A stretch of DNA of 64,000 nt from NCBI RefSeq assembly GCF_900002575.1, contig NZ_LN650648.1, forward strand, positions 868,001 to 932,000, in the 5' to 3' direction. Position 1 is the stretch's first letter; each line of letters opens with the position of its first letter. This DNA is from Romboutsia hominis. GTDB taxonomy: Bacteria > Bacillota > Clostridia > Peptostreptococcales > Peptostreptococcaceae. Below are positions 1 through 64,000 of the stretch, one piece after another. Position numbers and translations under genes: made by a program. Below the pieces are notes generated by a model that ran no database searches, was not told where the DNA came from, and saw only the letters and a program-made list of their open reading frames with translations.

Positions 1-33
1 AAATACCTAAAGGAATAATTCCTTTAGGTATTT
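1..33. terminator. Bidirectional intrinsic terminator
   Basis: A 14-bp inverted repeat (AAATACCTAAAGGA with its complement) and a five-base loop, with A-rich and T-rich flanks. It lies just downstream of the minus-strand helicase and probably ends it; it may also end a plus-strand gene lying before the window. Confidence 0.85.
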
Positions 34-48
34 TTATTAACATTACTA

Positions 49-1161
49 TTAGTTATTATCTATTTCTCTTCTTGGGATAGTATATTGAATAGCATTTTCA
101 ATTTGCTCTAAATATCTTTCATCTTTTGGGGCAACAAATAGACAAGTATAACCTTTTTTACCAGCTCTACCAGTTCTACCAATACGATGTATGTAGTCTT
201 CTGAAGTTTCTGGTATATCATAGTTATATACATGAGTAACACCAGTAACATCAATACCTCTAGATGCAACATCAGTAGCTATAAGATATTGTATATCTGC
301 ATTTCTAAAAGATTTCATAATTCTTTCACGTTTTGATTGAGGGATGTCGCTGTGAAGTTTAGCACAATTATACCCTCTTTGACAAAGTGCTTCATCTAAA
401 GCATCTGCTCTTCTTTTGGTTCTACAGAAGATTATAGCTAAAAAAGGATTATCTTTATCAAGTACAGAACATAGTGCATCTTGTTTTCTTCTATCTGTAG
501 TTTCTACAACTTCTTGATTTATATTTTCAAGTGTTATTTCTTCTTTTTCTATAGATACAACAACAGGATTAGTCATATATCTATAAGCTAATTTTTTAAC
601 TTGTGAGTTCATAGTAGCGGAGAAACACAATGTTTGACGCTTTTTAGGAACCTCCTTTAATATAGCTTCAACTTCATTTTTAAATCCCATAAATAACATT
701 TGGTCAGCTTCATCTAGTACAAAAGTTTTTAACTTACTAAGATTTACAGTTTTTCTATCTAAGTGATCTAAAAGTCTTCCTGGTGTAGCTACTATAAGGT
801 GTATATTTCCCTTTAACTTTTTTAATTGACCTGCTATATCTTTTCCACCATAAGCTGATAATACATTTATATTCTTACCTTTTGAAAGTTCAATGGCTTG
901 TTCAGTTATTTGAATAGCTAACTCTCTTGTTGGTGACAATATAAGTGCTTGAACATAATTAGCGTTTGGATTAATATTTTCAAATATAGGAAGTAAAAAT
1001 GCTAGAGTTTTTCCCGTACCAGTTTGAGCTTCTGCTATAACATCTTTTCCAGACTTTATAAATCCAATACTTTCTTTTTGTATAGGTGTAGGAGAGTTAA
1101 TTCCCCTATTTTTTAGTACATTTACTAAATCTTTACTAATTCCAAGTTCTTCAAAATTCAT
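49..1161 (-). CDS. DEAD-box ATP-dependent RNA helicase
   Basis: A 370-residue RNA helicase that would unwind or remodel structured RNA with ATP in the cytoplasm (ribosome assembly, mRNA decay or cold adaptation in this family). Visible motifs in order: Q motif ending TPIQ near residue 28, Walker A AQTGTGKT (motif I), PTRELA (Ia), TPGRLLDH (Ib), DEAD (II), SAT (III), then in the second RecA lobe the [11 protein letters not shown] block (V) and HRIGRTGR (VI). It stops soon after motif VI, so it lacks the long basic tail of CshA or the RNA-binding domain of DbpA; it is a minimal core enzyme. The ATG is preceded by AGAGG. It is transcribed alone. The family assignment is secure; the subfamily is not. 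Confidence 0.93.
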
Positions 1162-1523
1162 TATATATTACCTCTTAATATCTTTATAATTTGAGCAACG
1201 GATTTGACCGAAATAGTTTGCCAACACGTTGCTTAAAGCATTAGTGAACGTTATATCGTTGCAACATAGAAATAGTTATCCTGAATGTCGCTTAAACGAA
1301 GTAAACTTTTTATTTATATTTTCCGTATTAATAAATAATATCATATAGTTATAATTAATACTAATAATATTATTTATTAATATAAAATATTAATGTTAGT
1401 TTTATATATTAATGGGTATTAAGTAAATGTTAGTATTTATAAATATACAGAAGATTTTATAAATTATAATTAAAGTTGATTTATTTAGATTATAGAAATA
1501 TACTATAAGTATAAAATAAAATA
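1162..1523. other. Intergenic region with a repeated element
   Basis: No open gene is seen between the helicase and the thiamine leader. Bases 1191-1312 share both their ends with a second copy at 39053-39126 (see that repeat entry). The remainder is extremely AT-rich and should contain the promoters for both divergent units. Confidence 0.5.
1191..1312 (-). repeat. Intergenic repeat element, copy 1
   Basis: Read on the minus strand this begins AGTTTACTTCGTTTAAGCGAC and ends GTTGCTCAAA. The same two end motifs occur in the same order and orientation at 39053-39126, while the middle differs in length and sequence. It sits in the 5' leader of the helicase. Its nature (small RNA, mobile intergenic repeat or leader) is unknown. 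Confidence 0.5.
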
Positions 1524-1605
1524 TTTGCTAGGGGTGCCGAAAGGCTGAGAGACGAAACGTTAACCCTTGTACCTGATCTGGATAATACCAGCGTAGGAAA
1601 GCTTG
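1524..1605 (+). promoter_or_regulatory. TPP riboswitch (THI element)
   Basis: Conserved THI-box blocks are visible in order: GGGGTGCC, CTGAGA, ACCCTTG, ACCTGATCTGGATAATACC and AGCGTAGGAAAGC. These form the pyrimidine and pyrophosphate sensing helices that bind thiamine pyrophosphate. An intrinsic terminator follows at 1644-1682, so control is by premature transcription termination when TPP is abundant. All five downstream genes are thiamine salvage or uptake genes, which agrees. Confidence 0.97.
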
Positions 1606-1643
1606 ATAATATATTATTATATTATATATTAAATTAGAAATTA

Positions 1644-1682
1644 AGGCTATATTCCAATGTTGGGGTATAGCTTTTTAATTGC
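1644..1682 (+). terminator. Riboswitch-controlled intrinsic terminator
   Basis: GCTATATTCCAA pairs with TTGGGGTATAGC (12 bp including two G-U pairs) and is followed by TTTTT. It lies 40 bases after the TPP aptamer and 85 bases before thiD, the expected place for the expression platform. Confidence 0.88.
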
Positions 1683-1766
1683 AAAAATATATGATATTGA
1701 AGTTAATTGAGGAGATAACAAGCTTTAGCAAATTAAATATTTAATAAATAAAAGGGAGAAGATCAT

Positions 1767-2573
1767 ATGAAAAACTACAAAATACCTACACTGACAATAG
1801 CAGGTTCAGACTCGTCTGGTGGAGCAGGTGTACAAGCTGATTTAAAAACATTTAGTGCAATAGGAACTTATGGGATGAGTGTTATAACAGCTATAACAGC
1901 CCAAAATACTAAAGGTGTATTTATGGTAGAAGATTTAAGCAAAGAGATAATTAAAAAACAAATAGAAGTTGTATTTGATGATATACGTCCAAAATCTTTA
2001 AAAATAGGTATGGTATCTAGTGAAGAAATAATAAAAGAAATAGCAAAAACTCTAGATAAATACAAACCAGAAAATCTAGTTATTGATCCGGTAATGATAT
2101 CAAAGAGTGGATATTCACTACTTAAGCCAGAAGCTAAGCAAAGTATGATAGAGTATCTTATACCAATGGCCTACATAATAACACCAAATACACCAGAAGC
2201 AGAAGAAATAACAGGTATTAAAATAGACAATGTTGAGGATATGAAATTAGCAGGTCAAAAAATATTAGAATTAGGTCCGAAGTTTGTACTTATGAAGGGG
2301 GGACACTTAGACGGTGATGCTGTAGATATACTTATAGGCAAAGATATATTTAAAGTATATAAGAGTGAAAGGCTATATAGAAAAAATACGCATGGAACAG
2401 GATGTACACTATCTTCAGCAATAGCTGCACACTTAGCATTAGGATATGATATATGTGAAAGCGTAAAAAGAAGTAAGGAGTATATAACAAACGCAATAAG
2501 ATATAGTTTTGATATAGGAAGTGGAGTAGGACCTGTTCATCATTTCTATGAAATAGAAAATAAGAAAATATAG
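1767..2573 (+). CDS. thiD: Hydroxymethylpyrimidine/phosphomethylpyrimidine kinase
   Basis: A 268-residue ribokinase-fold enzyme that phosphorylates HMP and then HMP-P to HMP-PP, the pyrimidine half of thiamine. The N-terminal [17 protein letters not shown] signature binds the pyrimidine; [10 protein letters not shown] and [13 protein letters not shown] lie in the middle; [13 protein letters not shown] near residue 212 carries the anion hole and catalytic Cys/Asp region of this family. GGGAG precedes the ATG. It is first in the riboswitch-controlled operon, 16 bases before thiM. No thiC is present in the window, so HMP probably comes from salvage. Confidence 0.96.
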
Positions 2574-2589
2574 TATTGGGGTAGAGAAT

Positions 2590-3375
2590 ATGTATAGTTT
2601 AATAAATAAAGTTAAAGAAATTAATCCATTAGTACTTCATTATACTAATGAAGTAACTATAAATGATTGTGCTAATATAACATTGGCACTAGGAGCGAGT
2701 CCTTTAATGAGTTTTTCATATGAAGAAGTAGAAGAGATTGTTCAGGTAGCAAGTTCAGTAGTTATAAATATAGGTACTATGAAATCTTCTAACTTAGAAT
2801 TATTTTTACAAGCAGGTAAAATGGCCAATAAGTACAATAAACCTGTTGTACTTGACCCAGTAGGAGTATTTGCTACAAAAACTAGGGCAAATTTTGTAAA
2901 AAGATTATTAAATGAAGTAAGATTTACTGCAATAAAAGGAAATGTAGCTGAGATTAAATATATAGGTGGATTTGATGTTAAAGGCAAGGGTGTTGACTCT
3001 TTTGATGATGACAAAAATATTGATGAAGCTATAAAAAAGATTGCTAACAAATTAGAATGTGTAGTTTGTGCAACTGGAAAAGTAGATAGTGTAACTGATG
3101 GAAATAGAATAATTAAAATATATAATGGAACACCTAAGTTAAAGTATATAACTGGTACAGGGTGTATGTGTGCTAGCTTAATGGGATCATATCTTGGGAG
3201 TAGTGATAAAACTTTAGAGGCTATCTCTATGGGGATAATGACGATGAGTTTATGCGGACAGCTAGCTGATAAAGAAAATATATCTATAGGAGACTTCAAA
3301 GTTGAGCTTATGAATAATATATATGACCTAGATGAAGAAAAGCTAAATAAATTTGGAAAGGTTGAGGTTATATAA
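2590..3375 (+). CDS. thiM: Hydroxyethylthiazole kinase
   Basis: A 261-residue ThiM-family kinase that phosphorylates hydroxyethylthiazole (THZ) for thiamine salvage. Recognisable blocks are NPLVLHYTNEVTINDCAN at the N terminus, VVLDPVGV, the GNVAEI strand, the ATGKVDSVTDG segment and the GTGCM anion hole. The length is normal. The stop overlaps the tenA start by one base (TAATG), implying translational coupling. The presence of thiM rather than a thiazole synthase (thiG) points to scavenging of the thiazole. Confidence 0.96.
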   Translation: MYSLINKVKEINPLVLHYTNEVTINDCANITLALGASPLMSFSYEEVEEIVQVASSVVINIGTMKSSNLELFLQAGKMANKYNKPVVLDPVGVFATKTRANFVKRLLNEVRFTAIKGNVAEIKYIGGFDVKGKGVDSFDDDKNIDEAIKKIANKLECVVCATGKVDSVTDGNRIIKIYNGTPKLKYITGTGCMCASLMGSYLGSSDKTLEAISMGIMTMSLCGQLADKENISIGDFKVELMNNIYDLDEEKLNKFGKVEVI

Positions 3376-4058
3376 TGAAATTTACAGATTATTTATTTGA
3401 AGAAGTTAAAAATATATGGCAAGAATACTTAGAACATCCATTTATAAAAGAACTAGGAGAAGGTACTTTACCTAAAGAGAAATTTAAAAATTATTTAGTA
3501 CAAGATTATTTATACCTTAAAGAATTTGGTAAAGTATTTGCAATGTGCTTAATAAAGTCAAAGACTATAGAGGAAATGAACTTTTTCAGTAGAGCCATAA
3601 GTGCATCGATAGAATATGAAACAGCAGTACATGTTAGTTATATGAACAAATTAGGAGTACCACCAAAAATAGCAGAAACATGTAAATATGAAATAACAAC
3701 AGATAATTATACTAGTTATATGCAAGCTATAGCCTTAAAAGGAAATTTAAGAGAAATTGTAATCTCTACAATGCCTTGTAACTGGAGCTATAATTATATA
3801 GGACACTATCTACTAGATAATTACAAAGAGACATTAGAAGGAAATTACTACAAAGAATGGATAGATATGTACTCTGAAGGAAAATTTGACGAGAATCTAA
3901 GGGAGTGGTTAGATTATGTTAACTATTTATGTAGAGATATAAGTAATGAAGAAAGAGAAAACTTAAAAGAAATATTTATAAAATCAAGTTTACATGAATT
4001 AGAATTTTGGAATATGGCCTATAAAGAAACTAAGGAGGGAGACTTATGTCTAGTTTAA
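3375..4058 (+). CDS. tenA: TenA-family aminopyrimidine aminohydrolase / thiaminase II
   Basis: A 227-residue all-helical TenA protein that hydrolyses degraded thiamine pyrimidine (formylaminopyrimidine or aminopyrimidine) to HMP. The family catalytic cysteine lies in the MPCNWSYNYIG motif, near residue 135; QDYLYL and the C-terminal ELEFWNMAY segment carry further conserved aromatic and acidic residues. It is translationally coupled to thiM upstream, and its last 13 bases overlap thiT. With ThiD it completes an HMP salvage route. Confidence 0.94.
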   Translation: MKFTDYLFEEVKNIWQEYLEHPFIKELGEGTLPKEKFKNYLVQDYLYLKEFGKVFAMCLIKSKTIEEMNFFSRAISASIEYETAVHVSYMNKLGVPPKIAETCKYEITTDNYTSYMQAIALKGNLREIVISTMPCNWSYNYIGHYLLDNYKETLEGNYYKEWIDMYSEGKFDENLREWLDYVNYLCRDISNEERENLKEIFIKSSLHELEFWNMAYKETKEGDLCLV

Positions 4059-4669
4059 ATAATATATTAGGAATAGTTATATTAATCGTTAGTATAGGAT
4101 GGTTTTGCTTGTATCTAAAAGATATGAAAAATAGAAAATTAAGCACAAAAGAAATAGTAATAATCGGTATGTTTTCAGCAATGTCTTATATACTTTCTAT
4201 GATTCAATTTATAAAATATCCTCAAGGCGGGGGAATAACTTTATTTTCAATGTTACCTACAATGCTACTTGCTATACTTTACGGTAAAGAAGTTGGGATA
4301 ACTGCAGGTTTAGTTTTTGCTTTAATAAAGTTAATAAGTGGACCAACAATAATACATCCAGCTCAGTTTTTATTAGATTATATACTTCCAATGATGGTAC
4401 TAGGGTTAGCAGGAATATTTGGAAGAGATAAAAAATTTAATATATTTGCAGGATGCATATTAGCAACTAGCCTTAGTGTTTTAATGTATATAATATCAGG
4501 AGTATTATATTTTGCACAATATGCACCTAAAGGAATGAATCCTATAGTATATTCATGTGTATATAATATATCAAGTGCAGGTGTAGAAGGATTATTAACT
4601 AGCATATTAATATTATTTATACCTATAAAGAGGTTTAGTAAGGTTTTAAATATATCAATTAGCCAATAA
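4046..4669 (+). CDS. thiT: Thiamine ECF transporter substrate-binding subunit
   Basis: A 207-residue membrane protein with about six hydrophobic segments, matching the ThiT (YuaJ) S component of energy-coupling-factor transporters. It captures thiamine outside the cell and depends on a shared EcfA/A'/T module encoded elsewhere. The IGMFSAMSYILSMI and GGITLFSMLPTMLLA segments are typical. It has an extra N-terminal hydrophobic stretch compared with the shortest ThiT proteins. Start chosen at the ATG after AAGGAGGGAG, inside the end of tenA. Confidence 0.9.
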   Translation: MSSLNNILGIVILIVSIGWFCLYLKDMKNRKLSTKEIVIIGMFSAMSYILSMIQFIKYPQGGGITLFSMLPTMLLAILYGKEVGITAGLVFALIKLISGPTIIHPAQFLLDYILPMMVLGLAGIFGRDKKFNIFAGCILATSLSVLMYIISGVLYFAQYAPKGMNPIVYSCVYNISSAGVEGLLTSILILFIPIKRFSKVLNISISQ

Positions 4670-4698
4670 ATACTAAAAAATTAATATAGGAGATAAAG

Positions 4699-5313
4699 AT
4701 GAGAGAAAAATTAAAATTATATTTAGTTACAGACTCAGATATTTTAAAAGGTAGAGATTTTTATGAGTCTATAGAAGAAGCATTAAAAGCAGGCGTAAAA
4801 ACAGTTCAATTAAGAGAGAAAAAAGCATCAGGAAAAGAATTTTTAGAAAAAGCTTATAAATTAAGAGAACTTACAAAAAAATATAATGCAATTTTTATAA
4901 TAAATGATAGAGTAGATATAGCAATGTTAGTAGGTGCAGACGGTGTTCATATAGGACAAAGTGATATACCATGTAGTGAAGTTAGACATTTAATAGGGAA
5001 TGATAAGATAATTGGGGTATCTACTCAAAATCTAGAATTATCACTTAAGGCAAAAAATGATGGTGCAGATTATATAGGTGTAGGATCAATGTTTACTACA
5101 ACTACTAAATTGGATGCAAAACATGTGAGTATAGAAGAATTAAGAAGTATAAAAGAAAATATAGATATACCAATAGTATGTATTGGTGGTATAAATCTAT
5201 CTAATATATCTGCTTTAAAAAATGAAAATATAGATGGATATGCAATAGTATCAGAGATATTAAAATATGATGATATATATGGTCAAACTAAAAAATTTAT
5301 GGATGTTATATAA
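4699..5313 (+). CDS. thiE: Thiamine-phosphate synthase
   Basis: A 204-residue TIM-barrel enzyme that joins HMP-PP (from ThiD) and THZ-P (from ThiM) to thiamine phosphate. Family motifs: VQLREK, INDRVDIA, ADGVHIGQSD, the phosphate-binding GVGSMFTTTTK loop and CIGGI near residue 158. AGGAGA precedes the ATG. It is the last gene of the operon and is followed by a terminator. Confidence 0.96.
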   Translation: MREKLKLYLVTDSDILKGRDFYESIEEALKAGVKTVQLREKKASGKEFLEKAYKLRELTKKYNAIFIINDRVDIAMLVGADGVHIGQSDIPCSEVRHLIGNDKIIGVSTQNLELSLKAKNDGADYIGVGSMFTTTTKLDAKHVSIEELRSIKENIDIPIVCIGGINLSNISALKNENIDGYAIVSEILKYDDIYGQTKKFMDVI

Positions 5314-5318
5314 TATAA

Positions 5319-5352
5319 AAAAAGAAGATGCTTTTAAAAGTATCTTCTTTTT
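5319..5352 (+). terminator. Terminator of the thiamine operon
   Basis: AAAGAAGAT and ATCTTCTTT arms with an inner CTTTTAAAAG palindrome, ending in a run of T. Confidence 0.88.
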
Positions 5353-5447
5353 TATTATAAATTAAACTCTAAAAAGGTAATACAATTCAAGGAAATTGCC
5401 TAAAAGTGTAGAATACTTATTAAGGGTTATATTTGGGGGAGATAAGA

Positions 5448-7103
5448 ATGAAAGAGTTTTTTAATAATTTGAGTGATAGTATATTTATATTAGATAAAGA
5501 TTTTAATATAATATTTTGTAACAATAAGTTATTAGAGTATATAAATGAAAAAGACATTAATTCCTTAAACATAGATATAAGTAGTAAAGTAAAAATAGAA
5601 AAATTAGAGTTTAAAAACTACTTCGATATAGGTATAAAACTAAATACATCAAATGGAGAATTTGAATTAAGCACTAATATAACTAAAACGAAAGATAATG
5701 GTACATATATATTAGTAAGAGATATAACTGACAATAATATAGATAATATGGTAATTAATATAGATAACAATAGAAAAAGGGAGTTTAAAAATTCAGAGAA
5801 ATTAATATATGATATGAGTGCTATCTTAGATGAAATAAAAAAAGACAGCGATATATATAAAATCTTAGAAAATATAGATTTAGAAGGTACTATAATTAAC
5901 TTTATAGATGAAATAAAAAAAGTAGAATTTATAAAAAAGGATTTGGAGGTATTCTTAAGTATATCTGCAGATGTAATAGGAGCTATAGATAGAAATGCTT
6001 ACATTAAACTTTTTACAAAAGAATGTAATAAAATAACAGGATTTAATGAAGAAGAATTAACATCAACTAGTATAATAGATAAAATATATGATGATCATAA
6101 AGAAGAATTTTTAAATATCTTAAGTTTAAAGGATGGAAATGTAAAGGTAATAGAAAATAAAATGATATGTAAAGATAATAGCTATAAATGGCTGAGATGG
6201 CACTTAAAATATATAAAAGAAAGAGATATCATAGCATTTTCTGTAAGAGATATAGATAAAGAAAAAGAAGATGTAGAAGCTAGGCAAAAATTAGAGCAAA
6301 ATATATATTTAGAGTCAATGAAAAATGAATTTTTCGCAAATATATCCCATGAATTTAAGACACCGCTTAATATTATGCTTGGAATAATACAGTTAATAGA
6401 TATTAATATAGTAAAAGAAAATATAAAATTTAATGATAAGATAGATTTAGAAAATTATATTAAATTATTTAAGCAAAACCTATATAGGATACTAAGATTG
6501 GTAAATAATATCATAGATATAACAAAAATAGATGCAGGATATTATGAATTAGAGCTTGGAAACTATAATATAGTAAATGTAGTAGAAGAGATAAGTTTAT
6601 CTGTAACTCCTTATGCTAAAAATAAACAAATTGATTTGGTATTTGATACAAACTGTGAGGAAATGATACTTGCATTTGATCCAGAAAAAATAGAAAGAAT
6701 ACTTTTAAATTTATTATCTAATTCTATTAAACATACAAGTATTAATGGATGTATTTATGTGAATGTAGAAAGCAAAGGAGATAGAGTGTATATATCTGTT
6801 TGTGATAATGGAGAAGGTATAGATAGTAATAAATTACAAAGTATATTTGAAAGATTTACACAGGTAAAGAGTAATATAGCAAGTAGTTATGAAGGTAGTG
6901 GAATAGGTTTATCACTAGTTAAATCTTTAGTAAATCTTCATGGCGGAGATATAAGTGTAAAAAGTGAGGTAGGAAAAGGTAGTAAGTTTGAATTTTATTT
7001 ACCAAGCAAGTTAGTAAAAAGCAAAACAAATATAAAGAAATTTATATCAGAAAATAGTAAGATTGAAATGTGTAATATAGAATTTTCTGATATATATAGA
7101 TAA
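5448..7103 (+). CDS. Orphan PAS sensor histidine kinase
   Basis: A 551-residue cytoplasmic-looking kinase with no clear membrane segment. An N-terminal PAS-like region (about 1-90) is followed by a helical linker, a second PAS domain (about 165-285), HisKA with the phospho-acceptor histidine in ISHEFKTP (near 300), and a HATPase domain with N box LLNLLSNSIKH, G1 DNGEGI and G2 GSGIGLSLV. It ends in the tail CNIEFSDIYR, nearly identical to the tail of the kinase at 57579-59960. No response regulator is adjacent, so its partner is unknown. An upstream in-frame TTG at 5433 exists, but the ATG at 5448 follows GGGGGAG and is preferred. Confidence 0.88.
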   Translation: MKEFFNNLSDSIFILDKDFNIIFCNNKLLEYINEKDINSLNIDISSKVKIEKLEFKNYFDIGIKLNTSNGEFELSTNITKTKDNGTYILVRDITDNNIDNMVINIDNNRKREFKNSEKLIYDMSAILDEIKKDSDIYKILENIDLEGTIINFIDEIKKVEFIKKDLEVFLSISADVIGAIDRNAYIKLFTKECNKITGFNEEELTSTSIIDKIYDDHKEEFLNILSLKDGNVKVIENKMICKDNSYKWLRWHLKYIKERDIIAFSVRDIDKEKEDVEARQKLEQNIYLESMKNEFFANISHEFKTPLNIMLGIIQLIDINIVKENIKFNDKIDLENYIKLFKQNLYRILRLVNNIIDITKIDAGYYELELGNYNIVNVVEEISLSVTPYAKNKQIDLVFDTNCEEMILAFDPEKIERILLNLLSNSIKHTSINGCIYVNVESKGDRVYISVCDNGEGIDSNKLQSIFERFTQVKSNIASSYEGSGIGLSLVKSLVNLHGGDISVKSEVGKGSKFEFYLPSKLVKSKTNIKKFISENSKIEMCNIEFSDIYR

Positions 7104-7132
7104 AAGCATCCATATGGATGCTTTTATTTTTT
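7102..7132. terminator. Bidirectional terminator
   Basis: AAAAGCATCCATATGGATGCTTTT palindrome starting at the stop codon of the kinase, T-rich on the plus side and A-rich on the other. It can end both the kinase and the convergent antiporter gene. Confidence 0.88.
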
Positions 7133-7138
7133 AGTATT

Positions 7139-8545
7139 TTATTTATTTACTTCTTTTTTAGGGATTGTAGCTATTTTAAATTTAATTGCTATCAAAAATA
7201 GTGAAACAATAGGATTTATTAAGTTTAAGAATGCATATGGAAGATAGGCAAAAGTACTAACTCCTAATGTACCATAGATGTAAGCTCCACATGTATTCCA
7301 AGGAACTAAGGCAGAACTCATAGTCCCACTATCTTCAAGCGCTCTTGATAGCATTTTAGGATGAAGACCTCTTTTTGCGTATTCATCTTTAAACATTCTT
7401 CCAGGTATAACTATAGATAAATACTGTTCACCAGCTACTGTATTAGTCATTACACATGTAACCATAGTTGAAAAAACAACTCCAAATGTACCTTTTGCAA
7501 ATTTAAGTAAAGCTGAAGCTAAAGCCTCTAACATACCAGTTTTTTCAAGTATTCCACCTAAAGCTAGAGCAGATATTGTTAAAGAAACAGTACTCATCAT
7601 ATTCATTAATCCGCCTTTAGATAATAATTCATCAACTTCTGCAACACCAGTATTAGAAACAAAACCAGTATGAGCTGCACTTATTATATCTCCAACTGAT
7701 GCACCTTGAAATACTATAGCAAATACAAATCCTAAAATAGCACCAAATATAAGCCCAGGTATAGCAGGAACTTTAAATATTACCAGACCAATAACCACTA
7801 TTGGAGGTATAAATAATATAGGTGATAGAGTATTAAATGAACTAGCCAAAGTATCTCTTATTAAATTAATATTAGACATGTCTAATTCTTGTCCTCCATA
7901 TCTCATACCTATTATACTGTAAAGTACAAGGCATATTAAAAGAGAAGGTATAGTTGAATAAAGCATATAATTTATATGTTCAAATAAAGTAGCACCAGCC
8001 ATAGCAGGAGCTAAGTTTGTTGTATCTGATAGAGGAGAAAGTTTATCTCCAAAATAAGCACCTGATATTATTGCTCCTGCAACTATAGGTGCTGGAATTT
8101 GAAGACCTTGCCCAATACCTAAAAGAGCAACTCCAACAGTTCCCATAGTACTCCATGATGAACCAGTAGCTAAAGAAACTATACCACAGATAATAGTAGT
8201 AGCTGCTAAGAATATTCCTGGAGATAAGATTTTTAATCCCCAATAAATCATAGATGGAACAACACCACTAATTATCCAAGTTCCAATAAGCACACCTATT
8301 ATCATTATGATAAGAATAGCCTGCATGGCCATTTTTATAGAAGAAAACATGCTTTCCTCTAATTCGCTCCACTCAAATCCAAGTCTGTAAACAGCTACTA
8401 AGCCAGCGACTATAGCTCCACCGATTAAAGGAACATGAGGAGAAGCTCCGTATTTAAATATAGATATACCTAGAAATAAAGCTAAACATACAATTGGTAT
8501 TAATGCATCAACTAAGGTAGCTTGCTTTTTTTCTCTTTTACTCAT
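7139..8545 (-). CDS. nhaC: Na+/H+ antiporter, NhaC family
   Basis: A 468-residue polytopic membrane protein of the NhaC type, which exchanges Na+ (or an organic substrate) for H+ across the cell membrane. About eleven hydrophobic segments; the GAIISGAYFGDKLSPLSDTT block and the VAGEQYLSIVIPGRMF segment are characteristic of the family. The start follows AAGGGGGA. It is monocistronic and convergent with the kinase. NhaC-like proteins also include malate-lactate and other substrate antiporters, so the exact substrate is open. Confidence 0.9.
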   Translation of the reverse strand: MSKREKKQATLVDALIPIVCLALFLGISIFKYGASPHVPLIGGAIVAGLVAVYRLGFEWSELEESMFSSIKMAMQAILIIMIIGVLIGTWIISGVVPSMIYWGLKILSPGIFLAATTIICGIVSLATGSSWSTMGTVGVALLGIGQGLQIPAPIVAGAIISGAYFGDKLSPLSDTTNLAPAMAGATLFEHINYMLYSTIPSLLICLVLYSIIGMRYGGQELDMSNINLIRDTLASSFNTLSPILFIPPIVVIGLVIFKVPAIPGLIFGAILGFVFAIVFQGASVGDIISAAHTGFVSNTGVAEVDELLSKGGLMNMMSTVSLTISALALGGILEKTGMLEALASALLKFAKGTFGVVFSTMVTCVMTNTVAGEQYLSIVIPGRMFKDEYAKRGLHPKMLSRALEDSGTMSSALVPWNTCGAYIYGTLGVSTFAYLPYAFLNLINPIVSLFLIAIKFKIATIPKKEVNK

Positions 8546-8828
8546 AAAATAAAAGTCCCCCTTAGAAATTTATAATTTTCACTAGAAGTAAATAAAAATA
8601 TGATTACAATTAAATAAAGCAAATAATATGCCAGATGTATATGATAATAAATAAAAAAGTATTATATATGTAATTAATTAGAAAATTATCTAAAAATTAA
8701 AAAAATTATAAAAATATAAAACGCGTTATTGCAAAAAAATAAGCAACTATGCAAAAAAATTTGCTGAAAAGCAAAAATTACTATTTAGATTGGTTAAACT
8801 AATTAAAACGATAAATCAGGAGAAAGAT

Positions 8829-9743
8829 ATGAATGATTTAATTCTTACGCTGCTTAATTTAAAATACATAGGAAATAAAACAATAGAATACATACTACAT
8901 ATTAGCAAAAGTACAAAACATAATGAAAAAGAGATTTTACATTTACTGGAAGAGGCAAATTTGAAAGGTAAAACAAAACGAATATATACGTTAGATGATA
9001 TAAAAATAGCTATTAATAAAACATATAAAATTAAAGAATCTTGTATAAAACAAAATATAAAAATTGTAAGCATACTAGAAAGTAGCTATCCTGAAAAGTT
9101 AAGACACATAAATGATAGACCATTATTACTTTTTTATAAAGGAAATTATAGTGCTATGACAAATAATAAATCAATAGCTATAATAGGAAGTAGAAAAGCT
9201 AGTGTAAAAGGGCTAAAGTCATCTTACAATATGGCCTATTTACTAGGGAAAGATGGATATAGTATTATAAGTGGACTAGCTAAAGGTTGTGATGAACAAG
9301 CACATAAAGGTTGCTTAGATGCATTTGGAAGTACAGTAGCGGTTTTACCATGTCCTTTAGATAATATATATCCTAAAAGTAATGTAAAGTTAGCAAATGA
9401 TATAGTAGATAATAAAGGGTGCTTAGTAAGCGAATATCCATTAGGAAGTAATATACATAAAAGCAATTTTATAAGAAGGAATAGACTTCAAAGTGGATTA
9501 AGCAATGCTTTAATAGTATGTGAGACAAATGAAAATTCTGGTACAAATCATACCATTAATTTTTGCATAAATCAAAATAGGATTTTATCTTGTATAAATA
9601 TTAAGCGAAATGTAGAGATTATAGATAATAAAAATTGTATAGTTATAAATGATGAATGTGATATAAATAAGCTTAAAGAAAAAATAGAAAATGGTAATAA
9701 AAATTATATAGATAATGGTAAGCAACTAGTATTTAAATTATAA
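8829..9743 (+). CDS. dprA: DNA-processing protein DprA/Smf
   Basis: A 304-residue protein that would load RecA on incoming single-stranded DNA in natural transformation. The Rossmann-like core carries IAIIGSRKAS, the SGLAKGCDEQAHKG motif, and FIRRNRLQSGLS, all DprA signatures; an HTH-like N-terminal segment precedes it. The C-terminal winged helix of longer DprA proteins is absent or degenerate. An ORF can be opened from TTG at 8790, but the ATG at 8829 follows CAGGAGAAAG. Here dprA stands alone, not next to topA or rnhB. Confidence 0.92.
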   Translation: MNDLILTLLNLKYIGNKTIEYILHISKSTKHNEKEILHLLEEANLKGKTKRIYTLDDIKIAINKTYKIKESCIKQNIKIVSILESSYPEKLRHINDRPLLLFYKGNYSAMTNNKSIAIIGSRKASVKGLKSSYNMAYLLGKDGYSIISGLAKGCDEQAHKGCLDAFGSTVAVLPCPLDNIYPKSNVKLANDIVDNKGCLVSEYPLGSNIHKSNFIRRNRLQSGLSNALIVCETNENSGTNHTINFCINQNRILSCINIKRNVEIIDNKNCIVINDECDINKLKEKIENGNKNYIDNGKQLVFKL

Positions 9744-9760
9744 AAGTTATCTAAATAAAA

Positions 9761-9788
9761 ACTAGAGAGGGCGTTTACCTCTCTAGTT
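9761..9788. terminator. Bidirectional terminator between dprA and the lyase
   Basis: Perfect 10-bp arms ACTAGAGAGG / CCTCTCTAGT with a seven-base loop, lying between two convergent genes. Confidence 0.82.
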
Positions 9789-9805
9789 ATATTAAAGAAA
9801 AATTA

Positions 9806-10999
9806 CTATAGTCTATCAAGACCTTGTTTTAAATCTGCTATTATATCATCACAATCCTCTAATCCAACAGATATTCTAATTAATCCATCTGAAATTCCTG
9901 CTGCAGCTCTTTCTTCTGGAGTATATGGAGAATGAGTCATTGAAGCTGGATGTTGAATTAATGTTTCACAGTCCCCTAAACTAACAGCAAGAGTGCATAA
10001 TTCTAAAGAATTTAATAATTTCTTACCTGCTTCTAATCCACCCTTAACTTCAAAGGCTATCATACCACCAGGCATATCCATTTGTTTTTTAGCTAGTTCA
10101 TATTGAGGGAAGCTTTTAAGTCCTGGATAATTTACTTTTATAACATTTTCATGAGTTTCTAAAAATTCTGCAACTTTCATAGCATTTTGAGTATGTCTAT
10201 CCATTCTAATTTGTAAAGTTTTCATACCTCTAAGTATTAAATAAGCATCGAATGGGCTTAAAACAGCACCAGTCATATCTTTAACTCCAAATAATCTTAC
10301 TTGATTTATAAAGTCTTGTTTACCAACTACAAAACCAGCTATAACATCTCCGTGACCGTTTAAGTATTTAGTAGCTGAATGAACAACTACATCTGCACCT
10401 AATTCTAGAGGTCTTTGTATGTATGGAGTACAGAATGTATTATCTACTATGACTATACAATTTTTAACTTCATGTGCAATATTAGATATAGTTTCAATAT
10501 CCATTATCTTTAAATCTGGATTTGCTGGAGTTTCTAAATAAACAACTCTAGTATTTTCTCTCATAGCAGATTTAACTTCATCTATATTAGATGCATCTAC
10601 GAAAGTTACATCTACACCATATCTACTTATACCATGATTTAGTAATGCAAATGTACAACCGTATAATGTTTTTGAAGCAACAACATGATCTCCTGCTTTT
10701 AAAGCAGTCCAAAGAGCAGAACTTATAGCACCTATTCCAGAAGCTGTTGACATACAAGCTTCTCCATTTTCAAGTAAAGCCATTTTCTCTTCTAATTGAG
10801 AATTTGTAGGATTTCCTAATCTAGAATATATGTACCCACCTTCTTCAAGAGCAAATCTTCTACCACCTTGTTCAGCACTATCAAATACAAAAGTTGATGT
10901 TTGGAATATTGGTGTAGTTAAAGCACCAGATACTGGATCTTTATGATGTCCTCCGTGAATAGCTTTTGTAGCAAATTTTTTCCCTCTTAAGTTTTCCAT
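9806..10999 (-). CDS. mdeA: Methionine gamma-lyase (Cys/Met metabolism PLP enzyme)
   Basis: A 397-residue PLP enzyme of the trans-sulfuration family. It has IYSRLGNPT (phosphate-contacting Tyr/Arg), [20 protein letters not shown] (Asp to the PLP ring nitrogen) and the [11 protein letters not shown] lysine that binds PLP. The Cys in [12 protein letters not shown] matches the active-site cysteine that separates methionine gamma-lyases from cystathionine synthases and lyases, so the likely reaction is methionine to 2-oxobutanoate, methanethiol and ammonia. GGAGGG precedes the ATG. A 26-bp inverted repeat lies upstream at 11048-11073. Substrate choice within the family remains inference. Confidence 0.9.
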
Positions 11000-11327
11000 A
11001 GTAATTCCCTCCTAAATTTGATTAAATAGTAGTGTCTTACAATTTTCTTGAAAACGTTTTGTTAAGTTTTCAACATCAATATAACACTAAAAAAAATTCT
11101 TGTAAACAATATGGAATAAAATAGTAAGATTTCTATAATTTAAAATATTTAGATATAATGAAAATTAAAGAAATTAGATACCATTATTTGATAAATTAAA
11201 AACCATTAGTATAAAATAGTTGGATACAAAATTGTAAATTTTATCATGTGGTTTTTTACAAATAAGTGCTATATAATTAAATGTAGAACAATTATAGACA
11301 ATAAAAGACAGAACGGGGGAATTTTTT
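11000..11327. other. Divergent promoter region
   Basis: No gene is seen in this 328-base gap. It separates the divergent lyase and deacetylase genes and includes the inverted repeat at 11048-11073. The rest is AT-rich without further structure I can support. Confidence 0.5.
11048..11073. promoter_or_regulatory. Inverted repeat, possible operator of the lyase
   Basis: TTGAAAAC - ten bases - GTTTTCAA, a perfect 8-bp dyad about 49 bases upstream of the lyase start. Position and symmetry suit a dimeric regulator, which is not identified. Confidence 0.45.
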
Positions 11328-12275
11328 ATGCCGAAAAAGAACAATATAAACTTTGGTTCTAAGAAAAAAGGTCGCGTTGATGTTAAAAAAGTAGCATTAG
11401 TTTCAGTAGCATCAATAGTCATAATATTTGGAGGCTATAAGTTAGTCGGAGCGACAGCATCATTTATAGCTGAACAAAAGCAAGAAAAAATTGAAATGCA
11501 AAAAAAGGCTGAGGCAGAAAGATTAGCAGCTGAGAAGAAGCGTAAAGAAGAAGAAGAAGCTAAAAAGAGAATGGTCGGAGTTAATCATGAAGGTAAAAAA
11601 TATACTTATGATGCATTAAAAGTGGCTGACAAATTAAAGAAATACGATTATAGCAACAATGGAGAAAAAGTAGTATTTTTAACTTTTGATGATGGAACAT
11701 CAACAACAGTTACTCCACAAATATTAAAAATATTAGATGAGTACGGAGTTAAAGCAACATTTTTCTTAACAGGAGAAAATATTGAACGTGGCGGATCAAA
11801 AGCTAAAGAACTTATAAAAGAAGAATTTGATAAGGGTCATGCAATAGCTAATCACTCTTATAGCCATGATTATAAAATACTTTATCCTAATAGAGTTTTA
11901 AATTTAGATAATTTTAAAGGTGACTTTGCAAAAACTGATAAGATATTAAAGGATACTTTAGGTCCAAACTTCTCAACAAGAGTTATAAGATGTCCAGGTG
12001 GACATATGTCATGGAAAGGTATGGAACCATTAGATCAGTATTTAAACGAAAATAAAATGGCATCTATAGACTGGAATGCTTTAAGTGGAGATGCAGAAGG
12101 TGGAAGAAAAACTCCAGCTCAATTAGTAGAATATGCTAAAAAGACAGCACAAGGTAAAGAAATGGTAGTTGTATTAATGCATGATACATATGGAAAAGAA
12201 GCTACTGCAAAAGCATTACCTCAAATAATAGAATATTTCAAATCAAATGGATATGAATTTAAAACATTATCTTAA
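11328..12275 (+). CDS. Membrane-anchored polysaccharide (peptidoglycan) deacetylase
   Basis: A 315-residue cell-surface enzyme. A basic N terminus and one membrane segment (about residues 23-46) are followed by a charged Lys/Glu coiled region (about 47-85) and a NodB-homology domain: LTFDDG (catalytic base and metal Asp), HAIANHSYSH (metal His pair), RCPGGH (R-x-P-G), DWNALSGD and the VVLMHD catalytic His block. It would remove acetyl groups from GlcNAc or MurNAc of peptidoglycan, which usually confers lysozyme resistance. GGGGGA precedes the ATG. It is monocistronic with its own terminator. Confidence 0.92.
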   Translation: MPKKNNINFGSKKKGRVDVKKVALVSVASIVIIFGGYKLVGATASFIAEQKQEKIEMQKKAEAERLAAEKKRKEEEEAKKRMVGVNHEGKKYTYDALKVADKLKKYDYSNNGEKVVFLTFDDGTSTTVTPQILKILDEYGVKATFFLTGENIERGGSKAKELIKEEFDKGHAIANHSYSHDYKILYPNRVLNLDNFKGDFAKTDKILKDTLGPNFSTRVIRCPGGHMSWKGMEPLDQYLNENKMASIDWNALSGDAEGGRKTPAQLVEYAKKTAQGKEMVVVLMHDTYGKEATAKALPQIIEYFKSNGYEFKTLS

Positions 12276-12281
12276 TTTTAT

Positions 12282-12320
12282 AAAAAGCCTACAGGTATTT
12301 ATTACCTTGTAGGCTTTTTT
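12282..12320. terminator. Bidirectional terminator
   Basis: AAAAAGCCTACA / TGTAGGCTTTTT arms with a GGTA/TACC inner pairing; shared by the convergent deacetylase and DUF1294 genes. Confidence 0.88.
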
Positions 12321-12321
12321 A

Positions 12322-12573
12322 TTATGTTAAAATTAGCATCTGAATAATTAAAATTATTGGAACTCCTATTTTAAACTTGTTTTTTTGCGTTTTATGGTGG
12401 AATCTATACATTCCAATTAATATACCTAAACTGCCACCTACTAATGATAGCATCATAAGAGTATTTTCGCTTATTCTATATTCATGATTTATGGCCTTTT
12501 TCTTATCTATATACATTGAATAAAAAGAAGCTATATTTATAATTAACATATAAAATAAAAATAAATTTTCCAT
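12322..12573 (-). CDS. DUF1294 family small membrane protein
   Basis: An 83-residue protein with three hydrophobic segments. The pattern DKKKAINHEYRISENTL followed by LVGGSLGILIGMYRFHHKT matches DUF1294 (two membrane helices around a conserved H-K-T basic motif). The function of the family is unknown. Start ATG with AAAGGA upstream. It is monocistronic. Confidence 0.82.
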   Translation of the reverse strand: MENLFLFYMLIINIASFYSMYIDKKKAINHEYRISENTLMMLSLVGGSLGILIGMYRFHHKTQKNKFKIGVPIILIIQMLILT

Positions 12574-12700
12574 ATATAATCCTTTCTTTTTAATTAAAAT
12601 ATTAATAATCGTAAATGAATATAATAACTTATATACTATAAAAATATATTATACATTAGTATAATATTAACATAGAATAAATAAAAAGGAAGTGTAAAAC

Positions 12701-13303
12701 ATGACTAAAATAAAAGATGTAACCACATTAGTTAAAACTAAATTTGTAGGGCTTTATGATGTTGAATATGAAAATAAAAATAATGACATAAGACACTGGA
12801 TGGTAGCATCAAGAAAAGATGAAAATAATCTAAAGGAAATATATATAAACGATAAAGAAGATAAAATAGATGCAGTAGTAATAGCAGCATATCATAAAAG
12901 CGAAAAGAAGTTAGTACTTATAAAACAATTTAGAGTACCTATAAATAGTTATATATATGAACTTCCAGCAGGACTTGTGGATAATGAAGAGGGTATAGAA
13001 AAAGCGGTAAAAAGAGAATTAAAAGAGGAAACAGGTCTAGAACTTATAAGTATAAATAATATAAATAGTAATGATAAATTATATTTATCTCCAGGAATGA
13101 CTGATGAATCAGTAGCATTTGTATATTGTTTATGTGATGGCAATTTAAGTAAAGAATTTTTAGAAGAAGATGAAGATATAGAAGCATTTTTAGTATCAAA
13201 GGAAGAAGCTAAAGAAATAATAAACGGAAGAGAAAAAATAGATATAAAATCATATCTACTACTTCAAATGTTTATAAACTTAGGTGAAAAACTATTTCAT
13301 TAA
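12701..13303 (+). CDS. NUDIX hydrolase, ADP-ribose pyrophosphatase type
   Basis: A 200-residue NUDIX enzyme. The Nudix box G-x5-E-x7-RELKEETGLE lies near residues 91-113, preceded by the IYELPAGLVDN strand typical of ADP-ribose pyrophosphatases (NudF). These hydrolyse ADP-ribose to AMP and ribose 5-phosphate, limiting toxic ADP-ribose. AAGGAAG precedes the ATG. It is monocistronic, with a terminator at 13339-13366. The exact nucleoside diphosphate substrate is inference. Confidence 0.88.
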   Translation: MTKIKDVTTLVKTKFVGLYDVEYENKNNDIRHWMVASRKDENNLKEIYINDKEDKIDAVVIAAYHKSEKKLVLIKQFRVPINSYIYELPAGLVDNEEGIEKAVKRELKEETGLELISINNINSNDKLYLSPGMTDESVAFVYCLCDGNLSKEFLEEDEDIEAFLVSKEEAKEIINGREKIDIKSYLLLQMFINLGEKLFH

Positions 13304-13338
13304 TTATATTATATAAATACTAAATATATATATATGAT

Positions 13339-13366
13339 AACCGTATTATTTAATGTACGGTTTTTT
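13339..13366 (+). terminator. Terminator of the NUDIX gene
   Basis: AACCGTA / TACGGTT arms followed by six T. Confidence 0.85.
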
Positions 13367-13393
13367 ATATATAAGTAAGTAGGGAGATTTAGT

Positions 13394-14041
13394 ATGAATG
13401 TTAACCAAATAGTTATGATAGAGCTTTTAAATGCTATAAGCAAATCTAATTCAAAAAATAAAGCTTGTACAAACAATAATTCAAATGTATTTGATTTTGT
13501 ATTACAAAGTACATTTAATAGTATACTTAATGATAGTCCAACATGTAGCTGTAGTTGTAGCTGTAGTAATGAGAATCAAAATAAACTTAATGGTTTAGAT
13601 ACACTTTTAAGTAATGTTAACGTAAGTAAAGTTAATAATAGTAGTAATATAAATAATGCTCAAAAAAGTAATAATAAGATGGATGATGCAATAAAATTGC
13701 TAGAAAGCCAAATAGGAAAGCCATATGTATGGGGGGCAACAGGACCAAAATCTTTTGATTGTTCTGGGCTAGTTCAATATGTTTATAAAAATGCACTAGG
13801 TAAAGATATACCTCGAGTATCCTATGAACAAAGTAAGTTTGGCAAAGCTATTGACAAAAAGGATTTACAAGTCGGAGATTTAATATTTTTCGATACTATG
13901 AATAAAGGCAGAGTTAGTCATGTGGGAATGTATGTAGGAAATGGTGAATTTATACATGCATCTAATCCAAAAGATGGAGTTAAAAAATCTAAACTAACAG
14001 GTTATTACGAAAAACACTATAGAGGAGCCAGAAGACCATAG
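13394..14041 (+). CDS. NlpC/P60 peptidase with an N-terminal Cys-Ser repeat
   Basis: A 215-residue protein whose C-terminal half (about 100-213) is an NlpC/P60 cysteine peptidase, the kind that cuts D-Glu-diaminopimelate bonds in peptidoglycan. Catalytic Cys is in FDCSGLVQYVY, His in VSHVGMYVG and the third polar residue in EFIHAS. The N-terminal half has no signal peptide or membrane anchor; it is Asn/Ser-rich and carries an alternating C-S-C-S-C-S-C stretch near residue 51. Export may be non-classical or the enzyme may act after mother-cell lysis. GGGAG precedes the ATG. It is monocistronic. Confidence 0.88.
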   Translation: MNVNQIVMIELLNAISKSNSKNKACTNNNSNVFDFVLQSTFNSILNDSPTCSCSCSCSNENQNKLNGLDTLLSNVNVSKVNNSSNINNAQKSNNKMDDAIKLLESQIGKPYVWGATGPKSFDCSGLVQYVYKNALGKDIPRVSYEQSKFGKAIDKKDLQVGDLIFFDTMNKGRVSHVGMYVGNGEFIHASNPKDGVKKSKLTGYYEKHYRGARRP

Positions 14042-14050
14042 AATTAATTA

Positions 14051-14110
14051 CCTATAAAATAAGTTAAGATGTATCATAAGTTTATGATATAGCTTAACTT
14101 ATTTTATAGG
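14051..14110. repeat. 60-bp near-perfect palindrome
   Basis: Outer 18-bp arms CCTATAAAATAAGTTAAG and complement, with a second nested dyad TATCATAA/TTATGATA in the centre. It may end the NlpC/P60 gene, but it lacks a long T run after the hairpin and is longer than the other terminators here. Confidence 0.6.
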
Positions 14111-14230
14111 CAGATATTCTTAAGATTAAGTAAGTGATTTTTTTTATAGTATAAATATATATATTTATGGGATTTATATTTATATATTATAAAATAATAG
14201 AAATAAATACTAAAATATAAGGAGCAAATT

Positions 14231-15130
14231 ATGATTAATGAAAATATACTATCTACAATAGGAAATACTCCTATGATAAAACTTAACAATATAGGTAATA
14301 AAAATATATATGTAAAACTAGAAAAATACAACCCAGGAGGAAGTATAAAAGATAGAGCTGTTTTAAATATGATAAAAGGGCTAGAAGAAAGAAATATATT
14401 AAAAAATGGAAGTGTATTGGTAGAAGCTACAAGTGGGAATACAGGTATAGCTCTATCAATGGTAGGAGCTTTAAAAGGATACGAAGTTATAATAGTAATG
14501 CCAGACACTATGAGTGAAGAAAGAAGGACACTTATGAAATGTTATGGTGCCAAATTAATATTAACAGATGGCAAGCTAGGTATGGATGGTGCTATAAATA
14601 AAGCTAAAGAGTTAATAGAAAATAATGAAAACTATATAAGTTTAAATCAATTTGAAAATGAAGATAATCCATATGCTCATTACAATACAACAGCAGTTGA
14701 AATATTAAATGATGTTAAAGATATAGACATTTTTGTTTGTGGTGTAGGGACAGGAGGAACATTGACAGGAATAGGAAGATACCTAAAAGAAAAAAATAAA
14801 GACATTAAGGTGGTAGCATTAGAGCCAAAAAGTTCACCTGTAATATCTAAAAATATTAAAGGACCTCATAAAATTCAAGGTATAGGAGCAGGATTTATAC
14901 CTAAAAATTATGACGATAGTATAGTAGATGAGGTTATTACAGTAAGTGATGAAGAGGCCTATGAAGGAGTAAGATTAATGGCTAAAAAAGAAGGGATATT
15001 AGTAGGAATATCATCAGGTGCAAATGTTTATGGTGCACTAGAATTATCAAAGAGATTTCCTAATAAGAAAATAGTTACAGTATCACCAGATGGGTTAGAT
15101 AAATATATGTCTTTGAATATATTTAATTAA
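14231..15130 (+). CDS. cysK: Cysteine synthase (O-acetylserine sulfhydrylase)
   Basis: A 299-residue PLP enzyme that makes L-cysteine from O-acetylserine and sulfide. The PLP lysine lies in NPGGSIKDRA, the substrate loop is EATSGNTGIA, and the phosphate-binding Gly loop is GVGTGGTLTG. The length is normal to slightly short. AAGGAG precedes the ATG. It is followed after 19 bases by cysE, whose product makes its substrate; the two enzymes often form the cysteine synthase complex. Confidence 0.96.
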   Translation: MINENILSTIGNTPMIKLNNIGNKNIYVKLEKYNPGGSIKDRAVLNMIKGLEERNILKNGSVLVEATSGNTGIALSMVGALKGYEVIIVMPDTMSEERRTLMKCYGAKLILTDGKLGMDGAINKAKELIENNENYISLNQFENEDNPYAHYNTTAVEILNDVKDIDIFVCGVGTGGTLTGIGRYLKEKNKDIKVVALEPKSSPVISKNIKGPHKIQGIGAGFIPKNYDDSIVDEVITVSDEEAYEGVRLMAKKEGILVGISSGANVYGALELSKRFPNKKIVTVSPDGLDKYMSLNIFN

Positions 15131-15149
15131 ATCATAGAGGGATGATTAT

Positions 15150-15665
15150 ATGTTTGAGAAAATTAAAGCAGATATTGAGTATATAATGGAGAATGATCCA
15201 GCAGCAAGAAGCAAAACAGAGGTATTTTTACTTTATCCATCTATACATGCAAGGATAGGGCATAGTATTTCTCATTTTTTATATAGACATAAGAGATTTT
15301 TTTTAGCAAGGTTAGTATCACAAATCTCAAGATTTTTAACAGGTATAGAAATACATCCTGGGGCTAAATTAGGTGGAGGAATACTTATAGATCATGGTAT
15401 GGGGGTAGTTATTGGAGAAACTGCTGAGGTTGGAAGTAGAGTAACTATATATCATGGAACAACTTTAGGTGGAACAGGAAAAGAAAAGGGAAAAAGACAT
15501 CCAACTGTTGGTGATAATGTAATAATTGGGGCAGGAGCCAAAGTTTTAGGTCCTATCAATATAGGATCAAATTCAAAAATAGGATCAAATGCAGTTGTTT
15601 TAAAAGATGTACCAAATGGAGCTACAGTTGTTGGAATACCTGGTAAAGTAGTTAAGGTGAGATAA
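15150..15665 (+). CDS. cysE: Serine O-acetyltransferase
   Basis: A 171-residue short-form serine acetyltransferase (serine plus acetyl-CoA to O-acetylserine). N-terminal helices are followed by left-handed beta-helix hexapeptide repeats from about residue 70: [12 protein letters not shown], the catalytic [18 protein letters not shown] block, and [13 protein letters not shown]. It lacks the long N-terminal helical domain of enterobacterial CysE, as is usual in Firmicutes. GAGGG precedes the ATG. It forms an operon with cysK. Confidence 0.95.
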
Positions 15666-15741
15666 TTTCAAAAAGTAACACAATATATCTAAAACATGTT
15701 ATTATATATTATAAAGTTAAAAATTAAGGATGGATGATTTT

Positions 15742-16050
15742 ATGCACTTTACATATATAATAAGATGTAGAGATAATTCTTTATATACAGGATACACAAC
15801 TGATGTAATAAGACGTATGAAAGAACACGAAAAAGGTATAAATTCTAAATATACAAGGTCAAGAGGTTTTTTAAAATTAGAAGTATGTTTTGTAAGTGAT
15901 ACGAAAAGTAAAGCTATGAAATTAGAAAGCTATATAAAAAAACTTTCTAGAAATAAAAAGCTTTGGCTAATAGAAAATAATGAAGAATTTGTAAATGAAT
16001 TAGAAGATAAAGAAGAATATAAAATATATAAAGAGGAAGCTTTAAAATAA
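15742..16050 (+). CDS. GIY-YIG domain protein (YhbQ/UPF0213 type)
   Basis: A small protein (102 residues from the ATG at 15742) with a GIY-YIG nuclease fold: the first strand carries FTYIIRC, then SLYTGYT with the second conserved Tyr/Gly, then RRMKEHEKG with the catalytic Arg. The family includes stand-alone nucleases of unclear role, possibly in DNA repair. An ATG at 15730 is also in frame, but AAGGATGG overlaps it and suits 15742. Its stop codon lies inside the terminator stem. Confidence 0.85.
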   Translation: MHFTYIIRCRDNSLYTGYTTDVIRRMKEHEKGINSKYTRSRGFLKLEVCFVSDTKSKAMKLESYIKKLSRNKKLWLIENNEEFVNELEDKEEYKIYKEEALK

Positions 16051-16066
16051 TTAAGCTTCCTCTTTA
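16031..16066. terminator. Bidirectional terminator overlapping a stop codon
   Basis: 13-bp arms AAGAGGAAGCTTT-type / AAGCTTCCTCTTT. The 5' arm is made of the last codons of the GIY-YIG gene; it also faces the collagen-like gene. Confidence 0.82.
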
Positions 16067-16077
16067 TATATTTTATA

Positions 16078-17085
16078 TTAATTTTTATAAGGGATTTTCT
16101 TAGGAGGCATATATTTTTCTTTTACTTTTTTACCAGGAGCTTCATATCCCTTAGGTCCCATAGGCCCAACTTCACCTTTGGCGCCTTTAGGCCCAGTAGG
16201 TCCCATTTCACCTTTAGATCCAGTAGGTCCCATAGGTCCCATTTCGCCTTTAGATCCAGAAGGCCCCATAGGTCCCATTTCGCCTTTAGATCCAGAAGGC
16301 CCCATAGGTCCCATTTCACCTTTAGATCCAGTAGGTCCCATAGGTCCCATTTCGCCTTTAGATCCAGAAGGCCCCATAGGTCCCATTTCGCCTTTAGATC
16401 CAGAAGGCCCCATAGGTCCCATTTCACCTTTAGATCCAGTAGGTCCCATAGGTCCCATTTCACCTTTAGCACCTTTAGATCCAGTAGGTCCCATAGGTCC
16501 CATTTCACCTTTAGCACCTTTAGGTCCAGCAGGTCCCATAGATCCCATTTCACCTTTAGCACCTTTAGGTCCAGCAGGTCCCATAGATCCCATTTCACCT
16601 TTAGCGCCTTTAGGTCCAGCAGGTCCCATAGGTCCCACTTCACCCTTAGGTCCTTTAGGTCCAGCAGGCCCCATAGGTCCCATTTCACCTTTAGGTCCTT
16701 GTACACCTACACACGAACTTGTACCACATAGAGGATTAACATATGTTTCTTTACCAAAATCTATATATTGAATGGCATTAAGTTTTACGTATATAGGTCC
16801 TTTACCTGATGGAGTTTTACCAACAACTCCGCAACTATTTACATCACATATACAAAGTCTTAATATACAATTATTATCTACTAACTTTAATCCAACAATC
16901 CTTCCTATACAATTACATAATATATGAAATATTTCACAGTTGCACAAATCGACAGGATATACAAACATAGGGGACATTTTTAAATTTGCACCCTTATCTT
17001 TTTTATATTCTTTTTCACAATGGCAATCATCTAAATCATAGTACTTTTTACACTTCTTAGTTTTATTCATACAATCTTTATGCAT
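16078..17085 (-). CDS. Collagen-like (G-X-Y repeat) probable spore-surface protein
   Basis: A 335-residue protein. The N-terminal 120 residues are rich in cysteine (C-x-C pairs in DDCHCEKEY, DLCNCEIFHILCNC, LRLCICDVNSC) and look like a spore coat domain. Then come about 190 residues of uninterrupted G-x-y triplets such as GPMGPTGSKGE, and a short basic tail GKKVKEKYMPPKK. Collagen-like proteins of this type (BclA class) form hair-like filaments on exosporia. Unlike BclA, no globular C-terminal trimerisation domain follows. The ORF opens upstream at 17202, but the ATG at 17085 follows GGGGTG and begins the Cys-rich part. Location on the spore is inference. Confidence 0.8.
   Translation of the reverse strand: MHKDCMNKTKKCKKYYDLDDCHCEKEYKKDKGANLKMSPMFVYPVDLCNCEIFHILCNCIGRIVGLKLVDNNCILRLCICDVNSCGVVGKTPSGKGPIYVKLNAIQYIDFGKETYVNPLCGTSSCVGVQGPKGEMGPMGPAGPKGPKGEVGPMGPAGPKGAKGEMGSMGPAGPKGAKGEMGSMGPAGPKGAKGEMGPMGPTGSKGAKGEMGPMGPTGSKGEMGPMGPSGSKGEMGPMGPSGSKGEMGPMGPTGSKGEMGPMGPSGSKGEMGPMGPSGSKGEMGPMGPTGSKGEMGPTGPKGAKGEVGPMGPKGYEAPGKKVKEKYMPPKKIPYKN
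16158..16690. repeat. Collagen-coding minisatellite
   Basis: Tandem 36-bp units (12 residues) at the gene's 3' side and 45-bp units (15 residues) at its 5' side, nearly identical at the DNA level. The 36-bp units show a higher-order order of T-S-S-T-S-S-T at one codon, a sign of duplication in 108-bp blocks. Such arrays expand and contract by slippage. Confidence 0.88.
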
Positions 17086-17257
17086 ACAAACACCCCATGT
17101 CAAATATTTTAATTTAGTAGTAATACTACATAATATACATATATGATAAAAACATTTAAAAGGAAACAATAAGTCACCAAAATAAGTAAAATATATATAC
17201 AATAAGTGATGGGAAAATATAAGAGATATTCACTTTATCAAGCATTTTAAATAAGTC

Positions 17258-17284
17258 ACCCTTAAGAAATTTAATACATATAAT
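17258..17284 (+). promoter_or_regulatory. Probable mother-cell sigma promoter
   Basis: AC at 17258 - 17 bases - CATATAAT at 17277. The same AC-N17-CATAT(T/A)AT layout, preceded by ATTTAATA, occurs before all four mini-genes at 18.6-20.2 kb. It resembles the sigma-K/sigma-E pattern (AC, then CATA-N3-TA); the assignment is inference. Confidence 0.5.
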
Positions 17285-17334
17285 GATGTAAGGTGTCGTA
17301 TAGATACTTTAATTAATAAAAGGAGGCTTATTTT

Positions 17335-18552
17335 GTGAACTCTGAAGAGAAAAATAATAGAATAGAAGGTTATGAAGAATATGAAGATTATATGTTAATG
17401 GATAGGATTTCTAAAAGATCTCCTTTTTACAATTTGAATAAGAGTGTTGAAAGAAAGTACAATAAAAATTGTAAAGAAGAAGAAAAAAAATATAATAAAA
17501 AGTCAGACGAGAGTAGTGAAAAATGCGAAGTAACAGAATCAAATAACAGTACTAAAAGCAATGTCAATCAAAATGATAAAGAAGAAGAAAAAGATCACAA
17601 CAAAAAATCAGACGAGAGTAGTGAAAAGTGCAAAGTAATAGAATCAAATAATAGCACTAAAAGTAATGTCAATCAAAATGATAAAGAAGAAGAAAAAGAT
17701 CACAATAAAAAATCAATCGAGAGTAGCAATAGATATAAAGCAACAGGCTTGCATAACAATACTAGAAGTAATGGTAATAAAAACTATAAAGAAGAAGAGC
17801 ACAACAAAAAGTCAGGAAAGAAAATTGACACAAACAAGTTGGTAGAATTATTACTACAATATATCAATAATAAGAAAATTAATCCATTAACTATAATGAA
17901 CTTAGATGACGATACAAAAAATATATATCCAAAATCTAATTTAGAAGATATAAATGCACTAGAAGGTTTATTATCAAATATGTTAATGAGTGATTATAAA
18001 CTAAACGAAAGTAATAATAACTCAATTGGCGAAATTATAAAACTAATGAATGGAGGGATGTCAAAAATGAATTCAAATTATGGGAATAGAGAAAATAATA
18101 AAAATAATGAAGATATAAACGAAAATATAAAAAGAATACTAGAAAGAGTAAATATAGATGAATTAAAACAAGAAGTAGAAGGAAAATCTATGGATGGAAT
18201 TATAGAAATGGCTAAAAAAGTATCATCAAGTATGAACTTCGATAATAGACAAAATGAAGAAAAGAAATCAAATGTGAATAATGATGTAAGTAATATATTA
18301 GAAGAAATAGATATAAATAAACTAAAACAAGAAGTAGAAGGAAAATCTATGGATGAAATTATGGAAATGGCTAAAGAAATAGCATCAAATATAAATTTTG
18401 ATAATGGACAAAATGAGAAAAGTAAACCAAATATGAATAATGATGTAAGTAATATATTAGAAGAAATAGATATAAATAAACTAAAGCAAGAAGTAGACGG
18501 AAAGTCTATGGAAGAAATTATGGAAATGATAAAAAAGATATCTAAAAAATAA
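17335..18552 (+). CDS. Repeat-rich acidic protein of unknown function
   Basis: A 405-residue hydrophilic protein with no recognised domain. The N-terminal third holds three copies of a roughly 35-residue low-complexity unit (KKSDESSEKC-x-SNNSTKSN-x-DKEEEKDHN). A central segment is followed by three copies of a roughly 50-residue unit containing ILEEIDINKLKQEVEGKSMDEIMEMAK, predicted helical. The start is GTG at 17335, eight bases after AGGAGG. It is divergent from the collagen-like gene and shares the promoter type of the tandem mini-genes, which suggests a spore coat or exosporium role. That role is inference. Confidence 0.72.
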   Translation: MNSEEKNNRIEGYEEYEDYMLMDRISKRSPFYNLNKSVERKYNKNCKEEEKKYNKKSDESSEKCEVTESNNSTKSNVNQNDKEEEKDHNKKSDESSEKCKVIESNNSTKSNVNQNDKEEEKDHNKKSIESSNRYKATGLHNNTRSNGNKNYKEEEHNKKSGKKIDTNKLVELLLQYINNKKINPLTIMNLDDDTKNIYPKSNLEDINALEGLLSNMLMSDYKLNESNNNSIGEIIKLMNGGMSKMNSNYGNRENNKNNEDINENIKRILERVNIDELKQEVEGKSMDGIIEMAKKVSSSMNFDNRQNEEKKSNVNNDVSNILEEIDINKLKQEVEGKSMDEIMEMAKEIASNINFDNGQNEKSKPNMNNDVSNILEEIDINKLKQEVDGKSMEEIMEMIKKISKK

Positions 18553-18568
18553 TTGCATATATAAAAAT

Positions 18569-18598
18569 AAGACACCTATTATATTGTAGGTGTCTTTT
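18569..18598. terminator. Bidirectional terminator
   Basis: AAGACACCTA / TAGGTGTCTT with an eight-base loop; between the repeat-rich gene and mini-gene copy 1. It is related in sequence to the terminators after copies 2-4. Confidence 0.82.
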
Positions 18599-18625
18599 AT
18601 TAATTAATATATATTATAATTTATA

Positions 18626-18811
18626 CTAAATTAAGCAATCATCGTGTCTTTTTTTGTTACAGCAGAATAAAAGGATTATTATTATAAATATAAAGCATTT
18701 ATTATTATCACAGTCGAAGTCGAAGTCGCAGTCAAATCCATTGTTACAAAGTAATAAAAGGAATATTATTAAAAAGTTATCATCACAAAAACAATTATTT
18801 TTTCCAAACAT
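18626..18811 (-). CDS. Tandem Cys-rich hydrophobic mini-protein, copy 1
   Basis: A 61-residue protein: MFGKNNCFCDDN head, a hydrophobic segment IIFLLLLC, an acidic Cys/Asp/Phe linker, a second hydrophobic segment (FIFIIIILLF) and a basic CCNKKRH end. It looks like a small spore-associated membrane or coat protein; I recognise no named family. GGAGG lies seven bases before the ATG. It is nearly identical to copy 2 and part of a four-copy tandem array with shared promoter and terminator blocks. Confidence 0.7.
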   Translation of the reverse strand: MFGKNNCFCDDNFLIIFLLLLCNNGFDCDFDFDCDNNKCFIFIIIILLFCCNKKRHDDCLI

Positions 18812-18878
18812 ATTAAAACCTCCATTATATTTTTATTTAAGATTTAAATTAAAAGATATAATTTTTTATATCTAATAA

Positions 18879-18919
18879 ATAATATGTATTAAATGCAGAA
18901 AAAGTTACTAATTTCGACA
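18879..18919 (-). promoter_or_regulatory. Promoter block with 0A-like box, copy 1
   Basis: On the minus strand: TGTCGAA (18919-18913), seven bases, AC, 17 bases, CATATTAT (18886-18879). TGTCGAA matches the Spo0A box core. Confidence 0.55.
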
Positions 18920-18986
18920 AAAAATTGGAGCGAATTAATTATGTAGTAAATTCAAGTAAAAATATAAAAAATAATTGTATATATAA

Positions 18987-19017
18987 AAAAGGCACCTATG
19001 ATATAATAGGAGCCTTT
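18987..19017 (-). terminator. Terminator of mini-gene copy 2
   Basis: AAAAGGC-CCTAT arms with one mismatch, followed on the minus strand by a T run. Confidence 0.78.
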
Positions 19018-19050
19018 TGTTAATTAATATATATTATAACTTATATTATC

Positions 19051-19233
19051 TTAGCAATCATCATGTCTTTTTTTATTACAGCAGAATAAAAGGATTATTA
19101 TTATTATAAATATAAAGCATTTATTATTATCACAGTCGAAGTCGAAGTCGCAGTCAAATCCATTGTTACAAAGTAATAAAAGGAATATTATTAAAAAGTT
19201 ATCATCACAAAAACAATTATTTTTTCCAAACAT
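19051..19233 (-). CDS. Tandem Cys-rich hydrophobic mini-protein, copy 2
   Basis: A 60-residue near-duplicate of copy 1; it differs by one extra isoleucine in the second hydrophobic segment and by the C terminus. It has its own GGAGG site, promoter block (19300-19340) and terminator. The high identity of the flanks and coding region shows a recent tandem duplication of a roughly 420-bp unit. Confidence 0.7.
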   Translation of the reverse strand: MFGKNNCFCDDNFLIIFLLLLCNNGFDCDFDFDCDNNKCFIFIIIIILLFCCNKKRHDDC

Positions 19234-19299
19234 ATTAAAACCTCCATTAATTTTTATTTAAGATTTAAATTAAAAGATATAATTTTTTATATCTAATAA

Positions 19300-19340
19300 A
19301 TAATATGTATAAAACATAGAAAAAGTTACTAAATTCGACA
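19300..19340 (-). promoter_or_regulatory. Promoter block with 0A-like box, copy 2
   Basis: Minus strand: TGTCGAA (19340-19334), seven bases, AC, 17 bases, CATATTAT (19307-19300). Spacing is identical to the other copies. Confidence 0.55.
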
Positions 19341-19397
19341 AAATAATTAAAATAAATTAATGGATTATGTAATAAATTCAAATAAAAATATACATAA

Positions 19398-19424
19398 AAA
19401 AGGCACCTACAATAGGTGCCTTTT
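19398..19424 (-). terminator. Terminator of mini-gene copy 3
   Basis: AAGGCACCTA / TAGGTGCCTT with a three-base loop, T-rich on the minus strand. Confidence 0.8.
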
Positions 19425-19450
19425 ATTAATTAATAGATATATAACTTATA

Positions 19451-19693
19451 TTATCTTAAGCAATTACCATGTCCTTTTTTATTACAGAAGAATAAAATAA
19501 TTATTATAAATATAAAGAATCCATTTTTATCGTTGCATTTATCATGGTGACCACATTCATCATTATGATTCCATTTATCATCACAGTCGCAGTCGAACCC
19601 ATCGTTACAAAGTAATAAAAGTAATATTATTAAAATATTATCATCACAAAAACCATTATTTTTACCAAATATATTTAAACCGCTTCCAAACAT
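19451..19693 (-). CDS. Tandem Cys-rich mini-protein with His/Asp insert, copy 3
   Basis: An 80-residue paralogue of copies 1 and 2 with the same two hydrophobic segments. The linker between them is enlarged with Cys, Asp and His (CDCDDKWNHNDECGHHDKCND), which looks metal-binding. It has a few extra residues at the N terminus (MFGSGLNIFGKNN). GGAGG precedes the ATG; its own promoter block is at 19764-19804. Confidence 0.7.
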   Translation of the reverse strand: MFGSGLNIFGKNNGFCDDNILIILLLLLCNDGFDCDCDDKWNHNDECGHHDKCNDKNGFFIFIIIILFFCNKKGHGNCLR

Positions 19694-19763
19694 ACTAAAA
19701 CCTCCATCGTATTTTTATTATTTAAATTTCAAATTAAAAGATATATTTTCATATATCTAATAA

Positions 19764-19804
19764 ATAATATGTATAAATAACAGAAAAAGTTACTAATTTC
19801 GACA
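19764..19804 (-). promoter_or_regulatory. Promoter block with 0A-like box, copy 3
   Basis: Minus strand: TGTCGAA (19804-19798), seven bases, AC, 17 bases, CATATTAT (19771-19764). Confidence 0.55.
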
Positions 19805-19864
19805 AAATAATTAGAGTGAATTAATGAATTATGTAATTAATTCAAATAAATGTATATAAAAATG

Positions 19865-19892
19865 AGGCACCCATAATATAATAGGTGCCCCT
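19865..19892 (-). terminator. Terminator of mini-gene copy 4
   Basis: GGCACC / GGTGCC arms with weaker flanks than in the other copies. Confidence 0.65.
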
Positions 19893-19920
19893 TGTTAATT
19901 AATAGATATTATAAATTATA

Positions 19921-20160
19921 TTATCTTAAGCAATTGCCATGTCCTTTTTTATTACAGAAGAATAAAAGGATTATTATAAATATGAAGAATCCATTTTTTT
20001 TGTCGCATTTATCATGGTGATCCCATTTATCATGATGATTGCATTTATCATGATGATCCCATTTATCATGACGGTCGCAGTCGAATCCATCGTTACAAAG
20101 TAATAAAAGTAATATTATTAAAAAGTTATCATCACAAAAACCATTATTTTTTCCAAACAT
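19921..20160 (-). CDS. Tandem Cys-rich mini-protein with HHDK repeats, copy 4
   Basis: A 79-residue paralogue whose linker consists of an internal repeat of the kind D-K-(W/C)-(D/N)-H-H, four times. This gives six clustered histidines plus Asp and Cys, a plausible zinc, nickel or copper site. The two hydrophobic segments and the NKKGHGNC end match copy 3. It has a GGAGG site and promoter block at 20231-20271. It is the first in transcription order. Confidence 0.7.
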   Translation of the reverse strand: MFGKNNGFCDDNFLIILLLLLCNDGFDCDRHDKWDHHDKCNHHDKWDHHDKCDKKNGFFIFIIILLFFCNKKGHGNCLR

Positions 20161-20230
20161 ATTAAAACCTCCACTATATTTTTATTATTTAAGATTTAAA
20201 TTAAAAGATATATTTTCATATATCTAATAA

Positions 20231-20271
20231 ATAATATGTATTAAATACAGAAAAAGTTACTAATTTCGACA
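20231..20271 (-). promoter_or_regulatory. Promoter block with 0A-like box, copy 4
   Basis: Minus strand: TGTCGAA (20271-20265), seven bases, AC, 17 bases, CATATTAT (20238-20231). Confidence 0.55.
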
Positions 20272-20435
20272 AAATATTTAAAATTATATTACATGAGTAT
20301 TTAACAACGTATCAATACCTAATGTAAGTCTAGTATAAAAGTAAAATAGAATTTATTATATTTCGATATATAACGAGAATATTAAAAAATAATTTACAAA
20401 TTAAATGTATTAATTAGACAATACACTTAAGAATA

Positions 20436-20527
20436 GTTTTTACTAAAAGTGTGCTAACTTAAGTAGTACATATTAGAAATAAAGTTAAAAAAATTTTAAT
20501 CTAAGTGTACTACGTAAATAATACACT
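20436..20527 (+). promoter_or_regulatory. Two probable operators of the GntR regulator
   Basis: Two dyads of one kind: AGTGTGCTA-N7-TAGTACAT near 20448-20471, and AGTGTACTA-N8-ATACACT at 20504-20527. The second ends five bases before the AAGGAG of the regulator gene. YtrA-type GntR repressors bind AGTGTA-type dyads in their own promoters, so autoregulation is likely. Confidence 0.6.
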
Positions 20528-20541
20528 AAAAAGGAGTCAAA

Positions 20542-20898
20542 TTGGATTTAAAAATAGATAACAAATTTTCTATATATACTCAGATAATAAAATATATAAA
20601 AAGAAAAAAAGTAATAGGAAAACTAAATTCTGGAGATATAATACCATCAAGAAGAGAGATGGGATTAGAACTTAATGTAAATTTAAATACAGTACAAAAG
20701 GCATATAAGGAGATGGAGGAAATGGGAATAATAAATACATTTAAAAACTATCAAAGCACTATAACGATAGATGAAAATATACTTAAAAATATAAAATCAG
20801 AATTAATAAATGAATCTCTAAATGAATTTATAGAAAATATGAAAGCAATAAATGTAAGTAAGGAAGAGGTACTACAAATAATTAAAGAAAAATTTTAG
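20542..20898 (+). CDS. GntR family (YtrA subfamily) transcriptional regulator
   Basis: A 118-residue repressor with an N-terminal GntR winged helix (YTQIIKYIKRKKVIGKLNSGDIIPSRREMGLELNVN-type pattern, helix-turn-helix around residues 30-60) and a short helical C terminus without a large ligand domain, as in YtrA. The start is TTG after AAGGAG. Members normally control a downstream ABC transporter operon; here the next gene is a broken ABC ATPase, so the regulator may have lost its target. Confidence 0.85.
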   Translation: MDLKIDNKFSIYTQIIKYIKRKKVIGKLNSGDIIPSRREMGLELNVNLNTVQKAYKEMEEMGIINTFKNYQSTITIDENILKNIKSELINESLNEFIENMKAINVSKEEVLQIIKEKF

Positions 20899-21054
20899 GT
20901 AGAGATTATCATAGAAGTAAAAAATGTAACTAAAATATATAAAAAGGGAAAATAACAGTATTACTTGGAATAAATGGTGTGGGTAAATTAATAATATTAA
21001 AATATATAAGTGGTCTTACTAAAACAGACAAAGATGAAACACTATGTAGTTAAG
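20899..21054 (+). pseudogene. Eroded ABC transporter ATP-binding protein
   Basis: Directly after the GntR gene two reading frames give the start of an ABC ATPase: IIEVKNVTKIYKKGK then stop, and, after a deletion and frameshift, ITVLLGINGVGKLIILKYISGL. The second has a Walker A shape (G-x-N-G-x-G-K) with Leu in place of Ser/Thr. The rest of the protein is missing. It is clearly non-functional, the remnant of a YtrA-YtrB type operon. Confidence 0.72.
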
Positions 21055-21198
21055 ATTAAATTTTAATATGAAGATAAATTCATATTAAATATATCAATTT
21101 ATTGACAATAAATATGTTATATTGGTTATAATTATATGATAGGTAAAAAATAATCATCTATTAGAAGGTAAATTTAATTAGGAGGAATCACAAAGTAA

Positions 21199-22362
21199 AT
21201 GAAAGTTGAATGGAATAACAAATATACTACTATATCGGTGTATGCGATTATAGTTATATGCTGTAGTTTATTGTTTTTTAATATATTAGACAAACTACCA
21301 GCATTTACTGAAAACTTAAGTTGGGTTATGTCAACATTACAACCTTTTGTTATAGGATTTGTAATAGCATATTTACTTAACTTTATACTAGTATTTTTTG
21401 AAGAAAAAATTTTAGTGTTTGATTCAATTAAAAACATGAAACAAAAAGGTAAAAGAGCTATAAGTTTATTATTAACTTACACAACAGCTTTTATAATACT
21501 TTATTTATTTATACAATTTGTGTTACCACAGTTAGTAGACAGTGTGGTAGGACTTGTTAATGACATACCAACATATGTAAATAATGTAACTGTATTCATA
21601 GAAAGTCTAACTAAAAATATAGATTTAAACAATGAATATATGACTATAGCTGTAGGTAAGTGGAACGAATTTATAGACTATACTATAAAAATAATATCTA
21701 ATTTAATTCCGGTACTTGGAGGCATGTTAAAAACTACTGCATCAGGTGTTTGGAATATAGTATTAGGCTTAATAATATCTATTTATATGTTAATAGATAA
21801 GGAAAAGTTCTGTGGACTTAGCAAAAAAGTAACTTATGCGATATTTAATAAAGCACGTGCTGACAAAGCTATTGAGTTAACAAATAGAGCTAATGATACA
21901 TTTGGTAAGTTTTTAAGTGGAAAGATAATAGATTCAGCTATAATAGGTGTATTAACTTTCATTGTACTTACAATATTTAAAATGCCATATACATTACTTA
22001 TATCAGTAATAATAGGTATAACTAACATAATACCATTCTTTGGGCCGTTCTTTGGAGCTATACCTTCAGTTATAATAATAATGTTTGTATCTCCAATTAA
22101 AGCATTATGGTTTATATTAATAATAATTATTATACAACAATTAGATGGTAATGTAATAGGACCTAAGATATTAGGAGATTCAATAGGAATATCAGCATTT
22201 TGGATATTATTCTCATTATTAGTAGCAGGAAAGTTATTAGGATTAGTTGGAATGATAATAGGCGTTCCTTTATTTGCTTGGCTATACTCTATAGTAAAAG
22301 AGATAGTGGAATATAGATTAAAGAAAAAAGGGCTGCCAGAAGATACAGAAAAATATATGTAA
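21199..22362 (+). CDS. AI-2E family transporter (PerM/YubA-like)
   Basis: A 387-residue membrane protein with about eight hydrophobic segments and a hydrophilic central region of roughly 100 residues. Typical segments are GLIISIYMLIDKEKF and, near the C terminus, GITNIIPFFGPFFGAIPS and QQLDGNVIGPKILGDSIGI, hallmarks of the AI-2E/PerM family. Members export small molecules or act as Na+/H+ antiporters; the substrate here is unknown. AGGAGG lies before the ATG. It is monocistronic with a strong terminator. Confidence 0.9.
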   Translation: MKVEWNNKYTTISVYAIIVICCSLLFFNILDKLPAFTENLSWVMSTLQPFVIGFVIAYLLNFILVFFEEKILVFDSIKNMKQKGKRAISLLLTYTTAFIILYLFIQFVLPQLVDSVVGLVNDIPTYVNNVTVFIESLTKNIDLNNEYMTIAVGKWNEFIDYTIKIISNLIPVLGGMLKTTASGVWNIVLGLIISIYMLIDKEKFCGLSKKVTYAIFNKARADKAIELTNRANDTFGKFLSGKIIDSAIIGVLTFIVLTIFKMPYTLLISVIIGITNIIPFFGPFFGAIPSVIIIMFVSPIKALWFILIIIIIQQLDGNVIGPKILGDSIGISAFWILFSLLVAGKLLGLVGMIIGVPLFAWLYSIVKEIVEYRLKKKGLPEDTEKYM

Positions 22363-22366
22363 TGCA

Positions 22367-22416
22367 AAGAGGCTGTTGTAGAATGATTAAATCTAATCAT
22401 TTTGCAACAGCCTCTT
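22367..22416 (+). terminator. Long hairpin after the AI-2E transporter
   Basis: AAGAGGCTGTTG / CAACAGCCTCTT outer arms and an inner AATGATTA / TAATCATT dyad. There is no long T run, but position and stability suit a terminator. Confidence 0.72.
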
Positions 22417-22611
22417 AAATGTTATAAATTCTGAGAGTAACGTAATAACATTTATATTATTGACAAAAAGAATATAAATATACATAAAAAAATAATTTAC
22501 TTGATTGAGTCAATTATACATTGTATAATGGAGGAAAAGCTTATTTTATATAAGAGTACTTAGCTATAAATTATTAATCATAATAATCACATCATTAGGA
22601 GGAAAAGTCTT

Positions 22612-23016
22612 ATGAGTAGGGAGTTAGAATTAGAAGACAACGAAATAGTAAGAGCTAGTATGAAGTGTTATAGGAAAGTAAGCAATACTGAATTAGTATT
22701 AAATTTTTTAACCAATATGTTTGTAGCGAGTCAATCACTAGTTGCAGCAGGAGAAATCGTTAATGAATACATAGTTACATTAACAGATAAAAATTTATAC
22801 TTAGAAGGAATATATCATGTACCATTAGGGGGATTATCCGAGGGAAACAATTTATCAAAGATACCCTTAAAAAATGTTGAGGATTTTATTGTAGAAGAAA
22901 AGGGGAAAGAAGAGTTAGTTACAATATTAGTAAGTAAAGGTAAAAATTTAAAATTAATACGTAAAAACAATGGTTGGACAAATGATGCTATGAAGATTAA
23001 AGAGCTATATTTTTAA
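22612..23016 (+). CDS. Hypothetical protein, possible PH-like fold
   Basis: A 134-residue soluble protein with alternating beta-strand character (YIVTLTDKNLYLEGIY, KIPLKNVEDFIVEEKGKEELVTILVSKGKNLKLIRKN). The strand order and lack of catalytic motifs recall bacterial pleckstrin-homology-like domains, but I cannot name a family. AGGAGG precedes the ATG, and a terminator follows directly, so it is a single-gene unit. Confidence 0.6.
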   Translation: MSRELELEDNEIVRASMKCYRKVSNTELVLNFLTNMFVASQSLVAAGEIVNEYIVTLTDKNLYLEGIYHVPLGGLSEGNNLSKIPLKNVEDFIVEEKGKEELVTILVSKGKNLKLIRKNNGWTNDAMKIKELYF

Positions 23017-23020
23017 TATA

Positions 23021-23055
23021 AAAAAGAGCTATCTAATATTAGATGGCTCTTTTTT
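23021..23055 (+). terminator. Intrinsic terminator
   Basis: AAAAAGAGC-ATCTAATATTAGAT-GCTCTTTTTT hairpin with one mismatch. Confidence 0.87.
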
Positions 23056-23114
23056 ATGATTTATAATTATGATATAATAAGACAAAATTAAAATATATAA
23101 AGAAAGGAAGAGTT

Positions 23115-23351
23115 ATGGCAGAAATAACTATAAAACTTACAAGAGATAATTTTAATTTTAGATTTAAGCAGTATGAAGGAATGTTTTTTAATGCAAGTAT
23201 AAATGAAGGTAATGAAGTTGTAAGATATAAAATAACTAAAGATAAAGAAGGAAAAGAACTTAAGGAATTTGGTAATACACATATAAAAGAAAATCATATG
23301 TTGTATATACCTCAAATTGAAGCATATATAGATTTAAAAACATTAAAATAG
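23115..23351 (+). CDS. Hypothetical 78-residue protein
   Basis: A short soluble protein, mostly beta-strand in character, with no motif I recognise. AAGGAAG lies upstream of the ATG and a strong terminator begins at its stop codon. Coding nature is supported by ribosome-binding site, length without stops and codon usage like the neighbours. Confidence 0.6.
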   Translation: MAEITIKLTRDNFNFRFKQYEGMFFNASINEGNEVVRYKITKDKEGKELKEFGNTHIKENHMLYIPQIEAYIDLKTLK

Positions 23352-23390
23352 AAAATACCCCACTTAAAGTAAATCAAGTGGGGTATTTTC
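23351..23390. terminator. Bidirectional terminator
   Basis: GAAAATACCCCACTT / AAGTGGGGTATTTTC, 15 bp perfect, between convergent small genes. Confidence 0.88.
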
Positions 23391-23394
23391 TATT

Positions 23395-23541
23395 TTAGAT
23401 AAACATTCTATAAACTAAAAGTATTATAAATAGTACAAGTGCTATCTTAAAGACTAATCCACCTAAAAACTTAATTGCTTTTATAGCGATACCAATTAAT
23501 ACAATAGCCATAACTATTTTAAAAATTAAATCTATATTCAT
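23395..23541 (-). CDS. Small membrane protein (48 residues)
   Basis: A short gene with a TAGGAGTGA ribosome site eight bases before its ATG. The product begins MNIDLIFKIVMAIVLIGIA and has two hydrophobic segments separated by KAIKFLGG, so it is probably a two-pass membrane peptide. It ends in the shared terminator. I know no family for it. Confidence 0.6.
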   Translation of the reverse strand: MNIDLIFKIVMAIVLIGIAIKAIKFLGGLVFKIALVLFIILLVYRMFI

Positions 23542-23832
23542 AAAATCACTCCTATTTACTAAGTTATAAATATTTATTAAAAAACATTATAATGCTAATA
23601 CATAAATGAACAAGCCACTTAAACTCATAATAAATATAATTTATACATAAATTATATAAGATATTAGTATGCATGGCTATACACTACATAAAAATTAATT
23701 AAATATATCTACTATTACAATATTATTACAGAAAGACAAAAAATTAGCTAAAAATTGTAAGTTTGTTATATAATATATAATTATTAAAACAGATTACTAA
23801 AATAAAAGTAAAGTTTAAATAGGGAGTTAAAT
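23542..23832. other. Intergenic, no gene seen
   Basis: This AT-rich gap holds divergent promoters for the small membrane protein and the Sel1/TPR gene; I see no further structured element. Confidence 0.4.
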
Positions 23833-25692
23833 ATGAGAAGTACAAAATTTTCAATACAAAATATAAAAAATATTCCAAAAGACCCAGCAATACATCATAC
23901 TAAAGCAAGTTTGCTTGAGAAAATGGGTAAAATAGATAAAGCTATAGAAGTATATATAAAATCTGCAGAAGAAGGATATGTAAAATCTCAATATGCATTA
24001 GGTAATATATTTGAATCTAGAGGTCAATACAATGAAGCAGAAAAGTGGTATTCTATGGCATTTAGGAATGGACAAGAAGAAGCTGCTCTTAATCTAGGCA
24101 ATATATATTTTATATCTAATGCTTATGAATATTCACTTTATTGGTATGAAAAATTGGCTATTTTAGGAGATCTACAAGCCCAAAATAATTTAGGAGTTGT
24201 TCATTATAAGCTTAAAGATTATATAAGAAGTGAAAAGTGGTTAAAAGAAGCAGCTAAAGGTAATTTTGGTTTAGCTTGCTTTAATCTAGGTATACTTTAT
24301 GATAAATTAGGAAAAAAAGAAGAATCTATTGAATATTATAAGAAGGGTTCAGTATTATTAAATGAAGAATCTAAGTATAATTTAGCGATAATAAACTATA
24401 TAGATGGTGATGATAAGTCAGCAATAAGCTTATATAAACATTTACATAAAGTAGGAAATTTAAAAGGGTGCTTTAATATAGGTCTTATAATGGAGATTAA
24501 TGAAGAATTTGAAGAGGCCGAAAGATATTATATAAAAAGTGCTGACAAAGGTTGTACAAAGTCTCAATATAGATTGGCATATATATATGATAGAGATGAA
24601 GATGATAAAAATGCTATAGAATATTATGAAGAAAGTATAAAAAATGGATGTGCTTTAGCAAGTTATAGATTAGGAAACTTATATAATAGAAATAATGATA
24701 TAGAAAATGCTAAAAAGTATTATGAGATAGCATCAAATTCAGATATAATAGAAGCTAAAAATAATTTAGCAGGTTTATATTTTGAAGAAGAGGATTATGA
24801 AACAGCGAAAAAATATTATGAGGAATGTATAGAAGGAGGATTAATAGAATCTATTGAAAATATGGGTGATTTATATCATAAGATAAATGATATAGACAAT
24901 GCCATATCTTGTTATAGAAAAATAGAAAATAAGTTATCATGTCAAGTTAAGCTTGGGAAGATATATGAAGATAAGTGTGATTTTGAGAAAGCTTTAATGT
25001 GGTATAAAAGAGCTAGTGAAAATCAAGATGTAGAATCTAGCTATAAAGCAGGATGTATATATGAAGCTAATAATGATATAGAAAATGCTAAGAAGTATTT
25101 TAATATTGCCATATTAAAAAATCACATAAATTCAAGAATACATTTAGGTAGAATATACTTTGCAGAAGAAAATTATGAAGAAGCAAAGAAAATGTTTGAA
25201 ACACCAGCGAATGATTCAAATATATATTCACAACACATGCTAGGTCTTATATATGATATTTTCTATAAAGACTATACAAATTCAAAGTATTGGTACGAAA
25301 AGGCTAGAAACCAAAAGTGCGAAGAATCTATATATAACTTAGGGCAATTAAGTCTAAAATTAAATGAAGATGAAGAAGCTAAAAAATACTATAAAGAAGG
25401 TTTTAATTTAGGAAATAAAAAATGTGAATACATGCTAGCTGGTATATATTATAAGAAAAGTTTAGATATGTATAAAAGTCTAGCAGAAGAAGAATATGAT
25501 AATTCTAAGCAAATATTAAAGACAATGCCAGATCTGAGCATAAACTTTGATGAAGTACTTACTCCGCCATTTAAAGAAATTGATTTAAATGAGGAAGAAG
25601 AAGAGTATGTACCAATATATATATTAGAAAAAGATGAGAATTTAAAATTACAATTTGAAAAACCATTAGAAGAAATGATAATAGATAAATAA
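23833..25692 (+). CDS. Sel1-like/TPR repeat protein
   Basis: A 619-residue cytoplasmic-looking solenoid with about fifteen consecutive 34-36-residue helical repeats from residue 20 to 560. They follow the Sel1/TPR pattern of small residues and tyrosines (A-x-x-x-L-G-x-x-Y, then A-x-x-Y-Y). A non-repetitive acidic C-terminal tail follows (EVLTPPFKEIDLNEEEEEY). Such proteins act as protein-protein scaffolds; no partner is suggested by the neighbours. GGGAG precedes the ATG, and the gene has its own terminator. Confidence 0.85.
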   Translation: MRSTKFSIQNIKNIPKDPAIHHTKASLLEKMGKIDKAIEVYIKSAEEGYVKSQYALGNIFESRGQYNEAEKWYSMAFRNGQEEAALNLGNIYFISNAYEYSLYWYEKLAILGDLQAQNNLGVVHYKLKDYIRSEKWLKEAAKGNFGLACFNLGILYDKLGKKEESIEYYKKGSVLLNEESKYNLAIINYIDGDDKSAISLYKHLHKVGNLKGCFNIGLIMEINEEFEEAERYYIKSADKGCTKSQYRLAYIYDRDEDDKNAIEYYEESIKNGCALASYRLGNLYNRNNDIENAKKYYEIASNSDIIEAKNNLAGLYFEEEDYETAKKYYEECIEGGLIESIENMGDLYHKINDIDNAISCYRKIENKLSCQVKLGKIYEDKCDFEKALMWYKRASENQDVESSYKAGCIYEANNDIENAKKYFNIAILKNHINSRIHLGRIYFAEENYEEAKKMFETPANDSNIYSQHMLGLIYDIFYKDYTNSKYWYEKARNQKCEESIYNLGQLSLKLNEDEEAKKYYKEGFNLGNKKCEYMLAGIYYKKSLDMYKSLAEEEYDNSKQILKTMPDLSINFDEVLTPPFKEIDLNEEEEEYVPIYILEKDENLKLQFEKPLEEMIIDK

Positions 25693-25696
25693 TAGA

Positions 25697-25739
25697 AAAA
25701 AATACCTCAAAGTAAAATATATTACTTTGAGGTATTTTT
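25697..25739. terminator. Bidirectional terminator
   Basis: AAAAATACCTCAAAGTAA with its exact complement and a six-base loop, between convergent genes. Confidence 0.9.
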
Positions 25740-26700
25740 ACCTTGAAACTAAATATATCATATATATAAAATATGTAGTTATTAAAAATAAACTTTCGTA
25801 CTTTGTTATTTCTTTATCTTGAACAACAAATATATAAGAAAGTATTATAGCGCATATCATAAATATACTATCCAATATTAGTGCAGGCTCTAGAGATAAA
25901 GGAGAGATAAATGCTGATGCACCTAAAATAAATAAAATATTAAATATATTAGAACCAATTACATTCCCAACAGCAATATCGTTTTCACCTTTAGTGGCTG
26001 CAATAACAGATGTAATAAATTCTGGTAAAGAAGTACCAAGTGCTACAACTGAGATACCAATTAAGTGATCACTTACGCCAAAGGAATAAGCTATATTAGT
26101 TGCACAACTTACAACCATTTTCCCACCAATTATAATAGCTATAAGACCAACTCCTGAAATTAATAAAGACTTAGCTAAAGAATTATCTATAGATATAGAG
26201 GCTATATTTGTATTTGCTTCTAAAAATTCATAACTTTCTTTTAGTGACAAGTTTCTATTTCTTAATGCTTCTTTTATCATATCATATAAAAATAGTAAAA
26301 ATAACAATAAAAGTATCATACCATCAATACGACTTATAGTTAAGTCTATTGACAAGTATAAAGCTATCATAGAGGTAATTATAAGTATTGGCATCTCCTT
26401 TTTTACTATTGATTTTCTAACCTGTAAATTTTTAATAAAAGCAGTTGTACCTAAAACCATCAATATATTAAATATATTAGAGCCAATAATATTTCCTAGA
26501 GATAAACCATTTTGATTATCTATAGAAGCTATTATACTAACTGAAACTTCAGGTAATGATGTACCAAAAGCTACAATAGTAAGTCCAATTAAAATTGGAG
26601 GAATTTTTAGTATAGTGGCAATATCTGATGAACCGTCAACAAAGTAGATAGCCCCTTTTATAAGCAGTAAAAAACCGAAAATTAGTAATATGTAATTCAT
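25738..26700 (-). CDS. Sodium/calcium exchanger family (YrbG-like) cation antiporter
   Basis: A 320-residue membrane protein made of two inverted homologous halves, each with the alpha-repeat GTSLPE: VAFGTSLPEVSVSI in the first half and VALGTSLPEFITSV in the second, followed by GNIIGSNIFNIL and GNVIGSNIFNIL. These bind the cations in CaCA antiporters. It would export Ca2+ (or similar) in exchange for Na+ or H+. The ORF opens upstream at 26820, but the ATG at 26700 follows GGGAGG and starts the first membrane segment. A hairpin plus T run lies in its leader (26762-26800), downstream of corA on the same strand. Confidence 0.92.
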   Translation of the reverse strand: MNYILLIFGFLLLIKGAIYFVDGSSDIATILKIPPILIGLTIVAFGTSLPEVSVSIIASIDNQNGLSLGNIIGSNIFNILMVLGTTAFIKNLQVRKSIVKKEMPILIITSMIALYLSIDLTISRIDGMILLLLFLLFLYDMIKEALRNRNLSLKESYEFLEANTNIASISIDNSLAKSLLISGVGLIAIIIGGKMVVSCATNIAYSFGVSDHLIGISVVALGTSLPEFITSVIAATKGENDIAVGNVIGSNIFNILFILGASAFISPLSLEPALILDSIFMICAIILSYIFVVQDKEITKYESLFLITTYFIYMIYLVSR

Positions 26701-26761
26701 ACAATTACCTCCCAAAAATAAATAAGTAAATATAAGTTCACGCAACTTTATAATAAAAAAC

Positions 26762-26827
26762 CTCCAAGGTAGAGCATGTCTGCCTCGAAGGTCTTGATTT
26801 ATAAAAAACTTGTTAATCAAGTTATTT
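26762..26827 (-). terminator. Two hairpins between corA and the exchanger
   Basis: On the minus strand: a short AACTTG/CAAGTT hairpin followed by six T near 26826-26803, then ACCTTCGAGG / CCTTGGAGGT with a CAGA/TCTA extension followed by TTTTTT. They may end corA or act as an attenuator for the exchanger. I see no known riboswitch consensus. Confidence 0.6.
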
Positions 26828-26888
26828 TACAAGGGTTCTATAATATATGAAAATTATATTATAGAATATATTAAAATTAATTGTTATA

Positions 26889-27824
26889 TTATAATAGCTT
26901 ATTTCTAGACATAAAGAATGTAACAACTAAGCAAATTAAAGCAGTAATAACCATTACAATCCAAAATCCATTAATATGATTTGCATAAGGAATACCTCCA
27001 ACGTTCATTCCAAAGAAACCAGATACAATAGTAGGTATAGTAGTTATAAGAGTAACAGATGTTAAAAACTGCATAACATTATTTTGATTATTACTAATAA
27101 TAGCACTAAAAGCATCCATAATTCTACTTAATATATCTCCATATATAGTGGCCATCTCTAAAGCCTGTTTATTTTCAACTATAACATCTTCTAGCAAATC
27201 TTCATCGTCAGAGTATTTTTTTATACTAGTAGTACGAACCATTTTATTTAAAACTAGTTCTATAGCTTTTAAAGAAGTAGAAAAATAAACTAATGATTTT
27301 TCAAGTTCTAGAAGCTGTATAAGTTCTTTATTTTTCATAGATTTAGTAACTTCTTTTTCTATAACGGTAGTTATTTTATTTATTTTTCTTAGATAATATA
27401 AATAATAACTAGCATTTTTATGAAGAATTTGAAGTATAAACCTAGTTTTTTTATAAGTGTAAAATTCTTTTATATGGCCTACAATAAAATCATTTATAAT
27501 TTTAGTTTGAGCAGAACATACAGTAAGTATTGCATTTTCACACATTATTATACCAATAGGAATAGTAGTATAATGAGTTGAATTTACATCACTTTCATCA
27601 ACTGGGATATCAATAAGTATAAGTGTATGATTATCTTCGACATCTATTCTAGAGCGTTCCTCCTCATCAAGAGCAGATCTTACACTATCTTCATCTATAT
27701 TTAATAAATCAACTATCTCACTTATTTCATTTTGATTAGGTTCAACAAGATTTATCCAACAGCCATTTTCAAATGAATTTAACTTTTCTAATTTGTTGTC
27801 AATAGTCTTATAGTATCTTATCAT
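26889..27824 (-). CDS. corA: CorA-family magnesium transporter
   Basis: A 311-residue CorA channel: a long soluble N-terminal domain, a stalk helix and two C-terminal membrane helices. The family-defining GMN motif lies in FFGMNVGGIP between them. It imports Mg2+ (some members Co2+ or Ni2+, or export Zn2+). The ORF opens at TTG 27845, but the ATG at 27824 follows AAAGGATG and starts MIRYYKT, the usual beginning. A structured leader with a small ORF lies upstream at 27913-27992. The exchanger gene follows on the same strand. Confidence 0.92.
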   Translation of the reverse strand: MIRYYKTIDNKLEKLNSFENGCWINLVEPNQNEISEIVDLLNIDEDSVRSALDEEERSRIDVEDNHTLILIDIPVDESDVNSTHYTTIPIGIIMCENAILTVCSAQTKIINDFIVGHIKEFYTYKKTRFILQILHKNASYYLYYLRKINKITTVIEKEVTKSMKNKELIQLLELEKSLVYFSTSLKAIELVLNKMVRTTSIKKYSDDEDLLEDVIVENKQALEMATIYGDILSRIMDAFSAIISNNQNNVMQFLTSVTLITTIPTIVSGFFGMNVGGIPYANHINGFWIVMVITALICLVVTFFMSRNKLL

Positions 27825-27912
27825 GGCAACACATCCTTTATTCAATTTTATATAAATCTTATCACTTAGTATTATTAATTAAATGACTGATTTATATAAG
27901 AAGATAAGTAAA

Positions 27913-27992
27913 TTAGCCATTTAAAAGATAATAATAAGTGATGCTTTTTAAATCAATATCCCCCAAAGGACTTTGATCCATTTTCCATCACT
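27913..27992 (-). promoter_or_regulatory. Structured leader or leader peptide upstream of corA
   Basis: On the minus strand AGTGATG (27992-27986) pairs with CATCACT (27943-27937) around a second stem ATCAAAGTCC/GGGGGATATTGAT. The same segment holds a 22-codon ORF beginning MDQSPLGDIDL (27981-27913) with AGGAG eleven bases before its ATG. Either could regulate corA; I recognise no M-box. Confidence 0.35.
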
Positions 27993-28201
27993 CTCCTATT
28001 AAAAATAATATTAAAAATTTTATATCCTTTAAATAGGATACCTTGTTATCAAACATAAATCAAGTTTTCAGTTAAAAATATATTAAAAAAATAAAGAATA
28101 TAGCATGATTTATTTGATTAATAATAAAAAATTGTAATATATAGGAAAAATTATTAAATATAATATAAGTAGATAATATTTTTAGAGGGGGAGGAAGTAA
28201 T

Positions 28202-29332
28202 ATGAGATATAGAGAAATCGGAAATACTGGTGAAAAAGTGTCTATATTAGGATTTGGGTGTATGAGGTTTCCATTAAAGGATAATAAAATAGACAAGAAA
28301 AAATCAAGGGAAATGCTTATATATGCAATAGATAACGGTATAAATTATATAGATACAGCATACCCATATCATAATGGAGAAAGTGAAATATTTGTAGGAG
28401 AAGTATTAAAAGATGGATATAGAGAAAAGGTTAAATTAGCGACAAAGCTACCTTCATGGCTAGTAAATAAAAGAGAAGATATGTATAAATATATATATGA
28501 ACAATTAGAAAAATTACAAACTGACTATATAGACTTTTATTTAATACATAATCTAAATAAGAAAGATTATACTAGATTAAAGGAAAATGGGTTATTTGAT
28601 TTTATAAAAGATATAAAAGAAAGAGGAATAGTAAAACATATTGGTTTTTCATTTCATGATACATTAGATGTATTTAAAGAAATAGTAGATGACTATGACT
28701 GGGAATTTGCCCAGATACAGTATAATTACATAGATGAAGATTATCAGGCAGGTACAGATGGACTTATGTATGCTCGAGAAAAAGGATTAGGTATAGTTAT
28801 AATGGAACCGCTTCGAGGAGGAGCATTAGTAAATAATTTATCTAGTGATATAACAAATATAATTAATAATAGCTTAACTAGTAGAAATGCTGTAGGATGG
28901 GCTTTTAAGTTTTTATATGATAAGAAAGAGATAGATGTAGTTTTAAGTGGAATGTCAAGTTTAGAACAAGTTGTAGAGAATATAAATATAGCTTCTAAGG
29001 AAGGTATAAAAGAATCTATGAGTAAATATGAAAAAGAAACGATAAAAGAGCTTAGAGATATGTTTAAATCCAAAATAAGAGTAAATTGTACTGGATGTAA
29101 ATATTGTATACCATGTCCAAACAGTGTTAAAATACCAAACTGCTTTGAATTATTAAATAATGCATTCATGTTTAATGATATAGGAAAAAATAAAGAACAA
29201 TACAATATGTTTTTAGTAGGGTCGGGAAATGATGCAAAAAAATGTGTAGAATGTGGATTATGTGAAGAGAAATGTCCTCAACATATAAATATAATAGAAA
29301 AGTTAAAAGAAGTTAAAGATACATTTAAATGA
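28202..29332 (+). CDS. Aldo/keto reductase with C-terminal 4Fe-4S ferredoxin motifs
   Basis: A 376-residue enzyme. The N-terminal 280 residues are an aldo/keto reductase barrel: GFGCMRFPL, the catalytic DTAYPYHNGESE Asp/Tyr, KLATKLP Lys and DFYLIHNL His. The C terminus adds cysteine clusters C-x2-C-x2-C-x3-C (CTGCKYCIPCPN) and CVECGLCEEKCPQ, a ferredoxin-like domain. This fusion is common in anaerobes and suggests reduced ferredoxin rather than only NAD(P)H as redox partner. The substrate is unknown. GGGGGAGGAAG precedes the ATG. It is monocistronic. Confidence 0.9.
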   Translation: MRYREIGNTGEKVSILGFGCMRFPLKDNKIDKKKSREMLIYAIDNGINYIDTAYPYHNGESEIFVGEVLKDGYREKVKLATKLPSWLVNKREDMYKYIYEQLEKLQTDYIDFYLIHNLNKKDYTRLKENGLFDFIKDIKERGIVKHIGFSFHDTLDVFKEIVDDYDWEFAQIQYNYIDEDYQAGTDGLMYAREKGLGIVIMEPLRGGALVNNLSSDITNIINNSLTSRNAVGWAFKFLYDKKEIDVVLSGMSSLEQVVENINIASKEGIKESMSKYEKETIKELRDMFKSKIRVNCTGCKYCIPCPNSVKIPNCFELLNNAFMFNDIGKNKEQYNMFLVGSGNDAKKCVECGLCEEKCPQHINIIEKLKEVKDTFK

Positions 29333-29357
29333 TAAAAATATATTAGTTTTAGAAAAT

Positions 29358-29389
29358 AAAAATAGACTAACATATGTTAGTCTATTTTT
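29358..29389 (+). terminator. Terminator of the aldo/keto reductase gene
   Basis: AAATAGACTAACATATGTTAGTCTATTTTTA palindrome with T-rich end. Confidence 0.86.
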
Positions 29390-29394
29390 ATTTT

Positions 29395-29474
29395 AAATTT
29401 TTAGCTTTAGAATTAGGAAATAGCCCTAGATTTAGGAGTGTAAGAGCATTTAAATACAATTAAAGCTAAAATTT
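29395..29474. repeat. Imperfect inverted repeat with internal dyad
   Basis: AAATTTTTAGCTTTA at 29395 pairs with TAAAGCTAAAATTT at 29461, enclosing about 50 bases with a CCTA/TAGG mini-stem. It sits just after the stop of the minus-strand flavoenzyme and might end it. Confidence 0.4.
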
Positions 29475-29480
29475 AATTAT

Positions 29481-30536
29481 CTATAACTTAGAAGTTAATT
29501 CTCTTATAACCTCATCAACAGAAGATAATTTATCTACTTTGTAGGCATTTTCACCACAAAATAGCAATCCATTATCAACATCTCCTTTTACTGCATTTAT
29601 AAGAGCTTCTGATATACAATAAGGAGTAGTTTTAGGATTACAAGGAATTAAACAATTATAGCATTTAGTTATTTTAGGTGATGATATAGAATTACGTTCT
29701 ATAAATTTATTGTGTATTGCACGACCAGGCATTCCAACTGGACTTACAACTAAATTTATATTGTCTTTAGTAGAATTTATATAGGTTTGTTTAAATTCAT
29801 AAGATGCATCACACTCATAAGTTGCAACAAATTTTGTACCTACTTGTACACCACTAGCACCTAGATTTATATATTTTAAAACATCATCAGCACTGAATAT
29901 GCCGCCAGCGGCTACCACTGGTATTTCTTTATTATATTTAACACTATAAGCTTTGGTAATTTTTAGTATATCTACAAATTCTTTATCATAATTAATGCTA
30001 TCTATATTTTCTAGTTCACTTTTTTTGTAACCTAAATGACCTCCAGCTTTTGGACCTTCAACTATTATTAAATCAGCTGTAGTTTTGTCTTTTTTGTCCC
30101 ACATTTTTAGGATAACACTACAAGCTTTAGCAGTTGAGACTATTGGTGCAATTTTTACTTTAGAGCCTTTAATTAAAGAAGGTAATTTAATAGGAAGACC
30201 AGCCCCAGATATTATAAGGTCAACACCAGAGGAAATAGCTTCCTTTACATGTTCTTCGTAGTAGTTCATAGCTACCATTAGATTAACACCTATTATTCCT
30301 TTATTAGAATTTTCTTTAGCTTTTATTATATGACTTCTAAGGGCCGATAAGTTAGCTCTTAGAGGGTTATATTCAAAATCTTTTTCATCATAGCCAATTT
30401 GTACGCCAGATATAACTCCTATACCACCAGCACGACTTACAGCAGCTGCAAGGGAAGATCTAGATACTCCTATACCCATTCCACCTTGTATTATAGGAAC
30501 TTTAGCTATTAAATCTCCAATTTTTAATGCTTTAAT
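29481..30536 (-). CDS. Nitronate monooxygenase / 2-nitropropane dioxygenase family flavoenzyme
   Basis: A 351-residue FMN-binding TIM-barrel oxidoreductase. Conserved parts are VPIIQGGMGIGVS at the N terminus, VEGPKAGGHLG, VAAGGIFSADDV and the phosphate-binding GASGVQVGTKFVA. A C-terminal cysteine cluster (CYNCLIPCNPKTTPYC) is common in clostridial members. The first ATG in frame is at 30479, but it would cut off the IIQGG FMN segment. Upstream the frame continues to ATT at 30536, eight bases after AAGGAGG, giving the family-like start (M)KALKIGDLIAK. I therefore place the start at an ATT codon; start loss is the alternative. Confidence 0.85.
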   Translation of the reverse strand: MKALKIGDLIAKVPIIQGGMGIGVSRSSLAAAVSRAGGIGVISGVQIGYDEKDFEYNPLRANLSALRSHIIKAKENSNKGIIGVNLMVAMNYYEEHVKEAISSGVDLIISGAGLPIKLPSLIKGSKVKIAPIVSTAKACSVILKMWDKKDKTTADLIIVEGPKAGGHLGYKKSELENIDSINYDKEFVDILKITKAYSVKYNKEIPVVAAGGIFSADDVLKYINLGASGVQVGTKFVATYECDASYEFKQTYINSTKDNINLVVSPVGMPGRAIHNKFIERNSISSPKITKCYNCLIPCNPKTTPYCISEALINAVKGDVDNGLLFCGENAYKVDKLSSVDEVIRELTSKL

Positions 30537-30840
30537 AAAAAACGCCTCCTTAATATAAAAAAATTATATCAAATATTAATACCAGGTACTAATAATATTA
30601 TATAATAAATTGTAAGAAAATAACAAGTAAATTTTTAGAAAAATAAAGATATTGTATAATGATATATTATAAAAATTTAAAAAGGTTACAATATTTAAAC
30701 TATAAATAAATAATAAAAAAGTACTATAATGTATACATAGTAAAAAATAGGAAAAACTAATGAATATACATGAAATTTCAAAATAAATTCATAAATACTT
30801 CATATATTAAAGATATAATATAAGCAAAGGAGTGATAGAT

Positions 30841-30945
30841 ATGGGTATAATACTTATAACAGCAGTAATAGTTTGTGTTATGTATGGATTAACATTCTTA
30901 TCATGTTTAAGCGAGAATCACATACTAGATGATATAAACCAATAG
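30841..30945 (+). CDS. Small single-pass membrane protein (34 residues)
   Basis: A stand-alone short gene with AAAGGAGTGA upstream of ATG and a strong terminator 45 bases after its stop. The product starts MGIILITAVIVCVMYGL, one hydrophobic helix, and ends in a short polar tail. No family known. The complete expression signals argue that it is real. Confidence 0.62.
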   Translation: MGIILITAVIVCVMYGLTFLSCLSENHILDDINQ

Positions 30946-30986
30946 ACGACATAAAATAAAATATTAAATAGATATAGAATAAACAT

Positions 30987-31026
30987 AAAAAAGAAGTTTG
31001 CTATAAAAATAGCAAACTTCTTTTTT
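30987..31026 (+). terminator. Terminator of the 34-residue gene
   Basis: AAAAAAGAAGTTTGCTA / TAGCAAACTTCTTTTTT, 17 bp, ending in six T. Confidence 0.9.
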
Positions 31027-31123
31027 ATAAAAGACAAATTAAGTATAAATTAGATATAATAGTGGATAATTAGATAACAAAAATTAAAAAATATATAATA
31101 CAAAGTAAAAAGGGAGACTTAAT

Positions 31124-33139
31124 ATGAAAACAATAGGTATAGTTACAGATGGATTATCCACATTAGAGGTCTTTTTAAACAACAATATAAAGATGATATT
31201 CAAAGACAAATTAAAAATAAACAATTATTTTTTTAATAATCTACAAAAAGGTCAAAAAATCGATGATGATATAATTCTTGTCATGCTTAGAGATAGGTCT
31301 ATAAAACTAAAAAATTATATAGATGATAGCAAGAAAATAATAATAATAAATAGAAGTGTAAAGCAAAAAGATATATACAGACTGTTTTCACTACCTAAAA
31401 ATATAGATGTGTTAGTTGTAAACGATAACAAGGAAACAATACTTGAAACTATATCCATGCTATACCACATAGGTATAAATCACTTAAATTTAATTCCCTA
31501 TGATAAAGAAAAAGAATACAAGGATATTAAAGTTTGTGTAACTCCTGGTGAAACACACTTAGTTCCTGATTATATAGAAGAAGTAATTGATATAGGGCAT
31601 AGATTTATAGACATATCTACATTTCTACAAATAATAACCAAACTAAAAATCGATGAAAAAGAAGTAACACAAAGACTAATAAAATACTCTGAAGAAGTTA
31701 TTAGTATACATTCAGGAATAAATCATACCTATAAAAATCTTACAGTAGAAAATGATGAGCTAAAATCTATTATAAAGTTATCTAAAAATGGTATGATATT
31801 ACTTTCAAATGAAGGTATTATAAAAGTCCTTAATGAAAGTGTGAAAAATATTTTAGATATAAAAGAAGATATAATAGGTAAAAACATTAAAAATTTAGAT
31901 GATAAAGAATTAAAAGATATATTAAATAAAGATAAGACAAAAGATGATAATGTTATTAAATATAAAGATAAGTATATAACAATAAACAAGCACACAATAA
32001 ATAGCTTTGGTAAAAATATAGGGTCATATTTTTGTATACAAGAGGTAACTTATATAAAAAAATTAGAACAAAATTTAAGTAAAGTTCTTAAAGATAAAGG
32101 TCAAGTAGCTAGATATACTTTTGATGATATTAAAACTAATTCTATAAATATGGAAAATACAAAAAAGTTAGCCAGAAAGATATCTAAATCAGATTATACA
32201 GTTTTAATAACTGGTGAAAGTGGAACTGGAAAAGAGTTGTTAGCTCAGTCTATACATAATGATTCAAATAGAAGTAAACAACCTTTTATAGCTATAAACT
32301 GTGCTGCTATGCCTGAAAATTTATTAGAAAGTGAGTTATTTGGATACGAAGAAGGAGCATTTACTGGTGCATTAAAAGGTGGTAAAAAAGGACTATTTGA
32401 ACAAGCTCATAATGGAACTATATTTTTAGATGAAATAGGGGATATGCCTATGTATCTTCAAACAAAGTTACTTAGAGTACTTCAAGAAAATCAAATTATG
32501 CCAGTTGGAGGACAAAGCGTAATAGATATTGATGTTAGAGTAATAGCAGCAACAAATAGAGATTTGCTTAAAATGATAAAAGAAGAAAAGTTTAGGGCAG
32601 ATTTATATTATAGAATAAATGTATTACCTATACACATACCTCCACTTAGAGAGAGAAAAGAAGATATAGATATGATGCTTAAACATTTTATAAAAAGAAA
32701 AATTAAGGTAAGTGAAGATGTAAAAATTATAATAAATGATTATGATTGGCCAGGTAATATAAGAGAGTTAAGAAATACAGCTATGTATATAGATACTATG
32801 GCATCAAAAGATGAAGTTACTACAAATGATTTACCTCATAATCTAACTAATATAAAAAAGGATTATAAAAAAGATATAGATTATATAAAAAATAGAACAT
32901 CTTTAGAAAAGACAGTAAAGGTAATGAAATGTATCAAAAATCATAATGACTTAAATAAATCATTAGGAAGAAGTGCTATACTTAAAGAACTTATAAAAGA
33001 AGATATACTAATAAGTGAAGGTGAAATTAGACATATATTAGAAGTATTAAAAGGAAGAAATATTGTAGTATCAAAAAGTGGTAGGAAAGGAAGCGAATTA
33101 AGTCAAAAGGGAATAGAGGTGCTTAAGTTATTAAAATAG
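31124..33139 (+). CDS. Sigma-54-dependent transcriptional activator
   Basis: A 671-residue enhancer-binding protein. The N-terminal 195 residues resemble PrpR-type sensor domains; a PAS domain follows (about 212-310). The AAA+ core (about 335-570) has Walker A GESGTGKE, GAFTGA (sigma-54 contact loop), Walker B IFLDEIGD and the arginine-finger region. Instead of a Fis-type helix-turn-helix the C terminus (about 585-671) resembles a winged helix (SLEKTVKVMKC ... GSELSQKGIEVLKLL). GGGAG precedes the ATG. A good -24/-12 promoter lies 300 bases downstream, before the hydrolase and permease genes, its probable target. Confidence 0.92.
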   Translation: MKTIGIVTDGLSTLEVFLNNNIKMIFKDKLKINNYFFNNLQKGQKIDDDIILVMLRDRSIKLKNYIDDSKKIIIINRSVKQKDIYRLFSLPKNIDVLVVNDNKETILETISMLYHIGINHLNLIPYDKEKEYKDIKVCVTPGETHLVPDYIEEVIDIGHRFIDISTFLQIITKLKIDEKEVTQRLIKYSEEVISIHSGINHTYKNLTVENDELKSIIKLSKNGMILLSNEGIIKVLNESVKNILDIKEDIIGKNIKNLDDKELKDILNKDKTKDDNVIKYKDKYITINKHTINSFGKNIGSYFCIQEVTYIKKLEQNLSKVLKDKGQVARYTFDDIKTNSINMENTKKLARKISKSDYTVLITGESGTGKELLAQSIHNDSNRSKQPFIAINCAAMPENLLESELFGYEEGAFTGALKGGKKGLFEQAHNGTIFLDEIGDMPMYLQTKLLRVLQENQIMPVGGQSVIDIDVRVIAATNRDLLKMIKEEKFRADLYYRINVLPIHIPPLRERKEDIDMMLKHFIKRKIKVSEDVKIIINDYDWPGNIRELRNTAMYIDTMASKDEVTTNDLPHNLTNIKKDYKKDIDYIKNRTSLEKTVKVMKCIKNHNDLNKSLGRSAILKELIKEDILISEGEIRHILEVLKGRNIVVSKSGRKGSELSQKGIEVLKLLK

Positions 33140-33171
33140 GCAGTTAAGTAGGCAGATTTAACTGCCTATTT
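33134..33171 (+). terminator. Terminator of the sigma-54 activator gene
   Basis: AATAGGCAGTTAA / TTAACTGCCTATT with a ten-base loop. Confidence 0.85.
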
Positions 33172-33433
33172 AACCTATAAATATATTTTAACATTATGTA
33201 TTATTTAATAAGTAAAGTAAAAGTTTTCCTAAAACGAATATTGAAAAAATTTTTATGATTATTGCTATTTTTCTATTGAAAATATTCATGAAACTAGACT
33301 AAATTAACTCATAAAATGAGTGTATACCTTTATTAGAAGAACATCTGAAAATGTATAAAATTAAAAAATATATTAAGTTAATGGACTTAAAAATTATACA
33401 AAATATCTAAATATAAAAAAATAAAATACAAAT
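33172..33433. other. Intergenic region upstream of the sigma-54 promoter
   Basis: No gene seen. This is where the enhancer sites of the activator should lie, but I could not pick out a convincing dyad. Confidence 0.35.
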
Positions 33434-33450
33434 TTGGCATAGTGTTTGCT
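33434..33450 (+). promoter_or_regulatory. Sigma-54 (-24/-12) promoter
   Basis: TTGGCAT-AGTGT-TTGCT: GG of the -24 box and GC of the -12 box are separated by the required ten bases. It lies about 70 bases before the hydrolase start and downstream of a sigma-54 activator gene. Confidence 0.82.
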
Positions 33451-33521
33451 TAAAGTAATTGATGTACAAAAGATTATAGTTATAATCTAAAAATAATAGA
33501 AGAATTGGAGTGCATTAATTT

Positions 33522-34256
33522 ATGACAAACAAAAAGCCTATAGTAGGTATATCAGGTAGCCTTATAATAGATGAAGGAGGAATGTTTCCAGGATACGAAA
33601 GAGCATATGTAAATAATGACTATGTTCAATCAGTCGCTATGTGTGGGGGTGTACCTTACATAGTTCCAATGGTTTATAATGATGAAATAATAAGAGAACA
33701 AGTAAAAAATATAGATGCTCTTATTTTATCTGGAGGGCATGATGTAAATCCCTTAAATTGGGGAGAAGAACCACATCAAAAATTAGGTGGAATATTACCT
33801 AAAAGAGATGCTTATGATTTTAAATTATTAAAATATGCCTTAGAAATGAAGAAGCCAATTTTAGGTATATGTAGAGGAGAACAAGTTATAAATGTATGTG
33901 AAGGAGGTAGCTTATATCAAGACTTATCTCTAATAGATGGATGTTATATAAAGCATAATCAAGGTCATTTATCAAATGTAGCTACACATACAGCCATAAT
34001 AAGAGAAGGTACGAAGTTACATAATATATTAGGAGAAAGTGAGATACATGTTAATAGTTTTCACCATTTAGCTGTAAATGAGTTAGCTAATGGATATATA
34101 GTTTGTGCAGAATCTAAAGATGGAGTAATTGAAGCTATAGAAAAAGAAGGAGAAGAATTTGTATTAGGAATTCAATGGCATCCAGAAATGATGACAAAGG
34201 ATTATCCTATCATGCAAAAGCTATTTAAGGCATTAATAACAGAAGCAACTAAATAA
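33522..34256 (+). CDS. Gamma-glutamyl-gamma-aminobutyrate hydrolase family (class I amidotransferase-like)
   Basis: A 244-residue peptidase C26 enzyme related to PuuD. Motifs: LILSGGHDVNPLNWGEEP, the nucleophile elbow GICRGEQ with the catalytic Cys, and GIQWHPEM with the catalytic His. It would hydrolyse a gamma-glutamyl amide (such as gamma-Glu-GABA) to glutamate and an amine or amino acid. It is followed 31 bases later by an amino-acid permease, consistent with uptake and hydrolysis of a gamma-glutamyl compound. Expression is probably sigma-54 dependent. Confidence 0.9.
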   Translation: MTNKKPIVGISGSLIIDEGGMFPGYERAYVNNDYVQSVAMCGGVPYIVPMVYNDEIIREQVKNIDALILSGGHDVNPLNWGEEPHQKLGGILPKRDAYDFKLLKYALEMKKPILGICRGEQVINVCEGGSLYQDLSLIDGCYIKHNQGHLSNVATHTAIIREGTKLHNILGESEIHVNSFHHLAVNELANGYIVCAESKDGVIEAIEKEGEEFVLGIQWHPEMMTKDYPIMQKLFKALITEATK

Positions 34257-34287
34257 TTATAAATATATATTTTGGTGGAGGAAGACT

Positions 34288-35595
34288 ATGGAAAGTAGTA
34301 AAAAATTAGGTTTTTGGAGTATAGTACTTCTAGGCATTAACTCAATCATAGGTTCAGGTATATTTGGATTGCCAGGAGAGGCATATAAAATGATAGGACC
34401 TGCAAGTATTGTTGTACTAGTATTTTGTACAGTACTTGCAGTATCTATAGCGCTTTGTTTTGCTGAGGCAGGAAGTTGGTTTGATGAAAATGGTGGACCA
34501 TATCTTTATGCTAAGGAAGCGTTTGGTCAATTTATAGGTTTTGAAGTTGGATTTATGAAGTGGGCTATAGGTATGATAGCTTGGGCAGCTATGGCAAACT
34601 TTTTTGCAATAACGATTTCTACTGTTTGGCCTCAAGCAGCAGATCCATTTACTAAAAATGTTATAATAGGTGTAGTATTAATAGGTCTTGGAATAGTAAA
34701 CATAATGGGTGTACAAGCATCAAAAGTTTTAAATGATATAATAACTATAGGTAAACTTGTTCCATTAATATTCTTTATAGTTGTAGGAATTTTCTTTGTA
34801 AAAGGTGGTAACTTTAAACCGTTTGTAATTGTACCATCTGGTGAAGCTACAACAACAGCATTTGTTGCAGCTGCAATATCATTATTTTATGCATTTACAG
34901 GATTTGAATCTTTGGCAGTTGCAGCAAAGGATATGGAAAATCCTAGGGAAAACGTTCCAAAAGCTTTAATTACAGTGATGGCAATAGTATCAATTGTATA
35001 TGTGTTTGTTTTAGCTATAAGTGTTGGTGTATTAGGTCCTAAGTTAAGTGGAGCAGCAACACCTGTAGCAGATGCAGCTAAATCAATGGTAGGTAATATT
35101 GGAACTTATATAATAACAATAGGAACAGTAATATCTGTTGGTGGTATAAATATAGCAGCATCTTTCTTAACACCAAGATCAGGGGTTGCATTAGCTGAAC
35201 AAGGATTAGTTCCAAAGTGCATAGCTAAAAATAATAAAAAAGGTGCTCCATATATAGCAATAATAATAACAGTTGTTGGAACTCTTTTAATAGCTTGGTC
35301 AGGTTCATTTAAATTTTTATTACAAATAAGTGTTATATCTAGATTTATACAATATATACCAACATGTATAGCAGTATTAGTATTTAGAAAGAAATATAAA
35401 GATAAGCAAGTAAGATTTAGAATACCAGGTGGAGCATTTGTACCAATATTTGCAGTATTAATTAGTTTATGGCTATTAATAGAAGCAGGAATTAGTGACC
35501 CTATGAAGATAGTATGGGGACTAGGTGGATTACTAATAGCTGTACCATTCTATTTCTATATGACTAAAGTGTATAAAGTTAAAAATGTTGAATAA
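34288..35595 (+). CDS. APC-superfamily amino acid permease
   Basis: A 435-residue transporter with about twelve membrane segments. The first unwound helix motif GINSIIGSGIFGLPG and the FYAFTGFESLAVAAKDMENPRENVP block (helix 6 and loop) are typical of the amino acid-polyamine-organocation family. The neighbour hydrolase suggests a gamma-glutamyl or amine-type substrate, which is inference. GGTGGAGGA precedes the ATG. It ends the two-gene sigma-54 unit. Confidence 0.9.
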   Translation: MESSKKLGFWSIVLLGINSIIGSGIFGLPGEAYKMIGPASIVVLVFCTVLAVSIALCFAEAGSWFDENGGPYLYAKEAFGQFIGFEVGFMKWAIGMIAWAAMANFFAITISTVWPQAADPFTKNVIIGVVLIGLGIVNIMGVQASKVLNDIITIGKLVPLIFFIVVGIFFVKGGNFKPFVIVPSGEATTTAFVAAAISLFYAFTGFESLAVAAKDMENPRENVPKALITVMAIVSIVYVFVLAISVGVLGPKLSGAATPVADAAKSMVGNIGTYIITIGTVISVGGINIAASFLTPRSGVALAEQGLVPKCIAKNNKKGAPYIAIIITVVGTLLIAWSGSFKFLLQISVISRFIQYIPTCIAVLVFRKKYKDKQVRFRIPGGAFVPIFAVLISLWLLIEAGISDPMKIVWGLGGLLIAVPFYFYMTKVYKVKNVE

Positions 35596-35630
35596 TAAAT
35601 AGTATCTAGAATTAATATTTTAGAAATATA

Positions 35631-35669
35631 AAAAAGAACACTTTAGAGAATTACTAAAGTGTTCTTTTT
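35631..35669. terminator. Bidirectional terminator
   Basis: AAAAAGAACACTTTAG / CTAAAGTGTTCTTTTT with a seven-base loop, between the permease and convergent typA. Confidence 0.9.
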
Positions 35670-35674
35670 ATAAA

Positions 35675-37498
35675 CTATTTATTAGCTTGTCTAGATTTGT
35701 TGTATTTTAATCTATCATGCTCATTTAAGAATTTCTTTCTAAGTCTTATAGCATCTGGAGTTATTTCAACTAACTCATCATCTTCTATAAATTCTAAAGC
35801 TTCTTCTAATGTGAATGTTCTAGCAGCTTGTAACTTAACTGCTTCATCAGTACCAGAAGCACGAACGTTAGTTAATTTCTTATTTTTACAAGGGTTAACA
35901 GTCATGTCATCTTTTCTAGAGTTCATACCTATTATCATACCTTCGTAAACTTCAACAGCAGGGTCAACAAACATTTGAGCTCTTTCGCTTAATGCATTAA
36001 GAGCATAAGCCATAGTAGTACCAGCTGTTTGAGCTATTAAAACTCCGTTAGTTCTTCCAGGTATTTCACCTTTATGTTCTTCATATCTCTCAAATGATCT
36101 AACTAAAGAACCTTCTCCACGAGTATCGTTTATGAATTCACTTCTGTATCCAAGTAATCCTCTTGTTGGAGCGATGAATGTTATTTTAACATAGTCACCT
36201 TCTATTTCCATAGCTTCCATCATTGCTTTTCTTAGGTTTAATTTATTTATTACAGTTCCTGAGTAAACTTCTGGACAGTTAACTATAACTCTTTCCATTG
36301 GCTCTAATAACTTACCATCTTCTTTTATAAATAAAACTTCTGGTTTAGAAACACCTATTTCGTATCCTTCACGTCTCATGTTTTCTAAAAGGATAGATAA
36401 GTGAAGCTCTCCACGTCCTGATACTCTGTATCCATCAGTTGTGTCTAATGGCTCAACTTTAAGACCAACATTAACTTCTAATTCTTTGTCTAATCTATCT
36501 TTTAAGTGTCTTGTAGTTACGAACTTACCACTTTTTCCGCAGAATGGAGAGTCATTAACTAAGAAGTTCATAGATAAAGTAGGTTCTTCTATGTGTATCA
36601 TTTCCATTGGAATTGGATTGTCACTATCACATATAGTTTCACCTATAGATATATCACTTATACCAGCTATAACAACTATATCTCCAGCATAAGCTTCATC
36701 TTTTTCAACTTGGTTTAATCCTTCATAAACTGTAAGCTTAGATATTCTTCCTTTAGCTACTGAACCATCAGCTTTACATATAGAAACTTGAGAACCATTT
36801 TTTATAGTTCCTTTGTAAACTCTACCGATTCCAAGTCTACCTACATAGTCATCATAAGCAAGTGCAGATATTTGTAATTGAAGAGGTTCTTCACTGTAAT
36901 CAGGGTATGCTTCAACATGTTCAACAACAGTTTCAAATAATGGAGCTAAGTTAGTACTTTCATCGTCCATTTCTTTCTTAGCTATACCTTGTTTAGCTAT
37001 ACCGTATATTATTGGGAATTCACATTGCTCATCAGTTGCGTTTAAGTCAACGAATAAGTCAAATACTTCATCAACAACTTCTTCAGCTCTTTGATCTTGC
37101 TTGTCTATCTTGTTTATGAAAAGTATTGGTCTAAGTCCAGCTTCTAAAGATTTTTGTAAAACGAATCTTGTTTGAGGCATTGGTCCTTCACTAGCATCAA
37201 CTAGTAATATAACTGTATCAACAGTCTTTATAACACGTTCAACTTCAGAAGAGAAGTCACTATGTCCTGGTGTATCTACTATATTTATCTTGTAGTCCTT
37301 ATAGTTTATAGAACAGTTTTTAGAATATATTGTTATACCTCTTTCTGCTTCAAGGTCATTACTATCCATTACACAGTCTTTAACTACTTCATTATCTCTA
37401 AATGTTCCAGATTGATGTAAGAAAGCATCAACTAAAGTTGACTTACCAGCATCAACGTGGGCTATAACCGCTATGTTTATTATTTTGTTTTTTGACAT
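35675..37498 (-). CDS. typA: Translational GTPase TypA/BipA
   Basis: A 607-residue ribosome-binding GTPase involved in ribosome assembly and stress adaptation. G1 is AHVDAGKST (most TypA have HVDHGKTT; the Ala-Gly form is EF-G-like), switch [11 protein letters not shown]4 NKID. The EF-G-like domains III and V and the TypA-specific C-terminal domain ([16 protein letters not shown]-type segment, [20 protein letters not shown]) are complete. AAAGGAGCA precedes the ATG. It is monocistronic. Confidence 0.97.
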
Positions 37499-37898
37499 TG
37501 AATATGCTCCTTTCGCATTAAAATAACTTATTTAGTATAGCACAGTATAACTGTGTATACAAGATACTAAAACTTAAAATAAAAGTATAACAATGAATAT
37601 ATTTTATGTAAAAAAAAATAATTTAAAGTTAATTTTAAAGATAAAAAATAAAAGTTAGTTTTTTTATCTAAGGGAAAATGTTTGTGGTAAAGGGTAGATA
37701 TGTATTAAAAATTTTGAATAGAATTTAGATTGCATTTTTTAGTTTAATGAAAATAACAATGAGGAAATCAATAAATACAAATAAAAAATATTAATTAAAT
37801 GAAAAAATCCTACCTATTTATATAGGTAGGATTTTAATGTCTAAAATATGTCTAAAAATTATTATAATATAAATTTAAAAATCTTAGTTAATATTAAA
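37499..37898. other. Intergenic, terminator only
   Basis: About 400 bases between two minus-strand genes. It holds the typA promoter region and the terminator at 37803-37835; no ORF with a ribosome site was found. Confidence 0.45.
37803..37835 (-). terminator. Terminator of the acetate transporter gene
   Basis: AAAATCCTACCTA / TAGGTAGGATTTT; on the minus strand it is followed by a T run. Confidence 0.85.
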
Positions 37899-38507
37899 TT
37901 ATTTTTTGAATATTCCAAATGGCTTACCAACAGGTAAAAATACTCTTCCAAAATGAGCATTCAGTACTGAAGCAGCAGAACCATAGAATGAGAATACTGC
38001 TATAAGCATTTCTGAGTATGCAGCAAATGTATGAGTTGCTTCTGACATTATACCGAATGAACTTAAAGTAAGCCCTATAAATAAGCAGTCTATAAGTACA
38101 AATATTATAAATAATACTTTATGTGTCTCCATTGCACCTATAGTCATATATAAAGTAAATATTAGGTAACCTAAGTATGCAAAACCTAATTGCTTAACAT
38201 CTATAGTAGAAGCTAAAGCTTGTCCAAATACTCCATTTTGAATTAACCATACTAATCCAACTGAGTACCAGAAAAATGCATATCCACCAAATGCAGTAGC
38301 TCCAAATGTATTGTTATGTTTAAAATCGTTTATACTTGCCATTAATTGGGCAGATGCTCCTAAAAATATTGCCCATGGGATAACAAAAGATACACCAGAA
38401 GTTAATCCTAACTTTTGAGATGATGCAACTAATGTTATCATTGCTAATCCAAAAAGCCCTAATGCTGAAGGATCAGCAGTTACAACTTTAACTTTAGTTT
38501 CGTTCAT
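37899..38507 (-). CDS. Acetate uptake transporter (GPR1/FUN34/YaaH, SatP family)
   Basis: A 202-residue membrane protein with six hydrophobic segments. The family signature near the N terminus reads DPSALGLFGLAMITL, matching the NPAPLGL motif of acetate/succinate channels, and FGGYAFFWYSVGLVW is the second conserved block. It likely carries acetate or other monocarboxylates with protons. The ORF opens at 38519, but the ATG at 38507 lies five bases after GGAGG. It is monocistronic. Confidence 0.9.
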   Translation of the reverse strand: MNETKVKVVTADPSALGLFGLAMITLVASSQKLGLTSGVSFVIPWAIFLGASAQLMASINDFKHNNTFGATAFGGYAFFWYSVGLVWLIQNGVFGQALASTIDVKQLGFAYLGYLIFTLYMTIGAMETHKVLFIIFVLIDCLFIGLTLSSFGIMSEATHTFAAYSEMLIAVFSFYGSAASVLNAHFGRVFLPVGKPFGIFKK

Positions 38508-38737
38508 GATTTCCTCCAAAAAAATTTATTTATAATTATATAAGTTCATCTTTGTATACAATATACTTTATTCATAACAAAGACTAAACTATAATAACAT
38601 CTTTATTGACAAAAACGCAAGAGAAAATTCAAAAAAATTCAAATTGAATAAAATTTATAAAAATATACAAATGTTTACTGTATATTTTTATAGGGTAATA
38701 ATAATTTAAAATAATTAATTAAATAAGGAGAATGAAA

Positions 38738-38929
38738 ATGATTAGAGTGTGTCCATATTGCTCAAACGTTGATGTTAATAAATTAAAAGAAATAGCTGGA
38801 GAAGAAAATGTAAGTACAGGATGTATAGGTGTTTGTAGAATGTATTCAAAAGAGGCTGTAGCTAAGATTGATGGAAATCTTGTTATAAAGCAAACAGAAA
38901 AAGAGCTATTTGATATGATAAAAAAATAA
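38738..38929 (+). CDS. Small CxxC protein, DUF1450/YuzB-like
   Basis: A 63-residue protein with CPYC near the N terminus and a second pair in GCIGVCRMYSKEAVAKIDGNLV. The spacing and the conserved end (a strand followed by a short helix) recall DUF1450/YuzB and thioredoxin-like iron-sulfur proteins, of unknown function. An ATG at 38732 is only one base from the AAGGAG, so the ATG at 38738 is preferred. It is monocistronic. Confidence 0.65.
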   Translation: MIRVCPYCSNVDVNKLKEIAGEENVSTGCIGVCRMYSKEAVAKIDGNLVIKQTEKELFDMIKK

Positions 38930-38960
38930 AAAAATACCATGATTAATCATGGTATTTTTT
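38930..38960 (+). terminator. Intrinsic terminator
   Basis: AAATACCATGATTAATCATGGTATTTTTT palindrome. Confidence 0.88.
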
Positions 38961-39257
38961 ATGCTTAAGGAAATTATGATACTTTAAAAACTGTGTATAA
39001 TTATTGTAGTCAAGTAATACCAATAAGTTTAGTTGATCGAAAAAAAGATATTTTGAGCAACTGATGAAGTCATTGGCGACACGAAGTGTTTCTCTGACAC
39101 GTCGCTTAGGCGAAGTAAATTTTTTATCATATATAAAAGGAAAGGGATATATATAAATTAATTAATATATATAATTCAGAAAATCGATAAAAAAATCTAT
39201 CTATAAATATACAATATAAATTAAAACAAAAACATGGGAAATATTAGTGTGGGTAAT
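38961..39257. other. Intergenic region with a repeated element
   Basis: Apart from the repeat at 39053-39126, no gene or regulatory element is seen in this stretch. Confidence 0.4.
39053..39126 (-). repeat. Intergenic repeat element, copy 2
   Basis: Minus-strand ends TTTACTTCGCCTAAGCGAC and GTTGCTCAAAA match the ends of the element at 1191-1312. The middle folds as GCGAC-GTGT / ACAC-GTCGC. This copy stands away from any intact gene. Confidence 0.5.
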
Positions 39258-39513
39258 ATGAACAAAGAAGGCAAAAACAGTTCTTGGAATTACATTTATC
39301 TCGTCACTTATGTTGGTAGGATGTAGCTCCACTAAAACTTCAAATGTTGATCAATTTGTAGTACTACAAAATTAAAATGCAAGAATGAATATAAATCTAT
39401 CAATAGATAATATATATTTTAAGATATCAAAAGGATTTAATACGATAGTAAACTTATACGAAAGTAGTGAAGTAGATAGAGTTGGTGGTCCAAAAATTAG
39501 AAACTGTATATAA
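39258..39513 (+). pseudogene. Degenerate lipoprotein
   Basis: One frame reads KTVLGITFISSLMLVGCSST, a clear lipoprotein signal peptide with lipobox LVGC, but it connects to the ATG at 39258 only through a one-base insertion. It stops after 33 residues, then continues in the same frame (NARMNINLSIDNIYF ... GGPKIRNC) to 39513. The frameshift plus internal stop make it a pseudogene. A terminator follows. Confidence 0.62.
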
Positions 39514-39517
39514 TTAT

Positions 39518-39550
39518 AAAATTCCCCTTTATTTTTTAAAGGGGAATTTT
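39518..39550. terminator. Bidirectional terminator
   Basis: AAAATTCCCCTTT / AAAGGGGAATTTT with a seven-base loop; ends the dead lipoprotein and the convergent phosphoesterase. Confidence 0.88.
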
Positions 39551-39564
39551 ATATAAAAATATAT

Positions 39565-40089
39565 TTATTTGAGAATATATTCTTTGTGAAGTATCCAATT
39601 ATTATCTATCCACTTATATATTGAAATATTATCAAAACTGCAATAGAAATCACAAGGGATATTATTTACATAATCCCACAGTTCATTAAACTTACTTCTT
39701 ATTTTTTTAGAACTTATTGTAACATGGAATATTTTATCCTTACCATCATGGCTATCAAAGTTTATATAATTTATAGAGGAAAGTTCATCTATAAGTTTAT
39801 CATGAACAAATTTAGCATCATTACTCATAAAAACTTTCATATATATAACTCGATCATCAAAATGATCATATCCATGTATTTCATAAGGTGTAGCATCATT
39901 AGAATTAGAAAATATATTTAATGTTTTTTCTAATTGCGAAATATCATCACTTTCAAAAGGGGATTTTATAGTAAAGTGAGCAGGCAGTTTAGAAGATTTA
40001 ACACCAAACTTATCAAAGACATCCTTTCTTAAAGTGTTATTAAATTTGCCTGCATCTTTTTTTAAAACACTAACTATTACATATCTCAA
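39565..40089 (-). CDS. 2'-5' RNA ligase / 2H phosphoesterase superfamily protein
   Basis: A 174-residue protein with the two His-x-Thr motifs that define 2H phosphoesterases: HFTIKSPF (near residue 36) and HVTISSK (near 136). The family opens cyclic phosphates or ligates 2'-5' RNA bonds in vitro; the cellular role is unknown. The ORF opens further upstream, but TTG at 40089 lies seven bases after GGAGG and gives the family-like start RYVIVSVL. It is monocistronic. Confidence 0.83.
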   Translation of the reverse strand: MRYVIVSVLKKDAGKFNNTLRKDVFDKFGVKSSKLPAHFTIKSPFESDDISQLEKTLNIFSNSNDATPYEIHGYDHFDDRVIYMKVFMSNDAKFVHDKLIDELSSINYINFDSHDGKDKIFHVTISSKKIRSKFNELWDYVNNIPCDFYCSFDNISIYKWIDNNWILHKEYILK

Positions 40090-40314
40090 ATGTTTACCTC
40101 CAAGTATATTTATACTAATTTTTAACAAATATTTCATAAAGAATTCATATAAATATTATAAAATGAAATATAACATATATTTATATATTAAGTTAAAAGG
40201 TTACAGTATTTATACCAATTATAGTATAGACACATGTTATATATAAATATACAATATATTATAAGGTTATGATTATCAATGTATAATCACAATAATAAAA
40301 GGATGGGATGAAAA

Positions 40315-40986
40315 ATGAGCTTTTTTAAAAGACTAAAAAATATAGTGGATGCAAAGGCTAACAAAGCGTTAGATAAGCATGAAAATCCAATTGAAATGTT
40401 AGAACTATCTATAACTAAAAAAGAAAAGTTATTACAAGATGCTAAAAAACAATGTGCAAACTTTATAGCATCAGTAGATGGAATTAGAAATGAGAAAAAA
40501 GATATACAAGAAAAAATAGATAAATATGAAGAAGCCACTAAAGTTGCTATACAAAAGGAAGACAATGAAAAAGCGCAAAACTTTGTAAAACAAAAATTAG
40601 AACTTCAAGGAAAATTAACTCAAACAGAAGCTAGAATAAAAGAACAAGATGAAAAAATACAACTTGTAAAAAATAAAATATCAGACTTAGAAATAGAAAT
40701 ATCTAAAATGAAATCTAAAAAGCAAGAATTAGCTACAAGACTTGATGTTGCTGAAATAAATAATGATATAAATGAGACATTAGCTGGTTTAAATGATGAT
40801 CATGGTATAAACTTAGATGAACTGGAAAAGAAAGTTGTTCAAAAGGAAAGCTATGGTAAAGCATTAGAAGATTTAAAACCTAAAGACGAAGATGAACTTT
40901 TAGATGAATATATAAGTAGTTCTCCATCAGTTGATGATGAAGTAGCTAAAGAATTAGAAAGAATAAAAGAACAAATGAAAAAATAA
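40315..40986 (+). CDS. pspA: Phage shock protein A (PspA/IM30 family)
   Basis: A 223-residue, almost entirely helical coiled-coil protein. The N-terminal amphipathic helix MSFFKRLKNIVDAKANKAL contacts membrane, then ENPIEMLELSI and long heptad-rich helices follow, as in PspA, LiaH and IM30. These ESCRT-III-like proteins assemble on damaged membranes and limit proton leakage. GGGATG precedes the ATG. Two unknown genes follow that may form a module with it, though a terminator lies in between. Confidence 0.92.
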   Translation: MSFFKRLKNIVDAKANKALDKHENPIEMLELSITKKEKLLQDAKKQCANFIASVDGIRNEKKDIQEKIDKYEEATKVAIQKEDNEKAQNFVKQKLELQGKLTQTEARIKEQDEKIQLVKNKISDLEIEISKMKSKKQELATRLDVAEINNDINETLAGLNDDHGINLDELEKKVVQKESYGKALEDLKPKDEDELLDEYISSSPSVDDEVAKELERIKEQMKK

Positions 40987-41025
40987 GTAGATTATATTAA
41001 TCTATTTAAATATTTGTAGATGAAT

Positions 41026-41083
41026 GCTTCGTTTAAATACCAAATCATAAAAGTTGGTTATATAGACGAAGCAAATTTTTTTT
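41026..41083 (+). terminator. Terminator after pspA
   Basis: GCTTCGT / ACGAAGC outer stem with an inner ACCAA/TTGGT pairing, followed by eight T. It may be leaky, allowing read-through to 41111. Confidence 0.75.
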
Positions 41084-41110
41084 ATTAGTTAATGTAAGGG
41101 GTGCAAAGTT

Positions 41111-41785
41111 ATGGCAAATGAAATAATACAAAGCGAAAAAGACAAATATAAAAAGATTTACTCAGATATAATGTTTTCTTATGATGACTTAAGACAAATG
41201 TTAGATGAAAATGAATTAAATAAAAGAACATTTATAAATAAAGTTGAAACATTAAAAGATTATATGGACTTTTTAGATAGATTAGAAAGTGAAAGTAAAA
41301 AAGATAAAGGCTTTTTTAAAAAATTATTCAGTAAAAGTGATGATATAGAATCAAAAATTAATAATTATTTAACTATAGATAAAAAAAGGGATATAGATAA
41401 ACTACAAAAGTGTAGCAAATGTAAGTGTATAAATTGTGCATCAAATTGCATGGTTAATTCTTGTTTAAATTGTAGAGAAGAAGAATATGTATATGGATGT
41501 GATAAAAAAACTGATGCATTTACTAAAACAAAGGAAACTGTGACTTTATACGATGGTAATAAAGAAATAATATTTAATGTAGCAGGATACTTAATAGAAA
41601 AAAGTGATAGCAATATATTTAGATATGTATATTTAATTGATTCAAAAGACTATGATAATCAACATTTATTAAGATACTCTAAATTTAAAGGGGAAGAAAA
41701 TTATGATTCTGTAATAGTTGATGATAGTCAAGATGAACTTATAAGACTTAATAATAAATTTATAGAACTAGGGCTTACAGTATAG
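41111..41785 (+). CDS. Cys-rich protein of unknown function (pspA neighbour)
   Basis: A 224-residue soluble protein. The helical N-terminal half ends in a Lys-rich linker; residues about 98-140 form a dense cysteine cluster (CSKCKCINC ... CLNCREEEYVYGC), likely one or two zinc sites. The C-terminal part is strand-rich (TVTLYDGNKEIIFNVAGYLIE, YVYLIDSKDY). No family recognised. AAGGGGTGC precedes the ATG. Its stop overlaps the next start (TAGTG), so the two are translationally coupled. Confidence 0.62.
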   Translation: MANEIIQSEKDKYKKIYSDIMFSYDDLRQMLDENELNKRTFINKVETLKDYMDFLDRLESESKKDKGFFKKLFSKSDDIESKINNYLTIDKKRDIDKLQKCSKCKCINCASNCMVNSCLNCREEEYVYGCDKKTDAFTKTKETVTLYDGNKEIIFNVAGYLIEKSDSNIFRYVYLIDSKDYDNQHLLRYSKFKGEENYDSVIVDDSQDELIRLNNKFIELGLTV

Positions 41786-42423
41786 TGAAGAAAAATAAGT
41801 TAAGATTATTTCCCCTATTATTAGTAGCTTTATTTACGTTTTTAGTTACATTTAATTCACTCTCAATGATAAAATCAGAGGCCTATGGGAAAGATTTAGG
41901 TGAAGTAGCTTACTCAAGAAGTAGGAGCTCTTTTCATTCAAGTAGTTCTAGTAAAAGTTACTCTAAGCCAAAGAGTATAAAGCCAAGTTCTGGTAGTTTT
42001 TCTAGTAAACCAAGTAGTAGCTTAAAGAGCAGTAAAAGTAGCAAACCACAAAGTACTATAAAGCCAGATTCAGGAGGCTTTACGACTAAGCCAAGTGATA
42101 ACAGCAATATAGACAGTAAAACAGATAGCAAATCAAATAGCACTATAAAACCAGACTCAGGAAGTTTTTCTACAAAGCCTAAAAATGAAAGTAATGAAAA
42201 TAATTCTAATACCAATAAAAAATATTATGACTATGATGAGCCTAAATCAAGTAGGCCTATATTTGGAGGAGGATATTATAGCGGAGGATTTAGTCCTTTT
42301 GGAAGAATGTTTTATAGTTTTTCAATGAGTTCGTGGATAGTAAAGCTAGTAGTTATATTAACTATAGTAGTAGTGTTATATATAGCAATAGATTTTATAA
42401 AAAATAGAAGAGACGGAGATTAA
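41785..42423 (+). CDS. Ser/Lys-rich membrane protein (pspA neighbour)
   Basis: A 212-residue protein. N-terminal membrane segment or signal (LRLFPLLLVALFTFLVTF), then about 110 residues of low-complexity Ser/Lys/Pro sequence with three copies of IKP-x-SG-x-F-x-x-KP, a glycine-rich GGGYYSGGF stretch and a C-terminal membrane helix (WIVKLVVILTIVVVLYIAIDF) with a basic end. The start is GTG overlapping the previous stop. It looks like an envelope protein with an exposed flexible loop; the role is unknown, perhaps envelope stress together with PspA. Confidence 0.62.
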   Translation: MKKNKLRLFPLLLVALFTFLVTFNSLSMIKSEAYGKDLGEVAYSRSRSSFHSSSSSKSYSKPKSIKPSSGSFSSKPSSSLKSSKSSKPQSTIKPDSGGFTTKPSDNSNIDSKTDSKSNSTIKPDSGSFSTKPKNESNENNSNTNKKYYDYDEPKSSRPIFGGGYYSGGFSPFGRMFYSFSMSSWIVKLVVILTIVVVLYIAIDFIKNRRDGD

Positions 42424-42440
42424 TATTAGTAAAGAAAAAA

Positions 42441-42483
42441 CAACCTATGGTAGATAATAAGTCTATACATAGGTTATTTTTTT
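42441..42483 (+). terminator. Intrinsic terminator
   Basis: AACCTATG / CATAGGTT with an 18-base loop containing a weak inner pairing, followed by ATTTTTTTT. Confidence 0.75.
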
Positions 42484-42643
42484 ACAGATAAGGATTTTTT
42501 AGTATAAAAGTATTGATAAAAAATAGGTTATAAAATGGATATTTTAAGTATAAGAGGAAATTATTATGATATTAGGAAAGTATATTTTTTATTTGTTAAG
42601 TGATAACACTTAAAAATTTATAGACTTATAAAAATGTTTTAAT

Positions 42644-42660
42644 ATACCTATACAGGGTAT
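42644..42660 (+). promoter_or_regulatory. Possible CsoR-type copper operator
   Basis: ATACCTATACAGGGTAT, a pseudo-palindrome with ATACC and GGGTAT ends, 39 bases before copA. It resembles Cu(I)-responsive CsoR operators (TACC-C...GGGGTA). No csoR gene is in the window. Confidence 0.5.
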
Positions 42661-42698
42661 ATAAAAAATATAATTAAAAAATAAAGGAGCCAAATGAC

Positions 42699-45194
42699 AT
42701 GGGTAATATAATTACAAAAACGTATAAAGTCACAGGAATGACTTGTGCAGCATGTGCAAAAGCTGTTGAAAGAGCCGTCAAAAAGCTAGATGGAGTACAA
42801 AGTCAGAGTATAAACATGGTGACAGAAAAGTTAGAAATAGTATACGATGATAGTAAAGTTGGTTTTGAAGACTTTAAAAAAGCTATACAAAAATCAGGAT
42901 ATGATATATTAGAAGATACAACATATAAAAAGGTTGATTTAAAAATTGGTGGAATGACATGTGCAGCATGTGCAAAAGCTGTTGAAAGAGCTACTAAGAA
43001 ATTAGATGGAGTAGAAAGTTCAAGTGTGAATATAGCTACAGAAATAGCATCAATAAGTTATGATCCAAGCAAGATTAAATTATCTAAATTAGAAGAAGCT
43101 ATTAAAAAGTCAGGATATGAAGTATTAGAGAATAATAAAGATAAAAATCAAATAGATGAAGATAAATTAAGAAAAGAAAAAGAAATGAAAACTTTATTTA
43201 CTAAGTTTATAATAGCTGTAGGATTCTCTATACCACTATTTTATATAGCGATGGGACCTATGATAACAAAACCCTTTGGTCCATTACCAGTACCAAGCAT
43301 AATAAATCCTAATACAAACCCTTTAAATTATGCACTAATTCAAATGTTACTTGTTATACCTGTAATGGGAGCTGGGTATAAATTCTATGTAAATGGATTT
43401 AAAGCATTACTAACAAAAAGTCCTAATATGGATTCTCTAGTTGCAATAGGTACATCAGCAGCATTTTTATATAGTGTATATACAACATTTAAAATAGCAA
43501 ATTATAATGGACAAATGCCTCACGGACATCATCAGTTATACTATGAAAGTGCAGGAATAATAATTGCTTTAATATTACTTGGGAAATATTTAGAATCAAG
43601 ATCAAAAGGAAAAACTAGTGAAGCAATAAAAAAACTTATGGGACTTCAACCAAAAACTGCACTTATATTAAAAGGTGATAAAGAAATTGAAGTACCAATA
43701 GATGAAGTTGAAGTTGGAGATATAATAATAGTAAAACCAGGTAGCAAGATACCAGTAGATGGTGTTGTAGTAGATGGTACTACATCAGTAGATGAATCAA
43801 TGCTTACAGGGGAAAGTATACCTGTTGAAAAAAATATTGGTGATAAGGTAACTGGAGCTAGTATAAATAAGCATGGAAGTATAAAATTTAAAGCAGAAAA
43901 AGTAGGTAGTGATACAGCTTTATCTCAAATTATAAAATTAGTGGAAGATGCACAAGGCAAAAAAGCACCTATTGCAAAACTTGCAGATACTGTATCAGGA
44001 TATTTTGTACCAGTTGTTATAATAATAGCTATAGTGTCAGCAGCAGCTTGGGCTTTATTTGGAAATAAAGATTTAGAGTTTGTCTTAACAATATTTATAT
44101 CTGTATTAGTTATAGCCTGTCCATGTGCATTAGGACTTGCAACACCAACAGCTATAATGGTTGGTACAGGAAAAGGGGCAGAAAATGGAATACTTATAAA
44201 AGGTGGAGAAGCTTTAGAACTTGCACATAAAGTAGATACTGTAATATTTGATAAAACAGGAACTATAACTGAAGGTAAGCCAAAAGTAACAGATGTTATA
44301 GTAAGTGATGATATAGATGAAAAATATATAATACAAATAGCAGCAAGTGCAGAAAAAACATCAGAACATCCATTAGGGGAAGCTATAGTTAAGTATGGTG
44401 AAGAAATAGGAATAAAATTTGTAGAAGTTAAAAACTTTAAAGCTATACCAGGACATGGTATAGAAGTAAACATAGATAATAAAAATATATTACTTGGTAA
44501 TAAAAGATTAATGGAAAGTAGAGATATAAGTCTAGAATCTCTACATAAAAAATCTGATAGGTTAGCACAAGAAGGAAAAACACCTATGTATATAGCTATA
44601 GAAAATAATATAGCTGGAATAATAGCAGTTGCCGATACTGTTAAAGAAAATAGTAAAAAAGCAGTAGACAAATTACATGAAATGGGAATAAAAGTAGCTA
44701 TGGTAACAGGAGATAATAAAAAGACTGCCAATGCTATAGCTAGAGAGGTTGGAATAGATATAGTAGTATCAGAAGTATTACCTCAAGATAAATCAAATGT
44801 AGTTAAAAATCTTCAAAATGAAGGTAAGTTTGTTGCTATGGTTGGAGATGGTATAAATGATGCACCAGCACTAGCACAAGCTAACGTAGGTATAGCTATA
44901 GGAAATGGAACAGATGTGGCTATGGAATCTGCAGATATTGTTTTAATGAAAAGTGATTTAATTGATGTATGTAATGCAATAAAACTAAGTAATGAGACAA
45001 TTAAGAATATAAAAGAAAACTTATTCTGGGCATTTGGATACAATACAATAGGAATACCAATAGCAGCAGGGCTACTTTATATATTCGGAGGACCGCTACT
45101 AAATCCAATGTTTGCAGCAGCAGCTATGAGTTTAAGTTCAGTATCAGTAGTAAGTAATGCACTTAGACTAAAAAACTTTAAAACATACAAATAA
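42699..45194 (+). CDS. copA: Copper-translocating P1B-type ATPase
   Basis: An 831-residue Cu+ export pump. Two N-terminal heavy-metal domains each with [14 protein letters not shown] (metal CxxC), eight membrane segments, the transmembrane CPC motif in [13 protein letters not shown], phosphorylation site DKTGT, HP motif SEHPLGEA and hinge [10 protein letters not shown]. The length and order are complete. GGAGCC precedes the ATG. It is monocistronic, with a copper-type operator upstream and a terminator downstream. Confidence 0.97.
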
Positions 45195-45195
45195 T

Positions 45196-45225
45196 AAAAA
45201 AGAGTTACCTTAAGCAACTCTTTTT
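45196..45225 (+). terminator. Terminator of copA
   Basis: AAAAAGAGTT / AACTCTTTTT with a nine-base loop. Confidence 0.85.
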
Positions 45226-45366
45226 AGTTTATAAAAAATTAATTTAAAATAGTGTAAAATGATGAAAATAAAGTTTGTAAATTAGGCAAGCTATTATTTG
45301 GTATTAGTAAATCAAAACAAGATGAACTTTAAAGAGTTAATAGTATAAAATATATAAGTAAAGAAA

Positions 45367-45390
45367 TAATATTATTAATTAATAATATTA
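45367..45390 (+). promoter_or_regulatory. 24-bp perfect palindrome in the cold-shock gene leader
   Basis: TAATATTATTAA and its complement, all A/T, ending directly before the AAGGAG of the csp gene. In RNA it would form a weak hairpin next to the ribosome site, a possible temperature-sensitive element. Confidence 0.4.
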
Positions 45391-45404
45391 AAGGAGTAGA
45401 CAAA

Positions 45405-45614
45405 ATGGCAAAGTTCAACGGTGTAGTAAAGTGGTTTAATAGTGTAAAAGGATATGGTTTTATAACTTGTGATACTGGTGAAGACGTATTTGTTCACTTT
45501 ACAAATATAAAAGAAGAAAATGATGAAAAGAATTTACATGAAGGTGAAGAAGTTAGCTTTGATATGGTAGAGGCTCCAAAAGGAATGTCAGCTATAAATG
45601 TACACAAATTATAA
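45405..45614 (+). CDS. Cold-shock protein (CspA family)
   Basis: A 69-residue single cold-shock domain that binds single-stranded RNA/DNA and acts as an RNA chaperone. The RNP1 motif KGYGFI and RNP2 motif VFVHF are intact, as is the initial NGVVKWFN strand. AAGGAG precedes the ATG. It is monocistronic, with a long AT-rich leader as usual for csp genes. Confidence 0.95.
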   Translation: MAKFNGVVKWFNSVKGYGFITCDTGEDVFVHFTNIKEENDEKNLHEGEEVSFDMVEAPKGMSAINVHKL

Positions 45615-45650
45615 AAATAAGGAACTATCAATTGATAGTTCCTTATTTTT
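45614..45650 (+). terminator. Terminator of the cold-shock gene
   Basis: AAATAAGGAACTATC / GATAGTTCCTTATTT with a short loop. Confidence 0.88.
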
Positions 45651-45672
45651 AATTACGGAAAAAATTATATAC

Positions 45673-45694
45673 TTCATAAAAAATTCATATAGTT
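45673..45694 (+). promoter_or_regulatory. 11-bp-spaced direct repeat upstream of the response regulator
   Basis: TTCATA at 45673 and again at 45684, eleven bases apart, as expected for tandem binding of an OmpR-type regulator. The same TTCATA half-site occurs downstream of the kinase at 47692-47713. Confidence 0.5.
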
Positions 45695-45749
45695 ATAAAT
45701 TAATTATGATAAAATTAAATATAAATAAAGATCAAATGGAGTTGATAAA

Positions 45750-46414
45750 ATGAGTGAATCTATATTAGTTATTGAAGATGATTCAGATATACAAGAACTC
45801 ATAGTTGAGTTTTTAGGTTCTAAGGGATATAAAATAGACTCAGCTAATGATGGAGTAGAAGGTATACAAAAGTTTAAGGAAAAAGAATATGATTTAATAA
45901 TACTTGATATTATGATGCCAAATTTAGATGGACATTCAGTATGTAAAATGATTAGAAAAAATTCAAATGTACCTATAATATTTTTAACAGCATTAACTGA
46001 CGAATCAGATCAGATAAAAGGGTTTGATTTAGAGTGTGATGATTATATAACAAAGCCTTTTTCATTTAAGTTACTTATAAAAAGAGTAGAAGCAGTGCTT
46101 AGAAGGACATCACAAACTAGTAGTGACTGTTTAATCTTTGAAGACTTAAAATTAGATTTAAATACGTATACAGCACAAATAAAAGAAGAAACTATAGAAC
46201 TTACTTTAAAGGAATTTAATATACTTAAGACTTTAATAGAAAAATATCCACAAGTGGTAACTAGAGAAAGTTTATTAGATAGTATATGGGGATATGACTA
46301 TTATGGAGATACAAGAATAGTTGATGCACATATAAAAAATATAAGAAAAAAATAGTATTACCATATATAAAAACAGTAAAAGGTATAGGATATACTCTTG
46401 AAAAAGATATTTAG
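45750..46414 (+). CDS. OmpR-family response regulator, frameshifted near the C terminus
   Basis: The receiver domain is intact: acidic pocket EDDSD, phosphorylation Asp in LIILDIMMPN, Thr in FLTALT, and Lys in YITKPF. The winged-helix effector follows (LTLKEFNILKTLIEK ... SIWGYDYYGDTRIVDAHI). The reading frame closes at 46355 right after NIRKK because a run at 46346-46352 has seven A. With eight A the frame continues IVLPYIKTVKGIGYTLEKDI to a stop at 46412-46414, the normal end of the family, overlapping the kinase start by 17 bases. It is either a homopolymer error, a real mutation, or slippage. Confidence 0.85.
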
Positions 46415-47666
46415 TAAATGGGAAAAATTAAATATAAAGTATAAACTATTTACAATAACAACAGGGTTATTACTAGCATTAGCTATAATAATATACCTAA
46501 TCTTATATTTTTTATTACCAACATATTATTATGAGTATAAAATAGGGAATTTCGAAAAAAGTGTAGCACGACTTAAGAAAGAATCAGTATTTTATACAAC
46601 GGATGAATTAAAAGAGAAGCTACATCAACTAGAAGCGAGTCAAAATCTATCTGTTCTTTTAACTAACCAAAGTGGAAGAAGAATTTATGGTAGAACAGAA
46701 TTATTAATACTTAATCATAGTAAATATATAATAAATAATAGTAGAGAATACCCTAAGAATATTACTATATATACTAAAGATTCAATACTCCCATATAATT
46801 TAAGTATAGTAATGCCGCTTCAGCCTATAGATGAAGCTACTGAGGTTATAAGAAATCTTATGCCATATATTATAGGGGTAGCTATATTAATAGCTATAAT
46901 AGGTGCATACATATATACAAAAGTAATAACTAAACCTTTGATAGATATAATAGAAACTGAAAGAGAAGCTGAAAATAAAAGAAAAGAATTTATAGCTACT
47001 ATATCTCATGAACTAAAAACGCCAATAACTATAATAAGTGGACAACTAGAAGGTATGATTTATAATATAGGGAAATATAAAGATAGAGATTTATATTTAG
47101 AAAAATCATATGATACTACACAAGAGTTAAAAGAATTGGTAAATGAGATGATAGAAGTATCAAAATGTGAAATATTAGAAACTGATTTGACTTTAGATAC
47201 TGTTAATTTAAGCAATATGGTTGAAAATATAATAAAAAGACAAGCATTTTTAATAGAAGATAAAAATTTAAATACAGTAATAGATATAGAAAAAGATTTG
47301 TATGTAAAATGTGATGAAGATAGAATAAAAAAAGCAATAAGTAATATAATAAACAATGCTATAAAATATTCACCAAATAAAGAAACTATAATAGTGAAGC
47401 TGTACACTAAAAGTGTAAAAATTGCTAGAAGAAAAACTGATTCAAAAATATATTTAGAAGTCGAAAATACAGGCATTACTATAGATAAAAAATATCTAAA
47501 TGAGATATTTAAGCCATTTTTTAGAGTAGAAAAATCAAGATCTAGAAAAACTGGAGGAAGTGGGCTAGGGTTATATTTAGTTAGTAAAATACTTCAAAGT
47601 CATGGATTTAAGCATAACATAAAAAATAAAGAGAATTCAGTAATATTTACTATAGAGTTTAATTAA
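46398..47666 (+). CDS. Membrane sensor histidine kinase
   Basis: A 422-residue kinase with two membrane segments (about 17-42 and 155-177) around an extracytoplasmic sensor of roughly 110 residues. HisKA follows with ATISHELKTP, then HATPase with ISNIINNAIKYSP (N box), VENTGITI in the G1 position and GGSGLGLYLV (G2). The G1 form N-T-G is seen in VanS-like kinases. The start is TTG overlapping the restored end of the response regulator, so the pair is translationally coupled. The stimulus is unknown. Confidence 0.88.
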   Translation: MKKIFSKWEKLNIKYKLFTITTGLLLALAIIIYLILYFLLPTYYYEYKIGNFEKSVARLKKESVFYTTDELKEKLHQLEASQNLSVLLTNQSGRRIYGRTELLILNHSKYIINNSREYPKNITIYTKDSILPYNLSIVMPLQPIDEATEVIRNLMPYIIGVAILIAIIGAYIYTKVITKPLIDIIETEREAENKRKEFIATISHELKTPITIISGQLEGMIYNIGKYKDRDLYLEKSYDTTQELKELVNEMIEVSKCEILETDLTLDTVNLSNMVENIIKRQAFLIEDKNLNTVIDIEKDLYVKCDEDRIKKAISNIINNAIKYSPNKETIIVKLYTKSVKIARRKTDSKIYLEVENTGITIDKKYLNEIFKPFFRVEKSRSRKTGGSGLGLYLVSKILQSHGFKHNIKNKENSVIFTIEFN

Positions 47667-47680
47667 ACTTTCAAAGTTCA

Positions 47681-47730
47681 TTCACTTAAAACTCATATTA
47701 AATTCATATTAAAAAGTTAATATATAAGTA
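47681..47730 (+). promoter_or_regulatory. Three 11-bp direct repeats and promoter before the small RNA
   Basis: TTCACTTAAAA, CTCATATTAAA and TTCATATTAAA follow one another at 47681, 47692 and 47703 without gaps. They end where a -35 would be, about ten bases before a TATAAG -10-like box at 47723. This is the classic layout of an OmpR/PhoB-type activated promoter; the adjacent two-component system is the natural regulator. Confidence 0.62.
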
Positions 47731-47734
47731 TAGA

Positions 47735-47850
47735 AAGACTAGCTTAAAAACCATAATATAATACCCTAAAATAATGGCAACACTCCCTCACATCCTCCTA
47801 TGGGTTGCCATTATTTATATCCCCTATATTTTATATAGGGGATATTTTTA
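47735..47850 (+). ncRNA. Probable small regulatory RNA with C/U-rich loop
   Basis: No ORF. A perfect 13-bp stem (47769-47781 with 47804-47816) presents a 22-base loop rich in C and U, containing CTCCCTCACATCCTCCT. It is followed at once by a perfect 13-bp terminator hairpin (47817-47845) and TTTTT. The loop is complementary to Shine-Dalgarno sequences (AGGAGGAUG), as in C-rich sRNAs such as RsaE/RoxS. The start near 47735 is inferred from the promoter position. Confidence 0.55.
47817..47849 (+). terminator. Terminator of the small RNA
   Basis: ATATCCCCTATAT / ATATAGGGGATAT with a three-base loop, then five T. Confidence 0.9.
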
Positions 47851-47960
47851 ATTGTAAGTAAAATGTATAATTTATAAAATAATAAATTAGATTTTGTACA
47901 AAAAAAGAAAGTAATAATTTTTAATAAAATGCAAAAAATAATATAAATAAAGGAGGATAT

Positions 47961-48170
47961 ATGACTACTATGAAAAATTATATGAATAATATGAAAAATG
48001 ATATGGAAAAAAGACTTGATGGAGCTAAAGAAAAAGCAGAAGATGTAAAAGAAAATGTACTAGGATTTATGGCTAATATGGAAAATCAAGTGGAAGATGG
48101 AATGGAAAGATATAAAGAAAAAAAATTTGCTAAAAATTTAAAAAAACAAATGGAAAAAGAACATAAATAA
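47961..48170 (+). CDS. Small charged helical protein
   Basis: A 69-residue Lys/Glu/Met-rich protein predicted to be one or two long amphipathic helices (KNDMEKRLDGAKEKAEDVKENV), similar in style to YtxH or CsbD-like stress proteins but not assignable. AAAGGAGGATAT precedes the ATG; this site is complementary over eight bases to the loop of the small RNA encoded just upstream. It is monocistronic. Confidence 0.6.
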   Translation: MTTMKNYMNNMKNDMEKRLDGAKEKAEDVKENVLGFMANMENQVEDGMERYKEKKFAKNLKKQMEKEHK

Positions 48171-48176
48171 ATACCT

Positions 48177-48204
48177 AAAAGAGCTAAATTATTTAGCTCT
48201 TTTA
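48177..48204 (+). terminator. Intrinsic terminator
   Basis: AAAAGAGCTAAATTATTTAGCTCTTTT hairpin. Confidence 0.85.
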
Positions 48205-48327
48205 ATATTTAAATAAAATTGTATCATTACATTTTATATTTATTATATATTTAAGATCCATATATGGAAATTGTATGGGTTAGGTAGTAATATTTAATTA
48301 GGATTCATTAAAAGTGGAGGAATAATT

Positions 48328-48849
48328 ATGGATAGAATGAATGAAGTAAGTAAAACTAAAACAAAATTTTTAGTGACATCATCTTTATTTGCCGCACTAG
48401 TTTGTTTAACAACAGCATATATATTACATATTCCAGTAGGAGCTAATGGAGGGTATGTTCATATAGGGGATTCATTTATATATTTAGCAGCAGCTATACT
48501 TCCTACTCCTTACGCAATGATTTGTGCAGCAATAGGAGCTGGAATGGCAGATTTAGTTAGTGGTGCAGCTATATGGCTAATACCAACAATAATAATAAAG
48601 CCAATATTAGTATTATTTATAAGCTCAAATAGCGAAAAAATAATAACTAAAAGAAATATAATAGGAAGCTTTATTGCGGGATTTGTAGGATGGTTTTTAT
48701 ATATGATAGCAGGGGGAATTATATCAGGTACATTTGTAGGTGCATTTGTATTGTCTCTTGTAGGTTTTGTACAACCAATAGGAAGCTTTATAGTGTTTTT
48801 ATTAATTGGAAGTACTTTTGATAAATTAGAAATAAAGAAAAAATTTTAA
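48328..48849 (+). CDS. ECF transporter S component, probable queuosine-precursor transporter (QrtT-like)
   Basis: A 173-residue membrane protein with five to six hydrophobic segments, of the S-component type that binds a vitamin-like ligand and uses a shared ECF module. VHIGDSFIYLAAAILP and GAGMADLVSGAAIWL are conserved S-component blocks. The next gene is a short radical SAM protein 16 bases away; this pair matches the QrtT-QueL queuine salvage arrangement described for Clostridioides difficile, as I recall it. GTGGAGGA precedes the ATG. The substrate is inference. Confidence 0.72.
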   Translation: MDRMNEVSKTKTKFLVTSSLFAALVCLTTAYILHIPVGANGGYVHIGDSFIYLAAAILPTPYAMICAAIGAGMADLVSGAAIWLIPTIIIKPILVLFISSNSEKIITKRNIIGSFIAGFVGWFLYMIAGGIISGTFVGAFVLSLVGFVQPIGSFIVFLLIGSTFDKLEIKKKF

Positions 48850-48865
48850 TAAAAAGGAGATAGAT

Positions 48866-49462
48866 ATGAATATATTATATACAATAGGTGATAGTCTTTA
48901 TGTAAACTTAACTAATAAATGTCCATGTAGATGTATATTTTGTATAAGAGATGAGAAGGATGAAATTGAAAAAAGTGGAAGTTTATGGCTAGAACATGAA
49001 CCAAGTATTGACGAAATAAAGGAAGCTTTTAAAAATTATAATTTAAGCGATTATAATGAAGTTGTATTTTGTGGATATGGAGAACCCTTAGTTAGACTAG
49101 ACGAAGTAATAGAAATTAGTAAGTTTATAAAAGAAAAAAGTAATGTAAAAGTTAGGGTTAATACCAATGGTTTAAGTGATTTGATTCATAAAAAGAAAAC
49201 AGCAATACTATTAAAGGATAATATAGATTCTATATCAATTAGCTTAAATGCTCCAAATAAAGAGGTTTATACAAAGGTTACAAGACCTAAATACGGGGAA
49301 GTATCATTTGAATATATGATAAATTTTGCAAAAGAATGTAAAGAGTATATAAGTGAAGTAGCTTTTTCCGTTGTAGATGAAATATCGCAAGAAGAAATAG
49401 AAATGTCAAAAGTGTTAGCAAATAAGCTTGGAATAGATTTAAAAGTAAGAAATAAAAATTAA
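48866..49462 (+). CDS. Radical SAM protein, probable queuine lyase (QueL-like)
   Basis: A 198-residue compact radical SAM enzyme. The cluster motif C-x3-C-x2-C is CPCRCIFC near residue 18; CGYGEPL is the GGE-type SAM-binding motif, and VRVNTNG follows. It is shorter than most radical SAM enzymes and lacks extra iron-sulfur cysteines. Next to a QrtT-like ECF S component it probably releases the cyclopentene of queuine to give preQ1, which tRNA-guanine transglycosylase can insert. AAAGGAGATA precedes the ATG. The alternative is another TIGR04100-type role. Confidence 0.75.
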   Translation: MNILYTIGDSLYVNLTNKCPCRCIFCIRDEKDEIEKSGSLWLEHEPSIDEIKEAFKNYNLSDYNEVVFCGYGEPLVRLDEVIEISKFIKEKSNVKVRVNTNGLSDLIHKKKTAILLKDNIDSISISLNAPNKEVYTKVTRPKYGEVSFEYMINFAKECKEYISEVAFSVVDEISQEEIEMSKVLANKLGIDLKVRNKN

Positions 49463-49476
49463 AATACTTAGAGTAC

Positions 49477-49520
49477 ACTAAAAAACTATAAAAATAAATT
49501 TATTTTTATAGTTTTTTAGT
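49477..49520 (+). terminator. 44-bp perfect palindromic terminator
   Basis: ACTAAAAAACTATAAAAATAAA and its exact complement without a spacer; ends the radical SAM gene. Confidence 0.8.
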
Positions 49521-49683
49521 ATATATAATAATAAATAAGTATTAAAATATAAATTTAAATTCAATGGGGAATATTTCATAAAAAGTAAAAAAAATATAAA
49601 AAAAGTATAAAATTTGACGGTATTTATGGTAAACTACAACTAAAAAGAAAATTAAATTAACAAAAGAACAGGAGCAAAGAGCA

Positions 49684-50172
49684 ATGGGAATATTTGATAT
49701 CTTCAAAAAGAAAAATAAAAGCAGTATTATATTATCGCCTACAAATGGTGAAATATTAGAGTTATCATATGTACCAGATGAGGTATTTTCCAACAAGATT
49801 ATGGGAGATGGATTTGCTATAAAGTCAAATGATGGGGTTATAGTATCACCAGTAGATGCAACAGTTGAGATGATATTTGATACTAAACATGCTATGGGGT
49901 TAAAAACTGATGATGGTTTAGAATTACTTATACATTTAGGAATAGATACAGTGAATTTAAAAGGTGAAGGTTTCGAGATATTCACAAATGTTGGAGATAA
50001 AGTTAAAGCAGGAGATAAAATAATGAAAATGGATGTTGACTTTATAAAAAATAATGCAACATCGGATATAAGTCCTATAATATTTACTAGTTTAGAAGAT
50101 GGACAGTCTGTAAAAATTGTAACAGGTGCTGTAGAAGCTAAAGAAGAAAATAGAATAGAAATAGTTAAATAA
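49684..50172 (+). CDS. PTS glucose-family EIIA component
   Basis: A 162-residue IIA-Glc/Crr-type phosphocarrier of the sugar phosphotransferase system. The active-site histidine is in LLIHLGIDTVNL and the second in FDTKHAMGLK. It accepts phosphate from HPr and passes it to the IIB domain, probably of the permease encoded next. AGGAGC precedes the ATG. A terminator separates it from the permease gene. Confidence 0.93.
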   Translation: MGIFDIFKKKNKSSIILSPTNGEILELSYVPDEVFSNKIMGDGFAIKSNDGVIVSPVDATVEMIFDTKHAMGLKTDDGLELLIHLGIDTVNLKGEGFEIFTNVGDKVKAGDKIMKMDVDFIKNNATSDISPIIFTSLEDGQSVKIVTGAVEAKEENRIEIVK

Positions 50173-50183
50173 CTAACAAATAG

Positions 50184-50214
50184 GGGGTCTTTAGATATAT
50201 CTAAGGACCTTTTA
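50184..50214 (+). terminator. Terminator between EIIA and EIICB genes
   Basis: GGTCTTTAGAT / ATCTAAGGACC with one mismatch and a T-rich end. Confidence 0.75.
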
Positions 50215-50267
50215 TATGTAATAAAATTAAATTAAAATAAATAATGACATCAACAGGAGGAAATTAT

Positions 50268-51707
50268 ATGCTTAAATTTTTACAGCGTATAGGTAAATCA
50301 CTTATGTTACCTATAGCGGCACTACCAATAGCAGGTATTATGCTAAGAATTGGACAACCTGATGTAATAAAAGCATTGTATGCAGTGCCATTTATGTCTC
50401 AAATACTTCCATTTTTTGGAGCAGCAGGGTCTGCATTATTTGATAATTTACCATTATTATTTGCGCTAGGAGTTGCAGTTGGTTTATCTGATGATCAAAA
50501 TGGTGCATCAGCTCTAGCAGGTGTTATATCTTATCTAACGTTAACTAATGTTACTACTAAATATTGGGGTATAAATTTTGCACCAGAAATAGCATCAACA
50601 TTAAATATATCATTTTTAGGTGGTATACTAGCAGGTTTAATAGGTGGATTATCTTATAATAGATATAGAAAAGTTCAACTGCCAGAGTTTTTAGCATTCT
50701 TTGGTGGAAGAAGAGCAGTTCCTATAATGTCTGGATTAATATCAGCTATAGTAGCTATACCTTTAGCTATAGTTTGGCCTAGTATTCAAGCTTTTTTAGG
50801 AGATATATCAGCAGCTATAGCAGGGTTTGGAGCTATGGGAGCAGCATTATATGGATTCTTTAATCGTCTATTAATACCAATGGGACTTCATCATGTATTT
50901 AATTCATTCTTCTGGTTCCAATTAGGAAACTTTAATGGGACAACAGGCGATTTAAACAGATTCTTTGCAGGAGATCCTACAGCAGGACACTTTATGGCAG
51001 GATTTTTCCCAGTAATGATGTTTGGTTTACCAGCAATAGCATTTGCTATATACTGTGCAGCTAAGAAAGAAAAGAAAAAAGCGGTAGCAGGTATGCTTTT
51101 ATCTTTAGGACTTACAGCTTTATTAACAGGTGTTACAGAGCCACTTGAATTTTTATTTATATTTTTATCACCAGCATTATTAGTAGCACATGCAATACTT
51201 ACAGCAATATCTATGTTTATTACAGATTCACTAGGAGTACTTCATGGGTTTACATTTTCAGCAGGAGCGATAGACTATTTACTAAACTTTAACTTAGCTA
51301 CTAATCCAATATATATATTACTAGTAGGGCTTGGAATTGGTGCTTTATACTTTGTAGTATTTTACTTTTTAATAGTTAAGCTAGATTTACCAACTCCAGG
51401 TAGAGAAGATGATGATGAACTTAGTTCAAATCCAATACAAAATAGTGAAGTAGCAGCAACTAGTGAAGATGAAATATCTAGAAAATATATAGAATATCTA
51501 GGTGGAGATGAGAATATAATTAAGGTTGAAAACTGTGCAACTCGATTAAGATTAGAACTAGTTGATACTAATAAAATGAATGAAAAAGGTTTAAAATCAT
51601 TAGGGGTAAAAGGTGTTGTTAAATTAAGCAAGACTAGTGCTCAAGTTATAGTTGGTACGAAAGTTGAATTCGTAGCTGATGGAATAAATGAAAGTCTTAG
51701 AAAATAG
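50268..51707 (+). CDS. PTS glucose/N-acetylglucosamine permease EIICB
   Basis: A 479-residue protein: membrane EIIC domain (about 1-370) starting MLKFLQRIGKSLMLPIAALP, with the LHHVFNSFFWFQLGNF and GVTEPLEF substrate-site motifs, then a linker and an EIIB domain with the phosphorylated Cys in VENCATRLRLEL. The N terminus resembles NagE more than PtsG, so GlcNAc is a good guess, glucose the alternative. An ORF opens at 50244, but the ATG at 50268 follows AGGAGG. It lacks its own IIA, supplied by the preceding gene. Confidence 0.92.
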   Translation: MLKFLQRIGKSLMLPIAALPIAGIMLRIGQPDVIKALYAVPFMSQILPFFGAAGSALFDNLPLLFALGVAVGLSDDQNGASALAGVISYLTLTNVTTKYWGINFAPEIASTLNISFLGGILAGLIGGLSYNRYRKVQLPEFLAFFGGRRAVPIMSGLISAIVAIPLAIVWPSIQAFLGDISAAIAGFGAMGAALYGFFNRLLIPMGLHHVFNSFFWFQLGNFNGTTGDLNRFFAGDPTAGHFMAGFFPVMMFGLPAIAFAIYCAAKKEKKKAVAGMLLSLGLTALLTGVTEPLEFLFIFLSPALLVAHAILTAISMFITDSLGVLHGFTFSAGAIDYLLNFNLATNPIYILLVGLGIGALYFVVFYFLIVKLDLPTPGREDDDELSSNPIQNSEVAATSEDEISRKYIEYLGGDENIIKVENCATRLRLELVDTNKMNEKGLKSLGVKGVVKLSKTSAQVIVGTKVEFVADGINESLRK

Positions 51708-51712
51708 AAAAT

Positions 51713-51744
51713 AATAAGGATATCTAAATTTAGATATCCTTATT
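51713..51744 (+). terminator. Terminator of the PTS permease
   Basis: AATAAGGATATCTAAATTTAGATATCCTTATT, perfect. Confidence 0.88.
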
Positions 51745-51932
51745 TATAATACCATGAATTTTAAACTTTATTAATTTTAGATGATTTAAGCAAGAGATGT
51801 TTTTAGTAAATACTAAGACAAAGTGTCGGTAGTAGGAGTAAATTAAATTTTTCTTGTTCAATTTTTACAAAAGTATAGCTATAATATAAAATAAATGAAA
51901 ATAAAAATTATCTAAAAATAGGAGGGGGATAT

Positions 51933-52787
51933 ATGTTAAATACTAATAAAGAACATGTAGTTAAATGGTCAGTACAAGGTAAAATTCATCATCCAATAGG
52001 TGGAAATTATAGAATAAGTCACGATGGAAAACCTATGATACTTCCAGCAACAGGTGGAATATCATATAATGTATCTGTTGGTGATAGTGTTTTTAATTGG
52101 GCAGGTGACCATGTAGAGCCAGGTGTATCTATAAGAAATGAAAATAGTTCAGAAAATGCAGCATTAATGACATTTGCATGTATTGGAAATGAAGCTAAAA
52201 TAGTATCAGGAGATGCTAAAGGTAAAAAGGGATATGTAACAGGTATGCATGGAGGTATAGACCATGTGTTAATATATTTTGATGAGGAAACTTTAGAAGA
52301 TTTAGCAATCGATGATAAAATAATGATAAAAGCATATGGACAAGGGCTTAAGTTAAATAACTATGAAAATGTACACATAATGAATATAGATCCTAATTTA
52401 TTTGAAAAATTAAACATAAAAGAAGAAAATGGAAAGCTTAAAGTTAATGTTGTAGGAAAAGTACCAGCATATTTAATGGGATCTGGTATAGGTTCTAAAA
52501 GTGCCGCTACAGATGGTGATTATGACATAATGACAGCTGATATGGAAGAAATAAAGAGATTAGGTCTTGATAAGTTAAAATTTGGCGATTTAGTATTACT
52601 TCAAGATTGTGATAACACATATGGTGTAGGATATTTAAAAGGTGCTGTAAGTATAGGAGTTGTAGTTCATAGTGATTGTGTGAAATCAGGTCATGGGCCA
52701 GGGGTAACAGTTATAATGACTTGTAAAGATGACACTTTAGAAGGTATTATAGATGAAAATGCTAATATAAAAAATTATATGAAATAA
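51933..52787 (+). CDS. DUF4438 family protein
   Basis: A 284-residue protein matching the DUF4438 pattern: PMILPATGGISYNVSVGDS, WAGDHVEPGVS, GYVTGMHGGIDHV, AYLMGSGIGSKSAATDGDYDI and SIGVVVHSDCVKSGHGPGV. Structures of the family are known but no function is. The conserved His, Asp and Gly blocks suggest an enzyme active site. AGGAGGGGGA precedes the ATG. It is monocistronic. Confidence 0.85.
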   Translation: MLNTNKEHVVKWSVQGKIHHPIGGNYRISHDGKPMILPATGGISYNVSVGDSVFNWAGDHVEPGVSIRNENSSENAALMTFACIGNEAKIVSGDAKGKKGYVTGMHGGIDHVLIYFDEETLEDLAIDDKIMIKAYGQGLKLNNYENVHIMNIDPNLFEKLNIKEENGKLKVNVVGKVPAYLMGSGIGSKSAATDGDYDIMTADMEEIKRLGLDKLKFGDLVLLQDCDNTYGVGYLKGAVSIGVVVHSDCVKSGHGPGVTVIMTCKDDTLEGIIDENANIKNYMK

Positions 52788-52826
52788 AAAATAAGGTCTT
52801 CTATTTAAATAGAAGACCTTATTTTT
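52788..52826 (+). terminator. Intrinsic terminator
   Basis: AAATAAGGTCTTCTATTT / AAATAGAAGACCTTATTT, perfect. Confidence 0.9.
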
Positions 52827-52993
52827 GAGTTAAAAGTAAGTATATCTATAGTTACTAAAAAATAAATATTTTATTTTAATATATGAGAATATGTATATTC
52901 AAAAAAGTGAAATCTATTATAAAAACAATTTTAAAGATTTAAAATTTACAAAAAATGGTATATAATATGAAAAGACTAACTAGGAGGGGCCAA

Positions 52994-53938
52994 ATGAATA
53001 AAAGTAAAGTTGTAATAGTAGGAACAGGAATGGTGGGAATGAGCTATGCTTATTCAATGGTAAACCAAGGAACATGCGAAGAATTAGTGCTTATAGATTT
53101 AGATAAAAAAAGAGCTGAAGGAGAAGCTATTGATTTAAATCATGGACTTAGCTTTGCACCAAGAAAAATGAAGATATATGCAGGGGATTATAGCGATTGT
53201 AGTGATGCCTACATAATATGCATAACAGCAGGTGCTATACAAAATGAAGGAGAGACAAGATTAGACTTATTACATAAAAATACAAAAATAATGAAGTCTA
53301 TAATAGGAGAAATAAAAAAGACAGGCTTTAAAGGAATATTATTAATAGCTACAAATCCAGTTGATATAATGACTTATGTATCATGGAAATTATCTGGTTA
53401 TGATAAATCGAAAGTCATAGGATCAGGAACGACACTAGATTCAGCTAGACTTAGATATACATTAGGTGAAAGATTAAATGTAAATCCTAAAGATATAAAT
53501 GCATATGTAATGGGTGAACATGGAGATTCTCAATTTGTAGCTTGGAGTTATGCACTTTGTGGATTACAACCAATATATCAAATAGCATCTAGAAAAGATA
53601 AGAATATAGATTTTGATGATTTAGAAAAAATAGAAGATGAAGTTAGAAATATAGCTTATAAAATAATTGATTGTAAAAAGTCGACATATTATGGTATAGG
53701 AATGGCTTTAACTAAGATAACTAAAGCTATACTTGAAAATGAAAATACAGTACTTACAGTATCATCATATTTAAATGGAGAATATGGAAATGAAGACGTG
53801 TATATAGCAGTTCCAAGTATAGTAAATAAAGATGGAGTAAGAGAAGTGATACATTTACCACTTGATGCTACAGAAAAAGAAAAGTTAAATGATTCTATAA
53901 AGATAATGAAAGAAAATATAAAAAAATTAGACTTATAA
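52994..53938 (+). CDS. ldh: L-lactate dehydrogenase
   Basis: A 314-residue NAD-dependent dehydrogenase reducing pyruvate to L-lactate, a fermentation end step. NAD site VIVGTGMVGMSYA, substrate loop AGAIQNEGETRLDL with the specificity Gln (malate enzymes have Arg there) and catalytic Arg, NPVDIMTYV, and the catalytic His in GEHGDSQ. An ORF opens at 52955, but the ATG at 52994 follows AGGAGGGG. It is monocistronic. Confidence 0.94.
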   Translation: MNKSKVVIVGTGMVGMSYAYSMVNQGTCEELVLIDLDKKRAEGEAIDLNHGLSFAPRKMKIYAGDYSDCSDAYIICITAGAIQNEGETRLDLLHKNTKIMKSIIGEIKKTGFKGILLIATNPVDIMTYVSWKLSGYDKSKVIGSGTTLDSARLRYTLGERLNVNPKDINAYVMGEHGDSQFVAWSYALCGLQPIYQIASRKDKNIDFDDLEKIEDEVRNIAYKIIDCKKSTYYGIGMALTKITKAILENENTVLTVSSYLNGEYGNEDVYIAVPSIVNKDGVREVIHLPLDATEKEKLNDSIKIMKENIKKLDL

Positions 53939-53946
53939 AAATAAAT

Positions 53947-53986
53947 AATTAAAAGCGCTACTTAATTTTAAGTAGCGCTTTTAATT
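53947..53986 (+). terminator. Terminator of ldh
   Basis: AATTAAAAGCGCTACTTA / AAGTAGCGCTTTTAATT with a short loop. Confidence 0.9.
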
Positions 53987-54130
53987 ATTTATAGTTATGT
54001 AATAGTATATGAAATATTTAGAGTATTAGTTTAAACAAATTTATCTAAAATATAAAAAAACTTATAATAATAAAACTTCAATATATGGATAACTTAAAAG
54101 TAAGCACAATTTAAAAGAAAGGATAAAGTT

Positions 54131-54307
54131 ATGAAAAAAGAAGTTAAAGTAAATGAAGGAAGGTCAGATAATAATCCACATATGGATAAGTTATTAAAAG
54201 AAAATAAAAATAGAATGGAAATTGCAGAAGAAATAAGTACTAATAAAAAAATAGGTGACATAGTAGGCGAAAGATTAGCTAAAAAACATCATTTCCCACC
54301 ATGTTAA
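54131..54307 (+). CDS. Small hydrophilic protein (58 residues), Tlp-like at most
   Basis: A short gene with AAAGGATAAAG before its ATG, 21 bases upstream of a second small gene. The product is charged and helical, with RSDN near the N terminus followed by KLLKENKNRMEIAEE, a faint resemblance to the spore protein Tlp, and ends in KKHHFPPC. The Tlp link is weak; treat it as hypothetical. Confidence 0.55.
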   Translation: MKKEVKVNEGRSDNNPHMDKLLKENKNRMEIAEEISTNKKIGDIVGERLAKKHHFPPC

Positions 54308-54328
54308 ATTAAATTTAGGAGGAAACTA

Positions 54329-54478
54329 ATGGAGAATAAATTTTCAAATGGACATTATAAAGACGCAATTGAGTATGCAAAATATATACTTTCAAATAGT
54401 TCCTCTATAAAAGAAATAGCTGAGAATATAAATGAATTAGAAAAAGAAGACGATAATAAAAAATCAAGTGATAATTAA
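54329..54478 (+). CDS. Small hydrophilic protein (49 residues)
   Basis: A short gene with AGGAGGAAA before its ATG, in the same unit as the 58-residue gene and ahead of a terminator. The product begins MENKFSNGHYKDAIEYAKYI and is helical and acidic at the end. No family recognised; it may be sporulation-related like its neighbour, which is a guess. Confidence 0.55.
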   Translation: MENKFSNGHYKDAIEYAKYILSNSSSIKEIAENINELEKEDDNKKSSDN

Positions 54479-54504
54479 ATTAGCAACACAATAATATAGT
54501 TATA

Positions 54505-54551
54505 AAATAGTAGGTTAATTAATATTTATATTAAATAACCTACTATTTTAT
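54505..54551 (+). terminator. Intrinsic terminator
   Basis: AAAATAGTAGGTTA / TAACCTACTATTTT with an 18-base loop. Confidence 0.83.
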
Positions 54552-54666
54552 TTGAATAAATTATTTAAGTAGACGCATTTAGATATATAAATTATTGAAA
54601 AATATAAATAGAAATACTAATATTAATTATTAATGAATGAGGTAATAGAGTTTAGGGGGGATTATT

Positions 54667-55893
54667 ATTAATAAATTACTTAATACATATAAAGGACTCC
54701 CAAAAGAGATATACATATTGTTTATAGGTAAAATAGTAAATAGTATAGGTTCTTTTGTACATCCTCTTATGTCATTGATACTTACACAAAAAATAGGAAT
54801 GTCAGCTTTTGAAGCCGGTCAATTTGTGACAATGCTTGCAGTATTTCAGGCTCCATGTATGATAACTGGAGGAAAGTTAAGTGATACGATTGGAAGAAGA
54901 AAAGTTATAATAACATTTCAAGCTTTAGGTGCACTTATGTTAATTATATGTGGGCTTATGGATACTACTGTATTAACAGCTAAGATAATGATATTATCAT
55001 CATGTTTTTATTCAATATCATCACCTGCTTATGATGCGTTAAATGCAGATTTAACTAATGAAGGAAATAGAAAAGAATCATACTCACTATTGTATATGGG
55101 AGTGAATATTGGTTTTTCTATAGGTCCAATACTTGGTGGATTTTTATATAAAGATTATTTATTTTTAATATTTATAGGAGATGCTATAACTACCTTAATA
55201 GCCCTAACACTATTTATATTTTATGTAAAAGAGCCAACAAAAATTAAAAAAAGCAATGTAATAGACTCAAAAGAGATATATGATGATGAATATAAAGATT
55301 TTTCTACTTTAAAAGTATTAATTAAAAGACCTATACTAATAGCATTTCCTATTATAATGCTATTATATCAATTTTCATATTCTCAATGGGGATTTTCTCT
55401 TCCTCTTCAAATGGGAGAAATATTTAAAGAGGATGGGGCAAGATTGTATGGATTATTAGGAGGATTAAATGGATTTATAGTAATTATATTAACTCCTATA
55501 TTAACTAGTAAAACTAAAAAATATAAATCTATGAACATTATGTCTATAGGAGGAATTTTATATGGGTTATGTTTTTTAGTGGTTAGTTTTTCAAAAGTGA
55601 TGCCATTATTTTTCCTAGCAATAACATTATTAACTATAGGCGAAGTTTTAATAGCTATTAATAGTTCGGCTTTTATAGCGAACAATACTCCTATATCTCA
55701 TAGGGGAAGGATAAGTTCTGTAATACCATTAATTACTGGAATGGGATATGCAATGGGACCTATGATAATGGGGAAAATTATAGATTCAAGCTCTATATCT
55801 ATAGGGTGGATAGTAGTTATGTTGGCATCTTTTATAGGAGCATTCGGACTTTTAACATTAAAAAAACTTAAATTAGAAATAAATGAAGAATAA
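54667..55893 (+). CDS. Major facilitator superfamily transporter
   Basis: A 408-residue MFS protein with about twelve membrane segments; the loop 2-3 motif GGKLSDTIGRRKVII (motif A) is typical of drug:H+ or sugar antiporters, and GINSSAFIANNTPISHRGRIS-like loop sequence follows in the second half. The first canonical start in frame is TTG at 54718, which would cut into the first helix and lacks a good ribosome site. AGGGGGG at 54654-54660 points instead to ATT at 54667 (or 54664), giving (M)NKLLNTYKGLPKEIYILFIGK, the normal beginning. I place the start there. Confidence 0.83.
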   Translation: MNKLLNTYKGLPKEIYILFIGKIVNSIGSFVHPLMSLILTQKIGMSAFEAGQFVTMLAVFQAPCMITGGKLSDTIGRRKVIITFQALGALMLIICGLMDTTVLTAKIMILSSCFYSISSPAYDALNADLTNEGNRKESYSLLYMGVNIGFSIGPILGGFLYKDYLFLIFIGDAITTLIALTLFIFYVKEPTKIKKSNVIDSKEIYDDEYKDFSTLKVLIKRPILIAFPIIMLLYQFSYSQWGFSLPLQMGEIFKEDGARLYGLLGGLNGFIVIILTPILTSKTKKYKSMNIMSIGGILYGLCFLVVSFSKVMPLFFLAITLLTIGEVLIAINSSAFIANNTPISHRGRISSVIPLITGMGYAMGPMIMGKIIDSSSISIGWIVVMLASFIGAFGLLTLKKLKLEINEE

Positions 55894-56088
55894 CTAGTAT
55901 AAAAAATAGAAATTAATATGAATATTAAGAATAAAGTACTTACTAAATCGTACTTAAATAGATAAAATTTAAAAAAAGTTCATAAATTATTGAAAAAAAA
56001 TCCTGTTATGCTATAATTAACCTATAAATACGAATTATTAAATAAATTTATGGAATAATAATCGGTTTTATAGGGGAGGAAATATAAA

Positions 56089-57429
56089 ATGAAGAATCAA
56101 AGTTCGGTTATTTATCAACTAGATGGTAAGCCAAAATTAACAGAAGCTATACCCTTAGGTCTTCAGCATATACTAGCGATGTTTGTTGGAAATGTTACAC
56201 CACTTATAATAATTTCTAATATACTTAACTTGTCATTAGCTGATAAAACTTCTTTAATACAATGTGCTATGTTTGTATCTGGAATAGTAACATTAATACA
56301 ATGTTATAAAGTTGGTCCATTTGGAGCAAGGTTACCAATAGTTATGGGAACTAGTTTTGGGTTTGTACCAGTACTTACAGCAATAGGTGCTAAGTATGGA
56401 TATGAAACGATACTTGGAGCATGTCTAGTAGGTGGGCTTATAGAATTAATGTTTGGTCAAAGTATGAAAAAATTAAGGAGATTTTTCCCGTCAGTGGTAA
56501 CAGGAACAGTAGTTTTAGCTATGGGTATATCTTTACTTCCAACAGGTATAAATTATTTTGCAGGTGGAGTAGGAGCTAGTGACTTTGGTTCAATATCAAA
56601 TCTTATATTAGGAACAGTAGTTTTACTAACTGTATTAATTTTTAATCAATATACTAAAGGGATAACTAGTTTAGCATCAATACTTATAGGACTTATAGTT
56701 GGATATATAGTAGCAATACCAATGGGAAAGATAGATTTTTCGCAACTATCTCAGATGTCTATGATATCTGTTCCAATGCCGTTTACATTCGGGTTTGAAT
56801 TCCATCTAGACGCAATATTTGCAGTAGCTTGTGTATTTATAGTTTCAGCTGTTGAGACAGTAGGGGATATAACATCAATAGCCCATTCAGGGATAGGAAG
56901 AGATGCTACTGATAAAGAAATAGCAGGTGGAGTTATGGCAGATGGTATAGGAAGTGTTATAGGGGCAATGTTTAGTGTACTTCCAAATACTTCGTTTGGC
57001 CAAAATGTAGGGATTATAGCCATGACTAAAGTTATAAATAGAAATGTAGTAGCAACAGGTGCAGTATTTTTAATATTAGCAGCAGTATTTCCAAAATTTG
57101 GAGCAATAATATCTTTAATGCCTTCAAGTGTATTAGGTGGAGCTAGTGTAATGATGTTTGCAATGATTGCAGTTAGTGGGATAAAGCTTATAACTAGTGA
57201 GCCTCTTAATAATAGAAATAGCACAATAGTAGCACTTTCATTAGGAGTTGGCGTTGGATTATCATTTGTTCCAGGAGTTCTTTCTAATATGCCAGAATCT
57301 ATACAATTAATATTTGGAGATTCAGGACTTGTATTAGTTGCAATTATAGCAGTAGTTTTAAATATAGTACTTCCAAAAGAAGAAAAATCTGTAGAATTAG
57401 AAGTTAAATTAGAAGGTCAAATATCTTAA
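56089..57429 (+). CDS. Uracil-xanthine permease family (NCS2) purine transporter
   Basis: A 446-residue nucleobase:cation symporter with about fourteen membrane segments. LGLQHILAMFVGNVTPL at the N terminus, SAVETVGDI (helix 8 Glu) and NTSFGQNVG (helix 10 signature Q-N-x-G, xanthine/urate type) are visible. It most likely imports xanthine or urate. GGGGAGG precedes the ATG. I found no purine riboswitch upstream. Confidence 0.9.
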   Translation: MKNQSSVIYQLDGKPKLTEAIPLGLQHILAMFVGNVTPLIIISNILNLSLADKTSLIQCAMFVSGIVTLIQCYKVGPFGARLPIVMGTSFGFVPVLTAIGAKYGYETILGACLVGGLIELMFGQSMKKLRRFFPSVVTGTVVLAMGISLLPTGINYFAGGVGASDFGSISNLILGTVVLLTVLIFNQYTKGITSLASILIGLIVGYIVAIPMGKIDFSQLSQMSMISVPMPFTFGFEFHLDAIFAVACVFIVSAVETVGDITSIAHSGIGRDATDKEIAGGVMADGIGSVIGAMFSVLPNTSFGQNVGIIAMTKVINRNVVATGAVFLILAAVFPKFGAIISLMPSSVLGGASVMMFAMIAVSGIKLITSEPLNNRNSTIVALSLGVGVGLSFVPGVLSNMPESIQLIFGDSGLVLVAIIAVVLNIVLPKEEKSVELEVKLEGQIS

Positions 57430-57439
57430 TACAAAATAA

Positions 57440-57478
57440 AAGATAGTTATTTTTATATGTAAAAATAGCTATTTTTTT
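57440..57478 (+). terminator. Terminator of the purine permease
   Basis: ATAGTTATTTTTA / TAAAAATAGCTAT with one G-U pair, followed by T7. Confidence 0.82.
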
Positions 57479-57578
57479 ATAAAAAACTTTATATATATGT
57501 GTTAAAATTTTATTTAAATTTAGGTATAAGTTATATATAATTATAATAGGGAAAGATATAACAGGGGGAAATATACCG

Positions 57579-59960
57579 ATGAAAAGGATATTTAATAAAT
57601 TAAATGAGAATATAATAATTATAAATAATAAAGGAGATATATTATTTTGTAATGAAGTATTATTAGAAAAATTAGGGTATAAACAAAAGGATATAATACA
57701 AAATAATATAAATAATATTTTATATAATATAGAAGATATTGATTGTATAAAAAAAGAAGAAAATATAGATTTGTTGTTTTATAGAAAGACAAAAGACATT
57801 GTCAAATTTAACTGTGATATAATAATAGATTTTTTTGAAGAAAAAGAAGCAATTTTTATATTATGTAAAGAAATAAGCAAATCATATACAATAGAAGACT
57901 TAGATAATCTACTAGATAGTATACCGATAGGATTATGGATTAAGAATATAGATGGTAAATATTTATACTCAAATAGATATCTAGCAAGTCTTGCCAACAA
58001 AGAAAAAGAAAATATGATAGGAAATTATGATATAGATAATTTTAAAGATGAATATGCACATTTATATAAAGAGGTAGATGAAGAGGTAATAAATACAAAA
58101 AAGCCAAGGCTATTTGAAGAAGCTATAATAGTAAATGGAATAAGCAAAGAGTTTGAATCGTATAAGGCACCTATACTTGGTGAAAATGAAGATGTAATTT
58201 ATACGGTAGGAGCTACAAGGGATATAAGTTTGAGAAAAAAGATAGAAAAGCAGGTATTTAATAACCACAATCAAGTATCAACTTTGAACAATATTTTAAA
58301 TATATCTAATCGTGATATAAAAGGATTATTAGAAAATGGTTGTTATGAGCTCTTAAAATACTTAAGTATTGATGGAATATCTATATGGTTGTATGATAAA
58401 GATAAAAAAGAATTAAAATCATATATAAGAAGAGGTTATTCTGTTGTATCACAGCATGAAGGTATAATAAAACTAGGTAAAGATACAATAGAGTGGGAAA
58501 TTTTTAATAATATGTCAGATGGCTTAAGGGATATAAATGAAGTAAGCCATATAGATATATGTAAAAAAATGGAAAATGATGGAGTGAAATACATAGGAAC
58601 TTATAAAATAAAATTAAGAGATGATATTATAGGCATATTAACTATATATTATAAATATGATAATAAACCACCAGAATATGACCAAAGTAATTTTATAAAA
58701 GCTATATGTGGTCAGATGGCTATATTAATCAAAAACTTAAAACTCACTAATGAAATAAAAATAGAAAATAAAAAAAGAAGCAATACAGAAAGAGAATTGG
58801 CATTGTTTTTAGAAACAGCAGTTGATTTAGTAGGGGTTATAGATGAAGATGGATATTTTAAAAAAGCAAACTCAAAATGGAGTGAAGTATTAGGATGGAC
58901 AGAAGAAGAATTAATAAATATTAATTTAAAAAATTTACTACATCCTGAAGATATGAAAAAGGTATTATCAGTTAAAGATTTTAAAAAAGGTTCTAAATTT
59001 AGAAAAAATGTTAAGTATAGATATTTAAACAAAAATGGAAAATATATATGGTTACATATAGGTAGCAAGTATGTAGAGGAAGAAAATCATTTTTTAGTTA
59101 CAGGAAGAGATATAACAAAAGAAATGTATGTTGAAGAACAAACTAAAAAACTAGAAAAAGCTATTGAAATAGAGAGTATGAAAAATGAATTTTTCTCTAA
59201 TATATCACATGAATTTAAAACTCCACTTAATATAATACTTGGGAGCATGCAGTTATTAAATCAAAGTATATATAAAAATAGCATAACTACTGAAAAACTT
59301 ATTAATCATATAAGTACAATAAAGCAAAATTCTTATAGACTTTTAAGACTTGTAAATAATCTTATAGATATAAGTAAAATAGAAACAGGATACTATGAAT
59401 TACAACTTTCTAATAATAATATAGTTAATATAATAGAGGATATAACTCTATCAGTTGTAAATTATGTAGAGTGTAAAAATATAAATTTAATATTTGATAC
59501 TGATACAGAGTGTGAAATATTAGCATGTGACCCTGATAAAATAGAGAGGGTTATGCTAAACTTATTATCAAATGCAATAAAATATACAGGAGAATATGGA
59601 GAAATAATAGTAAGTTTAAAATCAGATGGTAAAAAGGTAATAGTATCTGTAAAAGATAATGGGACTGGAATACCTAAGGATAAAATAGGAATTATATTTG
59701 ATAGATTTGGACAAGTAAATGATGCACTAATAAAAAGAAGAGAAGGTAGTGGAATTGGTTTATCCTTAGTTAAATCTTTAGTAGAAATGCATGGAGGCTC
59801 TATAAGGGTAGAAAGTGAATTAAATATAGGAAGTGAATTTATATTTGAAATACCTGTATCTTTAATTGAAGATGAAGAAGTAACTATATTAGATAAAAAT
59901 TTAAGAGATACACAAATAGAAAAGTGTAATATAGAGTTTTCAGATATATATAATATTTAA
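57579..59960 (+). CDS. Orphan multi-PAS/GAF sensor histidine kinase
   Basis: A 793-residue soluble kinase: PAS (about 1-100), PAS (about 105-215), GAF (about 230-390), PAS with PAC end (about 405-520), HisKA with NISHEFKTPLNIILG (His near 543), HATPase with LLNLLSNAIKYTG, DNGTGIP and GSGIGLSLV. The tail CNIEFSDIYNI repeats that of the kinase at 5448-7103, and the catalytic halves are closely similar, so the two are paralogues. No response regulator is adjacent. AGGGGGAAA precedes the ATG. The signal is unknown; orphan kinases of this kind in spore formers can feed Spo0A. Confidence 0.88.
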   Translation: MKRIFNKLNENIIIINNKGDILFCNEVLLEKLGYKQKDIIQNNINNILYNIEDIDCIKKEENIDLLFYRKTKDIVKFNCDIIIDFFEEKEAIFILCKEISKSYTIEDLDNLLDSIPIGLWIKNIDGKYLYSNRYLASLANKEKENMIGNYDIDNFKDEYAHLYKEVDEEVINTKKPRLFEEAIIVNGISKEFESYKAPILGENEDVIYTVGATRDISLRKKIEKQVFNNHNQVSTLNNILNISNRDIKGLLENGCYELLKYLSIDGISIWLYDKDKKELKSYIRRGYSVVSQHEGIIKLGKDTIEWEIFNNMSDGLRDINEVSHIDICKKMENDGVKYIGTYKIKLRDDIIGILTIYYKYDNKPPEYDQSNFIKAICGQMAILIKNLKLTNEIKIENKKRSNTERELALFLETAVDLVGVIDEDGYFKKANSKWSEVLGWTEEELININLKNLLHPEDMKKVLSVKDFKKGSKFRKNVKYRYLNKNGKYIWLHIGSKYVEEENHFLVTGRDITKEMYVEEQTKKLEKAIEIESMKNEFFSNISHEFKTPLNIILGSMQLLNQSIYKNSITTEKLINHISTIKQNSYRLLRLVNNLIDISKIETGYYELQLSNNNIVNIIEDITLSVVNYVECKNINLIFDTDTECEILACDPDKIERVMLNLLSNAIKYTGEYGEIIVSLKSDGKKVIVSVKDNGTGIPKDKIGIIFDRFGQVNDALIKRREGSGIGLSLVKSLVEMHGGSIRVESELNIGSEFIFEIPVSLIEDEEVTILDKNLRDTQIEKCNIEFSDIYNI

Positions 59961-60002
59961 AAATATATATAATAAATTAATGAATAATTAATTATAAACC
60001 AT

Positions 60003-60037
60003 GAAGGTTTTCACTAGCTAAAGTGAAAACCTTTTTT
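60003..60037 (+). terminator. Terminator of the sensor kinase
   Basis: AAGGTTTTCACT / AGTGAAAACCTT followed by TTTT. Confidence 0.88.
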
Positions 60038-60210
60038 GAATTATATTATTATTATCGATGCTTTGTATAGTTGCTTACGCAGACTATAAATGTATTTATA
60101 GTAAATTAGATAGAAAATAAATGGAATATGGAGTTTACTGATAATAATTAAAGAATATAAAATATACATCTTATATGCTTTAATTTACAAAAAGTAATGT
60201 ATAGAATCTT

Positions 60211-60262
60211 AAAAAAGTAGATATATCAAGTAATAAAAAATATTTGATATATCTACTTTTTT
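60211..60262 (-). terminator. Hairpin terminator of the remnant
   Basis: AAAAAAGTAGATATATCAA and its complement around a 14-base loop. It lies downstream, on the minus strand, of the membrane protein fragment. Confidence 0.7.
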
Positions 60263-60381
60263 AGATGCAGTAAATAAACATGATTATAATTATATAGCAA
60301 TATTATTTAATTTATTAAGTTTTTGTAGTTTGTATTTTTTAAACATCAATGTATTAGACATATTACACAAAGTTAACTTAC

Positions 60382-60555
60382 CTATCTTTCAAATGAATTG
60401 CTACTTTCATAGGAACAACAAAATTTACTTCCTTTAAATAAAAAGAAGAATGCGCTGCCCATAATAAGAGGGGTTATAAATGATACAGCTAAAGCGATTG
60501 AATTGCTATATGTACTTTTTGTAAAAACTGCAAGAATTAATAAGATAAGATTAAT
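60382..60555 (-). pseudogene. Remnant of a membrane protein
   Basis: An open stretch of about 57 codons without a usable start: LLILAVFTKSTYSNSIALAV, then a hydrophobic FITPLIMGSAFFFLF and a Cys/Ser-rich polar end. It looks like the C terminus of a multi-pass membrane protein that has lost its 5' part. The parent family is unknown. Confidence 0.4.
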
Positions 60556-60720
60556 TTAAAAATATGAAAAAAGATGAAGATAAATAATAATACAGATTGG
60601 CTAAAATCAAAGGATTCATTGAAATGGTATTATAAACTTATCATAAAAAATAAATAATACTATGATAAAATATGACTATAGACCATAAATTAAGATATTT
60701 TGCATAAGGGAGGGGAATTA

Positions 60721-61455
60721 ATGAATATCATATATTTTTTAGTAGGAATAATAGCGACGACTATTGGTGCAATATCAGGAATTGGTGGAGGAGTTATAAT
60801 AAAGCCAGTACTTGATACATTAGGAAATTATGATATAAGTACGATAAGTATATTATCTAGCTTTACTGTGTTTTCTATGTCAATAGTAGCTTTATTAAAA
60901 AGCATAAAAAATAAAGTTAAATTAGATGGAAAGAGAACTATATCTCTAGCAATAGGTTCTATAATAGGTGGGATATTAGGTAAAAATTTATTTACCTTAT
61001 TTTTAGCGGCTTTAAACAACAATTTACTAGGCCAAAAAATACAATCAACTACATTATTTATACTTATGGGTGTAGTTTTAATTTTATATATTAATGAAGG
61101 TAAAATTAAAGGTTTTAGAGTTAATAATATAGGATTTTGTGCATTGATAGGTATTATATTAGGTATAATTTCTTCATTTTTAGGAATAGGTGGAGGACCG
61201 ATAAATGTAATTGCATTAATGTATATACTAGGTATGGGAAGTAAGGAAAGCTCTATACATTCTATATTTATAATATTTTTTTCACAAGGGTCTAAACTTT
61301 TATCGGTGTTTTTATCAGAAGGATTTAGTGTATATAACTTAGAGGTACTTCCTTTCATGGTTGTAGGTGGTATTATGGGAGGATTTATAGGAAGTTATTT
61401 ATTAGGAAAGATGAAGAAAAACAATATAAAAAATCTTTTACATATACTATGTTAA
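60721..61455 (+). CDS. Sulfite exporter TauE/SafE family protein
   Basis: A 244-residue membrane protein with seven to eight hydrophobic segments in two homologous halves. Each half opens with the family glycine motif, GAISGIGGGVIIKP and SSFLGIGGGPINV. Members move sulfite, sulfoacetate or other organosulfur anions; the substrate is unknown here. GGGAGGGG lies before the ATG at 60721; an upstream in-frame start at 60700 is less likely. Confidence 0.88.
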   Translation: MNIIYFLVGIIATTIGAISGIGGGVIIKPVLDTLGNYDISTISILSSFTVFSMSIVALLKSIKNKVKLDGKRTISLAIGSIIGGILGKNLFTLFLAALNNNLLGQKIQSTTLFILMGVVLILYINEGKIKGFRVNNIGFCALIGIILGIISSFLGIGGGPINVIALMYILGMGSKESSIHSIFIIFFSQGSKLLSVFLSEGFSVYNLEVLPFMVVGGIMGGFIGSYLLGKMKKNNIKNLLHILC

Positions 61456-61573
61456 TTATTATGTGTTTTAATTTGTACAATTTAATAAAAAAATAGTTAA
61501 ATATATATTTAATAACCAAATAATTGTTAATATCAAAAAATATCTAAGTAAGAAAATGAGGGGAAAAAATATA

Positions 61574-63559
61574 ATGATAAAAAATATAAAAAGTATTTTT
61601 TTACTTCTTACTATTTTATTTATAATTTGTGTATCAATAAAAAATAATAGTGTATATGCACAAAAACTAAATGATAGTAATTTGAGTAAAGATAGCATAA
61701 TAGATAGTATAGAGAGTACATATAATAAAAAAGAATTAGAAAAAAACTATATAAACAAAGTTAGGGCTAATTTAAAGGGTGAAGTAAAAGACAGTGAATA
61801 TTACTTTATACAAGGTTATATAGACTATAGTATACATGATTATAAAAGTGCAATAAAAAATTTTGAATTAGCCAAAAAGGATATAAAAAATTCTAAGGAT
61901 ACATTTTTAAAAGTATACAATTATATACTTTTAAATAATTGTCTTTTAGAAGAAGGCAAAAGTGAAAATTTAATAACTAATGCTAAGAAGGCAATTACAT
62001 ATATAAAGGAAGATAAGTCATATAAAAATAATAGTAATGTAGTTTGGGAAGTAATATTTCCATTAAGTTATAATGCAAAAACTAAGGATGAATCAATAAA
62101 ATTACTAAAATCATATATAGAAGAAACTAGCAATTTAGATATAGAGACTAAAATGGCATTAAGGGGAAATTTAGCTATAATATATACTATGGATAGAAAG
62201 TATGGCAAAGCTATATATAATTATTTAGATGTTATAAATTTAGCAAAGAAACATCCAAATATAGATAAAGCTGGTGTGTATGAAGCTAAAGCATATACTT
62301 TTATAGGTAATATAGTATATGAATTAGGTCTGCATAAAGAAGCTATAGATTGGTATGATATGGCAATAAATATAAAAATACCAAATAAATTAAACAATGC
62401 AGAAGCAAAGGTAAATACATATATAAATCAGATGCATGCATACTTAAGTATCGGTGATTACGATAAATGTAGTGATGTAGTAAATGAGACAAAAAAATAT
62501 ATAAAATATCTAGATAAAAATGAACAAGATGATGTAGAAATTCTTCTAAATTATAATATAGCCAATATAAATATACATAAAGGAAATTATGAAGAAGCTA
62601 AAAAATATATAAAAAAAGGTTCAGAGTTATTAAAAGAAGATAAAGTAGAATATTTTATTCATAAAGATATTTTCTTAGGATTATCATATGCAAGTATATT
62701 AAAAGAAGAAGGAAATTATAAAGAAGCTTTAGATATATATAATAAAATACTAAAGCTAAAAAATGAAGGTGCTAAATATATAGAAATTGATATCTATTCT
62801 GATATAGCTGAAATATACAGTAAAATAGGAGATCTAGAATCATATAAAAAATACAATGAAATACTAAAAGAAAAGAAAGAATCTTTAGATGAAATTATAA
62901 AAAATGATTATATTGAATATTCAATAAAGGCATATGAAAATGAAGTATTAAAAGAGAAAGAGAAAAACGAACAAATAAAAGTATTAATTATGACATGTAT
63001 AGTAGTAATATTAATTATTATTTTAATAGCAAGAATAGTTCGTGTGAAAGCATTAAAAAAATTACACTATCAAGATAGTATGACAGGTCTTTATAATAGG
63101 AGATATCTAGATGATTATGAACAGAGAAATATAAAGAAACTAGAAGAAAAGGAAATTTCTATAGTATTACTAGATATAGACTACTTTAAGAAATATAATG
63201 ATAATTATGGACATATAGAAGGAGATAAAGTAATAAAAGAAGTATCAAATTCAGTTCTTATGAATATTAGAAAGAAAGGGATAGGAATAAGATTTGGAGG
63301 TGAAGAAATAGTTATTATACTAGAGGACACTAGTGAAAATGAAGCCATAGAAATAGTAGAAAAAATACAAAAAGATATAAAAAATAAGGCAATAGAACAT
63401 AAGTATTCATTAGTTAATGACATAGTAACTACAAGTATAGGTATATATACTAAAAAGAAAAATATGAAAGAAGATATATATTTAGCAATAGATAAAGCAG
63501 ACAAGGCATTGTATGAGTCTAAAAATAATGGAAGAAATAGATATAGTATATATAATTAA
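61574..63559 (+). CDS. TPR-containing GGDEF protein (probable diguanylate cyclase)
   Basis: A 661-residue protein. An N-terminal signal or membrane segment (IFLLLTILFIICVSI, ending VYAQ) is followed by about 430 residues of TPR-like helical repeats, apparently outside the membrane, a membrane helix (near 475-493) and a cytoplasmic GGDEF domain (about 505-658) with LTGLYNRRYLDD-like start, LLDIDYFKKYNDNYGH and active loop RFGGEEIVII. GGEEI departs from GGEEF only in the last residue, so c-di-GMP synthesis is likely. No RxxD inhibitory site is visible. The ATG at 61574 is preferred over 61556. Confidence 0.87.
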   Translation: MIKNIKSIFLLLTILFIICVSIKNNSVYAQKLNDSNLSKDSIIDSIESTYNKKELEKNYINKVRANLKGEVKDSEYYFIQGYIDYSIHDYKSAIKNFELAKKDIKNSKDTFLKVYNYILLNNCLLEEGKSENLITNAKKAITYIKEDKSYKNNSNVVWEVIFPLSYNAKTKDESIKLLKSYIEETSNLDIETKMALRGNLAIIYTMDRKYGKAIYNYLDVINLAKKHPNIDKAGVYEAKAYTFIGNIVYELGLHKEAIDWYDMAINIKIPNKLNNAEAKVNTYINQMHAYLSIGDYDKCSDVVNETKKYIKYLDKNEQDDVEILLNYNIANINIHKGNYEEAKKYIKKGSELLKEDKVEYFIHKDIFLGLSYASILKEEGNYKEALDIYNKILKLKNEGAKYIEIDIYSDIAEIYSKIGDLESYKKYNEILKEKKESLDEIIKNDYIEYSIKAYENEVLKEKEKNEQIKVLIMTCIVVILIIILIARIVRVKALKKLHYQDSMTGLYNRRYLDDYEQRNIKKLEEKEISIVLLDIDYFKKYNDNYGHIEGDKVIKEVSNSVLMNIRKKGIGIRFGGEEIVIILEDTSENEAIEIVEKIQKDIKNKAIEHKYSLVNDIVTTSIGIYTKKKNMKEDIYLAIDKADKALYESKNNGRNRYSIYN

Positions 63560-63601
63560 AAAAGTAATGAACTTTTAATTATAAAAATTATATTAAATTT
63601 T

Positions 63602-63648
63602 AAATAAAAGCCCTTAAAATGATATTAATGTTTTAAGGGCTTTTATTT
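63602..63648 (+). terminator. Terminator of the GGDEF gene
   Basis: AAATAAAAGCCCTTAAAA and its complement with an 11-base loop. Confidence 0.9.
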
Positions 63649-63712
63649 AAAATTTGAATAAGTATGAAGGAATTTATATGTTAATATCTAATATTGTATA
63701 AAGAAAGGTATA

Positions 63713-63728
63713 TGATAAACGTTTATCA
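63713..63728 (+). promoter_or_regulatory. 16-bp perfect palindrome upstream of lipA
   Basis: TGATAAACGTTTATCA, directly before the AGGGGG ribosome site. Its position fits an operator blocking initiation or elongation at lipA. Confidence 0.5.
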
Positions 63729-63738
63729 GGGGGATTAT

Positions 63739-64000
63739 ATGGAAAAAACAAAAGTAAGAAGAAAGCCAAAGTGGCTAAGAGTAAATTATGAACGTCAATC
63801 TATAAAAGAGATTGAAGTTATGATGGAACAGTTATCATTAAATACAGTATGTAAAGAAGCAAAATGCCCTAATTTAGGTGAATGCTATAAAAAAAGAACA
63901 GCTACATTTATGATAATGGGAAGTCAATGCACTAGAAATTGTAGGTTTTGTAATGTAACTAATGGTAAACCTCAAAATCTTGATATAAATGAACCAGAAA
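63739..64000 (+). CDS. lipA: Lipoyl synthase, N-terminal part
   Basis: The first 87 codons of a radical SAM enzyme that inserts two sulfurs into octanoyl groups to make lipoate. The auxiliary cluster motif C-x4-C-x5-C reads CKEAKCPNLGEC, and the radical SAM motif C-x3-C-x2-C reads CTRNCRFC. GGGGG precedes the ATG. The gene runs past the window end. Confidence 0.95.
   Translation, partial: MEKTKVRRKPKWLRVNYERQSIKEIEVMMEQLSLNTVCKEAKCPNLGECYKKRTATFMIMGSQCTRNCRFCNVTNGKPQNLDINEPE

Follow-up and report, generated by a model that had tools for sequence, protein, structure and literature searches.

A small RNA gene of approximately 120 nt was identified on the forward strand at positions 47730 to 47850 of the window, a stretch of 64,000 nucleotides of the Romboutsia hominis genome (3.04 Mb, single contig). 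The lone hairpin of an earlier note on this DNA is now one of an RNA family that is defined by a covariance model and has a likely regulator and a DNA box; computation established this family and its structure, the repeats, the common boxes and the co-occurrence of RNA and regulator. In the reading that we consider likely, the RNA is the trans-acting arm of the adjacent two-component system, being induced by stress through TTCAYA units and repressing ribosome sites with its C-rich loop. DNA binding by the regulator, the signal and the anti-Shine-Dalgarno action are the elements of this reading that we infer.

A structured RNA family with a conserved C-rich loop

The RNA begins with an unpaired 5' segment (47730-47768; GAAAGACUAGCUUAAAAACCAUAAUAUAAUACCC) that is conserved in the alignment, followed by a hairpin (47769-47816) with a perfect 13-bp stem, the arms of which span 47769-47781 and 47804-47816, and a 22-nt loop (47782-47803) containing UCCCUCACAUCCUC. 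A predicted intrinsic terminator with a 13-bp stem and a T-run occupies 47817-47850, or 47817-47845 as read from the sequence. The fold of segment 47733-47852 has a free energy of -33 kcal/mol and a z-score of -5.6, which was equalled in none of 200 shuffles, and four terminators were predicted on both strands of 3.3 kb, as compared to 0.4 in shuffled sequences. The hairpin, terminator and repeats described in the earlier note were read in the sequence as stated there, with a greater extent than noted, and the start, which had been placed near 47735, was moved by homology to about A47730. At gathering scores, a search of the whole window with Rfam 15 recovered only a TPP riboswitch (RF00059) at 1520-1616, and the place of the RNA was without a match, also to RNAIII; the best model there by E-value was PyrR, with 26.6 bits of the 54 needed. 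The RNA was also unmatched by Rfam in eight loci with other copies. The RsaE model, which is included in Rfam, did not match the window at the gathering score or up to an E-value of 5.

In a DNA search with 300 bp from position 47661, 36 of 61 genomes were matched, with the strong matches in the same bacterial family. Six loose BLAST matches without the loop or the hairpin (L110_844, L043, L102, L013, L048 and L063) were removed by eye. A covariance model, R1, was built from 28 aligned copies, including the window copy, which scores 93.9 bits in its own genome. The model search that the earlier note had proposed gave 86 matches in 41 of the 71 genomes of the family. A scan at an E-value of 0.01 covered 297 genomes of the order, an even sample of a larger group, under stricter filters that may miss weak matches; it returned the same 41 genomes and none outside the family. 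The window copy has all of the family features, namely the 5' strand, the hairpin, the C-rich loop and four 11-bp repeats. The eight genomes of genus g17, labelled Clostridioides-like partly because they agree with published C. difficile loci, have six or seven matches each, with partial copies at contig ends included in the count. Carriage of the RNA by prophages or plasmids was considered and rejected: the copies of L080 and of the window were unmatched in a phage collection, as was the L080 copy in a plasmid collection, and R1 at an E-value of 0.1 detected none among the 80 viral contigs listed, taken from at least 120 stretches with the 14-base loop pattern.

Covariation was analysed for 77 matches in 71 loci (overlapping loci counted), the weakest accepted at about 45 bits, which correspond to 53 distinct rows. 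Among these rows, the stem positions are paired in 99.5% of the cells, as compared to 29-70% in slid controls, and all 11 modelled pairs have changes on both sides. Cells with double changes numbered 134 versus 32.5 in shuffles, and the covariation score of 0.732 (0.298 in shuffles) was reached in none of 500 shuffles, whereas 11 double-change pairs were reached in 30 of 500. Since the alignment was fitted to the model, it leans towards structure; in the unfitted alignment A1, RNAalifold predicted ten pairs, nine of which have double changes. Conservation is of sequence in the loop and in parts of the 5' strand, and of pairing in the stem. Conservation of the loop among relatives, on which the earlier note had made its reading depend, was observed: UCCCUCACAUCCUC is exact in 31 of the 53 distinct copies, UCCC is present in 46 and CAUCCUCA in 27, and a variant, UCCCUCACACUCUUU, occurs in genera g10 and g14. 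A conserved unpaired CU-rich stretch is hence present in the family.

Repeats, promoter and the adjacent two-component system

Four head-to-tail 11-bp units are located upstream of the RNA at 47670-47713 on the forward strand: R0 (TTCAAAGTTCA, 47670-47680), R1 (TTCACTTAAAA, 47681-47691), R2 (CTCATATTAAA, 47692-47702) and R3 (TTCATATTAAA, 47703-47713). Judged from 53 distinct copies, they form a predicted site for two response-regulator dimers. Three of the units had been noted earlier behind the kinase gene and are as described; the unit upstream of them, R0, is the addition. A match to TTCAYA in at least five of six positions was found in 37, 45, 42 and 52 of the 53 copies for units R0, R1, R2 and R3, respectively, the figure of 52 being favoured because the anchor unit was chosen by its best match. 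The units occur in the register 0, -11, -22 and -33, and other offsets between -40 and -6 were seen in 0-5 of the 53 copies. The four-unit score in the window is 21 of 24, a value that one of 60 Markov-shuffled 64-kb windows also attained; the repeats in the window alone are therefore only moderately surprising. A -10 hexamer without a -35 hexamer, TAATAT, is predicted at 47718-47723 with a start at A47730, based on alignment to TATTAT of other copies and on the published start-site letters of the C. difficile RNA RCd6. It replaces the TATAAG at 47723-47728 that had been taken for the promoter box. Two of the loci removed by eye, L048 (G031) and L063 (G036), have kept the repeats and the promoter, with another short C-rich sequence and a terminator behind them; here, the RNA body may have been replaced while the promoter stayed.

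Upstream of the repeats are genes for an OmpR/PhoB-type response regulator (45750-46355, forward strand; Pfam Response_reg, with Trans_reg_C at residues 2-56 of 77) and a sensor histidine kinase (46398-47666, forward strand; HisKA and HATPase_c, as identified by Pfam and orthologues). Among 13 named loci, the closest kinase is that of Romboutsia lituseburensis, with 70% identity. The regulator frame is broken in an A-run (46346-46352), which removes approximately 21 residues from the end of the winged helix in this frame, whereas the regulator has 217-226 amino acids in 35 of 35 other rows (31 distinct loci, four of which occur twice). The run has seven A in the window and eight A, or an interruption, in near relatives (eight in R. 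lituseburensis). The difference may be due to a sequencing or assembly error, to recent loss or to slippage at the A-run; if the frameshift is real, the RNA is perhaps uninducible in this strain of R. hominis. For the kinase, PnpS/PhoR models gave the highest scores, which fell short of the cut-off. The phosphate regulon was rejected as a candidate: no TTCAYA pair was found in the stretches around pstS from three genomes.

With a cut-off of 1e-65 that was fixed ahead of the search, regulator orthologues were identified in 53 of the 71 family genomes, comprising all 41 with the RNA and 12 without it, and none of the 18 genomes that lack the orthologue has the RNA. By genus, the RNA is present in 15 of 17 with the regulator and in none of six without it (Fisher's exact test, p = 2.8e-9 by genome and 2.8e-4 by genus, with kinship uncorrected and counts non-independent). 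In genus g11, three genomes have both the RNA and the regulator and two have neither; in genus g6, eight of nine genomes have the regulator and two have the RNA. Orthologues to the sensor half of the kinase were found in 43 genomes (45 matches less G009 and G067, which matched over short stretches), 38 of which also have the RNA and five of which have the kinase only; three genomes (G009, G029 and G068) have the RNA and the regulator and lack the sensor half. A copy is located directly behind the kinase in 25 of the 41 genomes, as read from coordinates, with kinase ends estimated where the N-terminal half alone matched. For the remaining 16, the copies are elsewhere in 14 and at some distance in two (approximately 3.3 kb in G016 and 1.7 kb in G064); at the G016 locus (L299, G016:C1:2026350-2029610), an ABC-transporter operon is inserted between the kinase and a copy with a diverged loop. 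The repeats and the co-occurrence make control of the RNA by the adjacent two-component system probable, in line with this part of the earlier interpretation; the RNA gene and its conserved C-rich loop are supported as well. The remark that an RNA beside its regulator had not been described was mistaken in kind: RNAIII adjoins agr, and AgrA activates both this RNA and its own operon; FasX adjoins fasBCA. RNAIII is a peptide-encoding RNA of 514 nt under a LytTR-type regulator.

Boxes of the same type mark other genes. Two 11-bp units, TTCATAAAAAA and TTCATATAGTT (45673-45694, forward strand), make up a predicted response-regulator box in the promoter of the regulator-kinase operon, and TTCAYA-N5-TTCAYA precedes this operon in 18 of 37 rows (14 of 32 distinct loci) and in no mononucleotide shuffle (200 per row). 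The CiaR box, TTTAAG-N5-TTTAAG, differs from it. We searched for a strict two-unit box, TTCAYANNAAATTCAYA, in 14 genomes with and four without the regulator, and identified 21 sites in 12 of the 14 genomes and none in the four, while a reversed control gave four sites in the 18 genomes. Eight of the 21 sites belong to the regulator operon itself. The 13 others include sites before a gene for a PPIC-type foldase in four genomes (Pfam on two), each with four units in register at a match of at least 4/6, and sites before a PspA gene in G017, a small hydrophobic ORF in G001, a TMEM164-like gene in G002 and, within an opposing ORF, FtsH in G033; five have no evident gene behind them. Loci L391 and L392, in G061 and G016, have a regulator-type box at a common place, also with no evident gene behind it.

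A looser pair, in which the first letter is T or C as in the third unit of the RNA, occurs at four sites in the 64-kb window, as compared to 0.29 expected. Two of these are the RNA and the regulator operon. The others, both on the forward strand, are TTCATAAAGAATTCATA at 40133-40149, before a PspA/IM30 gene (40315-40986), as also in G017, and TTCATAAATACTTCATA at 30788-30804, before a 34-aa hydrophobic ORF (30841-30945). Similar ORFs of the membrane-peptide type, with 34-36 amino acids, are located behind three units in L403 (G001) and L105 (G011), and the window ORF is possibly a small membrane feedback peptide. Since the foldase, PspA and the membrane peptide have envelope or secretion functions, the common box before their genes and the regulator operon suggests an envelope stress signal.

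Copies at other loci and two small RNAs of C. difficile

Other RNA copies were located near polA in G022, G076, G079 and G025, and as second copies in G010 and G069, as well as beside another conserved gene in G009, G029 and G033. In the Clostridioides-like genomes, copies (L296, L313, L316, L298 and L315) adjoin blaI-blaR or a D-Ala-D-Ala carboxypeptidase gene. BlaI, BlaR, the carboxypeptidase, DapF, PolA and the ABC transporter were confirmed by Pfam in one genome each, and other neighbours were named by eye.

We compared these copies to two small RNAs that have been identified in C. difficile (PMC3649979, PMC7438776, PMC11651100, PMC5340389). RCd6 (CD630_n00170) lies behind blaR on the same strand, with a start at A560340, a second end at C560320, the promoter TATATA-17-TTAAAT and a Northern blot signal of about 100 nt, while SQ1498, of 150-156 nt (about 150 nt by Northern blot), is located between the kinase CD2113 and CD2112 and has a -10 element only (PMC3649979, PMC7438776, PMC11651100, PMC5340389). 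In seven copies behind blaI or blaI-blaR in the Clostridioides-like genomes, the hexamers are 17 bp apart, with TTAAAT in five copies and TAAAAT in those of G016 and G064. These copies have A at the predicted start and C 20 nt further, and the G016 copy ends after approximately 100 nt. Because the copies adjacent to the carboxypeptidase gene also have an RCd6-like promoter, it is the location and not the promoter that singles out RCd6. The kinase-adjacent copy has the orthologous kinase on one side and a small gene on the other, and its length up to the terminator is approximately 150-170 nt. The published start letters of SQ1498 (A, with C five and T six bases further) fit the G061 copy and not those in G035, G016 and G064, a fit that was sought post hoc. 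From locus, strand, promoter and length, RCd6 and SQ1498 are probably members of the window RNA family, and transcription of probable family members is thus supported by the published work.

Exponential-phase levels exceeded those of stationary phase 12-fold for RCd6 and 10-fold for SQ1498; RCd6 was approximately 2-fold down in a spo0A mutant and SQ1498 3-fold up in a sigH mutant (PMC3649979, PMC7438776, PMC11651100, PMC5340389). RCd6 was also listed as Hfq-associated and was lower in infected mice, and overexpression of either RNA caused no detectable change in growth or in the mRNA levels of predicted targets, with the regulation left open by the authors (same reports). The portions of these four reports available to us give no family, regulator or box for the two RNAs, and those of PMC3649979 contain no mention of paralogs, copies or a family. 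Nor do the passages found on RCd6, SQ1498 and CD2113/CD2114 unite the two RNAs in a single family or give their regulator. The comparison would tie two unexplained small RNAs of C. difficile to one probable envelope-stress circuit.

Proposed mechanism, alternatives and comparison with known systems

In the proposed mechanism, an envelope or secretion stress signal would reach the kinase, and the phosphorylated OmpR-type regulator would act on the four head-to-tail 11-bp TTCAYA units at -60 to -17 and activate the RNA promoter, which has a -10 and no -35 element. Boxes of the same type would drive the regulator's own operon together with the genes for the foldase, PspA and the small membrane peptide. 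The C-rich loop, displayed at the tip of a strong hairpin, would pair with purine-rich ribosome sites and repress translation, perhaps with Hfq, and the RNA would thereby lower the envelope load while the protein regulon repairs the envelope.

The anti-Shine-Dalgarno action of the loop is the weakest step. For the pairing with AGGAGGAU ribosome sites that the earlier note suggested, the fitting CCUCCU is present in 4 of the 53 distinct loops, and pairing of the loop with 42 candidate ribosome sites in the window was generic, with the nearby AGGAGGAU gene ranked fifth. This small gene (47961-48170), which encodes a charged protein of 69 amino acids with no Pfam match, was consequently rejected as a special target. 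The target search with the loop that the same note had proposed gave 104 sites with at most two mismatches from the 14-nt loop complement in eight genomes, antisense matches to the RNA genes themselves included, versus 133 in the reversed control. Targets with full complements were rejected on this lack of enrichment. Shorter seeds may therefore be enough for pairing, or else the RNA has another mode of action.

A real, regulator-driven RNA could instead work chiefly as a sponge or by binding protein, with Hfq or other small RNAs as its partners, and not by covering ribosome sites. The absence of enriched full complements fits such a role, as do the listing of RCd6 as Hfq-associated (PMC3649979, PMC7438776, PMC11651100, PMC5340389) and the conservation of the unpaired 5' strand, which an anti-ribosome-site loop alone leaves unexplained. 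However, short seeds might escape a 14-nt search, and the loop has C-rich motifs similar to ones listed for LhrC, the csRNAs and RNAIII (PMC4691137), and we regard this role as unlikely. Less probable again is that the family is real and that another regulator uses the TTCAYA repeats, the co-occurrence being due to kinship. The genomes compared are related, and G031 (L048) has three repeats and a C-rich RNA-like stretch without a regulator orthologue at 1e-65, but boxes of the same type mark the operon of this very regulator, and presence and absence of the RNA and the regulator coincide within genus g11.

Two further explanations concern the RNA itself. Instead of, or besides, having a regulatory role, the RNA might encode a short peptide (window reading, MATLPHIL...), as suggested by an ATG frame across the loop in 31 of the 53 distinct copies, or 43 if GTG and TTG are included, many of which read M-x-T-L-P-H-I-L. 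Yet 22 copies have no ATG frame, the frame ends vary, the loops of g10 and g14 are read in another frame (MIDSLTLF), the window ATG has no ribosome site ahead of it and the stem changes are compensatory. We therefore give coding a very low probability and judge the frame, short of proof, to be a by-product of the conserved loop. Lowest of all is the probability that the RNA acts in cis on the small gene at 47961-48170, as its leader or attenuator. Although a similar small gene is located behind the kinase-adjacent copy in Clostridioides-like genomes, the RNA has its own predicted promoter and a strong terminator 115 nt upstream of the gene, and copies beside blaR, the D-Ala-D-Ala carboxypeptidase gene, dapF, polA and other genes have no such gene behind them. 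The trans-acting RNA arm of the two-component system remains the preferred reading.

Functionally, the window RNA, which has no Rfam family and is defined by its own model R1, appears similar to LhrC, the csRNAs and RNAIII. Like LhrC1-5 of Listeria monocytogenes, it is multicopy; all LhrC copies are under one two-component system, LisRK, respond to envelope stress, bind Hfq and block translation by binding mRNA through CU-rich sites, of which LhrC has three as compared to one loop in the window RNA (PMC4132741). No LisR consensus was known at the time of that report, whereas the window RNA has an explicit box, many copies behind the kinase gene and no match in Rfam. The csRNAs of the CiaRH system, with two to six genes per streptococcal genome and 87-151 nt in pneumococcus, are also two-component-driven and are complementary to the ribosome site and start codon, but their pairing stretch is located between two stem-loops and not in a hairpin loop (PMC4387999). 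RNAIII of Staphylococcus aureus is activated by AgrA, which activates its own operon too, and masks ribosome sites with UCCC hairpin loops, although in quorum sensing (PMC4691137). The CU motifs tabulated there are CCUCCU for the csRNAs, UCCC for RNAIII and CUCCC for LhrC (PMC4691137).

These three are closer than RoxS/RsaE, the precedent named in the earlier note, which is under two-component control (ResDE/SrrAB) and has C-rich regions, one of which blocks translation initiation, but differs in having four such regions, an NO/redox signal and a different regulator box (PMC4409812). SpoZ of C. difficile is a small RNA that is directly activated through repeats by a two-component regulator (RgaS-RgaR), although with VirR-like sites, with kinase and regulator genes apart and, in the available parts of the report, with no C-rich loop family described (PMC10602386). 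The window RNA would add an example, among the relatives of C. difficile, of how two-component systems have convergently recruited multicopy C-rich RNAs. More tentatively, and with somewhat less than even confidence, the circuit could be a Gram-positive counterpart of the enterobacterial sigma-E logic, in which one envelope-stress two-component system would control, through repeat-type promoters of one kind, a repressing RNA arm and a repair arm made up of the foldase, PspA, the small membrane peptide and the system itself; in Clostridioides, the RNA arm would be spread over approximately six dispersed loci, including blaI-blaR and the carboxypeptidase gene, with RCd6 and SQ1498 as siblings that shape cell-wall and secretion output.
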